Source: Pseudomonadota bacterium (GTDB lineage: Bacteria; Pseudomonadota; Gammaproteobacteria; Burkholderiales; Burkholderiaceae_C). From it: 64,000 nt of DNA. The notes under the pieces were generated by a model. The model ran no database searches. It worked only from the letters and a program-made list of their open reading frames with translations, and was not told where the DNA came from. Positions 1 through 64,000 of this stretch are shown in pieces (position 1 is the first letter of the stretch; every line of letters starts with the position of its first letter). A program made the position numbers and the translations under genes. The DNA is taken from assembly GCA_022566735.1 (NCBI GenBank), contig JADFIG010000004.1, positions 62,001 through 126,000 of the forward strand, given 5' to 3'.

Positions 1-325
1 GAATCAGGTTTTCCAGCGGGCGCCTTGGGTTTTTGTTGCGCGCGCTCAGGGCCGGGTCAAGGGCAGTTTCACGAGGGTGTCATTCAGGGGGCAATACCGG
101 GCCATGCCGGCGACGTCCGGGCACGCCGCGGGCGACTGGGGCGCGGGGCGTGGCGGTCGAGGGCGCGGTGGATGTCATGGCAGGGCCTTCCAGTTCAGTC
201 GGATCGAACGCCCCGGACGGGCGCACTGAAAGGCGGGCCGCTCGCGCCGTTTCCCTGGGGAAACGTGCGATGACAGACAGGCAGCCCCATGGCCGTGAGG
301 CCACGAAGGGCAAGGTCAGGCAGTG
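1..325. other. Non-coding leader region left of the riboswitch
   Basis: No open frame here has recognisable protein features. The longest minus-strand frame (313 down to 80) would need a TTG start and encodes an arginine/proline-rich, shadow-like product. Because the riboswitch at 326-432 is transcribed leftward, this stretch is most simply read as its downstream leader. The controlled gene would then begin beyond the left edge of the window. A perfect 8-bp inverted repeat with a 2-nt loop lies at 248-265. Confidence 0.5.
248..281 (-). promoter_or_regulatory. Candidate expression platform of the c-di-GMP riboswitch
   Basis: On the minus strand the octamer CCTGTCTG (281-274) is perfectly complementary to CAGACAGG (335-328), which is the 3' edge of the aptamer. 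Pairing between them could compete with closure of the aptamer, the usual logic of a switching leader. Just downstream lies a perfect hairpin (CGTTTCCC, 2-nt loop, GGGAAACG at 265-248) without a U-tract, so intrinsic termination is not shown. The complementarity is observed; its use as a switch is inference. Confidence 0.4.
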
Positions 326-432
326 ACCCTGTCTGGCAACCCCGCTATCGTGATCTGCCTGGGAGATGGGCCAGGACAGACGTTAGACCGGAGGCTTTGC
401 GACCCCGCCTTTCGTGCGGGTGTGCCGGGATG
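326..432 (-). promoter_or_regulatory. Cyclic-di-GMP-I (GEMM) riboswitch aptamer
   Basis: Read on the minus strand, this segment carries the conserved class-I c-di-GMP aptamer elements in order. First is GGCACACC, then a P2 stem capped by a GAAA loop, then GGGUCGCAAAGCCUCCGG directly followed by UCUAA. A P3 stem follows, and finally AUAGCGGGGUUGCC. The match to the Vibrio Vc2 aptamer is near-identical in the core. The RNA binds c-di-GMP and commonly controls motility, matrix or chemotaxis genes. It faces away from fliM, so its target is a leftward gene outside the window, plausibly another part of the same flagellar locus. A promoter sits exactly one start-site distance upstream. The family call is firm; the target is unknown. 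Confidence 0.92.
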
Positions 433-439
433 TGAAGCC

Positions 440-468
440 ATGCTAAGTTTTGTTGCGATTTGCCGCAA
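440..468 (-). promoter_or_regulatory. Sigma-70-like promoter of the riboswitch transcript
   Basis: On the minus strand TTGCGG (468-463) and TAGCAT (445-440) are separated by 17 bp. The predicted start, about 7 nt downstream, falls near 433, the first bases of the aptamer. The -35 box is only a partial match, but spacing and position support it. Confidence 0.5.
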
Positions 469-819
469 CACCCTGCGTTCAGCATCCGGGGGCTGATGTG
501 CATCAATGCACGGCTTTTCCCAAAACCTCATCCCGCGCCGACCTGAAAATGAAAAAAGTGAGCGCTGTGGTGGCTGATTTTGAAACACATTGTGTCTGTG
601 CGTGACACTTTCATGTCAGCCCGCTTGCGTTGATGTGACAACGCCCGGGAGTGTGGTCAAACGCATCGGATTCAATTTGGCTGCGTGAACTAGTCCCGCC
701 GCACATTGGATTTGATGCGGGGTTTATGGGTGAATTTGCGGGCGCGCTGCCTAGAATGGCGTCGCAGCCCTGGTGTGAATATGGGGCTGAATGGACAGCT
801 TGTCCGGAAACTCCCGCCC

Positions 820-1740
820 ATGAGCCTCTCACCCACCCCTTCCCTGCGGACTGCCTTGGCGTCGGCGCGGCCACACCCGGTGCTGGATCCCCGCAGCCTG
901 GGGCGCCCGGTGCACCGCCTGGACACCTTCACACGCCGCCTCCAGGCCGACCTCGACGAGGTCTTCATCCTGGGCCTCAACCGGCGCTACCGAGCCGGCT
1001 TCGTGCTGCGGGACGTGCGCATCGACCGCACGGCCGCCGTGGAGGCCGTGGGCGTTGCACCTGTGCCGGCGACGCCGCAGCCGCGCTGGCAGTCCCTGGT
1101 CAGCGAGGTGGGCCGCATCGGCTTCAGCATCGACCGCCCCTTGCTGATGACGGTGCTGAACTACCGCTATGGCCTGCATGAGGGCTCCAACGATGGCCGG
1201 TCCGCCGACGAGCCGCTGGCCCCCGAGACCACCACCGAGGCCCGTCTGAGCACCATGCTGGCCCTGCAGTGGGCCAACACCCTGGCGCTGTGCATCGACA
1301 CCCTCCAAGGCACGCTGGACGGCCAGGCCGTGCACGAGTTCACCCCGGTGGCGGGTGCACCCGCGCTGGGCGAGGGCAGCTGGACGGTCACGGCCACCGT
1401 CAGCGAGACGGTGCTGGGTGTCAGCGGCCAGGTGCGCTTCCGCCTGGACGAGGCCTGGATGGCCCGCCTGCTGCGCCAGCTGGCGCCGGCCCGTGAACGC
1501 GCCACGCCCACCGCAGCGCCGCAGGCCCCGCTGCCTGGCCGCCTGTCGCTGACCCTGCAGGCCCGCCTGCTGGAGCAGGAGCTGCCCCTGGGCACCTTGC
1601 TGGACCTGCACGTCGGCGATGTGCTGCCGGTGCGCCTGGGCCTGGCCGATGTGCTGGTCGACGACGCCCGCCTCTTCAAGGCCGCGGTGGCCGAGCACCA
1701 GGGCAAGTTGTGCCTGACCTCTTTCCAAGACGCTGAATGA
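820..1740 (+). CDS. fliM: Flagellar motor switch protein FliM (lateral type)
   Basis: FliM forms the C-ring of the flagellar motor and sets rotation direction. From the ATG at 820 the product has 306 residues. An N-terminal FliM-like middle domain (PVHRLD..., about residues 20-200) is followed by a SpoA/surface-presentation domain near the C terminus (LGTLLDLHVGDVLPVRLG). In-frame ATGs also exist at 706 and 781; 820 was chosen because the conserved part begins right after it. The EIDALL-type CheY-P binding peptide that normally starts FliM is absent from every possible start. The gene is first in a run whose order, fliM-N-P-Q-R-flhB-flhA without fliO or fliL, matches lateral flagellar loci. 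A type III secretion SctQ was considered, but the neighbours are flagellar. Confidence 0.8.
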   Translation: MSLSPTPSLRTALASARPHPVLDPRSLGRPVHRLDTFTRRLQADLDEVFILGLNRRYRAGFVLRDVRIDRTAAVEAVGVAPVPATPQPRWQSLVSEVGRIGFSIDRPLLMTVLNYRYGLHEGSNDGRSADEPLAPETTTEARLSTMLALQWANTLALCIDTLQGTLDGQAVHEFTPVAGAPALGEGSWTVTATVSETVLGVSGQVRFRLDEAWMARLLRQLAPARERATPTAAPQAPLPGRLSLTLQARLLEQELPLGTLLDLHVGDVLPVRLGLADVLVDDARLFKAAVAEHQGKLCLTSFQDAE

Positions 1741-1741
1741 G

Positions 1742-2113
1742 ATGGATGCCATGAGCGACAAACTCGACCTCGACAACCTGCTGGCCGACATCGCGGAAGA
1801 AGGCGCTGCCGCCCAGCCCGCAGCGGCCGCACAAGCCGCGCCTTCGCGCGTGCAGCGCGACTTCACGCAGATGATGCGCAAGATCCCCGTCACGCTGACG
1901 CTGGAGGTGGGCTCGGCGCGCATCTCCCTGCAGGACCTCATGGAGATGGGGCCCGACAGCGTCGTCGAGCTGGACTCCCTGGCCGGCACACCGCTGATCA
2001 TCAAGGTCAACGGCACGCCCATCGGCCGCGCCGAGGTGGTGGTCACCGGCGAGAACCACGGCCTCAAGGTGGTCGAGCTGGCCGACCTGAACCTGGACGC
2101 CCTCAAGCCATGA
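1742..2113 (+). CDS. fliN: Flagellar motor switch protein FliN
   Basis: Small C-ring protein that partners FliM and helps dock export substrates at the flagellar base. The 123-residue product has a short variable, alanine-rich N-terminal part followed by a single SpoA domain (about residues 45-118). That domain carries the typical IPVTLTLEVG start and the GTPIGRAEVVV segment. It starts two bases after the fliM stop, and its end overlaps the fliP start (ATGA at 2110), indicating translational coupling. ATG 1751 is an alternative start. Direct junction to fliP with no fliO between is characteristic of secondary flagellar systems. Confidence 0.92.
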   Translation: MDAMSDKLDLDNLLADIAEEGAAAQPAAAAQAAPSRVQRDFTQMMRKIPVTLTLEVGSARISLQDLMEMGPDSVVELDSLAGTPLIIKVNGTPIGRAEVVVTGENHGLKVVELADLNLDALKP

Positions 2114-2865
2114 TGCGTGCGCGAAGCTGGGGGCTGCGTGGCAGCCTGGCCCTGCTGTGCCTGACGCTGGCGTCCTGGGCCGAGGCGGCCTCGGTGCCGC
2201 TGGCGGCCGCCACCACGCAGGGCGGCACGACGGACTTCACGGTCAAGACCCAGGTCCTGATCATCATGACCCTGCTGGGCCTGCTGCCCTCCATGGTCCT
2301 GATGATGACCAGCTTCACGCGCTTCGTCATCGTGCTGTCGCTGCTGCGCCAGGCCCTGGGCCTGCAGCAGGGCCTGCCCAACCGCATCGTCACCGGCGTG
2401 GCCCTGATCCTGACCCTGCTGGTGATGCGGCCGGTGGGCGAGCAGGTCTGGGACAAGGCCTTCGTGCCCTACGACGAGGACCGCATCGGCCTGCAAGACG
2501 CCCTCAAGGTGGCCGAGGCGCCCGTGTCGCGCTTCATGCTCGCCCAGACCAGCAAGGGCGCGCTGGCCCAGGTGTCGCACCTGGCCGGAGAGAAGGCCGT
2601 GGCCAGGCCCGAGGAGCACGCCTTCACCGTCAAGCTGGCGGCCTTCGTGCTCAGCGAACTCAAGACCGCCTTCCAGATCGGCTGCCTGCTGTTCATCCCC
2701 TTCCTGGTCATCGACCTGGTGGTGTCTTCGGTGCTGATGGCCATGGGCATGATGATGCTGTCGCCGCTGGTCATCTCGCTGCCCTTCAAGCTGCTGCTGT
2801 TCGTGCTGGTCGACGGCTGGACGCTGACCGTCAACACCCTGGTCACCAGCATCCAGGCCAGCTGA
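2110..2865 (+). CDS. fliP: Flagellar export gate protein FliP
   Basis: Core inner-membrane subunit of the flagellar type III export gate, forming a helical pore with FliQ and FliR. It has 251 residues, the usual length. An N-terminal cleavable signal peptide (to about residue 26, ...SWAEA) is followed by transmembrane helices and the conserved blocks LLPSMVLMMTSFTRF and LPFKLLLFVLVDGW. It overlaps fliN by four bases; an ATG at 2113 is the alternative start. No FliO assembly factor is encoded beside it, so maturation must rely on a FliO elsewhere or be FliO-independent. Confidence 0.96.
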   Translation: MMRARSWGLRGSLALLCLTLASWAEAASVPLAAATTQGGTTDFTVKTQVLIIMTLLGLLPSMVLMMTSFTRFVIVLSLLRQALGLQQGLPNRIVTGVALILTLLVMRPVGEQVWDKAFVPYDEDRIGLQDALKVAEAPVSRFMLAQTSKGALAQVSHLAGEKAVARPEEHAFTVKLAAFVLSELKTAFQIGCLLFIPFLVIDLVVSSVLMAMGMMMLSPLVISLPFKLLLFVLVDGWTLTVNTLVTSIQAS

Positions 2866-2877
2866 AAGGACGCCGAC

Positions 2878-3150
2878 ATGCTCACCCCCGAGATCGCCGC
2901 CGACGTCATCAGCGAGAGCCTGCACCTGGTGATGCTGCTGGTGTCGGTGCTGGTGCTGCCGGGCCTGGTCACCGGCCTGCTGGTCAGCCTGTTCCAGGCC
3001 GCCACCCAGATCAACGAGCAGACGCTGAGCTTCCTGCCGCGGCTGCTGGTCACGCTGGTGGTCATGAGCCTGATGGGCGGCTGGCTGTTCGGCTCGCTGA
3101 TGGACTTCTGCGTGTCGGTGTTCGAGCGCGCCGGCAAGCTGGTGGGCTGA
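2878..3150 (+). CDS. fliQ: Flagellar export gate protein FliQ
   Basis: Small (90 residues) two-helix export-gate subunit that packs around FliP in the inner membrane. Both hydrophobic hairpin helices are visible (about residues 15-38 and 50-72), with the conserved segment LFQAATQINEQTLSFLPR between them. A good ribosome-binding site (AAAGGA) precedes the ATG. It sits 12 bp after fliP and 18 bp before fliR in the same operon. Confidence 0.96.
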   Translation: MLTPEIAADVISESLHLVMLLVSVLVLPGLVTGLLVSLFQAATQINEQTLSFLPRLLVTLVVMSLMGGWLFGSLMDFCVSVFERAGKLVG

Positions 3151-3168
3151 CACGGCAGGCCCGGCACC

Positions 3169-3978
3169 ATGGAAGGCTTGTACCCCGCGCTGATGGGCAT
3201 GCTGGGCGACTTCTGGTGGCCCTTCTGCCGCGTCATGGCCATGCTCAGCGTCGCGCCCATCATCGGCGAGGCCAGCGTGCCCTTGCCCTTGCGCGTGCTG
3301 CTGTCGCTGGTGCTGGCCGTCATCCTCATCCCCGCGGTGCACGTGGCCGCACCCATCGACCCGATGTCCATGCGCGGCGTGCTGGCCACGCTGGAGCAGG
3401 CCGTCATCGGCGGGCTGCTCGGCCTGGCCTTCCACCTGAGCATGGCCGCCATCCTGACCCTGGGCTTCCTGGTGTCCTCGCAGATGGGCCTGTCCATGGC
3501 GGTGATGAACGACCCGCTCAACGGCAGCTCGTCGGACGTCGTCAGCAGCATGCTGTCCATCCTGTGCATCCTGGCCTTCTTCTCGATCGACGGCCACCTG
3601 GTGCTGACCGGCGTGGTCGGCGCGAGCTTCCAGGCCTGGCCGGTGGGCGGTGGCTGGTCGGCGCTGAGCCTGCAGACGGTGGTGCTCAACGTGGCCTGGG
3701 TGTTCTCGGCGGCGCTGCTGCTGGCTGTGCCGGTGGTCTTCGCCACCTTGCTGGTGCAGCTGGGCTTCGGCTTCCTCAACCGCGTGGCGCCCTCGCTGAA
3801 CCTGTTCTCGCTGGGCTTTTCCGTCATCACCCTGTTCGGCCTGTTCGTGCTGGCGCAGGTGGTGCAGTTCGTGCCGGAGCACTATGCGCGCATGACCCAG
3901 CGGGTGCTGGAGATGCTGCAAGGCCTCATGTCACACGGCATGTCGCAAGGCATGGTGCAGGGAGCCCTCCATGGCTGA
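3169..3978 (+). CDS. fliR: Flagellar export gate protein FliR
   Basis: Polytopic inner-membrane export-gate subunit of 269 residues, with the multiple hydrophobic helices of the FliR/SctT family. The family segment VAPIIGEASVPLPLRVLLSLVLA is split over residues 27-49. Its 3' end overlaps the flhB start by 8 bp, so FliR and FlhB are probably translated in a coupled way. The fusion of FliR and FlhB seen in some bacteria is not present here. Confidence 0.95.
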   Translation: MEGLYPALMGMLGDFWWPFCRVMAMLSVAPIIGEASVPLPLRVLLSLVLAVILIPAVHVAAPIDPMSMRGVLATLEQAVIGGLLGLAFHLSMAAILTLGFLVSSQMGLSMAVMNDPLNGSSSDVVSSMLSILCILAFFSIDGHLVLTGVVGASFQAWPVGGGWSALSLQTVVLNVAWVFSAALLLAVPVVFATLLVQLGFGFLNRVAPSLNLFSLGFSVITLFGLFVLAQVVQFVPEHYARMTQRVLEMLQGLMSHGMSQGMVQGALHG

Positions 3979-5107
3979 TCAGGCCGGTGGCGACAAGACC
4001 GAAAAGCCCTCGGCGCAGAAGCTCAAGAAGGCGCGCGAGCAGGGCCAGGCGCCGCGCTCCAAGGACTGGTCCACCGCGGTCGGCCTGCTGGTGGCGCTCA
4101 AGCTCACGGTCTGGCTCATGCCCGGCTACCTGGCCGACTTCAAGCTGATGTTCGCGCTGTGCCTGACCGACCTCAGCGAGCCCGACAGCCTGCAGCGGCT
4201 GGGCTCCGAGCTGGTGCCGGCCACCTTCGAGTTGCTGGTGCGCATGTTGCTGCCGCTGCTGGCCATCCCGGCGGTGCTGATCGTCACCTCGGTCGTGCCG
4301 GGCGGCTTCAACGTCCACGCCGGGCACCTGGCGCCCAAGCTGGACCGCCTCAACCCCTTGAGCAACCTGGGCCGGCTGGTGTCGGCCAAGCACCTCGGCG
4401 AGCTGGCCCTGAGCGTGGCCAAGGCGGCGGTGCTGGGCTGGCTCATCGTGCACCTGGGGCAGGGCGGCATCGACGCCCATGTGCGCCTGCAAGGCCTGCC
4501 GCTGGGCGAGGCGCTGCTGGGCGGCACGCAGCTGCTGCTCGACGGGGTGTTGGCCTTGTGCGCCGTGTTCATCCTGTTCGCGCTGATCGATGTGCCGGTG
4601 CAGCGCATGGTCTTCATGCGGGGCCAGCGCATGAGCAAGCAGGAGATCAAGGAAGAGTACAAGACCCAGGAAGGCCGTCCCGAGGTGCGCCAGCGCATCC
4701 GCCAGTTGCAGCGGGCCATGGCCCAGCGCGGCATCCGCAAGGCCGTGCCCACTGCCGACGTGGTGGTGGTCAACCCCGAGCACTACGCCGTGGCGCTGAA
4801 GTACGACGAGGACCGCGCCGAAGCGCCCTTCGTGGTGGCCAAGGGCATCGACGAGATGGCCTTCGAGATCCGCCGCGTGGCGGCCGAGCATGGCGTGGAC
4901 GTGGTGCCGCTGCCGCCGCTGGCCCGCGCCCTCTACAACACCAGCCAGGTCAACCAGCAGATCCCCGCGCCGCTCTACCGCGCCGTGGCCCTGGTGCTGA
5001 CCTATGTGCTGCAGCTCAAGGCCTTCCAGCAAGGCCGCCGCCCCTCGCAACCGGCCCTGCCCACCGACCTGGGCGTGCCCGAGCACCTGTCACTGAAGAC
5101 ACCGTGA
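3971..5107 (+). CDS. flhB: Flagellar export switch protein FlhB
   Basis: FlhB spans the inner membrane and switches export specificity from rod/hook to filament subunits after autocleavage in its cytoplasmic domain. The 378-residue product shows the basic N terminus (GDKTEKPSAQKLKKAREQGQ), four hydrophobic helices to about residue 215, and the cytoplasmic domain. The cleavage motif, normally NPTH, reads NPEH (residues 268-271). The Asn-Pro bond that is cut is intact, but the Thr is replaced by Glu. This is a real substitution in a clean frame, not a frameshift. FliK, its usual control partner, is encoded convergently at 7192-8385. Confidence 0.95.
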   Translation: MADQAGGDKTEKPSAQKLKKAREQGQAPRSKDWSTAVGLLVALKLTVWLMPGYLADFKLMFALCLTDLSEPDSLQRLGSELVPATFELLVRMLLPLLAIPAVLIVTSVVPGGFNVHAGHLAPKLDRLNPLSNLGRLVSAKHLGELALSVAKAAVLGWLIVHLGQGGIDAHVRLQGLPLGEALLGGTQLLLDGVLALCAVFILFALIDVPVQRMVFMRGQRMSKQEIKEEYKTQEGRPEVRQRIRQLQRAMAQRGIRKAVPTADVVVVNPEHYAVALKYDEDRAEAPFVVAKGIDEMAFEIRRVAAEHGVDVVPLPPLARALYNTSQVNQQIPAPLYRAVALVLTYVLQLKAFQQGRRPSQPALPTDLGVPEHLSLKTP

Positions 5108-5117
5108 AGACCACCGC

Positions 5118-7211
5118 ATGAACGCACTGAGCCGACTTGCCGCCGAGCTGCGACGCCACCAGATCGCCGCGCCCCTGTTCCTGATGGCGCTGCTGGGCAT
5201 GATCATCCTGCCCCTGCCGCCGCTGGTGCTGGACATGCTGTTCACGTTCAACATCGTGCTGGCCTTGATCGTCATCCTGGTGAGCGTGTCCATCCGCCGT
5301 CCGCTGGACTTCGCGGCCTTCCCGACCATCATCCTGGCCACGACCCTCATGCGCCTGGCGCTGAACGTGGCCTCGACCCGCGTGGTGCTGCTGCACGGTC
5401 ACGAGGGCACGGGCGCGGCCGGCCGCGTCATCGAGTCCTTCGGCCACGTCGTCATCGGCGGCAACTTCGTCGTCGGTCTGGTGGTCTTCGTGATCCTGAT
5501 GATCATCAACTTCGTGGTGGTCACCAAGGGCGCGGAGCGCATCTCCGAGGTCTCGGCGCGCTTCACCCTGGACGCGCTGCCCGGCAAGCAGATGGCCATC
5601 GACGCCGACCTCAACGCCGGCCTCATCAACCAGGAGAAGGCGCAGCAGCGCCGCAAGGAAGTGGCCTCGGAAGCCGACTTCCACGGCTCGATGGACGGTG
5701 CCTCGAAGTTCGTGCGCGGCGACGCCATCGCGGGCATCCTGATCCTGCTGATCAACATGATCGGCGGCGTGGCCATCGGCTCGGTGATGCACGACCTGCC
5801 CTTCGGCGATGCCTTCCGCGTCTACGCGCTGCTGACCATCGGCGACGGCCTGGTCGCGCAGATCCCGGCGCTGCTGCTGTCGGCGGCCGCGGCCATCATC
5901 GTCACCCGCATGAGCGACGCGGGCGATTTCCAGGAACAGATCGGCTCGCAGCTGCTGGCTTCGCCCAGCGTGCTCTACAGCGCGGCGGCCGTGATGGGCG
6001 TGCTGGCCATCATCCCTGGCATGCCCTGGATGACCTTCCTGGCCTTTGCTTCTGCCCTGGCCTTTGCCGCCTGGCGCATGGAGCGCCGCCAGCAGGAGCA
6101 GCCCGCCGAGAACGACACCGACAAGCTGGGCACGGCCTTGCTGACCACCTCGGCCGAGCCGGAGCTGAGCTGGCGCAACCTGCCCATCGTCGAGCCGATG
6201 ACGGTGTCGCTGGGCTACAAGCTGGTCGGCCTGATCGACCCCGGCCATGGCGCGCCGCTGCTCAAGCGGGTCAAGGGCATCCGCCAGAGCCTGAGCGAGT
6301 CCCTGGGCGTGCTGCTGCCGCCCATCGGGGTGCGCGACGACCTGGCGCTGCAGCCTTCACAGTACGCGGTGCTGCTGGGTGGCGTGGCCGTGGCCCATGC
6401 CGAGGTGTTTGCCGACCGCCTCATGGCCGTGCCTTCGCCGCAGGTCTATGGCGAGCTCGACGGCATCCCCGGGGTGGAACCGGCTTATGGCCTGCCGGTG
6501 ACCTGGATCGCGCCGGAAGACAAGGCCCACGCGCTGGGCCTGGGCTACCAGGTGGTGGACGTGCCCAGCGTGGTGGCCACGCACCTGGCCAAGCTGGTCC
6601 GCGAGCATCTGGGCGAGCTGTTCGGCCACGAGGACGTCAGCGCCTTGCTGGAGCGGTTGACGGCGCTGTCGCCCAAGCTGGGGGCGGCGCTGGAGAAGGC
6701 CATGCCGGCCACGCTGCTGCTCAAGGTCTTCCGCGCCTTGCTGGTCGAGCAGGTCTCGCTCAAGGACATCGTGCCGGTGGCCACGACCCTGCTGGAGCAC
6801 GCCGAAACCGTCAAGGACCCGCTGCTGCTGGCCGCCGAAGTGCGCTGCACCTTGCGCCGCCAGATCGTCGCCGGGCTGTGCGGTGCCGCGCCGGAGATGA
6901 AGGGCTTCAACCTCGGCAGCGAACTGGAGAACATGCTGCTGGGCTCGCTCAACCAGGCCCGCCAGGCCGGCAAGGTGGTGCTCGACAGCTTCCCCATCGA
7001 CCCCAACCTGCTGTCGCAACTGCAGACCCACATGCCCATCGCCCGTGAGCAGATGAAGCAGCAGGCCACCCCGCCGCTGCTGCTGGTGATGCCGCAGATC
7101 CGGCCCCTGCTGGCCCGCTATGCGCGCCTGTTCGCGCCGGGCCTGAGCGTGCTGTCCTACAACGAGATCCCCGAGAACCGCGAGGTCAACGTCATCGGGA
7201 CGCTGGGCTGA
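5118..7211 (+). CDS. flhA: Flagellar export apparatus protein FlhA
   Basis: FlhA forms the nonameric export ring and proton channel of the flagellar secretion machine. It has 697 residues, full length, with an N-terminal polytopic half (to about residue 325) and a large cytoplasmic domain. The FHIPEP block (LMRLALNVASTRVVLL) is of flagellar rather than virulence-system type. It ends the operon. Its last 20 bp overlap the end of the convergent fliK-like gene, so transcripts collide there. flhF and fleN, which commonly follow flhA in primary flagellar loci of this group, are absent. Confidence 0.97.
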   Translation: MNALSRLAAELRRHQIAAPLFLMALLGMIILPLPPLVLDMLFTFNIVLALIVILVSVSIRRPLDFAAFPTIILATTLMRLALNVASTRVVLLHGHEGTGAAGRVIESFGHVVIGGNFVVGLVVFVILMIINFVVVTKGAERISEVSARFTLDALPGKQMAIDADLNAGLINQEKAQQRRKEVASEADFHGSMDGASKFVRGDAIAGILILLINMIGGVAIGSVMHDLPFGDAFRVYALLTIGDGLVAQIPALLLSAAAAIIVTRMSDAGDFQEQIGSQLLASPSVLYSAAAVMGVLAIIPGMPWMTFLAFASALAFAAWRMERRQQEQPAENDTDKLGTALLTTSAEPELSWRNLPIVEPMTVSLGYKLVGLIDPGHGAPLLKRVKGIRQSLSESLGVLLPPIGVRDDLALQPSQYAVLLGGVAVAHAEVFADRLMAVPSPQVYGELDGIPGVEPAYGLPVTWIAPEDKAHALGLGYQVVDVPSVVATHLAKLVREHLGELFGHEDVSALLERLTALSPKLGAALEKAMPATLLLKVFRALLVEQVSLKDIVPVATTLLEHAETVKDPLLLAAEVRCTLRRQIVAGLCGAAPEMKGFNLGSELENMLLGSLNQARQAGKVVLDSFPIDPNLLSQLQTHMPIAREQMKQQATPPLLLVMPQIRPLLARYARLFAPGLSVLSYNEIPENREVNVIGTLG

Positions 7212-8385
7212 GGGGGCCGTCCGCGCCCAACTCACCCGACCCCAGTTGCCCCAGGACGATGAGCACCTCCGCGGCGACGCGGAACAGCGCCTGGGGCAGG
7301 CCCTGCATGGACAGGCTCGCGGCCTGGCCATGGAGCGGGACCGGCGACAGCGGCCCATGCGCCAGCTGTCCCTGCAGCAGTTGCCCGACCGGTGGCGCCA
7401 CAGGCATGCCGGGCAGGGGCGCGGGCTCGTGCTCGTCGGGCAGTTGCTTGAGCAGCTGACACAGGCGCAGCCGCCAGCCAGCGCGGTACACGGCCTGCAC
7501 GAGGTGGGCCTGCCCCTGACGCAGGCGCTGCAGCGCGGCATCTTCCTGCACCAGGATCATCAGCGTCACGCCGTTGAGCGACAGCGTGGTGCGCAGGTCG
7601 GTGGCGCCCAGGCCGGGCAGGTCGCCGCTCAGGCGCAGGCCCCAGAACTCGGCGACGTCGGCGTCGTTGTGTGGCGTGGGCGATGCCTGTGGGAGGCGTC
7701 CGTGGTGCGGGTGTGACCTGGGCGCAAGCAGGCGCAGCGACAGCGGCAGGCCCGCCCAGGCGTGGACGGGAAACGCCCAGCGCGACAGCAGGCCGGCATG
7801 GAGGAGGTCGCCGGTGGCGGCGGATGGGGCCGACGCCCCGTGCCCCGATGCCGCATGGCCTGCACCGAGGTGGCGCAGGTGTTCCAGCACCAGCACCCGC
7901 CAGCTGCTGGCCAGGGTGCCGGCGTCGGGGGCGGCCCAGGCCATGCGCAGCATGGCGGTCTGGTCGGGTTGCATGGCCCCCGTGGCGTGGGCGGGCCGTT
8001 GCGGCGCACCATCCGCGGCGTCGCGCCGCCAGGCCAGGGGCAAGGCGCCCAGCCGCTGCAGTGCCAGCCGTGGCGAGGTCGACAGCACCTTGAACAGCAG
8101 CATGTCCCCGGGCGCCAGCCCGGCCGCGGCCTCGCCCGTCACCGCTGCGCTGGCCACGGCCTTGCTCAGGGCGGCATCGGACAGCGGGGGCCAGGGCGAG
8201 CCATCCCCTTCCTCAGGCGCCCAGGCCTGCAACGGCGCGTCTGCGGGCGCGGGGGCGCTCAGCGCGCCGGGGGCGGGCAGTGCCGGTGGCTGGGTGGCTG
8301 CCGGAGCCGGGCCGCGGCGGGCACCGGAGGCACCTGGCGGTGTGGGGGGCACGGCCTGGATCGCCGTGATGCGCGGGGGGCTCAT
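7192..8385 (-). CDS. fliK: Flagellar hook-length control protein FliK-like
   Basis: Candidate secreted ruler that measures hook length and triggers the FlhB switch. The 397-residue product has a long low-complexity Ala/Pro-rich N-terminal part and a C-terminal domain with the FliK pattern (LRLSGDLPGLGATDLRTTLS... then a helical QAVYRAGWRLR stretch, about residues 265-350). The start at 8385 was chosen for its strong AAGGAG site 7 nt upstream; a longer frame reaching 8547 would run into the flagellin terminator. It follows the flagellin gene, as lafE does in a lateral locus. Sequence conservation of FliK is low, so the call rests partly on context. Confidence 0.7.
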   Translation of the reverse strand: MSPPRITAIQAVPPTPPGASGARRGPAPAATQPPALPAPGALSAPAPADAPLQAWAPEEGDGSPWPPLSDAALSKAVASAAVTGEAAAGLAPGDMLLFKVLSTSPRLALQRLGALPLAWRRDAADGAPQRPAHATGAMQPDQTAMLRMAWAAPDAGTLASSWRVLVLEHLRHLGAGHAASGHGASAPSAATGDLLHAGLLSRWAFPVHAWAGLPLSLRLLAPRSHPHHGRLPQASPTPHNDADVAEFWGLRLSGDLPGLGATDLRTTLSLNGVTLMILVQEDAALQRLRQGQAHLVQAVYRAGWRLRLCQLLKQLPDEHEPAPLPGMPVAPPVGQLLQGQLAHGPLSPVPLHGQAASLSMQGLPQALFRVAAEVLIVLGQLGSGELGADGPLSPASR

Positions 8386-8532
8386 GCGATGTCTCCTTGC
8401 CAGGGCCCGATGTCGTCCTCTGCATGGATAAGGCGACCGCGCCCGCGCCAACGTTAAGGGCCTGCCGAGCAGGTTTGTGGCAAGGGTGTGACTTTCGTGT
8501 GGCAGCGTGCAAGGGGCTGGGCCGCGGCCATG

Positions 8533-8557
8533 AAAAAAGCCGGGCAAGCCCGGCTTT
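8533..8557 (-). terminator. Rho-independent terminator after the flagellin gene
   Basis: On the minus strand a perfect 10-bp stem (AAAGCCGGGC with GCCCGGCTTT, 2-nt loop) runs into six T residues. It lies about 43 bp after the flagellin stop and separates it from fliK. Confidence 0.9.
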
Positions 8558-8599
8558 CCTTGCGAGGTGACGGCACCTGCGTGCCATCGCCTTGCGGCA

Positions 8600-9487
8600 T
8601 CACTGCATCAGCGACATGACCAGCTGGGACATGCTGCTGCTCTGCTTGAGCATCGAGGTCGAAGCCTGCATCAGCATCTGCTTGGAGGTCATGTTGGCGG
8701 TTTCGGTGGCGTAGTCCACGTCCATGATGCGGCCCTTGGCGGCATCGGTGTTGGTGCGCATGTTGGACAGGTTGTTGTAGACGTGGTCCAGGCGGTTGGA
8801 AGCCGCACCCAGGGTGGAGCGGAAGGTGCCCACGGAGTCCAGCGCGGTGTTCAGCGTGGTGATGATGGCGTTGGTCGCGGCGGCGCCGGTCAGCTCGGTG
8901 CCGGCGGTGCCGGGGGTGGCGTAGTTCGAGCTGGCAGCGGCCAGGGCCGTGGTCAGGGCGGTCAGGTTGGTCTGGGTGTCGATCTGCATCTTCTCGCCTG
9001 CCGATGCACCGATCTGGAAGGTCAGCGTGGCCGAGCTCAGCAGGCCGCCGCTGCCGTCGGTGGAGGTGCCGCTGGAGAACAGCTGCTTGCCGCCGAAGGA
9101 GGTGTTCTTGACGATGTTGCCCAGTTCGGTGCCCAGGGCGTCGAACTCGGCCTGCATGGCGGTCTTGTCGCTGGCCGTGGTCGAGGCGGTGAAGGTCTCG
9201 GTGGCGAGGTCCTTCATGCGCTGCAGGATGTCGGTCACTTCGTTGAAGGCGCCTTCGGCGGTCTGCATCATGGAGATGCCGTTTTGCGTGTTGCGCTGGG
9301 CCACGGCCATGCCGCGGGTCTGGGCGTTCAGGCGGGTGGCGATCTGCAGGCCGGCGGCGTCGTCCATGGCGGAGTTGACGCGGTAGCCCGTGCCCAGGCG
9401 GCTCATCGAGGTCGACAGGGCCTTCTGGGTGGAGGCCAGCGAGTTCTGGGTGGTCAGGGCGGCCAGGTTGGTGTTCAGGCTGAGCAT
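8600..9487 (-). CDS. lafA: Flagellin, lateral (LafA) type
   Basis: Filament subunit exported through the flagellar channel. The 295-residue protein has the conserved D0/D1 N terminus (MLSLNTNLAALTTQN..., about residues 1-140) and C terminus (about 210-295, ending ...QLVMSLMQ). The central variable region is short and Ser/Thr/Ala-rich. This small size and the TTQNSL and MQTAEGAFNEVTDILQRMK segments resemble lateral flagellins. Only one flagellin gene is present. A clear Shine-Dalgarno (TTAGGAG) precedes the ATG. No convincing sigma-28 promoter was identified in the 137-bp upstream gap. No FliD or FliS gene follows it in this window. Confidence 0.93.
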   Translation of the reverse strand: MLSLNTNLAALTTQNSLASTQKALSTSMSRLGTGYRVNSAMDDAAGLQIATRLNAQTRGMAVAQRNTQNGISMMQTAEGAFNEVTDILQRMKDLATETFTASTTASDKTAMQAEFDALGTELGNIVKNTSFGGKQLFSSGTSTDGSGGLLSSATLTFQIGASAGEKMQIDTQTNLTALTTALAAASSNYATPGTAGTELTGAAATNAIITTLNTALDSVGTFRSTLGAASNRLDHVYNNLSNMRTNTDAAKGRIMDVDYATETANMTSKQMLMQASTSMLKQSSSMSQLVMSLMQ

Positions 9488-9623
9488 GGGATGACTCCTA
9501 AGGTGGTCTGGGTGTCGGGGACGCTGTTGTCGTCGCCCTCACCCCCACAAGACGACCACCACGCTGCGGCCATTAAACCGGTGGGCCGATTTTTTTGCGT
9601 GCGACCGCGAAGGTGGCAATCCG

Positions 9624-10526
9624 TCACGAAGTCGGGTCGTTGGCGGGCCGCTGACGCCGCTGCAACTCGCAGAACAGGCCGGACTGGTCCAGCTCGGCCA
9701 GGCCGTGCGCGGCGGCATCGGCGTACAAGCCGGCCAGCGCCTGCGTGATGGGCGCGTCGAAGCGCAACTCGCCGGCGGTGTGCAAGGCGTTGCGCAGGTC
9801 CTTGAGCTGGATGGCCAGGGAGCCCCGTTTGGCGAAGTCGCCCTCGACCATGCGCTGGCCGTGCACTTCCAGGATGCGGCTTTCGGCAAAGCCGCCGCGC
9901 AGCGCCTGGCGCACCCTGGCCGGGTCGGCGCCACCGCGCTCGGCCAGCAGCAGCGCCTCGGCCACCGCGCCGATGGTGATGCCCACGATCATCTGGTTGG
10001 CCAGCTTGGCCAACTGTCCCGAGCCCGCCGGCCCGACGTGCACCGGCCGCCCCATCGCCGACAGCAGCGGCACGGCCGCAGCGACATCGGCCTCGGCGCC
10101 GCCCACCATGATGGCCAGGGTGCCGGCCTCGGCCCCCACCGTGCCGCCGGACACCGGCGCGTCCAGCACGCGCACGCCGCGCTCGGCCAGGCGGCGGGCG
10201 TGGTCCTGGGCCTGGGCCGGCAGGATGGAGCCCATGTCGATGAACAGGCAGCCTGCGGGCATGGCCTCGGCGACCGAGGGGCCGGGGCCGTGGGCGTCGA
10301 ACACCACCTGGCGGACGACCTCGCCGTTGTCCAGCATGGTGATGACGGCGTCGGCGCGGGCCACGGCCGCGGCCGGGGTGTCGGCCACCCGGGCGCCCTC
10401 GGCGGCCAGCGCCTCGGCCTTGCTGCGCGTGCGGTTCCAGACGGTGAGGGTGTGGCCGGCTTGCAGCAGGCGGCGGGCCATGGGCTGGCCCATCAGGCCG
10501 CAGCCCAGCAGGGTGATTTGGGACAT
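9624..10526 (-). CDS. NAD(P)-dependent beta-hydroxyacid dehydrogenase (GarR/MmsB family)
   Basis: Cytosolic oxidoreductase of the 3-hydroxyisobutyrate / tartronate-semialdehyde reductase family. From the ATG at 10526 it has 300 residues, the family length. It starts with the family dinucleotide-binding motif (LLGCGLMGQPMARRL). The substrate loop DAPVSGGTVGAEAGTL lies at about residues 118-133, and the catalytic Lys region GSGQLAKLANQM at about 162-173. The precise substrate cannot be read from the sequence. It shares no obvious pathway with the flagellar genes on its left or the GGDEF gene divergent on its right. Confidence 0.85.
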   Translation of the reverse strand: MSQITLLGCGLMGQPMARRLLQAGHTLTVWNRTRSKAEALAAEGARVADTPAAAVARADAVITMLDNGEVVRQVVFDAHGPGPSVAEAMPAGCLFIDMGSILPAQAQDHARRLAERGVRVLDAPVSGGTVGAEAGTLAIMVGGAEADVAAAVPLLSAMGRPVHVGPAGSGQLAKLANQMIVGITIGAVAEALLLAERGGADPARVRQALRGGFAESRILEVHGQRMVEGDFAKRGSLAIQLKDLRNALHTAGELRFDAPITQALAGLYADAAAHGLAELDQSGLFCELQRRQRPANDPTS

Positions 10527-10762
10527 GGTCGGGTGGCCGCGGTGGACGCGGCAGGGCTTGGGGTCGGGCCGCATTGTCCCGGATGCAACACCTGTGCATG
10601 CCAGCAGGTGCGGGCTTGTGCGAAATGACACATCATGAGCGCAATCGATTGGCGCATCCCTCGTTTGAAGGACAGCCACGTGTCGGAATTTCAGCGAACA
10701 TCGTCACTTCGGGCGTCTGGCACCCCTCTGGTGCGGCCTGCCTGGCACTCATTCACACACAC

Positions 10763-11758
10763 ATGGCCGATCTACTCGCACCGGGTTTGCTCGACGGCGC
10801 AGCCCTGAACACGGCGGTGCTGCACGCCCTGGATCAGTTGGGCGTGGCGGTTCTCGTCAAAGACCTGTCCACCGGGCGTTACGACCTCTCCAATGGCGCG
10901 GCCCTGCGCCTGCTCGGCCTGGAGGGGCGCGAGCTGGTGGGCGCGCAAGACAGCGACCTCTTCGACGCCACCCTGGCCGTGGCCCTGCGTGCCGCCGACC
11001 TGCAGGCGCGCGCCACGCCCGCAGGCGTGCTCGCCGAGCACAAGCTGGAGCTGGCCTCCGGCCGCCGCGAGTTCCTCACCTGGCGCCAGGCCTTCATGCC
11101 CGAGGAGGGCGTGAGCAAGCTGGTGTCGGTCTGGCAGGACGTCACCGAGGCCCGCCGCCGCGACGCGCAGCTGCAAGGCGCGCTGGCCCAGCTGGAGCAG
11201 CAGCAAAAGGCCAACGAAACCCTGCGTCGCGACGTCGAAGGCAGCCAGGTGCGCGACGCCCTCTCCGGGCTCTACCACCGCGCCCATTTCGAAGAACACC
11301 TCTGCCGCGAGGCCGACCTCTCCAGCCGCGAGCAGCGCGAGTTCGCCCTGGTCGCCATCGCCGTGGACAACATGGACGAGATCCGCCAGGCCCATGGCGT
11401 CGACGGCTGCGAGCGCGTCATCGAATCCCTGGGCCGCCTGCTGCGTGCCGGCACCCGCGCCATGGACGCCCCCTGCCGCCTGGGCGGCGACCGCTTCGTG
11501 GTGCTCCTGTCGGGCGTGGGCCTGGCCACCGCGCACTCGCGCATGGAGCAGCTGCGCCGCCAGTGCGCCCAGCACATCGTGGCCCACAACGGCCAGCAGA
11601 TCCCCTTCACGGTCAGCATGGGCGTGGCGAGCTTCCCGCACACCGCGGGCCTGGTCGACGAGCTCATGCGCAGCGCCGACCGCGCCCTGGCCAGTGCCCG
11701 CGAGAAGGGCGGCAACCGCATCGCGCTGGCCAGCATCCAGTTCACGCCAGCGGCCTGA
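10763..11758 (+). CDS. PAS-GGDEF protein with degenerate active site and intact I-site
   Basis: 331 residues: an N-terminal PAS-like domain (about 15-130), a short coiled coil (about 131-160) and a C-terminal GGDEF domain (about 161-325). The signature reads GGDRF (241-245). The first metal-binding Asp of the usual DxDxFK segment is Ala (IAVDNMDE), and the base-contacting Asn and Asp positions are Arg and Glu. Diguanylate cyclase activity is therefore unlikely. The RxxD inhibitory site is intact at 232-235 with the canonical five-residue spacing to the signature, so the protein may bind c-di-GMP as a receptor. There is no EAL domain and no membrane segment. ATG 10763 was chosen; no strong ribosome-binding site is visible. 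Confidence 0.85.
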   Translation: MADLLAPGLLDGAALNTAVLHALDQLGVAVLVKDLSTGRYDLSNGAALRLLGLEGRELVGAQDSDLFDATLAVALRAADLQARATPAGVLAEHKLELASGRREFLTWRQAFMPEEGVSKLVSVWQDVTEARRRDAQLQGALAQLEQQQKANETLRRDVEGSQVRDALSGLYHRAHFEEHLCREADLSSREQREFALVAIAVDNMDEIRQAHGVDGCERVIESLGRLLRAGTRAMDAPCRLGGDRFVVLLSGVGLATAHSRMEQLRRQCAQHIVAHNGQQIPFTVSMGVASFPHTAGLVDELMRSADRALASAREKGGNRIALASIQFTPAA

Positions 11759-11788
11759 ACCCCGGGCGCGCTGTCCCGCAGCGCAGCC

Positions 11789-11826
11789 AAAAAATCGGCC
11801 AGACCCCGTGAGGGTGTCTGGCCGAT
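11789..11826 (-). terminator. Terminator of the 6S RNA / zapA transcript
   Basis: An 11-bp perfect stem (ATCGGCCAGAC with GTCTGGCCGAT, further G-C pairs closing the loop) is followed on the minus strand by six T residues. It lies immediately after the 6S RNA gene. It may also slow plus-strand transcripts from the GGDEF gene, but there is no U-tract in that direction. Confidence 0.92.
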
Positions 11827-12010
11827 GTGCATTCAAGGTCCGCCGAGAGCTGGTTGCCGCATTCCTGAACCCAGGGGATTCAGGTGGGCGAGGTCAGCAA
11901 CACTTCGGGTTCATCTGACGCGAGACGATCACACCTGTGCGCAATGTTCCAAGCCCTGGCTCAAAGAGCATCGGTTCAAGGAAATAAAAACAACCACGAA
12001 CGCGACGGAC
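11827..12010 (-). ncRNA. ssrS: 6S RNA
   Basis: 6S RNA mimics an open promoter and sequesters sigma-70 RNA polymerase in stationary phase. On the minus strand the segment has the betaproteobacterial 6S hallmarks. They are a hairpin arm CACCTGAA...GGGTTCAGG followed by ACCAGCTCTCGGCGG, and an opposing 5' half ending GAACCCGAAGTGTTGCTGACC. The gene lies directly downstream of zapA, the conserved neighbourhood of ssrS, and ends at a strong terminator. A TAGAAT box at 12022-12017 would place the 5' end near 12010, giving about 184 nt, the usual length. The exact ends are inferred; the 5' end could be some 25 nt further in. Confidence 0.82.
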
Positions 12011-12139
12011 GAACCCATTCTACGGCTTGCCGCGGGCTGTGGGCGAGAAATTGCGCCGATGTCGTGCCGCTTCACAGGGGCTTGCATGGGCCGGACATCG
12101 GCTTGACACGCGGGCTGGCCGAGGTCGCCGTTGCCGCTG

Positions 12140-12499
12140 TCAGATCAGGTGCCCGTCCTGGCCCAGGGTCTGGTCGAGGCGGGCGATGAGCTGGTCGATG
12201 TAGCGCGCATCGGCCGCGGCGAGCTCGTCGACCTTGGCGCTGGCCGCCGGGCTGGCCGAAGGGGAGGGCGAGGTGCCCGACGGGGTGGGCGCGGCCGCCT
12301 GCCGCTCGCTGAGCACATAGGCCAGGTTGAGCGCGGCCAGCACGGCGATGCGCTCGCGTGCCTTGAGCTTGCCGGCGTCGCGGATGGCGCACATCTCGCG
12401 GTCGACCTGGGCGACGGCATCGCGCAGGCGCGCTTCGCCGCCTTCGGGGCAGCCCAGTCGGTAACTCTGTCCCATGATGGAGACTTCGATCTGCTGCAT
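12140..12499 (-). CDS. zapA: Cell division protein ZapA
   Basis: ZapA binds FtsZ and promotes protofilament bundling at the Z-ring. The product has 119 residues. The globular N-terminal domain (MQQIEVSIMGQSYRLGCPEG) and the helix with LAALNLAYVL are typical. A Pro/Ser/Ala-rich linker (about 70-88) and a C-terminal helix for tetramer formation follow. It lies 5 bp after the zapB-like gene and is followed by 6S RNA. Confidence 0.93.
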   Translation of the reverse strand: MQQIEVSIMGQSYRLGCPEGGEARLRDAVAQVDREMCAIRDAGKLKARERIAVLAALNLAYVLSERQAAAPTPSGTSPSPSASPAASAKVDELAAADARYIDQLIARLDQTLGQDGHLI

Positions 12500-12504
12500 G
12501 GGGA

Positions 12505-12756
12505 TCAGGCGTCAGGGGTGGGGGGGGTGTCGTCGAAGCCATCGGCAGCGGCGCCATCCTGGTCGGCGGGCATCGGCAGCTTGTCGAGCAGGGCCTCGAT
12601 GCGGCCACGGGCGGCGGCCAGGCGCGCGCGCAGGGAGTCGCGCTCCTGCGTGATCACCGTGACCTGCTGGGCCAGCAGGTCGTTGGTGCGGCGCAGTTCT
12701 TCGTGGCGCAGCAAAAGCCGCTCGATGCGGTCGGTGAGTTCGTCGATTCTGGACAT
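12505..12756 (-). CDS. ZapB-like coiled-coil protein
   Basis: 83 residues from the ATG at 12756, mostly one long amphipathic helix (about 1-62: ELTDRIERLLLRHEELRRTN...) with heptad character, then an acidic tail. Small coiled-coil proteins of this kind sit directly upstream of zapA in many proteobacteria and are annotated as cell-division protein ZapB or TIGR02449. The link to division is from context. The frame extends ten codons upstream, but the coiled coil begins at the chosen start. Confidence 0.8.
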   Translation of the reverse strand: MSRIDELTDRIERLLLRHEELRRTNDLLAQQVTVITQERDSLRARLAAARGRIEALLDKLPMPADQDGAAADGFDDTPPTPDA

Positions 12757-12868
12757 GGGGCGCGGCCGCGTGGGGGCGTCGGGCAACGGCGTCAGACAAG
12801 GGCATCTGGCGTCGCTGCATTGTAGGCGTGCCGCGCACGGCCGCAGCCTGGGCTTAGAATCCGCCCCG

Positions 12869-13088
12869 TTGGTGCTCGTGCCGGTGTTCCGCCGGTGCAG
12901 TTAAACGGGAAGCAAGAGGGACCGCGCATCGCCGATGCCGCCTGACTTGCGCTGCCCCCGCAACGGTCGGCGGTCGAGCCGCGCAGGTCTTGCCTGCGTG
13001 TGCTCCGCTTGTGCGCTTCAGCCACTGGGCCCTCGGGCCTGGGAAGGTTCCACAGGTCGCACCGCCCAGCCCGGATACCGGCCAGCAG
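12869..13088 (+). promoter_or_regulatory. Cobalamin (AdoCbl) riboswitch
   Basis: All core landmarks of the B12 element are present in order: GCCGGTG at the 5' edge, TTAAACGGGAA near 12901, and GCTGCCCCCGCAACGGT at 12952-12968. AGCCACTG with its GGGCC hairpin lies near 13019, then TGGGAAGG, and finally AGCCCGGATACCGGCC near 13068-13083. It ends about 87 nt before btuB and should shut the uptake and salvage genes off when B12 is plentiful. No U-tract terminator is visible before the ATG, so control is probably at translation of btuB. The promoter probably overlaps a TAGAAT box at 12855-12860; no good -35 was found. Confidence 0.96.
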
Positions 13089-13174
13089 GGGGTTCGATGG
13101 CCGCGATGCCGTCGGGCCATATCGCCCATGCCTGCGGGGACGCTGGCTCGGGCTCTTGCCTGTCTGTTTCAACC

Positions 13175-15058
13175 ATGTTTTCCTCCTCCCCGGTGCACGT
13201 TCGCTGCGCCCGCTCCGCCGTGGCCATGGCCGCGCTGCTGTCGTGCCTGCAAGCCGCCCAGACCGCCCATGCCGACGATGCCCTCCAGCCCGTGGTCGTC
13301 ACGGCCTCCCGCACGCCGCAGGCCCAGGGCCAGGCCCTGGCCGACACCACGGTGATCTCCCGCGAGGACATCGCCCGCGAAGGTGCCACCGACCTGATGC
13401 AGTTGCTCGGCCGCCAGCCTGGCGTCGAGATGGGCCGCAACGGTGGCCAGGGCACGGCCACCGACCTGTTCGTGCGCGGCGCCAACTCGCGCTTCACGGC
13501 CCTGTACATCGATGGCGTGCGCGTGGACTCGCAGAACCTGCAAGGCGGTGCGCCCTGGAACGCCATCCCCCTGGGCCTGATCGACCGCATCGAGATCGTG
13601 CGCGGCTCGGGCAGCGACCTCTACGGCTCGGACGCCATCGCCGGGGTGGTGCAGGTCTTCACCCGCCGCCCCGACAAGGATGGCGTGCAGCTGGCCGCCG
13701 AGGCGACCGTGGGCTCCTTCGGCCGCAGCAAGTGGCAGGCGGACGTGAGCGGCAAGGCCGCGGCGCTGGACTACGGCCTGTCCTATGGCCGCGACGGCGC
13801 CTTCGGCCAGTCCACCATCGTCAATCCGGCCAACAGCAACCACAACCCCGACCGCGATGGCTTCCGCCAGGAAACCTGGGCCGGCCGCGTGGGTTACCAG
13901 CTCTCCGCTGACCACCGGCTGGAGTCTTCCTTCGCCCGCAACCGCGTGCGTGCGGCCTTTGACAATGGCACTTCGGAGGATGTGAGCCCGCAGGCCACCA
14001 CCGTGGTCAACACCCGCCAGTTGGCCTGGCTGGCGCGCTGGACGCCGCAGCTGTCGGGCAGCTACCGCGTGGGCGAGTCCAGCACGGAAGACATCAGCCG
14101 CACCAGCTCGCTGTTCTTCACCAAGACCCACGCGAAAACCGCCAGCGCCCAGCACGACTGGCGCGAAGGCGTGAACGCCTTGCAACTGCTGCTGGAGCAC
14201 CGCGCCGACAAGATCGACGAAGACGGCACCTATGGTTCTTCGTTCGCCGATGGCAACTCGCGCCGCCAGCAAAACGCCGTGGGCCTGGGCTATGGCTTCG
14301 AGTCGGGTCCGTGGTCGGCCCATGCGCGTGCCCGCGAGGACCACGACAGCGAGTTCGGCCGCCACACCACCGGCAGCCTGGGCGCGGGCTGGCGTTTCGC
14401 GCCGCAGTGGCGTGTGCGCCTGAACTACGCCTCGGCCTTCCGCGCGCCGACGCTGTACGAGCGCTTCACGCAGTACGGCGGCAATGCCGACCTGCAGCCC
14501 GAGTCCTCGCACACGGTCGAGGCGGCGCTGAGCTGGCAGCGTGGCGGCGCGAGCGCTTCGGCCACGGCGTACCACAGCAAGGTGCGCAACCTGATCGACT
14601 ACGTCTACACCGACCCGGCCAACTACATCGGTGGCTACGACAACGTCGGCCGCGCCCGCCTGCAGGGCCTGACGCTGGCTGGCGTCTTGCCGGTGGATGC
14701 GGTGCGCCTGTCGGGCAGCTGGGACATCCAGGACCCGCGCAACGCGCAGACGGGCGAGTCGCTCATCCGCCGTGCGCGCTACCACGGCAAGCTGCAGGCT
14801 GATACAGTGCTGGCGGGCTGGACGACCGGTGTGCAGGGCCAGTTCGCCGGCGGTCGCCGCGACCTGGACGCCAGCCAGAGTTCGGTGCGCCTGGGCGGCT
14901 ACACGCTGTGGAACGTCTTTGCGGGCCGCGACCTGTCGCGCGAGTGGCAGTTGCAGTTGCGCATCGACAACGTCCTCAACAAGCATCACGAACTGGCCCG
15001 CGATTACGGCGTGCCCGGCACCGCGGCTTTCGTGACCCTGCGCTATCAGCCTCGCTGA
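13175..15058 (+). CDS. btuB: TonB-dependent vitamin B12 receptor BtuB
   Basis: Outer-membrane beta-barrel receptor that imports cobalamin or cobinamide with TonB energy. From the ATG at 13175 it has 627 residues. A signal peptide (to about residue 31, AQTAHA) is followed by the TonB-box region PVVVTASRTP, then the plug domain (about 40-160) with GVRVDSQN and EIVRGSGSDLYGSDAIAGVVQVF. The 22-strand barrel ends in an aromatic-containing final strand (FVTLRYQPR). Its position right after the cobalamin riboswitch and before B12 genes settles the substrate. Confidence 0.95.
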   Translation: MFSSSPVHVRCARSAVAMAALLSCLQAAQTAHADDALQPVVVTASRTPQAQGQALADTTVISREDIAREGATDLMQLLGRQPGVEMGRNGGQGTATDLFVRGANSRFTALYIDGVRVDSQNLQGGAPWNAIPLGLIDRIEIVRGSGSDLYGSDAIAGVVQVFTRRPDKDGVQLAAEATVGSFGRSKWQADVSGKAAALDYGLSYGRDGAFGQSTIVNPANSNHNPDRDGFRQETWAGRVGYQLSADHRLESSFARNRVRAAFDNGTSEDVSPQATTVVNTRQLAWLARWTPQLSGSYRVGESSTEDISRTSSLFFTKTHAKTASAQHDWREGVNALQLLLEHRADKIDEDGTYGSSFADGNSRRQQNAVGLGYGFESGPWSAHARAREDHDSEFGRHTTGSLGAGWRFAPQWRVRLNYASAFRAPTLYERFTQYGGNADLQPESSHTVEAALSWQRGGASASATAYHSKVRNLIDYVYTDPANYIGGYDNVGRARLQGLTLAGVLPVDAVRLSGSWDIQDPRNAQTGESLIRRARYHGKLQADTVLAGWTTGVQGQFAGGRRDLDASQSSVRLGGYTLWNVFAGRDLSREWQLQLRIDNVLNKHHELARDYGVPGTAAFVTLRYQPR

Positions 15059-15082
15059 TGTTTCGTTGATGTTTCGTTGATG
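15056..15082 (+). repeat. 11-bp direct repeats at the btuB/cobU junction
   Basis: The unit TGATGTTTCGT occurs twice and begins a third time (TGATGT), running from the btuB stop codon to the cobU ATG. Each copy carries an ATG in a different frame; only the last one, at 15080, opens cobU. It looks like replication slippage that moved the cobU start away from the btuB stop. Confidence 0.7.
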
Positions 15083-15706
15083 TCCACCCCCTCCCATCAC
15101 CTCATCCTCGGCGGCCAGCGCAGCGGCAAGTCGCGCCATGCCGAGCGGCTGGCGAGGGCCTGGTTGCAGCGTGCGCCGGGGCAGGGGGTGACGGTGGTGG
15201 CCACGGCCGTGGCTGCCGACGAGGAGATGCGCCAGCGCATCGCGCGGCACCGCCAGGACCGTCCCGAGGGCTTCGACGTGGTCGAGGCCCCGCAGGACCT
15301 GGGCGGGGCCTTGCGCGCGCTGAGCCACCCGCAGCGCCTGGTCGTCGTCGACTGCCTGACCTTGTGGGTGACGAACCTGTGGATGCCTGTGGCGCCTGCC
15401 GCGACCTCCGATCAGAACGCTGATGATGCTGATCAGGACGCCGATCATGACGCCCGCCATGAGCCCACCGACGCCGCCTGGGCGCGGCACCGTCAGGCCT
15501 TCCTGCAGGCCGTGGCGGCCCACGCGGGCCCGCTGGTGCTGGTGTCCAACGAGATCGGCATGGGCGTCATCCCCCTGGGCGATGGCGTGCGCCGTGTCGT
15601 CGATGAACTGGGCCGGCTGCACCAGGACGTGGCCCAGCGTTGCGGCCACATCACGCTGATGGCGGCCGGCCAGCCTTTCACGCAGCAGGTGCAGCGGTGG
15701 GATTGA
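15080..15706 (+). CDS. cobU: Adenosylcobinamide kinase / GTP:AdoCbi-phosphate guanylyltransferase
   Basis: Bifunctional enzyme that phosphorylates adenosylcobinamide and then attaches GMP, giving AdoCbi-GDP for CobS. The product has 208 residues. The P-loop GGQRSGKS is at about 10-17, and the family blocks VVVDCLTLWVTNLW (about 90-103) and LVLVSNEIGMGVIP (about 152-165) are in place. An Asp/His-rich insertion (about 113-133, with NADDADQDADHDARHE) interrupts the segment between them and is not typical of the family. The frame is intact. Its 3' end overlaps btuF by 10 bp. Confidence 0.93.
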   Translation: MSTPSHHLILGGQRSGKSRHAERLARAWLQRAPGQGVTVVATAVAADEEMRQRIARHRQDRPEGFDVVEAPQDLGGALRALSHPQRLVVVDCLTLWVTNLWMPVAPAATSDQNADDADQDADHDARHEPTDAAWARHRQAFLQAVAAHAGPLVLVSNEIGMGVIPLGDGVRRVVDELGRLHQDVAQRCGHITLMAAGQPFTQQVQRWD

Positions 15707-16620
15707 CGCGGTGGCTTCGGGTGGGCCCGTGGGCCGCTGTGCTGGCGATGCTGCTGGCGCAAGCAGCGGCGGCAGCGGTGGTGGCAGCGTCCGCAGCCCC
15801 CATCGCCGTGCAGGACGACCGCGGTGCCCTGGTGGCCTTGCCGGCGCCGCCGCAGCGCATCGTGTCCCTGCTGCCTTCGCTGACCGAGGCCGTGTGCGCG
15901 CTGGGCGCCTGCGCGCGCCTGGTGGCGACCGACCGCTGGTCGAACTGGCCCGAGCCCGTGGCGCGCCTGCCCAGGCTGGGCGGGCTGGAAGACGCGAACG
16001 TGGAGCGCATCGTGGCCCTGCGCCCGGACCTGGTCCTGCTGGCCCCGGCCTCGCGGCTGAGCGGGCGGCTGCGGGCCCTGGGTCTGCCGGTGGCCGAGCT
16101 GGATGCCACCGAGCTGGGCCAGGTGCGCCGCGTGCTGGACAAGGTGGCCGCCCTCATCGGGCAGCCGCAGGCCGCGGCCGTGCAGTGGCAGCGCATGCAG
16201 GATGAGCTGCAGCTGGCGCGCATGGCCGTGCCCGAGCGGGCCAGGGGCCTGAGCGTGTACGTCGAGGTCAGCACCGCGCCGTACGCGGCGTCCGAGTCCT
16301 CCTACATCGGCCAGCTGCTGGCGCAACTGGGCGCACGCAATGTGGTGCCGGGCTCGCTGGGGCCCTTCCCCAAGCTGAACCCGGAGTTCGTGGTGAGGGC
16401 GCGGCCGGCCTTGATCGTGGTGTCCGCCGCCGAGCGCCGGGCGCTGGCGCAGCGCCCCGGCTGGGCCGGGCTGGAGGCCCTCCGCCAGGGGCATGTGTGC
16501 GCCCTGACGTCGGCCGAGATGGACGTGCTGTCGCGCCCCGGTCCGCGCCTGGGCCAGGCGGCCCTGGTGCTGGCGCATTGCCTGCGCGACCACGCGCCCG
16601 CGCAGGGGGGCAGGCCATGA
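15697..16620 (+). CDS. btuF: Periplasmic cobalamin-binding protein BtuF
   Basis: Solute-binding protein that delivers B12 to the BtuCD transporter. From the GTG at 15697 (inside the cobU end) it has 307 residues: a signal peptide (about 1-33, no lipobox Cys), then two lobes joined by a long helix, as in class III binding proteins. RIVSLLPSLTEAVCALG and VEVSTAPY...ESSYIGQLL are typical. A longer frame from 15640 exists but would overlap cobU by 67 bp. The TTG at 15703 is another possibility. Confidence 0.9.
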   Translation: MGLTRWLRVGPWAAVLAMLLAQAAAAAVVAASAAPIAVQDDRGALVALPAPPQRIVSLLPSLTEAVCALGACARLVATDRWSNWPEPVARLPRLGGLEDANVERIVALRPDLVLLAPASRLSGRLRALGLPVAELDATELGQVRRVLDKVAALIGQPQAAAVQWQRMQDELQLARMAVPERARGLSVYVEVSTAPYAASESSYIGQLLAQLGARNVVPGSLGPFPKLNPEFVVRARPALIVVSAAERRALAQRPGWAGLEALRQGHVCALTSAEMDVLSRPGPRLGQAALVLAHCLRDHAPAQGGRP

Positions 16621-17633
16621 GCCGGCCCATGAACCACCGCCTCATGGCGCTGGCCGCCTTGCTGGCCATGGCGGCCCTGGCCCTGCTGAGCCTGGGCATG
16701 GGCGCCGAGGGCTGGCAGGCGCCGTGGCGGGCCTGGGGCGATGCCGGGCAGCGCGCCATCGTGCTGGACATCCGCGCGCCGCGCACGCTCGGCGCCTTCC
16801 TCGTGGGGGCCTTGCTGGGCCTGGGCGGGGCGGTCGCGCAAGGCCTGTTCCGCAACCCGCTGGCCGAGCCGCACCTGCTGGGCAGTGCCTCGGGCGCGGG
16901 GCTGAGCATGGCCCTGGCGCTGGCCGCGGGGCCCGTGCTGGGGTGGCCTGCTGCCTGGGCCTCGGCCGAAGGGGGCGCCGGCCTGGTCGCCCGCCTGGGC
17001 CTGACCGCCCTGGCCTTCCTGGGCGCCCTGGGCGGCGTGGCCCTCACCCTGGTGCTGGCGCGTGGCGCCGCCCAGACCCTGCGCCTGCTGCTGGCCGGCG
17101 TGGTGGTGGGCGTGGTGCTGGGCGCGCTCACGCAATGGCTGATGCTGTGGTCGGCGGAGGCCTGGCGGGCCATGCAGGCCTTCATGCTGGGCAACACCGC
17201 CTTGCTGGGCTGGCCGGCCTGCGCCCTGATGGCCGCGGTGCTGGCCCTGGCCTTGGCCCTGGCCCTGGCCCTGGCGCCGGTGCTCGATGCGCTGGCCCTG
17301 GGCGAGGACACCGCGCGCAGCCTGGGCGTGCCGCTGGGCCTGGCCCGTGGCGTGCTGGTCGGCGTGCTGGCGGCCGTCACCGCGGCGGCGGTGGCCCAGG
17401 CCGGGCTGGTGGCCTTCGTGGGCCTGGTGGCGCCGCACCTGGTGCGCGGCCTCACGCGGGGCCGCCACCGCGCGCTGCTGTGGGCGGCCAGCGCGGTGGG
17501 CGGCGTGCTGATGCTGCTGTCCGACGTGCTGGCGCGCGGCCTGCTGCCCCCGCAGGAGCTGCCGGTGGGCGTGCTCACTGCGGTGCTGGGCGGCGGCTAC
17601 CTGCTGTGGCTGCTGCACCGGAGGCCGGCGTGA
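16617..17633 (+). CDS. btuC: Cobalamin ABC transporter permease BtuC
   Basis: Polytopic FecCD-family permease for B12 import. It has 338 residues with about ten hydrophobic helices and the conserved LGSASGAGLS segment and QAGLVAFVGLVAPHLVR loop that contacts the ATPase. It overlaps btuF by ATGA and btuD by four bases. A run of CTGGCC hexamers (17241-17275) encodes an alternating Leu-Ala stretch in one helix. An ATG at 16629 is a possible later start. Confidence 0.95.
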   Translation: MSRPMNHRLMALAALLAMAALALLSLGMGAEGWQAPWRAWGDAGQRAIVLDIRAPRTLGAFLVGALLGLGGAVAQGLFRNPLAEPHLLGSASGAGLSMALALAAGPVLGWPAAWASAEGGAGLVARLGLTALAFLGALGGVALTLVLARGAAQTLRLLLAGVVVGVVLGALTQWLMLWSAEAWRAMQAFMLGNTALLGWPACALMAAVLALALALALALAPVLDALALGEDTARSLGVPLGLARGVLVGVLAAVTAAAVAQAGLVAFVGLVAPHLVRGLTRGRHRALLWAASAVGGVLMLLSDVLARGLLPPQELPVGVLTAVLGGGYLLWLLHRRPA

Positions 17634-18430
17634 GCACCGAACACCCCCCCGCCGTGCTGCAGGCCCGCGCCCTGGGCGTGCAACGTGGCGCTGCCCGCGT
17701 GCTCCACGGCGTCGACCTGGACGTGCACGCCGGGCAGTGGCTGGCCATCGTCGGGCCCAACGGGGCGGGCAAGTCCAGCCTCTTGCAGGCCCTCTCCGGC
17801 TGGTGGCCTTGCGCCACGGGCGAGGTGCGCCTGATGGGCCGGCCGCTGGGCCAGTGGCCTGCGCCTCGGCGCGCCCGCACGCTGGCCTGGATGGGGCAGT
17901 CCCCGGCGCTGTCCGAGGGGGAGGGCGAGGCCCTGTCCGTCGATGACACCGTGGGCCTGGGCCGCCTGCCGCACCAGGGCTGGTGGGGCTGGCCCGCGCG
18001 CTCGGCCGCCGACCGCGAGGCCATCGCCCAGGCCTTGCGCGATGCCGACATGCTCGCCTTGCGCGACCGCCCGCTGCAGGCCCTGTCCGGCGGCGAACGC
18101 CAGCGTGCCCACCTGGCGCGGGCCCTGGCCACGCAGGCCCCGGTGCTGCTGCTCGACGAGCCGGCCTCCCACCTCGATGCGCCCCACCAGCGCCTGCTGG
18201 CCGGCGTGCTGCGCGGCCAGGCGCAGCGCGGCCACGCCGTGGTCAGCGTGCTGCATGAACTCTCGCTGGCCCTGGCCGCCGACCGCATCGCCGCGTTGCA
18301 GTCCGGCCGCCTGCTGGCCTGTGGCCCGGCCGACGACGCCCAGGTGCACCGCGCCATCGAGGCCGTGTTCGACCACGCCGTGCGCATCGCCCGGGTGGAC
18401 GACCGCTGGACGGCCGTGCCGTGCTTCTGA
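17630..18430 (+). CDS. btuD: Cobalamin ABC transporter ATP-binding protein BtuD
   Basis: ATPase that powers BtuC. From the GTG at 17630, overlapping the btuC stop, it has 266 residues. Walker A is GPNGAGKSS (about 41-49), the signature LSGGERQR (about 151-158) and Walker [13 protein letters not shown] (about 172-183), with the switch His in VLHELS. The frame is open much further upstream inside btuC, but that is a shadow; the GTG coupling is typical of this operon. Confidence 0.94.
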
Positions 18431-18480
18431 CCGCCCCGGCAGGCCGCGACCGATTCCCTCCTTCCTCACCGACCACCGCC

Positions 18481-19050
18481 ATGGACATCCAGACCCCCCC
18501 CACCGAAGCCCCGCAGCAGCGCGACAAAGCCGAGCGCCGCGGCCTGCTCATCGTCAACACCGGCGATGGCAAGGGCAAGAGCACGGCGGCCTTCGGCCTG
18601 GCGATGCGCGCCCACGGCCGCGGCAAGGCCGTGCACATTTTCCAGTTCATGAAGGTGCCCAGCGCCCGCTTCGGCGAGCACCGTGCCTTGGCGCAGCTCG
18701 GCATCCCCATCGAGGGCCTGGGCGACGGCTTCAGCTGGAAGAGCAAGGACCTGGAACACTCGGCGCAGCTGGCCCGCGAAGGCTGGGCGCGCGCGGCCGC
18801 GGTCATCGCCGCGGGCGAGACCTTCCTGGTCGTGCTCGACGAGATGACCTACCCCCTGATCTACGGCTGGGTGCCGCTGGACGAGGTGGTGAAGGCGCTG
18901 AGCGAGCGGCCGGCGCACGTGCACGTCGTCATCACCGGGCGCGACTGCCCGCCCGAGCTCCTCGCCATCGCCGACACGGTCAGCGAGGTGCGCAAGGTCA
19001 AGCACGCCTACGAAGCCGGCATCCCGGCGCAGCGCGGCATCGAGGACTGA
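18481..19050 (+). CDS. cobO: Corrinoid adenosyltransferase CobO/BtuR
   Basis: Transfers the adenosyl group from ATP to cob(I)inamide or cob(I)yrinic acid diamide. From the ATG at 18481 it has 189 residues. The P-loop region [20 protein letters not shown] (about 23-42) and [14 protein letters not shown] (about 117-130) mark the CobA/CobO/BtuR family, not the PduO or EutT types. It lies 50 bp after btuD and 4 bp before cobT. Together with cobU, cobS and cobT it suffices to turn scavenged cobinamide into the coenzyme. Confidence 0.95.
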
Positions 19051-19054
19051 CACC

Positions 19055-20149
19055 ATGCCACCGCAACAAGCCGCTGCGTCCGTGGCCGGGCCTGCTTCCA
19101 TCCCCGCGGTCATCCCCTCGTTCGTCCCCCGGGTGCCCGAGCTGCAAGACGAGGCCCTGAGGGCGCAACTGCAGCACCTCATCGACCACAAGACCAAGCC
19201 CCTGGGGGCGCTGGGCGCCCTGGAGCCGCTGGCCGTGCAGCTCGGGCAGGTGCTGGGCGGCACCGCGCCGGCCCTGCAGCAGCCGCAGATGCTGGTGTTC
19301 GCCGCAGACCACGGCCTGGCCGCGCGCGGCGTGTCGGCCTACCCGTCCGAGGTGACGGCCCAGATGGTCGCCAACTTCCTGTCCGGCGGCGCGGCCGTCA
19401 GCGTGCTGGCGCGCCAGCATGGCCTGGCCCTGACGGTGGTGGACGCCGGCGTCGCCGCCGAGCTGCCTGCCCACCCCGCGCTGGTGCAGGCCAAGGTGGC
19501 CTGGGGCACGGCCGACTGCACCCAGGGCCCGGCGATGACGCCCGCGCAGTGCGAGCAGGCCGTGCGCGCCGGCGCGGAGCTGGTGCGCGGCCTGCCGGGC
19601 AACGCGCTGCTGCTGGGCGAGATGGGCATCGGCAACACCTCCAGCGCGGCCTTGCTGATGGCGCTGCTGACCGAGCACACCCTGGCGGCCTGCGTGGGCC
19701 GTGGCACCGGGCTGGACCACGCCGGCCTGGCGCGCAAGCTCGCCGTGCTGGACGAGGTGCTGCAACGCCACCGCGACGTGCGCGAGCCGCTGGCGGTGCT
19801 GGCTGCTGTCGGCGGCTTCGAGATCGCGATGATGGTGGGTGCCATCCTGCAAGCGGCCGCGGAGTGCCGCGTCATCGTGGTCGACGGCTTCATCGTCAGC
19901 AGCGCGGTGCTGGTGGCCCAGGCCCTGCAGCCCCACGTGCTGCAGCGTTGCGTGTTCGCCCACCAGTCCGACGAGCGCGGCCACGCGCTGATGCTGCAGC
20001 AGTTGCACGCACGGCCCCTGCTGCACCTGGGCCTGCGCCTGGGCGAGGGCTCGGGCGCGGCGCTGGCCTGGCCGCTGCTGGTCTCGGCCTGCCAGGTGTT
20101 GCGCGAGATGGCCAGCTTCGACGCCGCCGGGGTGAGCACCGCGGTCTGA
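19055..20149 (+). CDS. cobT: Nicotinate-nucleotide:DMB phosphoribosyltransferase CobT
   Basis: Activates the lower-ligand base, normally 5,6-dimethylbenzimidazole, to alpha-ribazole phosphate. It has 364 residues. Conserved blocks are the substrate loop FAADHGLAARGVSAYPSEVT (about 87-106), GEMGIGNTSSAALL (about 188-201) and the catalytic Glu in LRLGEGSGAALA (about 327-338). No bluB for making the base is present in the window. Confidence 0.96.
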   Translation: MPPQQAAASVAGPASIPAVIPSFVPRVPELQDEALRAQLQHLIDHKTKPLGALGALEPLAVQLGQVLGGTAPALQQPQMLVFAADHGLAARGVSAYPSEVTAQMVANFLSGGAAVSVLARQHGLALTVVDAGVAAELPAHPALVQAKVAWGTADCTQGPAMTPAQCEQAVRAGAELVRGLPGNALLLGEMGIGNTSSAALLMALLTEHTLAACVGRGTGLDHAGLARKLAVLDEVLQRHRDVREPLAVLAAVGGFEIAMMVGAILQAAAECRVIVVDGFIVSSAVLVAQALQPHVLQRCVFAHQSDERGHALMLQQLHARPLLHLGLRLGEGSGAALAWPLLVSACQVLREMASFDAAGVSTAV

Positions 20150-20161
20150 GATGATGCGCGC

Positions 20162-21043
20162 ATGACCCGCTGGTTCTCCGCGCTGCGCCACGAGCTGCGC
20201 ATCTTCTTCACCGCCTTGCAGTTCCTCACGCGCCTGCCCGTGCCCGCCTGGGTGGGCTGGCAGCCGCAGTGGCTGCAGTCGGCCTTGCGCCACTTCCCCC
20301 TCGTCGGCGCCGTGGTGGGCGCCTGGGGCGCGCTGGTGCTGGCCGGGGCCGCGCTGTGGTGGCCGCCGGCCGTGGCCGTGGTGCTGAGCATGGCCGCCAC
20401 CGTCTGGCTCACCGGCGCCTTCCACGAAGACGGCTGGGCCGACAGCTGCGACGCCCTGGGCGGCCACGTCAGCCGCGAGCGCGCGCTGGCCATCATGAAG
20501 GACTCGCGCATCGGGGCCTATGGCGCCATTGGCCTGGTCCTGATGCTGGGCCTCAAGGCGGCGGTGCTGGTGTCCCTGCTCACGCCCCGCCTGCAGGAGC
20601 TGGGCAGCGCCGAGACCAGCCACGTGCGCCAGGTGCTGCTGGCCTGGACGATGATGGCCCTGGTGTGGTGCCACACCCTGTCGCGCCTGGTGCCGGTGCT
20701 GCTCATCCGCCTGCTGCCGTATGCGGGCGACGCCGACCATGCCAAGGCCAAGCCCCTGGCCATGCAGGCCAGCGGCGGGCAGTTGCTGGCCGCGGCCGGC
20801 TTGACCGCCCTGGTGGCCGTGCTGATGTGGTGCTGGCTGGCCCAGGCCGGCTGGCCCACCGGCACGCTGTTGCAGGCCATCGGACACACCCTGCTGGCCA
20901 TGGCCATCGGCACTGCGCTGTGCCTGCGCACCCTGCGCCGCCGCCTGGGCGGTTTCACCGGCGACACCCTGGGCGCCAGCCAGCAGCTGTGCGAGGTGCT
21001 GGCCTTGCTGGCCTGGTTGAGCGTGGTGCACCCGGTGGCATGA
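20162..21043 (+). CDS. cobS: Adenosylcobinamide-GDP ribazoletransferase CobS
   Basis: Integral membrane enzyme that joins AdoCbi-GDP and alpha-ribazole (phosphate), the final assembly step. It has 293 residues with several hydrophobic helices. The family block TGAFHEDGWADSCDALGG (about 84-101) and MKDSRIGAYGAIGL (about 112-125) carry the acidic metal-binding residues. Its stop overlaps the cobC ATG. Confidence 0.96.
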   Translation: MTRWFSALRHELRIFFTALQFLTRLPVPAWVGWQPQWLQSALRHFPLVGAVVGAWGALVLAGAALWWPPAVAVVLSMAATVWLTGAFHEDGWADSCDALGGHVSRERALAIMKDSRIGAYGAIGLVLMLGLKAAVLVSLLTPRLQELGSAETSHVRQVLLAWTMMALVWCHTLSRLVPVLLIRLLPYAGDADHAKAKPLAMQASGGQLLAAAGLTALVAVLMWCWLAQAGWPTGTLLQAIGHTLLAMAIGTALCLRTLRRRLGGFTGDTLGASQQLCEVLALLAWLSVVHPVA

Positions 21044-21609
21044 CGGCGACGGTGTCTGCGCCCGGCCTGCCAGCCTGGCGCCATCCCCGTGCGCAGGCGG
21101 TGGCCGGGCGCTGCATCGGCCGCACCGACGTGGCCTTGGACCCGCGCAAGGCCCGCCGCCTGGCGCGGCGCATCCACCGCGAGGCACAGCGCCGCAGCGC
21201 GCAGGGCAGCGTGGCGCCCCGCGTGGTCTGCTGCTCGCCCCTGCGCCGCTGCCGCGACGTGGCCCGCCACCTGCGCCGCCTGGGTTGGCGCGTGGTGGTC
21301 GATGCCGCCTTGCTGGAGGCCGACTTCGGCCGCTGGGAGGGCCGCGCGTGGGCCGACATCCCGCGCAGCGAGGTCGATGCCTGGGTGGCCGATTTCGCCG
21401 ACCACGCCCCCGGCGGCGGGGAGCCGCTGCGCCAGGTGCTGCAGCGCGCGGCCGCCTGGACGCCGCCCGTGCCCGCAGCCACCGTCGTGGCCCATGCGGG
21501 TTGGATGCTGGCCCGCCAGTGGTTGCGCCAGCACGGCCCGGATGCGTTGCCCAGTGCCGCGCAATGGCCCGCGCCGCCCCGCCATGGCTGCTGCTGGGAA
21601 GGTATCTGA
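21040..21609 (+). CDS. cobC: Histidine phosphatase, probable alpha-ribazole phosphatase CobC
   Basis: Probably removes phosphate from alpha-ribazole 5'-phosphate or cobalamin 5'-phosphate. It has 189 residues. The phosphate pocket normally reads RHG; here it is RHP (WRHPRAQ, about 13-19), with the catalytic His retained. Later conserved parts are present: CSPLRRCRDVARHL, EADFGRWEGR and VVAHAGWMLARQW with the second His. The RHP variant and the Arg-rich insertion after GRTDVALD are unusual, so activity should not be assumed. It closes the B12 cluster and is coupled to cobS by a four-base overlap. Confidence 0.85.
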   Translation: MTATVSAPGLPAWRHPRAQAVAGRCIGRTDVALDPRKARRLARRIHREAQRRSAQGSVAPRVVCCSPLRRCRDVARHLRRLGWRVVVDAALLEADFGRWEGRAWADIPRSEVDAWVADFADHAPGGGEPLRQVLQRAAAWTPPVPAATVVAHAGWMLARQWLRQHGPDALPSAAQWPAPPRHGCCWEGI

Positions 21610-21683
21610 CGCCGCTGCGGTCATGTGCCGAAGTGCGCTGCCGCTGTCCCGGGCCCGACCGTCCGAGCGCCAGGCCGCACAGA

Positions 21684-21889
21684 TGCACCTGAAAGGTGCG
21701 TTCGCCGGGTTCGAATCCCCGCCCACGCCCCTCCGATGGGCGTGCCCCAGGCTTTTTGCTGCGCGCTTGCCCACACAGGGGGCAACGTTGCAGCTCAAAG
21801 CTCGGTCAATGCACCTAAAAGGGGCGTGCGCCGAGCAAAAAGCTCGGGCGGTGTCGCAAAAAGCGTGGCGCGTGCCCCTCGGAGGGGCG
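21684..21889. repeat. Intergenic repeat cluster between cobC and clsB
   Basis: This 306-bp gap (21610-21915) between convergent genes has no coding potential but is full of repeats. Two 23-bp direct repeats start with TGCACCT (21684-21706 and 21810-21832, 4 mismatches). A 34-bp inverted pair lies at 21726-21759 and 21856-21889 with 29 of 34 positions matching. A T-arm-like GGGTTCGAATCCC lies at 21707-21719, but no complete tRNA can be folded around it. It may act as a bidirectional terminator or be a decayed mobile or tRNA remnant. Confidence 0.65.
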
Positions 21890-21915
21890 CGACTGCGGCT
21901 CGGCGCTCGACTGGC

Positions 21916-23271
21916 TCAGTAGCGCCCGGTGACGCCGGCCAGCCGCAGGTAGGTCTTGGCCACCCAGGCCACGAAGCCGCGGCGCAGCCGCTCGCTCCAG
22001 CCGGGGCGGTGGCCGTCGGGCGGGGGCGGCACCTCGCGGCTGAGCGCGAAGTCCTCGTTCAGCGAGGTCGACAGCGTGTGCACGAAGCCGCGGTCCTTGA
22101 CGATGAGGTTGGCCTCCAGGTTCAGCACCAGCGACAGCGGGTCCAGGTTGGACGAACCCACGGTGGCCCACTCGTCGTCCACGCACAGCACCTTGGCATG
22201 CAGGAAGGCCGGCTGGTATTCGAAGATGCGCACGCCGTGGCGCTGCAGCTCGTGGTAGAGCACCTGGGCGGCCATGCCCGCGATGCGGTAGTCCAGCTTG
22301 CCTTGCAGCAGCAGGCGCACCGTCACGCCCCGCGCCGCCGCGGCCCGCAAGGCCAGGCGGATGGCACGGTGAGGGTAGAAGTAGGGCGTGACGATGTCGA
22401 TGCGCTGGCGCGCCTGCACGATGGCCTGCAGCGAGGCCTGCTCGATGGTGCGGCGCTGGCGCAGGTTGTCGCGCAGCACGAAGGCGCTGCGCATGGGCTG
22501 GCGCAGGTCGATGGCCTCGGCGATGCGGTCTTGCTCATGGGGCTCCAGGCGCAGCCGGGCCTGGCGCAGCAGCGCCTGCAGGCGGTGCAGCCGGTGCGGG
22601 TCCTGGGCCCATTGCACGAGGTCGTCGCGCCAGTCCCGCCCGATCTGCGCGCGCGTGAAAATGGCGCGCACCGTGTGCAGCATGGGCGTCACGACCGGGC
22701 CCTGCGCCTGCAAGGCGTAGTCCAGCCGGGGCTGGTCCGACCAGCCGTGGTGCAGGTCGTAGTGGTCGTCGATCAGGTTGATGCCACCGATGAAGGCGTG
22801 CTCGCCGTCCACCACGCAGAGCTTGAGGTGCATGCGCCGCCACTGGCCGGCATCGAAGATGGCGCTCAGCCCCTTGACCGGCCGGTAGATGGCCAGCGCC
22901 ACCCCGGCCGCCGCCATGTCCTTCCACAGCGAGCCCGGCGCCTCGCGCGAGCCCAGGCCGTCGACCACCAGGTGCACCTTGACGCCCCGGCGGGCCGCCC
23001 GCATCAGGGCCTGCAGCACGCCACCGCTCTGGCCCAGCGGCGAGACGATGTAGAGCGCCAGCCAGACGCTGTGCGTGGCCGCGTCGATGCGCTCGGCCAG
23101 GGCCGGGAAGAGGTCGCGCCCGCCCTGCAGCAGCCGCACCCGGTTGCCGCCGGTGAACACCGGCTTGCGCTGGGCGTACCAGGCCAGGCCGGCCAGCGCC
23201 TGGAAATCGGTCTCCGTGTCGAGCCCGGCCTGGACGTCTTCCGGTGGCGACTCGGGACCGGTCTGCGCCAT
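21916..23271 (-). CDS. clsB: Cardiolipin synthase B
   Basis: Phospholipase-D-family enzyme that makes cardiolipin from phosphatidylglycerol and other phospholipids at the inner membrane. It has 451 residues with two HKD motifs: HLKLCVVDGEHAFIGGIN (about 160-177) and HAKVLCVDDEWATVGSSN (about 362-379). No N-terminal transmembrane helices are present, as in ClsB (YbhO) and unlike ClsA. It begins 1 bp after the ybhP-like stop, the same pairing as ybhP-ybhO in enterobacteria. Confidence 0.92.
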   Translation of the reverse strand: MAQTGPESPPEDVQAGLDTETDFQALAGLAWYAQRKPVFTGGNRVRLLQGGRDLFPALAERIDAATHSVWLALYIVSPLGQSGGVLQALMRAARRGVKVHLVVDGLGSREAPGSLWKDMAAAGVALAIYRPVKGLSAIFDAGQWRRMHLKLCVVDGEHAFIGGINLIDDHYDLHHGWSDQPRLDYALQAQGPVVTPMLHTVRAIFTRAQIGRDWRDDLVQWAQDPHRLHRLQALLRQARLRLEPHEQDRIAEAIDLRQPMRSAFVLRDNLRQRRTIEQASLQAIVQARQRIDIVTPYFYPHRAIRLALRAAAARGVTVRLLLQGKLDYRIAGMAAQVLYHELQRHGVRIFEYQPAFLHAKVLCVDDEWATVGSSNLDPLSLVLNLEANLIVKDRGFVHTLSTSLNEDFALSREVPPPPDGHRPGWSERLRRGFVAWVAKTYLRLAGVTGRY

Positions 23272-23272
23272 C

Positions 23273-24085
23273 TCAGCCCACCCACTCCAGCTCCACCACC
23301 AGCGGCAGGTGGTCCGACAGCCGCGCCCAGCTGCCGCCGCGCGGCACCATCACCGCGGCGCAACGCAGGCCGCGGGTGTAGACGCGGTCGAGTGCCAGCA
23401 CCGGCACCAGGGAGGGGAAGGTCGCGGCGCGGGCCTCGTCATCGCCCAGCGCGCGCAGCAGGCCGGCCTCGGCCAGGACGCCGTCGAGCTTTTCGTTCCA
23501 GTCGTTGAAGTCGCCGGCCACCACCACGGGCGCGTCGGCGGGGATGTCCGCGCGCACCAGGCGGGCCAGCTGCTCGGCCTGGCGCACCCGGCTGGCGTGG
23601 ATCAGGCCCAGGTGCACCACCACCACGTGCACGGTCGTGTCCTGCCAGAACACGGGCACGTGCAGCAGGCCGCGCTGCTCGAAGCGGTGGTCGGAGACAT
23701 CGTGGTGGCCCACGTCGCCCAGCGGCCAGCGGGCCAGCAGGGCATTGCCGTGCTCGCCGCCGCGGGTGACGGCATTGGTGCGGTAGGCCACCTCGTAGCC
23801 CTCGGGCGCGAGGTAGTCGGCCTGCGGCGAGGACGGCCAGCCCATCGGGCCGAACTGGGTGCGCGAGAAGCGCCGCGCCTCGCCCTCGTGGTGGCGGCGC
23901 ACCTCCTGCAGGCAGACGATGTCGGCGTCCAGCGCCTCCACGGCCAGGCCGAGGTTGTGGATCTCCAGGCGCTTGGTCGGTCCCATGCCGCGCACGCCCT
24001 TGTGGATGTTGTAGGTGGCCACGCGCAGGCGGGGCGACCCCGCCGTGGACGGCGGCAGCAGGGAAGATTGCAGGGGGTTCAGCAC
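23273..24085 (-). CDS. Endonuclease/exonuclease/phosphatase family protein (YbhP-like)
   Basis: Metal-dependent phosphodiesterase fold of the DNase I/AP-endonuclease superfamily, 270 residues. Visible active-site blocks are TYNIHKG (about 24-30), the Glu in IVCLQEVRRHH (about 56-66), VVAGDFNDWNEKL (about 188-200) and SDHLPLVVELE at the C terminus. Its tight pairing with clsB suggests a role in phospholipid metabolism, but the substrate is unknown. Confidence 0.88.
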   Translation of the reverse strand: MLNPLQSSLLPPSTAGSPRLRVATYNIHKGVRGMGPTKRLEIHNLGLAVEALDADIVCLQEVRRHHEGEARRFSRTQFGPMGWPSSPQADYLAPEGYEVAYRTNAVTRGGEHGNALLARWPLGDVGHHDVSDHRFEQRGLLHVPVFWQDTTVHVVVVHLGLIHASRVRQAEQLARLVRADIPADAPVVVAGDFNDWNEKLDGVLAEAGLLRALGDDEARAATFPSLVPVLALDRVYTRGLRCAAVMVPRGGSWARLSDHLPLVVELEWVG

Positions 24086-24171
24086 GGTGGTCGGAGCCTC
24101 TCAGCGGCCGGGGATGCGACGGTGTCAACCTTAGCGCATGTGGGGGCTTCGGGGCGGCGCTTCAAGGCGCT

Positions 24172-24645
24172 TCACGGCGCTGCAAGCCGGCGGGGCAGTT
24201 GCAGGATGGCCTCGGCGTTGGAGGGCGAGAAGCAGCGGTCGGCCGCCGCGTGCCAGGGCAGCCAGACGTGCCGGGTGTGCTCGCGCGGTGCCAGGGTGAT
24301 GGGGGTGTCGCGCGGCACCTGCAGGCTGAAGACGCGCTCGGTGTTGTGCGTCACGCCCGGTGCGTAGCGGTGGCGCCAGACCGGGTAGATCTCGTAGACG
24401 TTTTCCAGGGCCCAGTCCTGCAGGGCGCTGCGGGGGACGGCCGGGGAGCCGACGGCGATGCCGGTCTCCTCGGCCACCTCGCGCATGGCGGTGAGGGCCC
24501 AGTCCTCGTCGAGCGTGTCCTTGGAGCCGGTCACGCTCTGCCAGAAGCCGGGTTGCCTGGCGCGCTCGATGAGGAGCACGTCCAGGTTGGGCGCGTGGAT
24601 CACCACGAGCACCGACAGCGGGATCTTGTGTTCGGGGGCGGACAT
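24172..24645 (-). CDS. nudB: Dihydroneopterin triphosphate diphosphatase NudB
   Basis: Nudix hydrolase of folate biosynthesis that removes pyrophosphate from dihydroneopterin triphosphate. It has 157 residues. The Nudix box runs from GSKDTLDEDWAL to REVAEETG (about 41-64), with one extra residue between the first Gly and Glu compared with the textbook box. It starts with the NudB-type KIPLSVLVVIH strand and has ENVYEIYPVWRHRYAPGV. In related genomes nudB often follows aspS; here a metal efflux cluster lies between them. Confidence 0.9.
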   Translation of the reverse strand: MSAPEHKIPLSVLVVIHAPNLDVLLIERARQPGFWQSVTGSKDTLDEDWALTAMREVAEETGIAVGSPAVPRSALQDWALENVYEIYPVWRHRYAPGVTHNTERVFSLQVPRDTPITLAPREHTRHVWLPWHAAADRCFSPSNAEAILQLPRRLAAP

Positions 24646-24670
24646 GCCCCCAGTGTGTCACAGCGTCATG

Positions 24671-24997
24671 TCACAGCGCCGAGTGGTCCCGGATGCGGTG
24701 GATGGTGGCGATGTCGACCGTCCACACCAGCCCGTCGCCGATGGTGCCCGTGCCGCAGGCGTCGATGATGGCATCGCGGATGGTGTCCACCATGTCGTCG
24801 TCGGCCAGCACACAGACCATCAGCTTGCCGGTGAAGTCGGTCAACTCCTCCTTGACGGTGCGTTTGTCGATGGCGGCCGGGGCGGTGAAGCCCTCGGCCT
24901 TGAAGATCGTCACCCCGGGGAAGTTGGGGATGGCGCGCAGCGTGTCACGCAGGCGGTCCAGGCGGCTGGGCCGCACGATGGCTCGGATTTCTTTCAT
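24671..24997 (-). CDS. PII-like signalling protein linked to a metal RND pump
   Basis: 108 residues with the PII fold. The N-terminal strand is MKEIRAIVRPSRLDRLRDTL, and the B-loop is GTGTIGDGLVW (about 82-92). The T-loop (about 37-55) lacks the YRGAEY uridylylation segment and the C-loop Arg-Thr-Gly-Glu is missing, so it is not a standard GlnB/GlnK. PII homologues of this kind (the group called PII-NG) are known to sit next to CzcA-type pumps; their ligand and partner are not settled. It lies 32 bp after the czcA stop with its own GGAG site and is probably last in the czc transcript. Confidence 0.85.
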   Translation of the reverse strand: MKEIRAIVRPSRLDRLRDTLRAIPNFPGVTIFKAEGFTAPAAIDKRTVKEELTDFTGKLMVCVLADDDMVDTIRDAIIDACGTGTIGDGLVWTVDIATIHRIRDHSAL

Positions 24998-25029
24998 GTG
25001 TGAATCTCCTTGTTCGGGTGCCTGGAGGC

Positions 25030-28000
25030 TCAGGCCTCGGTCGGCTTTTCATCGAACCAGCGGTACAGCGTGGGCAGCACCACCAGGGTCAGCAGGGTCG
25101 ACGAGATCAGCCCGCCGATCACCACGATGGCCAGCGGGCGCTGGACCTCGGAGCCGGGGCCGGTGGCGAACAGGAAGGGCACCAGGCCCAGCAGCGCCAC
25201 GGTGGCCGTCATCATCACCGGGCGGAAACGCTGCACGCAGCCTTCGCGCACGGCCTCGGCCACGCCCATGCCGTCCTCGCGCAGGCGGCGGATGCAGGTC
25301 ACCAGCACCACGCCGTTGAGCACCGCGATGCCCCACAGCGCGATGAAGCCCACCGAGGCCGGCACGCTCAGGTACTCGCCCGTGAGGAACAGCCCGATGA
25401 TGCCGCCCACCGAGGCAAACGGCAGCACCATGATGATGAGGCTGGCCAGCTTGACCGAGTTGAACAGCAGGAACAGCAGGAAGAAGATGGCCACGATGGT
25501 CAGCGGCACGATCACCGACAGCGTCTCCATCGCGCGTTCCATGTTCTCGAACTGGCCGCCGTAGACGAAGTAGTAGCCCTCGGGCACCTTCACCTCGCTG
25601 GCGATGCGCTGCTGCACCTCGGCCACGAAGCCCGCCAGGTCGCGGCCTTCGACGTTGGCGCCCACCACCACGCGGCGCTTGCCGCTTTCGCGGCTGATCT
25701 GCGCGGGGCCGTCCACCAGCTTGATCGAGGCCACCGAGGACAGCGGCACCTGCGCGCCACCCGGTGCGGACAGCAGCGTGTTGCCGATGGCTTCGGCCGA
25801 GGAGCGCACGTTGGCTGGGAAGCGCACCACCACGCTGTAGCGGCGCTCGCCCTCGTAGAGCGTGGTCACGTCCTTGCCACCGATGGCGGTTTCGATCACC
25901 GCCTGCACATCGGCCACGTTCAGGCCGTGGCGGGCAATCGCCTGGCGGTCGATGTCCACCGTCAGGGCCTGCTGGCCCGACAGGCGCTCGATGCGGATGT
26001 CGCGGCTGCCTTCCACGCCCTTGAGCAGGCGCGCGATCTGCTCGGACACCCGCTTGAGTTCGCCGAGTTCGTCGCCGAAGACCTTGATGGCCACCTGCGA
26101 GCGCACGCCCGTCACCATCTCGTCCACCCGCTCGGAGATCGGCTGCGACAGCACGATCTGCACGCCCGGGATGTTGGAGAGGCGTTGGCGGATGTCTTCG
26201 TCGATCTCGTCTTGCGAGCGCTCCGACTTGGGGTCCAGCAGCACGATGGGGTCGGACTCGTTGGGGCCGGCCGGGTCGGCGGGCGACTCGCCTCGTCCCA
26301 GCTTGGAGACCACCATGCGCACGCCCGGCACCTTGGCCACTTCCTTCATGGCGGCCATCTCCATGCGGATCGACTCGTCCAGCGAGATGCTGGGCACGCG
26401 GTTGATCTGCGGCGTCAGCGCCCCTTCCTTCATCGTCGGCATGAAGGACTTGCCCAGCAGCGGGAACAGCGCGAGCGAGCCCAGCAGCAGCGCCACCGAG
26501 GCCGACATGGTGATGCGGTGCGAGCGCGTCGCGCCGTCCAGCAGCGTCAGGTAGTGGCGCTTGAGGAAGGCGATCAGCTTCGTGTCGTGGTCGGAGCCCC
26601 CCTTGAGGAAGTAGGAGCACAGCACCGGCGAGAGGAACAGCGACACCGCCAGCGACACGGCCAGCGCGATGGCGATGGTGAGCGCCAGCGGCGCGAACAT
26701 CTTGCCCTCGATGCCTTGCAGCGTCATCAGCGGCAGGAACACCAGGATGATGATGGCGATGCCGAAGATGGTCGGCGTGGCCACCTCGGTGGTGGCGGCC
26801 AGCACCGTGCGCACGCGCGCGCCCATGCTGTCGCCCGCCTGGCCGAGCTTGTGATAGACGTTCTCCACCACCACCACGGTCGCGTCCACCATCAGGCCGA
26901 TGGCGATCGCCAGGCCCCCCAGCGACATCAGGTTGGCCGACAGCCCGTAGTGGTTCATCAGGATGAAGGTGCTCAGCGGCGCGATGATCAGCGTCGCCAC
27001 CACGATCAGGCTGGAGCGCACGTCGCCCAGGAAGATGAACAGGATCACCACCACCAGGAAGATGCCCTCGATCAGCACCTTGCCCACCGTCCACAGGGCC
27101 GAATCGACCAGGTCGGTGCGGTCGTAGTAGGGCACGATCTGCAGGCCATCGGGCAGCATGCCCTTGCTGTTGATCTCGGCCACGCGCTCCTTGACGCGGG
27201 TGACGATCTGCTTGGCATTGCCGCCGCGCATCATCAGCACGATGCCCGAGACGCCCTCGGTGTAGCCGCCCTTGATGATGGCGCCCTGGCGCACCTCGGA
27301 GCCGATCTGCACCTGGGCCACGTCCTTGACGAACACCGGCACGCCGGCGTTTTCCTTGACCACGATCTGGCCGATGTCATCGAGCGTGCGGATCAGACCC
27401 ACGCCGCGGATCAGGTACTGCTCGGTGACCTGGGGCAGGATGCCGCCGCTGGTGTTGGCGTTGTTCGAGGCGATGGCCTGCACCACCTGCTGCACCGACA
27501 GGCCGTAGTGGCGCAGCCGGCTGGGGTCGACCAGCGCCTGGTACTGCTTGACGTAGCCGCCTTGCGAGTTGATCTCGGCCACGCCGGGGATCGAGCGCAA
27601 CAGCGGGCGCACCACCCAGTCCTGCACGGTGCGGCGCTCGGCCAGCTCCTGCGGGGTCAGGGCGCGTTGGCCGTCATCGGGCTTTTCCAGCGTGTACTGG
27701 TAGACCTCGCCCAGGCCCGTGGAGACGGGGCCCAGCACCGGCACGATGCCGGCCGGCATGCGCGGCGTGACCTCGATGAGCCGCTCGGTGACGAGCTGGC
27801 GCGCGAAGTAGACGTCGGTCGCGTCGGTGAAGACCAGCGTGATGATGGACAGGCCGCTCTTGTTGAGCGAGCGCATCTCGACGATGCCGGGCAGGCCGGT
27901 CATCGCGATCTCCAGCGGCACGGTCACGAAGCGTTCGATCTCCTCGGGCGAGCGGCCCGGGGCTTCGGTGGCGATCTGCACCTGCACATTGGTCACGTCG

Positions 28001-28119
28001 GGGAAGGCGTCCACCGACAGCTTCATGGCGGCGCGCAGGCCGAAGCCGCACACCACCAGCGCGAGCACGACCACGATGAGCCGTTGTCCGAGCGCCGCCC
28101 GGATCATGGAAGCAATCAT
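25030..28119 (-). CDS. czcA: Heavy-metal RND efflux pump, CzcA family
   Basis: Inner-membrane proton-driven pump that expels metal ions through CzcB and CzcC. It has 1029 residues: 12 transmembrane helices and two large periplasmic loops. Helix 4 carries GGLAIAIGLMVDATVVVVEN (about 389-408) instead of the DFG...DGAV pattern of classical CzcA. The three methionines that carry Cu/Ag through CusA are replaced (Glu or Leu at two alignable sites), and RVDEMVTGVRS...IKVFGDE is Czc-like. A divalent metal is therefore more likely than Cu(I)/Ag(I). Which metal cannot be told. Confidence 0.93.
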   Translation of the reverse strand: MIASMIRAALGQRLIVVVLALVVCGFGLRAAMKLSVDAFPDVTNVQVQIATEAPGRSPEEIERFVTVPLEIAMTGLPGIVEMRSLNKSGLSIITLVFTDATDVYFARQLVTERLIEVTPRMPAGIVPVLGPVSTGLGEVYQYTLEKPDDGQRALTPQELAERRTVQDWVVRPLLRSIPGVAEINSQGGYVKQYQALVDPSRLRHYGLSVQQVVQAIASNNANTSGGILPQVTEQYLIRGVGLIRTLDDIGQIVVKENAGVPVFVKDVAQVQIGSEVRQGAIIKGGYTEGVSGIVLMMRGGNAKQIVTRVKERVAEINSKGMLPDGLQIVPYYDRTDLVDSALWTVGKVLIEGIFLVVVILFIFLGDVRSSLIVVATLIIAPLSTFILMNHYGLSANLMSLGGLAIAIGLMVDATVVVVENVYHKLGQAGDSMGARVRTVLAATTEVATPTIFGIAIIILVFLPLMTLQGIEGKMFAPLALTIAIALAVSLAVSLFLSPVLCSYFLKGGSDHDTKLIAFLKRHYLTLLDGATRSHRITMSASVALLLGSLALFPLLGKSFMPTMKEGALTPQINRVPSISLDESIRMEMAAMKEVAKVPGVRMVVSKLGRGESPADPAGPNESDPIVLLDPKSERSQDEIDEDIRQRLSNIPGVQIVLSQPISERVDEMVTGVRSQVAIKVFGDELGELKRVSEQIARLLKGVEGSRDIRIERLSGQQALTVDIDRQAIARHGLNVADVQAVIETAIGGKDVTTLYEGERRYSVVVRFPANVRSSAEAIGNTLLSAPGGAQVPLSSVASIKLVDGPAQISRESGKRRVVVGANVEGRDLAGFVAEVQQRIASEVKVPEGYYFVYGGQFENMERAMETLSVIVPLTIVAIFFLLFLLFNSVKLASLIIMVLPFASVGGIIGLFLTGEYLSVPASVGFIALWGIAVLNGVVLVTCIRRLREDGMGVAEAVREGCVQRFRPVMMTATVALLGLVPFLFATGPGSEVQRPLAIVVIGGLISSTLLTLVVLPTLYRWFDEKPTEA

Positions 28120-28123
28120 GGGT

Positions 28124-29341
28124 TCACTCCAGTTCGGCGCGCTTGCGCTCGTTGTTCAGGTGGAAGGCCCCCTCGATGACGACGGGCGTGCCTTCGCTGA
28201 GGCCCTTGAGCACCGGGCGGCGGCCTTCGCTGGCCGCGCCCAGCTCCACCGGCGTGAGGCGGAAGTGGTTGGGCGAGGTCTGCACATAGACGTGGTCGCG
28301 GTCGTTGTCGCGCACCACGGCCTGGGCGGGGATGGCCAGCGTCTCCACCGGCGTGCCGGCGATGCGCATGGTCGCCAGCATCTGCGGCTTGAGCTCGTGG
28401 TTGGCGTTGTCCACCTGGGTGCGCAGCGGCACGGTGCGGGTTTCGGGCGAGACGGTGTCGGCGATCTGGATGACGCGGCCCGACAGCTGCTTGCCGATGG
28501 CCGGCACGGTGATGTCCACCTGCTGGCCGGTGCGGGCATTGCGCGCGGCCTGCTCGGGCAGGGCGCCCACCACCCAGACGTTGCCGAGGTCGGCCACGGT
28601 GAACAGCGGGTCGCCCGGCTGGGCCACCTGGCCCTGGCTGACCTTGCGCTCCACCACCACGCCGGCCTGCGTGGCCACCACCAGCGCGTGCGGCGACAGG
28701 CTGCCCGAGTCGCGCAGCTTGGCGATCGCATCGCGCGGGATGCCCACCAGGGCGAGCTGGTCGCCGGCGGCACGCAGCTCGGCACGCGCGATGGACAGCT
28801 CCGACTCGCGGCGCTGCAGCTCGGCCGAACCGATCACATCGGCCTGGATGAGCTGGCGGGCGCGCTCCACGGCCCGCTCGGCCAACTGGGTCGAGGCGTG
28901 GGCGCGCAGGTAGGCCAGCTGGGCGCTGGCCAGCTCCGGGCTGGCGACGTGGGCCAGCACCTGGCCGGGGCGCACACGGTCGCCCACTTCGGCGAGCACC
29001 TGGGTGACGCGGCCGGTCACGCCCGCGCCGATGCGGGTCACCTGGCGTTCATTGGCCTCGATGCGGCCGCTGACTTCCTGGACCATGGCGACGGGCTCGC
29101 GGGCCACCTTGGCGACCTTGAAGTTGGCGGCCATGTCCGGCTTGACGCTCACGTCCATCGGGTCGGCGGCGGAGGCCGCAGCGGCTGCGGATGCGGCGGC
29201 CGGCGCGTCCTTGCCGGACTCGCCGCAGCCGCTCAGCGACAGCACCAGGCCGACCGCGAGGGTGCAGGCGATGGCCTGGGGCGTGGCCCGGAAAGCGAGG
29301 AGGGAAGCGGCTTGGGAAAGGGGTGCTTGAAACTTTGTCAT
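28124..29341 (-). CDS. czcB: RND efflux periplasmic adaptor, CzcB family
   Basis: Membrane-fusion lipoprotein bridging CzcA and CzcC. From the ATG at 29341 it has 405 residues, with a lipobox LSLSGC (Cys about 39). Biotinyl-lipoyl, alpha-hairpin and beta-barrel domains follow, with TRIGAGVTGRVTQVLAEVGD at about 100-119. An Ala-rich linker follows the lipid Cys. No His-rich metal-binding N terminus, as in some CzcB proteins, is present. Its stop is 4 bp before the czcA ATG. Confidence 0.93.
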   Translation of the reverse strand: MTKFQAPLSQAASLLAFRATPQAIACTLAVGLVLSLSGCGESGKDAPAAASAAAAASAADPMDVSVKPDMAANFKVAKVAREPVAMVQEVSGRIEANERQVTRIGAGVTGRVTQVLAEVGDRVRPGQVLAHVASPELASAQLAYLRAHASTQLAERAVERARQLIQADVIGSAELQRRESELSIARAELRAAGDQLALVGIPRDAIAKLRDSGSLSPHALVVATQAGVVVERKVSQGQVAQPGDPLFTVADLGNVWVVGALPEQAARNARTGQQVDITVPAIGKQLSGRVIQIADTVSPETRTVPLRTQVDNANHELKPQMLATMRIAGTPVETLAIPAQAVVRDNDRDHVYVQTSPNHFRLTPVELGAASEGRRPVLKGLSEGTPVVIEGAFHLNNERKRAELE

Positions 29342-29354
29342 GGCGTCTCGGGCC

Positions 29355-30725
29355 TCATTGGGGGGTGGAGGGCAGGGCGGCAAAGCGGCCTGCCAGGGTT
29401 TCCAGATCGATCCGGGCGGCCTGCACCTGGAAGCGGGCTTCCAGCAGGTTCAGGCGCGCCGAGCGCAGCACCCGTTGGGCGTCCAGCACATCGAGGATGC
29501 CGCGCTCGCCGAAGCGGTAGGCGGCTTGCGCGACCTTCAGCGCGGCTTCGGCGTCCTGCACCACGCCCTCGCTGAGCGCCTGCACGCGCAGCCGCGCGAT
29601 GGCCAGGGCCTGCCAGGCGTGCTGCACCTGCTGGCGCAGCTCGGCACGGCGGCCGTCCAGGCGGCCTTGCAGGCGGGTGTATTCGGAGCCGGCCTCGCCG
29701 ATGGCGCCGTCGCGGCGGTCCAGCAGCGGCACCTGCACGCTCACGCCCACGGTGGATTGGCGCACCTCGGGGTCGCGGGTCTGGCCCACGCGCAACTCCA
29801 CCCCCGGCCAGCGGCTGGCGCGGGCGCCCTGCAACTGGGCCTGGGCGCGTTCGAGCTCGGCCTGCAGCGCACGCAGCTCGGGGTTCTCGGCGTCGGCCTG
29901 TTGCAGCAGTTCGGCCAGCGTGGGCAGGGGGCTGTCGTCTTGCAGCGAGCCAGCCAGGCTCCAGCGCGCCGGCAGGCGGCCGGCGGCCAGGCGGTTGAGC
30001 GTCAGCAGCGTCTGGTCGGCCTGCAGCGCGGCGGTCTGCTGGCGCTCGCGGGCGTGCACGATTTCGGCATCGGCCTTGATCACCTCGTAGCGCGGCGCTT
30101 CACCGCTGGCCACCCGCAGGCGCACGCGCTCGCGCACCTGCTCCAGCAGGGCCAGGTCTTCGGCGGTGACGTTGGCCTCGGCGCGGCGCAGCAGGTACTC
30201 GCTGGCGCGCAGGCGGGTCTCGCTGACCAGGGCGTTGCGCGTCAGTGCGATCGCCTGCTCGGTGCCGCGCGCACTCGCTTCGGCGGCCGTGCGGCGGGCC
30301 TCGCGTGCCGAGGGGTTCTCGATCAGCTGCGACACGCCCCAGCCTTGCACCGAGCCGGGCACCGCGCCGGGCAGGCGGGCCTGGTTGCGCCCGCTTTGCC
30401 ATTCCAGGCGGGGGTTGGCGTAAGCGCTGGCGGACTGGATGCCGGCGGCGGCCGTGACGCGGGATTGCTGCGCCGATTGCAGGTCGGCGTTGTGGGCCAG
30501 CACGGTCGCGATCAGCTCGTTGAGCGAGAGCGTGCGGACGCCAGCGCTGTCGGCCGAAGCGGCTGGGGCGGCCGGGGCCGCGGTGGAGGGCGCCATGGGG
30601 GCCGCAGCGAGGAGGGCGGCGTCCGTGGCTTGGGGGAGCTGCGCGTGGAGGGGCAGGGCCAGGCCGCTGAGGCACAGCCCCAGCAGCCTCGACAGGGAGG
30701 AAGTGGGCAACATGGGTTTGGACAT
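29355..30725 (-). CDS. czcC: RND efflux outer-membrane factor, CzcC family
   Basis: TolC-like trimeric outer-membrane channel of the metal efflux complex, 456 residues from the ATG at 30725. A signal peptide (to about residue 29, LPLHA) is followed by an Ala-rich segment. Two long alpha-hairpin repeats follow, with NPRLEWQSGRNQ and RWPGVELRVGQTRDPEVRQ typical of the CzcC branch. It ends 13 bp before the czcB start. Confidence 0.92.
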   Translation of the reverse strand: MSKPMLPTSSLSRLLGLCLSGLALPLHAQLPQATDAALLAAAPMAPSTAAPAAPAASADSAGVRTLSLNELIATVLAHNADLQSAQQSRVTAAAGIQSASAYANPRLEWQSGRNQARLPGAVPGSVQGWGVSQLIENPSAREARRTAAEASARGTEQAIALTRNALVSETRLRASEYLLRRAEANVTAEDLALLEQVRERVRLRVASGEAPRYEVIKADAEIVHARERQQTAALQADQTLLTLNRLAAGRLPARWSLAGSLQDDSPLPTLAELLQQADAENPELRALQAELERAQAQLQGARASRWPGVELRVGQTRDPEVRQSTVGVSVQVPLLDRRDGAIGEAGSEYTRLQGRLDGRRAELRQQVQHAWQALAIARLRVQALSEGVVQDAEAALKVAQAAYRFGERGILDVLDAQRVLRSARLNLLEARFQVQAARIDLETLAGRFAALPSTPQ

Positions 30726-30863
30726 GGATGAAGGCGCTGCCGTCAGGGGGCAGCAGACGGCGTGGAGGCTGCGAGAGCCATGGCAATGCAAGGCACGTGC
30801 CGGTGCGGCGTGCGTGCAGGCGTGCGTGCGAGCAGGGGCACCCCGGGCGGGTGCGGGGCGGGC

Positions 30864-31202
30864 TCAGGGCTGAGGGGGGCGCAGCGGCAGGCTCAGCCAG
30901 GGCAGCGGCGGGTGGTGACCCGGCATGACCGTGGGATGGGCGTCGGGCGGGAGCACCGGCTGCCAGGGGCGGGGCAGCATCAGCAACTCAGCGCGATCGT
31001 CGTCGCCACCGGAGAAGGTGTGGCGGTCCGGATCGGACTCGCCGCCTTGCTCGGATGGCGGCTCTTCCACCATGCAGGCCCAGCCGTCGATGGCGTGGGG
31101 CGAGTGGGTGGGAGACTCCAGCGCCCAGGCAGCCTTGCCCATCGTCAGCAAGACGGTGGACAGCAGGACGAGGGTTCTCAGCCAGTGCAGGGCGGGGCGC
31201 AT
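30864..31202 (-). CDS. Small secreted protein upstream of czcC (CzcI-like position)
   Basis: 112 residues with a clear signal peptide (about 1-27, ...MGKAAWA). The mature part is acidic and His/Pro-containing (HSPHAIDGW, HTFSGGDDDRAELL, DAHPTVMPGHHPPLPW), ending in a Pro/Arg-rich tail. Small periplasmic proteins in this position are named CzcI in czcICBA operons and may modulate induction. I do not recognise a defined family here, and the assignment rests on position and character. The 138-bp gap before czcC has no other gene. Confidence 0.6.
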   Translation of the reverse strand: MRPALHWLRTLVLLSTVLLTMGKAAWALESPTHSPHAIDGWACMVEEPPSEQGGESDPDRHTFSGGDDDRAELLMLPRPWQPVLPPDAHPTVMPGHHPPLPWLSLPLRPPQP

Positions 31203-31218
31203 GAAGGGGGTGGGGCGG

Positions 31219-31250
31219 GTGGCGCCACAGCGTGGCAGATGTGGCGTGCC
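31219..31250 (-). promoter_or_regulatory. Palindromic operator candidate upstream of the czc cluster
   Basis: A perfect 10-bp palindrome GTGGCGCCAC (31219-31228) is part of a larger inverted repeat, CGCCACA (31223-31229) and TGTGGCG (31240-31246). It sits 17-48 bp before the start of the small czcI-like gene. The spacing fits a dimeric repressor site or a hairpin in the 5' UTR. No regulator gene for the pump is in the window. Confidence 0.4.
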
Positions 31251-31334
31251 TCAGGGTTAACGAGCTTGCGCCCGCGGGCTCCATCGACGAACACATTGTC
31301 ACCGATTCTCGGCCGCCTCGCTGACGCGCCCATG

Positions 31335-31356
31335 AAAAAGCCACCCGAAGGTGGCT
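31335..31356 (-). terminator. Terminator after aspS
   Basis: On the minus strand a 7-bp stem (AGCCACC, loop TTCG, GGTGGCT) is followed by five T residues. It lies 71 bp beyond the aspS stop and separates aspS from the czc cluster. Confidence 0.9.
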
Positions 31357-31426
31357 TCTCGTGCGTCAGAAAGCGCCAGCAAAGGCGCCGGTCGCATCAG
31401 GTCGCGTCAGGTCGCACCACGTCTCA

Positions 31427-33250
31427 TCAGGCCGCAGGGGCCTGGCCCGCCGCCTGGGCGTTGCGCAGGCGGATGTGCAGCTCGCGCAGCTGCTTTTCGT
31501 CCACGTTCGACGGGGCACCCGTCAGCAGGCACTGGGCGCGCTGCGTCTTGGGGAAGGCGATCACGTCGCGGATGGACTCGGCCTTGGTCATCAGCGTCAC
31601 CAGGCGGTCCAGGCCGAAGGCCAGGCCACCGTGCGGGGGGGCGCCGTACTGCAGGGCGTCCAGCAGGAAGCCGAACTTGACCTGGGCGTCCTCGTCGCTG
31701 ATGTTCAGGGCCTTGAAGACCTTGGACTGCACTTCGGCGCGGTGGATGCGGATCGACCCGCCACCCAGCTCCCAGCCATTGAGCACCATGTCGTAGGCCT
31801 TGGCAATGCACTTGCCCGGGTCGGTGTCCATGTAGTCCTCGTGGCCGTCCTTCGGGGCGGTGAAGGGGTGGTGCACGGCGTTCCAGCGCTCCGACTCGTC
31901 GTCGTACTCGAACATCGGGAAGTCGACCACCCACAGCGGGGCCCAGCGGTCTTCGAACAGGCCGGCCTTCTTGCCGAACTCGGAGTGGCCCACCTTCAGG
32001 CGCAGCGCGCCGATGGCGTCGTTGACGATCTTTTCCTTGTCGGCACCGAAGAAGATCAGGTCGCCGTCCTGGGCGCCGGTGCGCTCCAGGATCTTGGCAA
32101 TGGCCGCGTCGTGCAGGTTCTTGACGATGGGCGATTGCAGGCCAGAACGCAGTTCCTCAGGGGACTGGCCCTTCGCAACGGTGTTGACCTTGATCCAGGC
32201 CAGGCCCTTGGCGCCGTAGATCTTGACGAACTCGGTGTAGGCGTCGATCTCGCCACGCGACATGGCGCCACCGCCCGGCACGCGCAGGGCCACCACGCGG
32301 CCACCCTTGGTGGTGGCGGGGGTGGAGAAGACCTTGAAGTCCACGTCGGCCATCACGTCGGTCAGCTCGGTGAATTCCAGCTTGACGCGCAGGTCGGGCT
32401 TGTCCGAACCGAAGCGGTGCATGGCTTCGGCGTACTGCATGACGGGGTAGTCGCCCAGCTCGACGTTCAGCGCCTTGCGGAAGACATGGCGGATCATGCC
32501 TTCGAACATGTCGCGGATTTCCTGCTCGGTCAGGAAGCTCGTCTCGATGTCGATCTGGGTGAATTCGGGCTGGCGGTCGGCGCGCAGGTCCTCGTCACGG
32601 AAGCACTTGGTGATCTGGTAGTAGCGGTCGTAGCCGGCCACCATCAGCAGCTGCTTGAACAGCTGGGGCGACTGGGGCAGCGCGAAGAACTGGCCGTCGT
32701 GCACGCGCGAGGGCACCAGGTAGTCGCGGGCGCCTTCGGGGGTGGACTTCGTCAGCATCGGGGTTTCGATGTCGATGAAGCCGTGTTCGTCGAGGAACTT
32801 GCGCGCTTCCATGGCCACGCGGTAGCGCAGCATCAGGTTCTTCTGCATGTAGGGACGGCGCAGGTCCAGCACGCGGTGGGTCAGGCGGGTCGTCTCGGAG
32901 AGGTTCTCGTCGTCGATCTGGAAGGGCGGGGTCACGGAGGCGTTGAGCACCTCCAGGGTGTGGCCCAGCACCTCGATCCTGCCGCTGGTCAGGCCGGCGT
33001 TCTCGGTGCCGGCGGGGCGCGGGCGCACCAGGCCGGTGACCTTCAGGCAGAACTCGCCGCGCACGTCCTCGGCGACCTTGAAGGAGTCGGCGCGGTCGGG
33101 GTCGAACACGACCTGCACCAGGCCTTCGCGGTCACGCAGGTCGATGAAGATCACGCCGCCGTGGTCGCGGCGACGGTGGGCCCAGCCCATCAGCGTCACG
33201 GTCTGGCCCATCAGCGCTTCGCTGACCAGACCACAGTAAGTGGTGCGCAT
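31427..33250 (-). CDS. aspS: Aspartyl-tRNA synthetase
   Basis: Charges tRNA-Asp with aspartate. It has 607 residues from the ATG at 33250, bacterial-type length. An N-terminal OB-fold anticodon-binding domain (about 1-110) precedes class II motif 2 ([19 protein letters not shown], about 213-231). A GAD insertion domain follows, then motif 3 ([14 protein letters not shown], about 546-559). In many betaproteobacteria AspRS is non-discriminating and also serves tRNA-Asn; the sequence alone does not decide this. Confidence 0.97.
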
Positions 33251-33353
33251 TGTTGTGTTCTCCGGCAAAAGTCGGCCCCTCAAGGCAGAGAGGGACGTGA
33301 GGCGTTCAGCAGGGGCCGGGCCGCGGCGCGGGCCCCGAACCCGCGATTGTCGT

Positions 33354-33977
33354 TCAGGATTGGCTCGGCGGCGGCGCCACCACCCCCATCGAGATGATGT
33401 ATTTCAGCGCCTCGTCCACCGACATGTGCAACTCGTGCACATCGCTGCGCGGCACGATCAGCATGAAGCCCGAGGTCGGGTTCGGCGTGGTCGGCACGTA
33501 GAGCGTCAGCATGTCCTGGGGCAGCAACTGGCCCACCTCGCCGCCGGGCTTGCCCGTGACGAAGGCGATCGTCCAGGAGCCCTGGCGGGGGTACTGCACC
33601 AGCACGGCCTGGCGGAAGGCCTGGCCACTGGAGGAAAACAGCGTGTCCGACACCTGCTTGACCGAGGTGTAGATGCTCTTGACGATGGGGATGTGCGAGA
33701 TGACCCGGTTGGACTGGTTCACCAGCCACTGGCCGGCGATGTTGGTCGCGGCCAGGCCCGTCAGCCACAGCGCGGTGACCAGGATGATGACGCTCAGGCC
33801 GGGAACGTCGCGCAGCCCCAGCAGCGGCTGGTGCAGCTCGGCGGGCAGCACCGTCAGCACGGCGTGCAGCAGCCAGGTGAAGACGCCATCCAGCGTGCCG
33901 ACAACGTTCATCAGCACCCAGATGGTGATGGCCAGCGGCAGCCAGACCAGCAGGCCGGTAAAAATGTATTTCTTCAC
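33354..33977 (-). CDS. DUF502 family membrane protein
   Basis: 207 residues. Two hydrophobic helices (about 5-27 and 60-82) precede a soluble domain with the family motif [20 protein letters not shown] (about 94-113) and FVTGKPGG. Function is unknown. The gene next to aspS and fmdB is a common arrangement in this group and suggests a housekeeping membrane role. It ends 104 bp before aspS. Confidence 0.9.
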
Positions 33978-34126
33978 GAAGTGGAAGCGGTGAGGGTGGG
34001 GGAGGGGAGCGCAGGCCCCCGGAAAACGGGCCGATCCGGATCGGACAGGTCCGAAAGGGGCGGGCCCGGCGTCAGCCAGGCCCGGAGCGCGCTGCTGAGC
34101 GGACTATACGGCAGGCCGCCGGTCGC

Positions 34127-34486
34127 TCAGTGACAGGCACATGACGAGCCGCAGCCCGCGGCCGGGGTGCTGCCGCCCGAGGCGCCCGAGGTGTCGGTGC
34201 TGGCCGAGTTGCTGGCGCCGCTGTGGGTGCCGCTGTCGGCCGCCGCCGTGCCTGCCGACGCCGCGGTGCCGCCAGCCACGCTGGTGCCTGCCGAAGCGCC
34301 GGAGCCGCCGCGGAAATCGGTCACGTACCAGCCCGAGCCCTTGAGCTGGAAACCGGCGGCGGTGACCTGCTTGCTGAAGGCCTCGGCGCCGCAGGCGGGG
34401 CAGGTGGTCAGGGGGGCGTCAGACATTTTCTGCAGCACGTCTTTGGCGTGGCCGCAGGCAGCGCAGCGATAAGCGTAGATGGGCAT
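34127..34486 (-). CDS. FmdB-type zinc-ribbon protein
   Basis: 119 residues. The N-terminal 50 residues form the FmdB zinc ribbon, MPIYAYRCAACGHAKDVLQK with a second pair CPAC, and GSGWYVTDFRGG. The rest is a low-complexity Gly/Ser/Ala/Thr linker ending in CGSSCACH, which could bind a further metal ion. Function of the family is not established; it may regulate transcription. It belongs to the aspS neighbourhood. Confidence 0.9.
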   Translation of the reverse strand: MPIYAYRCAACGHAKDVLQKMSDAPLTTCPACGAEAFSKQVTAAGFQLKGSGWYVTDFRGGSGASAGTSVAGGTAASAGTAAADSGTHSGASNSASTDTSGASGGSTPAAGCGSSCACH

Positions 34487-34581
34487 GGCGCAAAACCTCA
34501 GGGAAACACGGGGGGGAGCCGGGGCAAGGTCCGCAGGAACCCCCCGGGCGCCATTGTAAATGGGGCCGGGTCGGGCCGCCT

Positions 34582-36030
34582 TCAAGCCATGTGGGCCACG
34601 CGTGTGCGGTGGTCGGCCACCAGCTGCGGCGCGAGCGAGCCCAGCACCATGCCGGCCAGGGCGGCCAGCACTCCGGCGAGCTGGCCCGGGAAGGCCTCGC
34701 CCCAGCCGGGCACCAGCAGGAAGGCCAGCCAGACGCCCACGCCCGCGGTCACCGACAGCAGCGCCCCCTGGGTGGTGGCGCGCTGCCAGAACAGGCCCAG
34801 GGTCAGCGGCACGAAGGCCGCCACCAGCGTCACCTGGTAGGCCGAGGACACCAGGTCGTAGATCGCCGTGCCCTGCATCACGATGGCGTAGGTCAGCACC
34901 AGGGCGGTGAAGACGAAGATGGTGATGCGCAGCGACAGCAGCACCTGCCTGTCGCTCATGCCCGGCTGGATGTTCTTGAGGATGTTCTCGACGAAGCTCG
35001 TGGAGGGTGCCAGCAGCGTGGCCGAGGACGTCGACTTGATGGCCGACACCAGCGCGCCGAAGAAAAAGATCTGCGCCACCAGCGGCATCTTGGTGAGGAT
35101 CAGCGTGGGCAGCACCTTCTGCGGGTCGTGGGCCAGCAGGTCCCGGGTCTCGGCGGGCATGATCAGCAAGGACGAGGCCACGATGAACATGGGCACGAAG
35201 GCGAAGGCCAGGTAGCTGAAGCCGCCGATGATGGCGCCGCGGCGGGCGGTGTCGCTGTCCTTGGCCGACATCACGCGCTGGAAGACGTCCTGCTGCGGGA
35301 TCGAGCCCAGCATCATGGTGATGGCCGTGCCGATGAAGAAGAGCCAGTCCCTGGGCGTGTGCTCGGGCAGGATCCGGAACCAGTCCCTGGCCACGGCCAT
35401 CTCCAGCACCTTGTCGGCGCCGCCGGCCTGCTGACCGGCCATCACGGCGATCAGCGACAGCCCGATGACCAGCACGATCATCTGGATGAAGTCGGTCCAG
35501 GCCACGGCCAGCATGCCGCCGATCAGCACATAGACCAGCACCAGCGTGGTGCCGATGACCATGCCCACCGGCGGGGCGATGGCGCCGCCCGACAGCACCG
35601 AAAACACCAGGCCCAGGGCCGTGATCTGGGCGGCCACCCAGCCCAGGTAGCTCAGGATGATGGCGATGGAGCAGAAGATCTCCACGCCTTCGCCGAAGCG
35701 GTGGCGGTAGAAGTCGCCGATGGTCAGCAGGCTCATCTTGTAGAGCCGCGTGGCGAAGAAGGCGCCGACCAGCACCAGGCACATCGAGGCGCCGAAGGGG
35801 TCTTCCACCACCGCATGGAGGCCGCCTTCGACGAACTTGGCCGGGATGCCCATGACGGTTTCCGCGCCGAACCAGGTGGCGAAGGTGGTCGTGATGACCA
35901 TGGCCAGCGGCAGGCTGCGTCCGGCCACGGCGAAGTCGGCGGTGCTCTTGACGCGGGTGCCGGCGTAGATGCCGATGCCCATGGTGCCCACCAGGTACAG
36001 GATCACGAATGCGAGCAGCGTGGTGTTCAT
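34582..36030 (-). CDS. Sodium:solute symporter family protein
   Basis: Inner-membrane SSS (PutP/PanF-like) transporter of 482 residues with about 13 hydrophobic helices. It starts at the ATG at 36030; the open frame continues upstream inside ubiB, which is a shadow. Family segments include AVAGRSLPLAMVITTTFAT (about 35-53) and AIKSTSSATLLAPSTSFVEN (about 328-347). The substrate cannot be inferred. It lies 20 bp after ubiB in the same direction and may be cotranscribed with it. Confidence 0.88.
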   Translation of the reverse strand: MNTTLLAFVILYLVGTMGIGIYAGTRVKSTADFAVAGRSLPLAMVITTTFATWFGAETVMGIPAKFVEGGLHAVVEDPFGASMCLVLVGAFFATRLYKMSLLTIGDFYRHRFGEGVEIFCSIAIILSYLGWVAAQITALGLVFSVLSGGAIAPPVGMVIGTTLVLVYVLIGGMLAVAWTDFIQMIVLVIGLSLIAVMAGQQAGGADKVLEMAVARDWFRILPEHTPRDWLFFIGTAITMMLGSIPQQDVFQRVMSAKDSDTARRGAIIGGFSYLAFAFVPMFIVASSLLIMPAETRDLLAHDPQKVLPTLILTKMPLVAQIFFFGALVSAIKSTSSATLLAPSTSFVENILKNIQPGMSDRQVLLSLRITIFVFTALVLTYAIVMQGTAIYDLVSSAYQVTLVAAFVPLTLGLFWQRATTQGALLSVTAGVGVWLAFLLVPGWGEAFPGQLAGVLAALAGMVLGSLAPQLVADHRTRVAHMA

Positions 36031-36050
36031 GGTCGATCGTTCGGGGGCGA

Positions 36051-37622
36051 TCAGAGGGCGCCTTGCATGTGCAGCGTCAGCAAGAGCCGCGCCACCAGCA
36101 GGCCGAGCACGAAGCCCAGGCCCAGCCAGGCCACGGCCGACAGGATGCGGTTGGTGCGGCGTTGCTCCTGGAGGATGGCTTGCAGCTCCTGGCGCAGGGC
36201 GCGGTCGCCGTGTTCCAGCTGGTGGTGCAGCAGGCGGGGCAGCTCGGGCAGCAGCTTGGCGTAGCGGGGCGCCTCGCGCTTGAGGCGGCTGACCATGCCG
36301 CGCCAGCCGATCTGCTCGTGCATCCAGCGCTCCAGGAAGGGCTTGGCCGTGCTCCAGAGGTCCAGGTCGGGGTCGAGCTGGCGACCCAGGCCCTCCACAT
36401 TGAGCAGGGTTTTTTGCAGCAGCACCAGCTGGGGCTGGATCTCGACGTTGAAGCGCCGCGAGATCTGGAACAGGCGCAGCAGCACCTGGCCCAGCGAAAT
36501 TTCTTTCAGCGGGCGGTCGAAGTAGGGCTCGCAGACGGTGCGGATGGCGCCTTCGAGCTCGTCCACCCGCGTGTTGGCCGGCACCCAGCCGCTTTCGATG
36601 TGCAGCTCGGCCACGCGCTTGTAGTCGCGGTGGAAGAAGGCGATGAAGTTCTGCGCCAGGTAGTCCTTGTCGACCTCGGTGAGCGTGCCGATGATGCCGA
36701 AGTCGAGCGCGATGTAACGCCCGAAACTCAACGGGTCCAGACTGACCTGGATGTTGCCCGGGTGCATGTCGGCGTGGAAGAAGCCGTCGCGGAAGACCTG
36801 GGTGAAGAAGATGGTGACGCCGTCGCGCGCCAGCTTCTTGATGTCGACGCCGGCCTCGCGCAGCCGCGGCAGCTGGCTGATGGGCACGCCCTTCATGCGC
36901 TCCATCACCATCACGGTGGACGTGCAGAAGTCCCAGATCATCTCGGGCACGAGCACCAGGTCCAGGCCGGCCATGTTGCGGCGCAGCTGGGCGGCATTGG
37001 CGGCTTCGCGCACGAGGTCGAGCTCGTCGTGCAGGTATTTGTCGAACTCGGCGACCACCTCGCGCGGCTTGAGGCGCTTGCCGTCGGCCCACAGGCGCTC
37101 CACCCAGCCGGCCAGGGTGCGCATGATGGCCAGGTCGTCGTCGATGACGTCGAGCATGCCGGGGCGCAGCACCTTGACGGCCACCTCTCGGCCGTCGTGC
37201 AGCACGGCGAAGTGCACCTGCGCGATGGAGGCGCTGGCGATGGGGTCGGCGTCGAACTGCTGGAAGACGGCGCTCAGCGGGCGGCCCAGGGCCTTTTCGA
37301 CCAGGCGGGCCGATTCCGCGCTGGAAAACGGTGGCACATCGTCTTGCAGGCGCGCGAGCTCATCGGCCACGTCCGGCGGCAGCAGGTCGCGCCGCGTCGA
37401 CAGCATCTGGCCGAACTTGACGAAGATGGGGCCGAGGCGCTCCAGGGCCTCGCGCAGGCGCTGGCCGCGGCTGCCGCTGAAGCGGCGACCCAGGGTGACG
37501 AAGCGGGCCAGGCGGCTGAGGCCGGGGCGACGCAGGCTGTCGAGCAGCAGGCCGTCGAGGCCGTGGCCGAGCACGACCCAGGCGATGAACAGCGGGCGAA
37601 AGAGCGAACGCATCGTGCGCAA
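36051..37622 (-). CDS. ubiB: Ubiquinone biosynthesis protein UbiB
   Basis: Atypical kinase/ATPase needed for coenzyme Q synthesis, membrane-anchored. It has 523 residues. The family KxGQ motif is [11 protein letters not shown] (about 67-77), followed by SIAQVHFA and the catalytic DFG in IALDFGIIG (about 291-299). A hydrophobic C-terminal hairpin (about 498-516) follows. An ATG at 37613 is an alternative start. It follows ubiJ by 15 bp, the usual ubiJ-ubiB order. Confidence 0.95.
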
Positions 37623-37637
37623 TGCCGGACGTCGGGC

Positions 37638-38213
37638 TCAGCGCGGCTTGAAGCGCTGCAGGGCCTGGCGCACCTGGGCGCCCAGTTGGCGCAGCAGCTC
37701 GGCCGGGGTGTGGCCCAGCCAGCGGGCGACGTCGTCTTCGAGGTCCCAGCGCAGGTTCTTCATCAGCCAGGAGGCGACTTCGGCCAGGGCGGCATCGCCC
37801 TCGATCTGCACCTCGGGGCGTTCGCCGCGCAGGCCTTGCTTGAGCATGGACAGCGGGTCGTCCAGGCGCACGGTCAGGATCAGGCCGCCGGCCGGCGCGC
37901 CGGGGGGGAGGGGGCTGCCTTCGGGCGTTGCCGTCGCGGCTTCGGCCGGCTCGACCAGCTCGACCAGGCCGGCCGGGGTGATGCGCAACCGCACCGGCGG
38001 GGGCGTCAGGTCGCTGGGCAGCAGGGCGGCCAGCAGGGGCAGCGCCGGGAGCGCGGGCAGGGGGTTGCCCAGGAAGCGCAGGTCGATGGCGCTGCCGGCG
38101 TGCGGGCGCAAGCGGGCGCTGGCCTGCGGTTCGCTGGCGACCACGTGGTTGAGCAGCAGCACCAGCCGCGCCACGGCCGCGGGGGCCAGCCAGGATGTCA
38201 GGGAAGAAGGCAT
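37638..38213 (-). CDS. ubiJ: Ubiquinone biosynthesis accessory factor UbiJ
   Basis: SCP2-domain protein that binds lipid intermediates in the ubiquinone assembly complex. It has 191 residues. Most of it is an SCP2-like fold (DLRFLG... to SWLMKNLRWDLEDDVARWLG, about 40-170) with a C-terminal helix. A Pro/Gly-rich insertion (about 93-108) is likely a surface loop. It starts the ubiJ-ubiB transcript; upstream lies the promoter gap shared with the divergent exopolysaccharide cluster. Confidence 0.85.
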   Translation of the reverse strand: MPSSLTSWLAPAAVARLVLLLNHVVASEPQASARLRPHAGSAIDLRFLGNPLPALPALPLLAALLPSDLTPPPVRLRITPAGLVELVEPAEAATATPEGSPLPPGAPAGGLILTVRLDDPLSMLKQGLRGERPEVQIEGDAALAEVASWLMKNLRWDLEDDVARWLGHTPAELLRQLGAQVRQALQRFKPR

Positions 38214-38444
38214 GGCGCGATTGTAGGGGGGCGCCGACACCACCCTGAAACCCCGGGGGTGCGTGGGCGAATCCCGGTCAATCTGTCATCTTTTTTGATC
38301 CACAATGTCCGATCGGGACTGTGTCTGGCGCTGTGCCAGGCATGTGCCTGCCGACCGTCCCCAGGCTGTTTCGGGGGCGGAAGGCGGCCCGGCATGGTGC
38401 GGCGTCGTGCTTTGTTCCTGGTTCCTGAAGCGCTCCTGGCATCC

Positions 38445-39839
38445 ATGTTCAACAACCGCAACTACAACCGCACCTTTTTCAACGCCCCGCAGTCGGTCAC
38501 GTCTTTCGTGGCGGCGTTCCTGGAGCCCTTCATCACCGTGGCCACCCTGGCCGGATCGATGGCCTATGGCAACGAGCCGATGGGGCGTGCGGCCATGGCC
38601 CTGTGTCTCCTGGTGTTCGCGCTGACCTTCCCGGGGCGCAACCGTTTCATGGTCTCCAAGCTGGAGGCCCTCATCGACATCGTCGGTTCCTGGGTGTCGA
38701 TGCTTGCCATCCTGTGGTTGTGCGGCTATGCCACCAACAGCCTGCTGTTTTTCGATTTCGACGTGATGCTGACCTGGGCCGTGGTCACACCGGTCGTGCA
38801 GTGGGCAGCGGTGCTGCTAGGCAAGGCCGTGCTCAAGCACCAGGCCGGGCAGCCGGGCACACGCCGTCGCGCCATCGTCGTGGGCGCCGGCCCGCTGGGT
38901 GGCAAGGTGGCCCGCGCGTTGCAAAGCAACCGTGACCAGATCACCGAGTTCGTCGGCTACTTCGACGACCGCACCGACAGCCGCGTGCTGCCCGAGGCCA
39001 TCAGCATGCGCCTGGGCGGGCTGCGCGACGTGGCCAACTACGTCTACGCGCACGGCATCCACGAGGTCTACATCACCCTGCCGCTGGGCTCGCAGCCGCG
39101 CATCGTCGAGTTGCTGGAGGCCGTGCAGGGCACCACCGCCTCGCTGTACTTCGTGCCGGACGTCTTCGGCATCAGCATCATCCAGGGTCGCCTGCAGGAC
39201 ATGAACGGCGTGCCGGTGGTCGGCATCTGCGAAACCCCCTTCACCGGCACCAACGAGTTGGTCAAGCGCGTCTCCGACATCATCCTGGCCAGCATCATCC
39301 TGGTGCTGATCTCGCCGCTGCTGCTGGCCGTGGCCATCGGGGTGAAGATGTCCTCGCCGGGGCCCGTCATCTTCCGCCAGAAGCGCAACGGTCTGGATGG
39401 CGAGGAGATCATCGTCTACAAGTTCCGCTCCATGCGCACCCAGGACAACGGCGCGGTGGTCAAGCAGGCCACCAAGGGCGATCCGCGCATCACGCCCTTC
39501 GGTGCCTTCATCCGCAAGACATCGCTGGACGAGTTGCCGCAGTTCATCAACGTGCTGCAGGGCCGCATGAGCATCGTCGGGCCGCGCCCGCACGCCGTGG
39601 CCCACAACGAGGAGTACCGCCGCATCATCAAGTCCTACATGGTGCGCCACAAGGTGCGCCCGGGCATCACGGGATGGGCGCAGGTGAACGGCTACCGAGG
39701 CGAGACCGAGACCCTGGACAAGATGCAGGCGCGTGTCGAGTTCGACCTGGAGTATCTGCGCAACTGGTCGCTGGCGCTGGACCTGCAGATCATCATCCGC
39801 ACCATCCGCCTGATGCTGTTCGACCGCAACGCTTATTGA
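38445..39839 (+). CDS. Undecaprenyl-phosphate sugar phosphotransferase (WcaJ/EpsB type)
   Basis: Priming enzyme of exopolysaccharide synthesis, transferring a hexose-1-phosphate to undecaprenyl phosphate at the inner membrane. It has 464 residues. There are four hydrophobic N-terminal helices (to about 130) and a CoA-binding-like cytoplasmic domain (RRAIVVGAGPLGGKVARAL, about 143-161). The catalytic bacterial sugar transferase domain (about 275-464) has KMSSPGPVIFRQKRNG, YKFRSMR and SLDELPQFINVLQGRMSIVG. The first gene of the EPS cluster, it follows a 231-bp gap with several hairpins but no recognisable riboswitch. Confidence 0.93.
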   Translation: MFNNRNYNRTFFNAPQSVTSFVAAFLEPFITVATLAGSMAYGNEPMGRAAMALCLLVFALTFPGRNRFMVSKLEALIDIVGSWVSMLAILWLCGYATNSLLFFDFDVMLTWAVVTPVVQWAAVLLGKAVLKHQAGQPGTRRRAIVVGAGPLGGKVARALQSNRDQITEFVGYFDDRTDSRVLPEAISMRLGGLRDVANYVYAHGIHEVYITLPLGSQPRIVELLEAVQGTTASLYFVPDVFGISIIQGRLQDMNGVPVVGICETPFTGTNELVKRVSDIILASIILVLISPLLLAVAIGVKMSSPGPVIFRQKRNGLDGEEIIVYKFRSMRTQDNGAVVKQATKGDPRITPFGAFIRKTSLDELPQFINVLQGRMSIVGPRPHAVAHNEEYRRIIKSYMVRHKVRPGITGWAQVNGYRGETETLDKMQARVEFDLEYLRNWSLALDLQIIIRTIRLMLFDRNAY

Positions 39840-39859
39840 GAAACAAAGCCGAGGTGAGA

Positions 39860-41158
39860 GTGAAGATCCTGTCCACGCCCCCGAACACGCTGGTGCCGCG
39901 CAAGGCGGTCTGGGCCCTTGCGGTCTGCGGCGCCACCCTCCTGGCCACCCCGGGCGTCGTGTGCGCGGAGAACTCGCCGCTGTCCCTGACCCTGTCGCAG
40001 AACCTGCGCCGGGACAGCAACCTGCTGCGCTCGACCAATGCGCAAAGCGACACGGTCAGCACCACCGCCATCCGGGGCGACCTGAGCAAGGCCTATGGCC
40101 GCCAGACCATCAAGGCCTCGGCGCGCTTCGGGCGCGTGAGCTACGACCGCTTCAGCCAGCTGGACAACGACCAGAAGGACCTCAACGCCAGCCTGACGTC
40201 GAGCTTCGCTTCCAACTGGCTGGCCGCGCTGAACGCCAGCGACGCCACCAGCCTGAACGCCCCGCAGGACAACCCCATCAACAACCGCCTGCTGCGCAAT
40301 GTGCGGCACTACAAGAACGTCAACGGTTCGCTGCAGTACGGCAACGGCGGCACCTGGGCGGTGGTGGGCAGTTTCGACCGCAACCGCATCAACTATTCGG
40401 AGCCGGTGTTCCAGTTGCAGAACGCCGAGCAGCAGTCCGAGGGCGTGCGCCTGGTCTACAACGCCACCGACATGCTGAACTTCGGCATCGGCCCGCGTTT
40501 CGTGCGCACCAAGTACCCGAACAACAGCACCGTCGTCGAAGCCAAGGACCGCAACCTGGACTTCACGGTGAACTGGCAGGCCACCGGCCTGAGCAGCCTC
40601 AACGCGCTGCTGAGCCGGCGCGAGAGCACGCAGGGTGTCGGTGGGGGGCGCAACATCAACGCCTGGACCGGCTCGCTGGGCTGGAACTACACGCCGCGTG
40701 GCCGCCTGTCCTATGACCTGAGCCTGACGCGCGCCACCAACGCCGACCGGTTCCAGGATGTGCAGGCTTTCACGTTCTTCGGCAACAACCTGCGTTCCGT
40801 GCAGAACGTGGCGCTGGACACCACGACCACGGCGCTGCGTGCATCGGCGTCGGCCCAGGTCACCGGCAAGATCTCGACCGGCCTGAGCTATGGCCTGACC
40901 TACTACGACATCAGCAACGACCGCAGCCGCTCGGCCACGGGCGTGCCCATCGTGGACCAGTTGCTGGGCAACAATGCCTCGTCTTCGAGCTCCAGCAGCC
41001 GCCTGCAGAACATCGGCTGGTCGGTGAACTACGCGGCCTACCGCTGGCTGGGCGTGAACTGTGCCTTGCAGTTCTACAAGCAGACGGCCGACATGAACCG
41101 GCCGCGCTACAGCGGCCACTCGGTCGATTGCGGCGCGTCCGTCACCCTGGATCCCTGA
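39860..41158 (+). CDS. epsL: EpsL-like outer-membrane beta-barrel protein
   Basis: Predicted outer-membrane barrel for exopolysaccharide export. From a GTG at 39860 with GAGGTGAG just upstream, it has 432 residues: a signal peptide (to about residue 35, GVVCA), then repeated amphipathic beta-strands. The start of the mature protein (SLTLSQNLRRDSNLLRST) and the overall plan match the EpsL family linked to exosortase-B (PEP-CTERM) EPS loci. No exosortase or chain-length Wzc protein is in the window. A second in-frame GTG at 39854 is possible. Confidence 0.78.
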   Translation: MKILSTPPNTLVPRKAVWALAVCGATLLATPGVVCAENSPLSLTLSQNLRRDSNLLRSTNAQSDTVSTTAIRGDLSKAYGRQTIKASARFGRVSYDRFSQLDNDQKDLNASLTSSFASNWLAALNASDATSLNAPQDNPINNRLLRNVRHYKNVNGSLQYGNGGTWAVVGSFDRNRINYSEPVFQLQNAEQQSEGVRLVYNATDMLNFGIGPRFVRTKYPNNSTVVEAKDRNLDFTVNWQATGLSSLNALLSRRESTQGVGGGRNINAWTGSLGWNYTPRGRLSYDLSLTRATNADRFQDVQAFTFFGNNLRSVQNVALDTTTTALRASASAQVTGKISTGLSYGLTYYDISNDRSRSATGVPIVDQLLGNNASSSSSSSRLQNIGWSVNYAAYRWLGVNCALQFYKQTADMNRPRYSGHSVDCGASVTLDP

Positions 41159-41179
41159 GCAGCCCAAGCGGAGTTCCCC

Positions 41180-42211
41180 ATGCCTTGCATTTTGCTGACC
41201 GGTGCCACCGGTTACATCGCTTCCCACATGTGGCTGGTGGCCCAGGAAGCCGGCTTCGACGTCGTCGGTGTCGACAGCCTCGTCAACAGCTCGCCGCGCG
41301 TGCTCGACCGCCTCCAGGCCATCGGCGGCCACGAGCCGGTGTTCGTGCAGGGCGATGTGCGCGATGCCGCGGTGATGGACCGCTGCTTCGAGCTCGCCAA
41401 GGAGCGCTTCGGCAGCGTGCAGGCCGTGGTGCACTTCGCGGCGCTGAAGGCCGTGGGCGAGTCGGTCGAGCGCCCGCTGGACTATTTCGACAACAACCTC
41501 GGTGGCCTGCTGTCGGTCTGCCAGGCCATGCAGCGCCACGGCGTCTTCGACCTGGTGTTCAGCTCCTCGGCCACGGTGTACGGCCAGCCCGATCGCCTGC
41601 CCATCACCGAGGACTCGCCGCTGCGCGCCACCAACCCCTACGGCCAGACCAAGCTGATCGGCGAGGAGTTGCTGCGCGAGTTGGAGCGCTGCGACAAGCG
41701 CTGGCACATTGCCTGCCTGCGTTACTTCAACCCGGTGGGGGCGCACGTCAGTGGCCTCATCGGCGAGGATCCGCGCGGCATCCCCAACAACCTGATGCCC
41801 TACGTGGCCCAGGTGGCCGTGGGCAAGCGCCCGCACCTCAATGTGTTCGGCAACGATTACGACACGCCCGATGGCACCGGCGTGCGCGACTACATCCATG
41901 TGATGGACCTGGCCGAGGGCCATGTGGCGGCGCTGCGCTACCTCGACGCCCAGCGGCAGTCGCTGACCGTCAACCTGGGCACCGGCCAGGGCTACAGCGT
42001 GCTGGAGCTGGCGCGGGCCTATGGCGAGGCGGCCGACCGGGAGGTGCCCGTGGTGTTCGCGCCGCGCCGCGCGGGTGACGTGGCCGCCTGCTATGCCGAC
42101 CCGGCGAAGGCCGAGGCCCTGATGGGCTGGAAAGCCCGCCGTGGCCTGAAAGACATGTGCGTGGACTCCTGGCGCTGGCAGTCCACCAACCCGCAAGGTT
42201 TCGAAGGTTGA
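41180..42211 (+). CDS. galE: UDP-glucose 4-epimerase
   Basis: Interconverts UDP-glucose and UDP-galactose, supplying EPS precursors. It has 343 residues. The NAD-binding start reads LTGATGYIASH, where most GalE have GGAGYIGSH. The catalytic Ser/Tyr/Lys set is in VFSSSATVYG (about 129-138) and NPYGQTK (about 153-159). A GGAG site lies 7 nt before the ATG. Confidence 0.94.
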   Translation: MPCILLTGATGYIASHMWLVAQEAGFDVVGVDSLVNSSPRVLDRLQAIGGHEPVFVQGDVRDAAVMDRCFELAKERFGSVQAVVHFAALKAVGESVERPLDYFDNNLGGLLSVCQAMQRHGVFDLVFSSSATVYGQPDRLPITEDSPLRATNPYGQTKLIGEELLRELERCDKRWHIACLRYFNPVGAHVSGLIGEDPRGIPNNLMPYVAQVAVGKRPHLNVFGNDYDTPDGTGVRDYIHVMDLAEGHVAALRYLDAQRQSLTVNLGTGQGYSVLELARAYGEAADREVPVVFAPRRAGDVAACYADPAKAEALMGWKARRGLKDMCVDSWRWQSTNPQGFEG

Positions 42212-42216
42212 AAACC

Positions 42217-43671
42217 ATGACGCATTCCGTTCTGCCCGTGATCATGGCGGGCGGCTCCGGCACCCGCCTGTGGCCGCTGTCGCGCGCGCTCTACCCCAAG
42301 CAGTTCCTCATCCTGCAGGGCAACCAGAGCCTGTTCCAGCAAGCCCACCTGCGCCTGCAGGAACTGGCCTGCGAGGACATCGCCGTGGCCAGGCCCTGCG
42401 TGGTCGGCAACGAGGAGCACCGCTTCCTGGTGCTCGACCAGCTGCGCGAAATCCAGGGCGAGCCCTCGTCGCTGCTGCTGGAGCCCGCGGGCCGCAACAC
42501 CGCCCCGGCCGTCACCCTGGCGGCCCTGCAGGCCACGGCCGATGGCGCCGACCCCATCCTGGTGGTCACGCCCGCCGACCAGACCGTGACCGATGCCGCG
42601 GCCTACACCGCCGCCTTGCGCACGGCGGTGCGTGCCGCCGCGTCTGGCGACATCGTCATCCTGGGCATCACGCCGGACCGCCCCGAAACCGGCTTCGGCT
42701 ACATCCGCACCGGCGCGGCGAACGCCGAGGGCGTGCGCGATGTGGCGGCCTTCGTCGAGAAGCCCGACCTGGCCACGGCCCAGACCTACCTGGCCGACGG
42801 CGGCTATTTCTGGAACAGCGGCATGTTCGTGATGCGGGCCTCGCGCTGGCTGGCCGCCCTGGCGCATTTCCGCCAGGACATCGCCGACACGACCCGCGCT
42901 TCCTTCGACGTGCGCTCCACGGACGCGCAGTTCGTGCGCCCGGGCAAGGCCGAGTTCCAGGCCGTGCCGTCCGAGTCGGTGGACTACGCCGTGATGGAGC
43001 AGTGCCCCAGCCAGCCCGGCTGCGGCTTCGCGGTGCGCATGGTGCCGCTGGACGCCGGCTGGTCCGACCTGGGGGCCTGGGATGCCGTCTGGCAGGTCAG
43101 CCCGCGCGATGCCGATGGCAATGCCGCGCAGGGCGACGCCATCGTCGAGAGCAGCCACAACACCCTGGTGCATGCCACCAGCCGCCTGGTCGCGGCCGTG
43201 GGCCTGGACAACGTGGTCGTGGTGGAGACGCCCGACGCCGTGCTGGTGGCCGACCGCAGCCGCAGCCAGGAGGTCAAGAAGATCGTGGGCAAGCTGGACG
43301 CGCGCCAGCGCAGCGAGGGCACGCTGCACCGCCGTGTGCACCGCCCCTGGGGCTGGTACGACTCCATCGACATGGGGCCGCGCTTCCAGGTCAAGCGCAT
43401 CATGGTCAAGCCCAAGGCGTCCTTGAGCCTGCAGATGCACCACCACCGCGCCGAGCACTGGATCGTGGTGAGCGGCACCGCCGAAGTCACGGTGGGCGAC
43501 AAGGTCGTGCTGCTGTCGGAGAACCAGTCGACCTACATCCCGCTGGGCACGGTGCACCGCCTGATCAACCCGGGCGCGATCCCGCTGGAGATCATCGAGG
43601 TGCAGTCGGGCAGCTACCTGGGCGAGGACGACATCGTGCGCTTCCAGGACAACTACGGGCGCTCGGCCTGA
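42217..43671 (+). CDS. manC: Mannose-1-P guanylyltransferase / mannose-6-P isomerase
   Basis: Bifunctional enzyme (ManC/CpsB/AlgA) making GDP-mannose for polysaccharide. It has 484 residues. The nucleotidyltransferase domain starts VIMAGGSGTRLWPLSRALYP (about 9-28) with FVEKPD near 184, and the C-terminal isomerase cupin has RPWGWYD and LQMHHHRAEHWIVVSG (about 405-420). The ATG at 42217 lies 6 bp after galE. It is the last gene before a strong terminator. Confidence 0.96.
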   Translation: MTHSVLPVIMAGGSGTRLWPLSRALYPKQFLILQGNQSLFQQAHLRLQELACEDIAVARPCVVGNEEHRFLVLDQLREIQGEPSSLLLEPAGRNTAPAVTLAALQATADGADPILVVTPADQTVTDAAAYTAALRTAVRAAASGDIVILGITPDRPETGFGYIRTGAANAEGVRDVAAFVEKPDLATAQTYLADGGYFWNSGMFVMRASRWLAALAHFRQDIADTTRASFDVRSTDAQFVRPGKAEFQAVPSESVDYAVMEQCPSQPGCGFAVRMVPLDAGWSDLGAWDAVWQVSPRDADGNAAQGDAIVESSHNTLVHATSRLVAAVGLDNVVVVETPDAVLVADRSRSQEVKKIVGKLDARQRSEGTLHRRVHRPWGWYDSIDMGPRFQVKRIMVKPKASLSLQMHHHRAEHWIVVSGTAEVTVGDKVVLLSENQSTYIPLGTVHRLINPGAIPLEIIEVQSGSYLGEDDIVRFQDNYGRSA

Positions 43672-43703
43672 GCGCCTGAAGCCCCCCCGAACCATGGCAG
43701 ATC

Positions 43704-43728
43704 AAGCCACCCTGCGGGGTGGCTTTTT
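43704..43728 (+). terminator. Terminator of the exopolysaccharide cluster
   Basis: A GC-rich stem (GCCACCC, loop TGCG, GGGTGGC) is followed by five T residues, 33 bp after the manC stop. The convergent gph gene ends 10 bp further on. Confidence 0.93.
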
Positions 43729-43737
43729 CGTGGCGGT

Positions 43738-44436
43738 TCAGCGCAGGCAGGCGAGCACATCCAGCGGGTGCCGGGCGATGACGTCGGCGCCCCAGCTGGC
43801 GATGTCGCCGTTGTGGCCGATGTAGCCCCAGGCGGCCGCGGCGCTGGGCATCTTCGCGGCCTGGGCGGCCTGGATGTCGCGCAGGTCGTCGCCCACGTAG
43901 AGCACCGTCTCGGGCGCCACGCCCAACGCCTGCGCTGCCGTCAGCAGGGGCAGGGGGTGGGGCTTGGCGTGCGCGGTGGTGTCTCCGCTGATGTTGGTGG
44001 CCGAGCGCGTCTCCAGGCCCAGACCGCGCAGCACCGGCAGGGTGAAGCGGTGCGGCTTGTTGGTCACCACGCCCCATTTCAGGCCGCGGGCCTCCAGCGC
44101 GTCGAGCAACTCGGCCATGCCGTCGAACAGGGCGGTGGTTTCGGCCAGGCAGGCGTCGTAATGGGCCAGGAAGGCCGCGCGCAGGTCGTCGAACTCGGGG
44201 TGGCCGGGCGCGATGTCCAGGCCGATGCCGATCAGGCCGCGTGCACCCGCCGAGGCGTAGGGGCGCAGCACATCGAGGGGCAGCGGCGCCAGGCCGCGGT
44301 CGGCGCGCAGGCGGTTGAGCGCGCCGCCCAGATCGCCGGCAGTGTCGGCCAGGGTGCCGTCCAGGTCGAACAGCACGGCGGTGGCGGGCTGCTGCCAGCG
44401 CAAGGGGCTCGGGGGGCCGAGTTCGCTGCCGCTCAT
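43738..44436 (-). CDS. gph: Phosphoglycolate phosphatase
   Basis: HAD-superfamily phosphatase that removes 2-phosphoglycolate. It has 232 residues from the ATG at 44436. Motif I FDLDGTLADTAGDLGGALNR (about 23-42), motif II VVTNKPHR (about 123-130) and motif III LYVGDDLRDIQAA (about 181-193) are complete. It follows ubiG with a one-base stop/start overlap, the standard ubiG-gph pair. Confidence 0.94.
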   Translation of the reverse strand: MSGSELGPPSPLRWQQPATAVLFDLDGTLADTAGDLGGALNRLRADRGLAPLPLDVLRPYASAGARGLIGIGLDIAPGHPEFDDLRAAFLAHYDACLAETTALFDGMAELLDALEARGLKWGVVTNKPHRFTLPVLRGLGLETRSATNISGDTTAHAKPHPLPLLTAAQALGVAPETVLYVGDDLRDIQAAQAAKMPSAAAAWGYIGHNGDIASWGADVIARHPLDVLACLR

Positions 44437-45143
44437 CACGACACCAGGGGCCTGCGGCAGGCCACCATGTAGTTCACGCTGGTGTCGCCGGACAGCCAGT
44501 AGCGCCGCGTCAGCGGGTTGTATTCCAGGCCCTTGAACTGCTGCAGGTCGAGGCCGGCGTCGCGGATCCAGCGGGCCAGCTCGGCCGGACGGATGAAGCG
44601 CGAGAACTCGTGCGTGCCCTTGGGCAGCAGCTTGAGCACGTACTCGGCGCCGACGATGGCGAACAGGAAGGACTTGGGGTTGCGGTTGAGCGTGGAGAAA
44701 AACACCCAGCCGCCGGGCTTGGCCATCTCCATGCAGGCGCGCACCACCGAGGACGGGTCGGGCACGTGTTCGAGCATTTCCATGCAGGTGACGACGTCGA
44801 AGGCGCCGGGCTTCTCGGCGGCCAGGTCTTCGGCCGAGACGCTGCGGTAGTCGAGGTGGGCCACGCCGCCTTCCATGGCGTGCAGTTGCGCGACTTTCAG
44901 CGGCTTGTCGGCCAGGTCCACGCCCAGCACGTGGGCGCCGCGGCGGGCCATGGATTCGGCCAGGATGCCACCGCCGCAGCCCACGTCGACCACCTGCTTG
45001 CCGCGGATGGCCGCGAGCTGGTCGATCCAGTCCAGGCGCAGGGGGTTGATCTGGTGCAGGGGGCGGAATTCGCTCTCCGGGTCCCACCACTTGTGGGCCA
45101 GTTCGGAGAATTTGGCGAGTTCTTGGGGGTCGGCGTTCGTCAT
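44436..45143 (-). CDS. ubiG: Ubiquinone O-methyltransferase UbiG
   Basis: SAM-dependent enzyme for both O-methylations in ubiquinone synthesis. It has 235 residues from the ATG at 45143. It has the UbiG opening FSELAHKWWDPESEFRPLHQ (about 12-31), SAM motif I VVDVGCGGGILAE (about 51-63) and VTCMEMLEHVPDP. An upstream in-frame ATG at 45161 would add six residues. Confidence 0.96.
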   Translation of the reverse strand: MTNADPQELAKFSELAHKWWDPESEFRPLHQINPLRLDWIDQLAAIRGKQVVDVGCGGGILAESMARRGAHVLGVDLADKPLKVAQLHAMEGGVAHLDYRSVSAEDLAAEKPGAFDVVTCMEMLEHVPDPSSVVRACMEMAKPGGWVFFSTLNRNPKSFLFAIVGAEYVLKLLPKGTHEFSRFIRPAELARWIRDAGLDLQQFKGLEYNPLTRRYWLSGDTSVNYMVACRRPLVS

Positions 45144-45224
45144 GGACGAGATGCTAACCAATGCCGCGCGGTTTCTGTGTGGCAGCCCCCCGCGCCGTGG
45201 CGTTTTCTTGCGCTGGCGCGGCCG

Positions 45225-47285
45225 TCAGCGGTCCGCGCCGCTGCCCAGGTCCTTGAGCCGGCGGTAGAGGGTGTTGCGGCTGATGCCCAGGCGGCGTGCG
45301 GCCTCGGACATGTTGCCGCCGGTGTCGGCCACCACCTGGCGGATGGCCTGGCTGGACAGGCGCCGCAGGTTGGCTTCGGGGATGCGCGGCGGCGTGGTGT
45401 CGCCCGCAGCCGGGGCCTGGGCCTGTGTGGCGGCGGCGTTGGGCTCGTGCAGGGCTTCGGCCATGTCCTCGGGCAGGTGGCGCCAATCCAGGCTGTGGGC
45501 GTCGGCTTCCAGCAGGGCGCAGGCGGTGCGCAGCACGCCATGGAGTTGGCGCAGGTTGCCGGGCCAGCGGTGGGCGGCCAGGGCCTGGCGCAGGCCGGGC
45601 AGCACCTCGGGCGGGCGTGGCAGGCCCATGTCCCCGGCGATGCTGCGCAGCATCAGGTCGACCACGGTGTGGAAGTCCTGGCGCTCGCGCAGGGGCGGCA
45701 GGGTCACGGTCAGGCCGTTGAGGCGCCAGTACAGGTCCTCGCGGAACTGGCCGGCGGCGATGGCGTCCTTGAGCTGGCGGTGGGTGGCGCTGACCAGCTG
45801 GAAGTCGACGGGCACGGGCTTGCTGCCGCCCACGGGCACCACCACGCGCTCCTGCAGCACGCGCAGCAGGCGGGCTTGCAGGCCCAGGGGCATGTCGCCG
45901 ATTTCGTCGAGGAAGAGGGTGCCGCCGTCGGCATCGCGGATGCGGCCCGGCGAGCCTTCGCGGCGCGCCCCGGTGAAGGCGCCGCCGACGTAGCCGAACA
46001 GCTCGGCTTCGATCAGGCCTTCGGGCAGGGCGGCGCAGTTCACGGCCACGAAGGGCTTGTGCGCGCGGCTGCCTTCGTCGTGCAGGTGGCGCGCCAGCAC
46101 CTCCTTGCCCGAGCCCGACTCGCCCTGGATCAGCACCGCGATGCCCTGGGCCTGGACGCGCCGGGCGCGCTGCTGGGCGTCGCGCACGCGGGGGTCGAGG
46201 GCCGCGTCGGATGGGGGCTCGGCGACGGGGGCTTGGGCCGGGTGGCCAGGCGCGGACGTTGCGGCGTTGCCGGCAGCGGCCGTCGGCGCTGACGTGGCGG
46301 TTGATGTGGCGGTTGATGTGGCGGCTGACGTTGACTGGCTGGCCGGCGCGATGCCGCTGACCGCGGTGGTGCGCGGCGCGTCCAGCCGGGCGTAGAGGGC
46401 AGGCCGCTCGCCGCGGGCCAGGCGCATCACCTTGCCCGGGGGCCACAGGCCCAGCCCGGCGCCGGTCAGCTGTTCCAGCGTGCAGGCGCCAATGCGCGTG
46501 GGCTCCAGCAGCAGCCATTGCTGCGCCAGGGTGTTGGCGCCCACCACCCAGCCGTCTTCCGACAGGGCCAGCAGGCCTTCGCCGACGCCGCCCAGGCCTT
46601 CGAGCAGGGTGTGCAGGCGCACGATGCGCTCGTGGGTGTGGCGGGCGTGGAAGAGCCGGTCTTCGATCATGCGCGCGGCCGAGCGCACCAGGGCGAAGGT
46701 GTGCGGGTGGCGGCTGCGGTGGTCGCCGGAGATGTCGAGCACGCCGCGCAACTGGCCGGCCGGGCCGAACACCGGGGCGGCCGCGCAGGTCAGGAAACTG
46801 TGGCGCTCCAGGTAGTGCTCGGCGCCATGGATGACGACCGGGCGGCGCTCCGCCAGCGCCGTGCCGATGGCGTTGGTGCCGCGGTCCACCTCGTGCCACA
46901 GCGCGCCGGGGCGCAGCGAGACGCGGTCGGCACGGCTGAGGAAGTCGGCGTCGCCCAGGCTGTGCAGCAGCAGGCCGCGGGCATCGGACAGCGCCACCAG
47001 GCTGCCGGAGTCGAGCATCTGCCCGAACACGAAGTCCATGACCGGGCGGGCCTGGGCCAGGAAATCGTGCTCGGCCGACAGGGCCTGGCGCAATTCGCCC
47101 TCGGCGCACTGGGGCAGCGCGAGCATCGCGTCGACCGGGCTGAGGCCGGCGTGGCGGCTGCGCTCCCAGGAGCGGCTGAGGGCCTCGTCCACCAGGCCTT
47201 GCGGCACTTCGCCGGACTCGATCAGCCAGCGGCGGGCCTGGCCGAGGTCGGTCCGGGAGGCGGGGGGCGTGGCGCTTTGTGACAT
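45225..47285 (-). CDS. AcoR-type sigma-54-dependent transcriptional activator
   Basis: Enhancer-binding activator of 686 residues. A GAF-like sensing region (about 75-250) precedes a Thr/Ser/Ala-rich linker (about 310-360), which contains a 12-bp repeat array. The AAA+ domain has Walker A GESGSGKE (about 402-409), the sigma-54-contacting GAFTGAR loop and Walker [13 protein letters not shown] Fis-type helix-turn-helix lies at the C terminus ([20 protein letters not shown]). It is divergent from the aldehyde dehydrogenase, whose promoter is of sigma-54 type with palindromes upstream. It most likely activates that gene in response to an alcohol, aldehyde or acetoin-like inducer. Confidence 0.9.
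46289..46336 (-). repeat. In-frame 12-bp repeats in the activator linker
   Basis: Four imperfect 12-bp units, the central two identical (TTGATGTGGCGG), encode a Thr-Ser-Ala-rich linker between the sensory and AAA+ domains. Copy-number change would lengthen or shorten the linker without a frameshift. Confidence 0.75.
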
Positions 47286-47376
47286 GGCGGTCGGCGGAGG
47301 ATGGGCTCAGCGGCGCAGGGGGGAGGGGCCCGCGCAGTATCTCGCCGCCTTGCACGTGCCACACCCGGGTACACCC

Positions 47377-47426
47377 TGTGCCATTTTGGCGCAGTGTCCC
47401 TGCGGGCGGGTGTGCCGGATGGCACA
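47377..47426 (+). promoter_or_regulatory. Paired palindromes, candidate upstream activator sites
   Basis: TGTGCC-N5-GGCGCA (47377-47393) and TGTGCC-N4-GGCACA (47411-47426) are related inverted repeats with centres about 34 bp apart, roughly three helical turns. They lie about 90-140 bp upstream of the sigma-54 promoter and beside the divergent activator gene. This is the classic position for binding an AcoR-type activator. The sequences are seen; the binding is inferred. Confidence 0.6.
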
Positions 47427-47516
47427 GGGTGACAGTGCCCGTGCCCGGGGTGGCGCGGAGGGACTCCCTGCGGGGCGGCGCGGCCGGCGGTGGTGCGCCT
47501 CCGGTCGAACCCTGAC

Positions 47517-47532
47517 TGGCACGCGCCCTGCG
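47517..47532 (+). promoter_or_regulatory. Sigma-54 promoter of the aldehyde dehydrogenase
   Basis: TGGCACGCGCCCTGCG has the -24 GG and -12 GC separated by exactly 10 bp and matches the TGGCACG-N4-TTGC consensus at all but one core base. It would start transcription near 47543, giving a leader of about 110 nt before the ATG at 47653. Confidence 0.85.
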
Positions 47533-47652
47533 CTGTCAGTGGGGCGGCGGGCCACAAGCCCGGGACAGGCTGCCTCCACCAGCCTGTCACCGCACCCTTC
47601 TTCGCGCCTTTCACACCGACCGCTCGACGTCACCCCGACACAGGAGACCGCC

Positions 47653-49173
<1,521 letters not shown>

Positions 49174-49185
49174 TCGGGGCGCGCC

Positions 49186-49596
49186 ATGGCCTCCCTTGCC
49201 CGCGTCACTGCCACCCCGGAGGCCCTGGCCGTCATCGAGCAGCTCAAGGCCCGGCACGGGCCCTTGATGTTCTACCAGTCCAGCGGCTGCTGCGATGGCA
49301 GCTCGCCGATGTGCCTGGTCGACGGCGAGCTGCTGCTGAGCCCGGTGGACATCTGCCTGGGCGAGATCGGCGGCGTCGGCTTCCACATGAGCCCCTCGCA
49401 GTTCGCGTACTGGCAGCATGCCCTGCTGACGGTGGACGTGGCCAAGGGCCATGGCGACTCGTTCTCTCTGGAGAGCGCGCTGGGCTTGAGTTTCGTGACG
49501 CGATCGCGCCTGTTCACCGATGACGAGGCGGCGGCGCTGGCCGGTGTGCCCGTCGTCGGCTCGACCGCTGCGGCGGTCGCCTCCGGAGGTACCTAG
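49186..49596 (+). CDS. DUF779 family protein
   Basis: 136 residues. It has the family core GPLMFYQSSGCCDGSSPMC (about 25-43), with an invariant Cys pair plus a third Cys that could bind metal or be redox active, and GGVGFHMSPSQFAYWQH. Proteins of this family are nearly always encoded right after an AldB-type aldehyde dehydrogenase; their function is not known. It starts 12 bp after the dehydrogenase stop, so the two are surely cotranscribed. Confidence 0.9.
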   Translation: MASLARVTATPEALAVIEQLKARHGPLMFYQSSGCCDGSSPMCLVDGELLLSPVDICLGEIGGVGFHMSPSQFAYWQHALLTVDVAKGHGDSFSLESALGLSFVTRSRLFTDDEAAALAGVPVVGSTAAAVASGGT

Positions 49597-49684
49597 GATC
49601 CATTCCCCAGCGCGTGTCCCGGCCCACCAGGCTGTGCCACAGTTCGGTCTGCACGCATCGACCCGATACACAGGAGTTCCGAAC

Positions 49685-50050
49685 ATGTCCTTGCTGGTTC
49701 ACGGCATCCCCAACTGCAATACCGTCAAGAAGGCCCGCACCTGGCTCGATGAGCAGGGTGCGGCCTTTGTCTTTCATGATTTCAAGAAGCAGGGTGTGCC
49801 TGCCGACCGGCTGGACGCCTGGATCGCCCAGGTCGGCTGGGAGCCGCTGGTCAACCGCCAGGGCACGACCTGGCGCCAGCTCGACGAGGCCGTGAAGGCC
49901 GGCGTGGTCGATGCGGCCAGCGCCAAAGCCCTGATGCTGCAGCACGCCAGCGTCATCAAGCGCCCGGTCATCGAGCTGGACGGTGAGGTGCTGAGCGTGG
50001 GCTTCGACGAGGCCAAGGCGGCGAAGGTGGCGGCGGCGTTCGCCGCCTGA
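49685..50050 (+). CDS. ArsC/Spx-family protein YffB-like
   Basis: 121 residues with a thioredoxin-like fold of the arsenate reductase family. The redox-active Cys is in GIPNCNTVKKA (about 7-17), with LVNRQGTTWRQL and the C-terminal VIKRPVIELDGEVLSVGF. It has a single Cys, so any reductase activity would need an external thiol, as proposed for YffB. No ars genes are nearby. Its transcription may continue from the aldehyde dehydrogenase unit, but there is an 88-bp gap. Confidence 0.88.
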   Translation: MSLLVHGIPNCNTVKKARTWLDEQGAAFVFHDFKKQGVPADRLDAWIAQVGWEPLVNRQGTTWRQLDEAVKAGVVDAASAKALMLQHASVIKRPVIELDGEVLSVGFDEAKAAKVAAAFAA

Positions 50051-50140
50051 ACGCACTGTCGAACTAGGGATGCCCTCGTCGCAGGGGTGGTCATAGAGTG
50101 GGCGGTGGCAGTCCCCCTCTCCACCATCCCCCTCGACACC

Positions 50141-51625
50141 ATGGCAAAGAACCCGACCTCCTCCGGCGGCAAGGCTGCATCCGCGGCTTCTTCCGCTGCC
50201 TCCGCGCGCGGCACCAAGGCGGCTTCCGGCGTCCTCAAGCTGCCCGGCATGGCCGACGTCATCGCCGATGCCGTGCAGGCCGCGGATTCCCGCGACACCG
50301 GTCCCGCCGATCCGGCCAGTTTCTCCAAGTTGCTGGAGCGACTGACCGCGGTGCACGGCGGCTTCCCGCCGGTCTATGAGCAGACCTTCGTGTCGCCCTT
50401 CATCACCACGCTGCAAGGGCTGGGCGAGGCCAAGTTCAAGCAGATCCTGAAGCAGGACCCCAACCGCGAAGGCGCTGCCGGCCTGCTGTTCGACATCGCC
50501 CAGGCGGTGCTGCAGCACGGCGAGGGCTACCTCAAGCCCTCCACCCGGGCTTTCCAGGAGTTCATCTCCGACTTGTACGACGGCTTCCTGAGCGCGGCCG
50601 ACCGCCGCGGCGTCAAGGAGCCCGACCTGGGCGTGGTGCCGCCGCTGGCCAAGTGGGGCAGCCCCGATTTCGGGCCCTACACCTGGCCGGTCGATGCCAC
50701 CGCGTCCTTCAAGGTGCAGGCCGGTGTGGTCAACATGCCGCCGGCCAATGCCACGGCCGGGCTGGTGTCCTGGGCCGCGCTGGGCCACGAAACCGCAGGC
50801 CACGACATCCTCCATGCCGACACCGGCCTGCAAGACGAGCTGGCCCAGGCCCTGGCCGCCAGCCAGGCCAAGCTGGGCCACGGCCTGTCCGAGTACTGGT
50901 CGGAGCGCATCGACGAAACCGCCTCCGACGTCATGGGCATCCTCAACCTCGGGCCGGCTGCCGGCATCGGCCTGATCGTCTATTTCCGCGCGCTCAGCCA
51001 GACCTATGGCGGCGATGGCAAGCTGCGCAGCGACGGACCGGCGAACGACCCGCATCCGGCCGACATTGTGCGCGGCTACCTGGCCGCCGAGGTGGTGGCG
51101 CAGCTGAAGTTCAAGGGCGCGGCCGTCTGGGCCAAGACCATCGCGGCCGAGACCGACAAGGACCGCGGCACCATCCGCCTGGCAGGCCAGACGCTCACGC
51201 CCACGCTGGCGCGCAAGTCGGCCAGGCTGGTGGCGCAGACCCTGGTGAGCCACAAGGCGCAGGCGCTGGAGAACCACGCCCTGGGCGAGATCCAGAACTG
51301 GGCCGATGCCGACGAGGCCATCCTGCAGGCCGCGCGCCTGGCCATGCGCCACGACACGCCGCTGCCGCCCACGCCCCTGGGCCACACGCTGTACGCGGCC
51401 CACCTGGTCTCGGCCGCGGTGGTCGAGGCCCTGACCGTGGCGCCCGGCAAGGGCAAGACGGTGGCCGAGTTGCAGGCGCGGCTCATCCAGGACCTCAATG
51501 TCCTGCACGACCAGAACCCGTCGTGGGGCCCGCTGTTCGTGGTGCACCCGGGCGACCTGCGCCGCGACTTCTTCGTGCCGGCCGAATGGCGGGCTGCGCG
51601 GGCGAAACAGACCCAGGGCGCCTGA
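50141..51625 (+). CDS. Unrecognised metallopeptidase-like protein with HExxxH motif
   Basis: 494 residues; I do not recognise the family. After a low-complexity Ser/Ala/Gly-rich N terminus (about 1-35) the protein is globular, with no signal peptide or membrane helix. HETAGHDILH (216-225) is followed 34 residues later by DETASDVMG (258-266). Together these resemble the zinc-binding HExxH and the E..SD helix of thermolysin-like (gluzincin) peptidases, but with one extra residue between the two histidines. It could be a divergent peptidase or a non-catalytic relative. It stands alone, between yffB and the convergent acnA. Confidence 0.75.
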   Translation: MAKNPTSSGGKAASAASSAASARGTKAASGVLKLPGMADVIADAVQAADSRDTGPADPASFSKLLERLTAVHGGFPPVYEQTFVSPFITTLQGLGEAKFKQILKQDPNREGAAGLLFDIAQAVLQHGEGYLKPSTRAFQEFISDLYDGFLSAADRRGVKEPDLGVVPPLAKWGSPDFGPYTWPVDATASFKVQAGVVNMPPANATAGLVSWAALGHETAGHDILHADTGLQDELAQALAASQAKLGHGLSEYWSERIDETASDVMGILNLGPAAGIGLIVYFRALSQTYGGDGKLRSDGPANDPHPADIVRGYLAAEVVAQLKFKGAAVWAKTIAAETDKDRGTIRLAGQTLTPTLARKSARLVAQTLVSHKAQALENHALGEIQNWADADEAILQAARLAMRHDTPLPPTPLGHTLYAAHLVSAAVVEALTVAPGKGKTVAELQARLIQDLNVLHDQNPSWGPLFVVHPGDLRRDFFVPAEWRAARAKQTQGA

Positions 51626-51670
51626 GCCCGCCGGGCGTGCCGGATCAGGCCACCACGTCAGGCCAGCAAC

Positions 51671-54475
<2,805 letters not shown>

Positions 54476-54540
54476 GGCGGCGACTCCTGGGTGTGTCAGA
54501 GGCTTCCATTCTGGCAGCAAGCACCGTGGGGACGCCAGCG

Positions 54541-54556
54541 GAGACAATATCGTCTC
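54541..54556 (+). promoter_or_regulatory. 16-bp near-perfect palindrome in the acnA/yfeH divergent gap
   Basis: GAGACAATATCGTCTC matches its own reverse complement at 14 of 16 positions. It lies 20 bp before the yfeH-like ATG and 65 bp before acnA on the other strand, a good place for an operator of a dimeric regulator. Confidence 0.45.
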
Positions 54557-54576
54557 GGCCGCCACCCTGCTGCAAG

Positions 54577-55638
54577 ATGTCCTTCGCACCTGCCCCGCCC
54601 CTGTCCCGTACCTCCGCCCGTGCCGGCGCACAGCGTCAGCGTGGCGCGCTCGACTGGTTCCTGATGGCCATGGTGGCCGCCGTCGCCATCGCCAGCGTCT
54701 GGCCGCAATGGGGCCGCAGCGAGGGCGTGCTGCACCTGGGCCGGGTGATGGACATCGGCGTCTTCCTGCTGTTCTTCCTGCACGGCATGGGCCTGTCCAC
54801 CGACAGCCTGAAAAAAGGCGCGGCGCAGTGGCGGCTGCACCTGCTGGTGCAGGCCTGCACCTACGTGCTCTTCCCGCTGTGGTGGGCGCTGTGGGCGGCC
54901 GTGCTGGGCCGTGCCGTGCCGCACGACCTGCTGATGGGCTTTTTCTACCTGGCGGTGCTGCCCTCCACGGTGTCTTCGTCGGTGGCGATGACGGCGCTGG
55001 CCCGCGGGCATGTGGCCGCGGCGGTGCTCAACGCGACCTTGTCGACGCTGCTGGGTGTGTTCCTCACGCCGCTGCTGGTCAGCCTGGTGATCGGCGCGGA
55101 GTTGCAGGCGGCCGGGCAGGCCCTGGACGTCGGCCAGACCATGCTGAAGGTGGCGCAGATGCTGCTGCTGCCCTTCATCGTGGGGCACCTGCTGCGGCCC
55201 TGGTTGTCGGGCTGGTTCGCGCGCATCAAGCCCGTCACCACGGTGTTCGACCGCGGTGTCATCGTGCTGCTGGTCTGGTCGGCTTTCAGCGACTCGGTGG
55301 CCGATGGGCTGTGGACCCGCCATGGGCTGCTGCTGCTGGCCGAAGCCATGGCGGGCGCCGCGCTGTTCCTGTTCCCGGCGCTGTGGGCCACGCGGCGCCT
55401 GTCGCGCGCGATCGGCCTGCCCGTGGACGACGAGATCGTGGCCGTGTTCTGCGGCTCCAAGAAGACGCTGGCCTCGGGCATGCCGATGGCCAAGCTGCTG
55501 TTCGGCGGCAGCGCGGCCATGGGGGTGCTGATCCTGCCCATCATGCTCTACCACCAGCTGCAGCTGTTCGTGTGCGCGGTCATGGCGCGGCGCTATGCCG
55601 CGCGTGACGGCGGGGCGCCATCGCACCGCGTGGTGTGA
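54577..55638 (+). CDS. SBF-like membrane transporter (YfeH/bile-acid:Na symporter superfamily)
   Basis: Polytopic inner-membrane protein of 353 residues from the ATG at 54577, with nine or ten hydrophobic helices. Family segments are [17 protein letters not shown] (about 66-82), [20 protein letters not shown] (about 125-144) and [19 protein letters not shown] (about 291-309). These match the bacterial YfeH branch, whose substrate is not known. Confidence 0.88.
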
Positions 55639-55690
55639 TCGGTCTTGCCGAGCCCTCCCTGATCTGCCTCTGAGCCTGCCGGAACTGCCG

Positions 55691-56371
55691 ATGCCCGAGA
55701 CCCCGAGCCCGTTGCGTGGCATCGACTACCGGCCGCCGCCCGACCTCGGCCTGGCGCTGCTGCACGTGGACGAGGCCCTGGTGGTGGTCGACAAGCCCGC
55801 CGGCCTGCTGTCGGTGCCCGGCCGCGGTGAGGACCGCCAGGATTGCCTGGCCGCGCGCGTGCAGCGCGATTTCCCCGACGCCCTCATCGTGCACCGCCTG
55901 GACATGGCCACATCAGGCCTGCTGGTGATGGGGCGCGGCGCGGCCATGCAGCGCGCGTTGAGCATGGCCTTCGAGCAGCGCCTGGCCGACAAGCGCTACG
56001 AGGCCGTCGTGCACGGCCTGATGGCCGAGGATGCGGGGGAGGTGGACTTGCCCCTGGTCACCGACTGGCCGCGCAGGCCGCGGCAGATGGTCTGCTTCGA
56101 GCGCGGCAAGCCCTCGCTGACGCGCTTTGCCGTGCTGGAGCGCGACGAGGCCGCGCAGCGCACCCGGGTGTCGCTGGAGCCTGTCACCGGGCGCTCCCAC
56201 CAGCTGCGCGTGCATCTGCTCGCGCTGGGCCACCCCATCGTGGGCGATGAGCTGTACGTGCCCCGCGGTGACCTGGGCGAGGCGCGCATGCTGCTGCACG
56301 CGGCCGAACTCAGCCTGCCGCACCCGCTCAGCGGCCAGCGCATCGGCTGGCGCAGCCCGGTGCCGTTCTAG
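55691..56371 (+). CDS. RluA-family pseudouridine synthase
   Basis: Isomerises uridine in rRNA and/or tRNA. It has 226 residues. The catalytic Asp is in HRLDMATSGLLVM (about 64-76), with VVDKPAGLLSVPGRG near the N terminus and EPVTGRSHQLRVHLLALGHP (about 163-182). There is no S4 domain, which fits RluA rather than RluC/D. Whether it modifies 23S U746 and tRNA U32 like E. coli RluA is likely but unproven. Confidence 0.9.
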   Translation: MPETPSPLRGIDYRPPPDLGLALLHVDEALVVVDKPAGLLSVPGRGEDRQDCLAARVQRDFPDALIVHRLDMATSGLLVMGRGAAMQRALSMAFEQRLADKRYEAVVHGLMAEDAGEVDLPLVTDWPRRPRQMVCFERGKPSLTRFAVLERDEAAQRTRVSLEPVTGRSHQLRVHLLALGHPIVGDELYVPRGDLGEARMLLHAAELSLPHPLSGQRIGWRSPVPF

Positions 56372-56405
56372 CGCGGCCGTGGGCTGCGCGCCGTGGGCCT
56401 GGCGC

Positions 56406-59891
<3,486 letters not shown>

Positions 59892-60045
59892 TCGAACGCT
59901 CCCCCACTGTTTGCCGATATCCTCGCACAAGCCGAAGGCGCCTGGCGAAGGGTCCGCCCGGCCCTGTTTCGCCCCGGGGGATCCATGACGTCCCGGTGGG
60001 GGATTGGTGGCAGAATCGCGTCTTTCGTCTTGAACTTGCGATGCC

Positions 60046-61167
60046 ATGAGCGCAGTTGTCATCAGCGGGACCGGGCTGTACCAACCCCCGCACACCATCA
60101 CCAACGACGAGTTGGTGGCCTCGTTCAATGCCTACGTGGACGCCTGGAACGCCGAACACGCTGCCGACATCGCGGCCGGCACCCTCCAGCCCCTGACGCA
60201 CTCCAGCAGCGAGTTCATCGTCAAGGCCTCGGGCATCCAGCAGCGCTACGTGATGGACAAGGAAGGCATCCTGGACATCACCCGCATGTACCCGCGCCTC
60301 CAGGAGCGCTCGGACGACCAGCTCTCGCTGATGGCCGAGATCGCCGTCGACGCCGGCCGCAAGGCCATCGCCGCCGCGGGCAAGACCCCGGCCGACATCG
60401 ACGCCGTGATCTGCTCGGCCTCGAACATGCAGCGCGCCTACCCGGCCATGGCCATCGAGATCCAGCAAGCCCTGGGCGCCGGCGGCTACGGCTTCGACAT
60501 GAACGTGGCCTGCTCGGCCGCGACCTTCGCGCTCGACCAGGCCGTCAACGCCGTGCGCAGCGGCTCGGCCAGGTGCGTGCTGGTGGTCAACCCCGAAATC
60601 ACCTCGGGCCACCAGGAGTGGAAGGACCGCGACTGCCACTTCATCTTCGGTGACGTGGCCACGGCCACCATCGTCGAGCGTGCCGACACCGCCACCTCCG
60701 CCGACCAGTGGGAGGTGCTGGGCACGCAACTGGCCACGCAGTTCTCCAACAACATCCGCAACAACTTCGGCTACCTGAATCGCAGCGAGGACAGCGACCC
60801 GAAGGCCCGCGACAAGACCTTCCGCCAGGAAGGCCGCAAGGTGTTCAAGGAAGTCGTGCCCATGGTGGCCGCCCACATCGAGCGCCAGCTGGACGGCCTG
60901 GGCATCGCGCCCACCGCCGTGCGCCGCTTCTGGCTGCACCAGGCCAACCTGGCCATGAACCAGCTGGTCATCAAGAAGCTCACCGACGGCGAGCCCACCG
61001 ATGACATCGCGCCGCTCATCCTCAACGAGTTCGCCAACACCTCGTCGGCCGGCTCCATCATCGCCTTCCACCGCCACCGCGCCGACCTGAAGTCCGGCGA
61101 CCTGGGTGTGATCTGCTCCTTTGGCGCAGGTTATTCCGTGGGCTCGGTGGCCTTGCGCAAGCGTTGA
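60046..61167 (+). CDS. Beta-ketoacyl-ACP synthase III-like protein (FabH family)
   Basis: Thiolase-fold condensing enzyme of 373 residues, about 50 longer than typical FabH. The catalytic triad is visible: Cys in [12 protein letters not shown] (about 150-161), His in [11 protein letters not shown] (about 302-312) and Asn in [10 protein letters not shown] (about 337-346). The extra residues lie mainly near the N terminus (after TNDELVASF) and in a loop at 255-275. It stands alone rather than in a fab gene cluster, so it may serve a special acyl primer rather than general initiation. Confidence 0.88.
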
Positions 61168-61178
61168 CGCTGCAGGCT

Positions 61179-61275
61179 CACCCCCGTCGCTGGGGGTGGC
61201 GCCGAGGTGGCTTGCGGGCACAATCGCCCGGCGCAGCGTCCTTTTTCACGGCCCGTCTGGCATCCAGCGGGCCGT
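61179..61275 (+). promoter_or_regulatory. Two hairpins between the FabH-like gene and sbcB
   Basis: A stem CACCCCC/GGGGGTG (61179-61198) lies just past the ketosynthase stop but has no U-tract, so it is at best a Rho-assisted terminator. A second stem ACGGCCCG/CGGGCCGT (61248-61275) lies in the sbcB leader, followed by TTGCTTTG; it resembles an attenuated terminator about 20 nt before the sbcB ATG. Confidence 0.4.
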
Positions 61276-61294
61276 TTGCTTTGTCCGGTGCACC

Positions 61295-62776
61295 ATGAGC
61301 AACGACTTCACCTTCTACTGGCACGACTACGAAACCTTCGGCCGCGTGCCGCGCCGGGACCGCCCCTCGCAGTTCGCCGGCGTGCGCACCGACGCACAAC
61401 TCAACGAGGTGGGCGAGCCGCTGATGCAGTACTGCCAGCCCGCGCCCGACTACCTGCCCGACCCGGAAGCCTGCCTGCTCACCGGCATCCTGCCGCAGAC
61501 CTGCCTGGAGCGCGGCGTGCCCGAACACGCCTTTGCCGACGCCATCGAGCGCGAACTGGCCCAGCCCCACACCATCGGCGTCGGCTACAACACCATCCGC
61601 TTCGACGACGAGGTCACGCGCCACCTGTTCTGGCGCAACCTGATCGACCCCTATGGCCGCGAGTGGCAGAACGGCTGCGGCCGCTGGGACCTGCTCGACG
61701 TGGTGCGCACCACCTGGGCCTTGCGCCCCGAGGGCATCACCTGGCCCCGGCACGACGATGGCCGCCCCTCTTTCAAGCTGGAACACCTGACGGCCGCCAA
61801 CGGCCTGAGCCACGAGGCCGCGCACGATGCGCTGTCCGACGTGCGCGCCACCGTCGCGCTGGCCCGCCTCGTCCAGCAGGCCCAGCCCAAGCTGTGGGAC
61901 TTCTGCCTGAAGCTGCGCAAGAAGGACGCCGTGCTGGCCGAGGCCGGCCTGGACAAGCCCCGCTCGGCCTGGAAGCCCTTCGTGCACATCTCCGGCATGT
62001 ACGGCCACGAGCGCGGCTGCATGGCCCTGGCCTGGCCGCTGGCGCCGCACCCCAGCAACAAGAACGAGGTGCTGCTGTGGGACCTGGCCCAGGACCCCTC
62101 CGAGCTGCTCGACCTCAACGTCGAAACCCTCCGCCAGCGCCTGTTCAGCAAGACCGCCGACCTGCCCGAGGGCGTCACGCGCCTGCCGCTCAAGAGCCTG
62201 CACATCAACAAGTCGCCCATCGTCATCGGCAACCTCAAGGTCCTGACGCCGGCCTTGCTGGCCAAGTGGGGCATCGACCTGGACCTGGCGATGCGCCACG
62301 CCGAGATCGCCGCTTCGCTGGGCCAGCGCATGGACGGCATCTGGGCCGAGGTCTATGCGCGACCGGAGCGCGGCAGCGCAGGCGACGCTGCGGCCCCCGA
62401 TGTCGACGAAGACCTCTACGGCGGCTTCGTGGGCAACGAGGACCGCCGCATCCTGCAGCGCCTCAAGGCCCTGTCGCCGGACGCCCTGGCCGATCGCACC
62501 CGCGACCGCGCGCCCGGCTTCGTCGACGAGCGCCTGGAGGAAATCGTCTTCCGCTACCGCGCCCGCAACTTCCCCGACACCCTGAGCGATGAGGAACAGG
62601 CCCGCTGGCACGAGCTGCGCACCGCCCGCCTGCACGAAGGCGTGGGCGGCGGCCTGTCGCTGTCGGCCTTCTTCGAGCGCATCGACCAGCTCATGGAGAC
62701 GCTGCCCGAAGACGACGAGCGCGGCCAGGACATCCTGGGGGCGCTGTACGACTATGCCGAGCAAATCGCGCCCTGA
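61295..62776 (+). CDS. sbcB: Exodeoxyribonuclease I
   Basis: 3'-5' single-strand DNA exonuclease acting in recombination and mismatch repair. It has 493 residues from the ATG at 61295. DEDDh catalytic residues are in FYWHDYETFG (about 6-15), GVGYNTIRFDDEV (about 96-108) and HEAAHDALSDVRATVALA (about 177-194). SH3-like and helical C-terminal domains follow. The end overlaps the start of the next gene by 23 bp. Confidence 0.95.
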   Translation: MSNDFTFYWHDYETFGRVPRRDRPSQFAGVRTDAQLNEVGEPLMQYCQPAPDYLPDPEACLLTGILPQTCLERGVPEHAFADAIERELAQPHTIGVGYNTIRFDDEVTRHLFWRNLIDPYGREWQNGCGRWDLLDVVRTTWALRPEGITWPRHDDGRPSFKLEHLTAANGLSHEAAHDALSDVRATVALARLVQQAQPKLWDFCLKLRKKDAVLAEAGLDKPRSAWKPFVHISGMYGHERGCMALAWPLAPHPSNKNEVLLWDLAQDPSELLDLNVETLRQRLFSKTADLPEGVTRLPLKSLHINKSPIVIGNLKVLTPALLAKWGIDLDLAMRHAEIAASLGQRMDGIWAEVYARPERGSAGDAAAPDVDEDLYGGFVGNEDRRILQRLKALSPDALADRTRDRAPGFVDERLEEIVFRYRARNFPDTLSDEEQARWHELRTARLHEGVGGGLSLSAFFERIDQLMETLPEDDERGQDILGALYDYAEQIAP

Positions 62777-63425
62777 TTCGCGCCCTGATTCACGCGCTGA
62801 ATCGGGCGCTGAGACGCACGCCGACACCCGCCATGGCCACCGCCCCGGCGACGGTGCGCCAGGCCTGCTGCGGCCGCGCCACCAGCCGCCGCTCAACCCC
62901 CTGTCGGGCTCGGCCCGCAAGGTGCTGAGCTACCTGGGCGGCTACCCGGCGCACCTGCTGCAGCAGGTCCAGGCCCTCATCGACAGCGGCCGGCTGGGCG
63001 AGCACCTGCGCCAGCGCTACCCGCGGCAGCACGAGGTCCGCACGGACAAGGCGCTCTACGACCTCGTCACCGCGCTGAAGGCCGAGCACATGCGGGGCGC
63101 CGAGCCCATCAGCAAGGTGGCCTACGACAGCAAGATCCAGGTCGTCCAGCACGCCCTGGGCACGCACACCCGCGTCTCGCGTGTGCAGGGCGGGCAACTC
63201 AAGGCCAAGCGCGAAATCCGCGTGGCCAGCCTGTTCCGCGAGGCCCCGGCCGAGTTCCTGCAGATGATCGTGGTGCACGAGCTGGCCCACCTGCGCGTGC
63301 GCGAGCACGACAAGGCCTTCTACGCCCTGTGCACGCACATGCTGCCCGACTACCACCAGCTGGAGTTCGACTGCCGCCTGTGGCTGACCGCCCGCGACCT
63401 GGGCCTGCTGCAGCCGGCCCCGTGA
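62754..63425 (+). CDS. YgjP-like metallopeptidase domain protein (M48/DUF45)
   Basis: 223 residues from the ATG at 62754. The first 50 residues are low-complexity Ser/Arg/Asp/Pro, derived from 12-bp repeats. The conserved domain follows, with zinc motif VVHELAHLRVREHDKAFY (about 174-191) and the C-terminal DYHQLEFDCRLW. Function of the family is unclear. The start is uncertain because the repeat region has no other ATG; the conserved part begins near residue 47. It is probably cotranslated with sbcB. Confidence 0.85.
   Translation: MPSKSRPDSRPDSRAESGAETHADTRHGHRPGDGAPGLLRPRHQPPLNPLSGSARKVLSYLGGYPAHLLQQVQALIDSGRLGEHLRQRYPRQHEVRTDKALYDLVTALKAEHMRGAEPISKVAYDSKIQVVQHALGTHTRVSRVQGGQLKAKREIRVASLFREAPAEFLQMIVVHELAHLRVREHDKAFYALCTHMLPDYHQLEFDCRLWLTARDLGLLQPAP
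62768..62815 (+). repeat. 12-bp tandem repeats at the sbcB/ygjP overlap
   Basis: GCGCCCTGATTC occurs twice in tandem (62768-62791), followed by two diverged copies to 62815. The sbcB stop codon TGA is inside the first copy. In the second gene the array encodes an SRPD-type repeat near its N terminus. Confidence 0.8.
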
Positions 63426-63440
63426 AGGTGCGCAGCCGCC

Positions 63441-64000
63441 TCAGAACAGCTTGTCGATGAAGGCCTTGAGCTTGTCCTCCAGGCCGCCCGCGCTGCTGCC
63501 GGGCTCGGGCGGGCGGGGGATCAGGTGGGGGCCGATGGGCTCGTTGTCCACGCCCAGCTCCCTGAGGAAGCCCCCTTCGGCCCACTCGCTGTAGCGCCAG
63601 CCCGATTCCAGGTGAACCACGCCTGCAGGCGGGGTCAGCTCACTGACCGGCTCGCGGGCCAGGGCCGTGGCCATGTACTGGATCCAGACGGGCAGGGCCA
63701 GCGAGGCGCCCGAAGCGTGGCTGCCCAGGCTGCGTGGCGTGTCGTAACCCAGCCAGACCACGGCGGCCACATGGGGCTGGAAGCCCGCGAACCAGGCGTC
63801 CACCACGTCGTTGGTGGTGCCCGTCTTGCCGTACAGGTCGGGGCGCTTGAGTTGGCCTTGCGCGCGCGCCGCCGTGCCGCTGCGCGCCACCTCGTTGAGC
63901 AGCGTGGCCGTCATGAAGGCGTTGCGCGCCGGCACGACCCGGCTGGCCTCGTCTGCGGCCTGGATGGGCGCGTCGAACACCACCTTGCCTTGCCCATCGG
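63441..64000 (-). CDS. mrcA: Penicillin-binding protein 1A, C-terminal part (cut by window edge)
   Basis: C-terminal end of a bifunctional peptidoglycan glycosyltransferase/transpeptidase. The frame is open through the right edge, so only about 186 residues are visible. They carry the transpeptidase KTGTTNDVVDAWFAGFQP motif (KTG box), VAAVVWLGYDTPRSLG, and the Pro-rich tail ending in LEDKLKAFIDKLF. This matches the last part of MrcA/PonA. The N-terminal glycosyltransferase domain and the SxxK Ser lie beyond the window. Confidence 0.9.
   Translation of the reverse strand, partial: DGQGKVVFDAPIQAADEASRVVPARNAFMTATLLNEVARSGTAARAQGQLKRPDLYGKTGTTNDVVDAWFAGFQPHVAAVVWLGYDTPRSLGSHASGASLALPVWIQYMATALAREPVSELTPPAGVVHLESGWRYSEWAEGGFLRELGVDNEPIGPHLIPRPPEPGSSAGGLEDKLKAFIDKLF

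Follow-up and report, generated by a model that had tools for sequence, protein, structure and literature searches.

A c-di-GMP-I riboswitch precedes fliE at a second flagellar locus of Burkholderiales and may switch through a leader complementary to its own aptamer

Introduction

c-di-GMP and flagella are usually inversely related. The window analysed here (the whole stretch of 64,000 nucleotides, bases 62001-126000 of a 207,554-base contig from a member of the Burkholderiales) holds near its left edge, between two divergent sets of flagellar genes, an RNA element that an earlier note, made from the letters alone, had read as a class-I c-di-GMP riboswitch. Its position raises the question of which gene such an RNA would control, by which structure it would switch, and in which direction. 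The aptamer class, and the control of flagella by that class, are already known: in the available part of PMC9262584, the Cd1 c-di-GMP-I riboswitch upstream of the Clostridioides difficile flagellar genes is described as a transcriptional OFF-switch. Another member of the class, Bc1 of Bacillus thuringiensis, has a long expression platform with two intrinsic terminators, according to the accessible text of PMC11218506.

Results

Scanning of the whole window with cmscan gave a match to RF01051 (c-di-GMP-I) at 436-332 on the minus strand, with a score of 58.8 bits (E 6.3e-9) against a gathering score of 35 bits. The match covers model positions 1-87 of 87, and zero non-standard pairs are marked in the alignment. 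Along the minus strand, GGCACACC, a GAAA-capped P2, GGGUCGCAAAGCCUCCGG, a long P3 and AUAGCGGGGUUGCC follow one another, and P1, P2 with its GAAA loop, P3 and the conserved junction are all present. The GEMM-I core that the earlier note had described, with its motifs in this order, was thus confirmed by the covariance model that it had named as a check. At the positions that we take to correspond to G20, A47 and C92 of Vc2, which are contacts of the ligand, the window aptamer has G, A and C, and the same three bases stand there in all 34 flagellar aptamers described below, as judged from alignments and sequences. In GEMM-Ib (cGAMP) riboswitches, A replaces G20; membership of that group was rejected, since the window aptamer has G, not A, at the mapped place. 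Likewise, membership of the c-di-GMP-I-GGC family (RF03167) was rejected, since RF01051 was the best clan match for the window aptamer. By these comparisons, window 332-436 (minus strand) is a riboswitch of the known c-di-GMP-I class, full-length with respect to RF01051 and predicted to bind the ligand. The roles of the three contacts are described in the available part of PMC9049102. Among the homologues, the L117 aptamer (2980-3080, minus strand) was by E-value closer to RF03167 than to RF01051, with an RF03167 score of 51.5 that lies below the threshold of 59.

The gene that the riboswitch would control lies beyond the left edge of the window, where the earlier note had placed it, as a probable part of the same locus. 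When the sequence to the left of position 1 was read, the first gene past the aptamer, by position and strand, was fliE (contig C36, about 196-558 bases left of window position 1, minus strand; PF02049, 67.3 bits). Its start is 527 nt from the aptamer 3' end, so that the aptamer lies in the 5' leader of a same-strand gene; the first part of this leader occupies window positions 1..331 (minus strand) and the rest lies outside the window. Profile matches identified fliF, fliG, fliH, a gene for a FliI-type ATPase and fliJ behind fliE on the riboswitch strand, and further along a FliD-like gene, fliS, fliK, a weak FliL match, the gene for a FliA/WhiG sigma factor (sigma28) and motA, while Pfam recognised nothing in a small ORF located between fliS and fliK. 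In the opposite direction runs the fliM of the second system at 796..1740 (plus strand; start uncertain, ORF from 706). Its product scored 32.3 bits with Pfam FliMN_C (cut-off 23.8) and is far from standard FliM, with 25.6 bits against an NCBIfam equivalog cut-off of 219.6. It is followed by fliN, fliP, fliQ, fliR, flhB and flhA (1742..7211, plus strand) and, downstream of flhA, by a flagellin gene. As the genome contains two FlhA matches and two FliP matches, the fliM/fliE locus represents a second flagellar system, which upholds the description of the locus as secondary. Coordination of lateral flagella with c-di-GMP by this riboswitch is plausible.

The gene content resembles flag-2 cluster 1 of Enterobacterales, which is given as lfhAB-lfiRQPNM-lafK-lfiEFGHIJ in the available part of PMC6993521: flhA, flhB, fliR, Q, P, N and M likewise stand next to fliE, F, G, H, I and J, and both are second flagellar systems beside a primary one. 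Unlike that published order, the window locus has no lafK between fliM and fliE, and a riboswitch leader stands in the lafK place; moreover, the fliE and fliM arms of window-type loci are divergent. In the window, the fliM/fliE gap holds the riboswitch leader only, and no ORF of gene size and coding composition was assigned to it.

Other elements of the window and the genome were recorded beside this locus. Close to the flagellin gene, 10574-11758 (plus strand) encodes a PAS-GGDEF protein with the motif GGDRF instead of GGDEF, possibly a c-di-GMP link or a degenerate cyclase. A Cobalamin riboswitch at 12853-13100 (plus strand; 55 bits, gathering score 31.5) overlaps the start of the ORF at 12935-15058, which encodes TonB receptor barrel and plug domains, and is probably an ordinary B12 receptor leader. 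The flagellar aptamer was the single c-di-GMP-I match above threshold in the window and one of two in the 3.8-Mb genome (89% complete). The second aptamer (L004; G000:C20:78336-78421, minus strand, 54.1 bits) precedes, on another contig, an operon that includes the gene of a small GTPase-like protein (ATP_bind_1). We take the neighbours of the ATP_bind_1 gene to be roadblock-like, and the single such candidate checked against Pfam had no match.

As to the start of the transcript, the earlier note had proposed a promoter with a 17-bp spacer at the edge of the aptamer. The hexamers TTGCGG (463..468) and TAGCAT (440..445) do lie 17 bp apart on the minus strand, and the latter ends 3 nt before the aptamer model start, so that the elements, spacing and distance stand; the agreement with consensus is weak (5 mismatches of 12), and a stricter scan for sigma70-type promoters in the region around the aptamer and in the window leader found none. 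A promoter at this place is favoured by the homologous aptamers, 21 of 34 of which have TACAGT or TACATT at most about 20 nt upstream, the window copy not being one of them. A palindrome, GTGCATCAATGCAC, occupies 498..511, 75 nt upstream of the aptamer, and has the form GTG-N8-CAC. Of the 34 homologous aptamers, 22 have this form within 130 nt upstream, compared with 2.06 expected from shuffles, at -75 to -85 with one further copy at -34. It resembles a CRP/FNR-type site, possibly for an activator, and a second signal may therefore enter at the promoter.

To what extent does the riboswitch accompany this flagellar system? Within the genus, FliP of the window type was found in only 2 of 42 genomes, the window genome (100% identity) and G020 (86%), with about 50% identity for the best FliP of the others, and both genomes have the aptamer between fliE and fliM. 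In the family, c-di-GMP-I aptamers occur in 116 of 399 sampled genomes, up to six per genome and mostly outside this locus. This FliM is encoded in 24 of the 399, and in 20 of these 24 the fliM/fliE gap contains an aptamer, in every case on the strand of fliE; the four without it belong to one genus. A scan of named genomes yielded 71 loci with a gene for a relative of this FliM, and an aptamer model (R1, built from 36 aptamers, 21 flagellar and 15 not) revealed 25 aptamers in 24 of them. The one locus with two aptamers, in a Rhodocyclaceae MAG (L137), carries near-identical copies back to back at 3116-3203 (minus strand) and 3556-3643 (plus strand), one for each divergent operon (the fliE arm and the fliM arm).

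In eight of the 71 named loci, from Pseudorhodoferax, Variovorax, Acidovorax and Curvibacter, a gap of about 2.7 kb contains a histidine kinase and a BetR-REC regulator and no aptamer. The pair was sought with the two proteins of locus L119 as sole queries (a receiver-domain histidine kinase at 1028-2302, plus strand, and BetR-REC at 2223-3125, minus strand, in the gap), and the same pair lies in the gaps of L144, L154, L157, L158, L161, L164, L166 and L175. The remaining 39 loci comprise 37 gaps with neither regulator, mostly from Massilia or Telluria, and two contig ends without fliE (L202 and L203), which cannot be judged. Aptamer and two-component pair were found together in none of the 71. 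Rfam at the gathering threshold gave no match in 16 aptamer-less loci (12 of the 37 with neither regulator and four of the eight with the pair), and the other aptamer-less named loci were scanned with R1 alone. Compared with flag-2, lafK is thus replaced by a riboswitch leader, by a histidine kinase with BetR-REC, or by a short gap, depending on the locus.

The window was placed together with 45 of the 71 named loci on a FliM tree (46 rows, root uncertain). Its aptamer rows fall in five families, Sphaerotilaceae, Comamonadaceae, Rhodocyclaceae, Zoogloeaceae and Steroidobacteraceae, the last being represented by a gammaproteobacterial MAG. The two-component rows form one clade (support 100/99), and the three states (aptamer, two-component pair or neither) require four changes on the tree, compared with 19.0 when the labels were shuffled. 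This pattern fits an old riboswitch with several losses or replacements, as far as these sequences reach; transfer of the riboswitch between lineages is a further possibility.

The leader between aptamer and fliE is long: the 21 loci for which a fliE start was assigned have 352-658 nt. In the closest loci, a conserved block with GUUGUGACC stands behind the aptamer, and on free folding this block and the following leader pair with GGUCGCAA and GAAAGYC of the aptamer. We measured this complementarity between the aptamer 5' half and leader positions +10 to +200, using dinucleotide shuffles of the leader as reference. The mean z of 21 flagellar aptamers was -2.14, with 18 of the 21 at z <= -1 and no excess complementarity in L110, L112 and L113. 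Thirteen flagellar aptamers found later, five of them close kin of the first set, had z values from -1.24 to -3.47 (mean -2.06), and all 13 were at z <= -1.2, which brings the count at z <= -1 to 31 of 34. For the window, the duplex reached -53.8 kcal/mol (z -2.6; 2 of 200 shuffles were as good). The aptamer strand available for it lies at 404..418 (minus strand) and comprises both strands of P2 and the GAAA loop, with CGCAC at 414-418 and GAAAGGCGGG at 404-413; the putative anti-aptamer segment lies at 210..255 (minus strand). GAAAGGCGGG would pair with CCCGCCUUUC (228-237), and CGCAC with GUGCG (222-226).

Such complementarity might have another origin, and the strongest alternative is that the aptamer is real and the complementary segment is no switch: a GC-rich leader would be repetitive by descent, and the operon would be controlled by another route, such as a protein, Rho alone or a downstream fliE promoter. 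In the 19 closest leaders, sliding the partners lowered pairing from 89.8% to 28-48%. The main anti-aptamer helix is paired in all 19 and invariant, so that no covariation was found in this central helix among them; this and the three of 34 leaders without excess agree with a mere repeat, and a leader of 350-660 nt has room for another promoter, although the strict scan, which covered the sigma70 type alone, found none. Several results argue against it. The same script applied to 46 non-flagellar aptamers of the genus and family, namely those with fetched loci and hence the better-scoring ones, gave a mean z of +0.10 and 8 of 46 at z <= -1, that is, no excess. In a 34 x 34 swap test, own aptamer-leader pairs were better than permuted ones (p = 0.0001), a p value that, like the others, is overstated because there are 19 distinct aptamer halves among the 34 related leaders. 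The window aptamer came first of the 34 on its own leader, at -53.8 where the other aptamers averaged -42.8. On the leaders of L112 and L111, by contrast, their own aptamers took places 34 and 31 of 34. Complementarity also occurs in divergent, poorly aligning genera (L139, L141, L145 and L168). We consider the repeat explanation unlikely on balance. The leader behind the aptamer is probably an anti-aptamer expression platform, and we regard it as quite likely, from base pairing and its distribution, that the complementary segment functions in this way.

How the platform might act on the operon is less clear from the leaders. In the window, a putative leader ORF of 32 codons lies at 80..178 (minus strand) behind GGAAGG at 186-191, and 27 of the 34 leaders have an SD-like sequence with ATG or GTG at +112 to +165, which mostly opens a short ORF and in one case (L204) is the start of fliE itself. 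A conserved small protein was rejected: ORF lengths range from 4 to more than 100 codons, with little likeness. For the 26 leaders with a clear SD-ATG (8 of the 34 lack one), folding a short transcript gave 21 whose start region was more open in the full fold than after the aptamer had been set aside (Wilcoxon p = 0.002). The gain at the start was nearly nil on average with 80 nt more transcript, and with this longer transcript the start codon bin of the window leader was less open without ligand (-0.26). In L204, folding the downstream part by itself places the fliE SD in a CUCUCC/GGAGAG hairpin. The freed segment was no more complementary to the ORF start than shuffled sequences were (mean z -0.19 for 32 of the 34 leaders): six of 32 were under -1, compared with five and three of 32 for control stretches, and the window had z +0.25. 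Striking single cases picked out by eye (GCCUUUCAG/CUGGAAGGC in the window; L120 and L165 against the MSK group) are not counted as proof.

Conserved intrinsic termination was also rejected, a terminator being present in just 4 of 34 leaders. With regard to Rho, 21 of 34 leaders have their 80-nt stretch of greatest C-over-G excess beginning between +95 and +165, a range that was chosen after looking and has no control. A search for a tandem or other second RNA after the aptamer in L115, L117, L126, L127 and L003 gave no Rfam match at E 0.5. With these tests mixed or negative, the folding models leave a step through the small ORF and Rho doubtful.

Discussion

We propose, as a working model that we judge reasonably likely as a whole, that a c-di-GMP-I riboswitch heads the transcript of fliE, fliF and the following genes of a second, flag-2/lateral-like flagellar system. 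The aptamer would be transcribed first, and bound c-di-GMP would keep it folded. Without ligand, the complementary segment, made 75-125 nt later, would pair with the aptamer 5' half, at the P2 strand, the GAAA loop and the junction with the ligand-stacking adenine, and would dismantle the aptamer. In the bound state, the freed segment could mask a small-ORF start near +150 (that of fliE itself in a Steroidobacteraceae locus), and the untranslated leader would then be open to Rho, which would turn the operon OFF at high c-di-GMP.

Regarding direction, we lean moderately towards OFF at high c-di-GMP. The opposite sign, an ordinary c-di-GMP-I ON-switch through which the second flagellum would be expressed more strongly at high c-di-GMP, as might suit surface life, is fairly improbable in our view: the Cd1 precedent, the SD hairpin of L204, the start regions of 21 of 26 leaders and the usual inverse relation between c-di-GMP and flagella all lean to OFF. 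The accessibility calculations are nevertheless too weak to fix the sign, and homologous aptamers serve switches of both kinds, Cd1 being OFF and pilM ON in the available part of PMC9262584. A decayed or ligand-switched relative that does not sense c-di-GMP, such as a cGAMP or c-di-GMP-I-GGC variant, finds some favour in the sub-threshold affinity of L117 to RF03167 and is highly improbable, since RF01051 is best for the window and G, A and C stand at the mapped contacts throughout.

Under the OFF model, the switch would be like Cd1, as described in the accessible text on that riboswitch, in its aptamer class, in heading a flagellar cluster and, as proposed here, in a strand that competes with the aptamer to give an OFF switch. 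It would differ in that Cd1 ends in an intrinsic terminator, whereas the window-type leaders of 350-660 nt have no conserved one, and in that the competing strand pairs with the aptamer 5' half here and with the 3' stabilising strand in Cd1; moreover, the present system is a second flagellum and belongs to another phylum. With Bc1, as far as its available description goes, the window-type leaders share a c-di-GMP-I aptamer with an unusually long platform, but not the two intrinsic terminators of Bc1, none being conserved among them.

What appears to be new is that the riboswitch has a conserved place at a second flagellar locus, that a two-component system is exchanged for it, and that its platform is self-complementary. 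In the open-access literature (titles and abstract starts, with subscription journals outside the scope of the search), we found no report that places a c-di-GMP riboswitch beside lateral or second flagellar genes in these bacteria, and nothing on a c-di-GMP riboswitch with flagellar genes in Burkholderiales or on Aquabacterium riboswitches. The broadest reading is that, in several proteobacterial families, one c-di-GMP-I riboswitch lineage took the lafK place, which is that of a protein master regulator; that these riboswitches switch when a near-antisense copy of the aptamer 5' half takes the aptamer apart; and that one clade swapped to a two-component system. We put this close to even, slightly on the doubtful side.

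If the model is true, no dedicated protein regulator would stand between c-di-GMP and an entire second flagellum: the signal would act directly on its first gene in many Burkholderiales of soil and water, in Rhodocyclales and in at least one gammaproteobacterial MAG. As an expression platform, the complementary leader would differ from the terminator type of Cd1, and the loci with an RNA sensor, a two-component system or neither would form a natural experiment on regulator exchange. For these bacteria, the riboswitch may let c-di-GMP decide directly whether the second flagellum is built.
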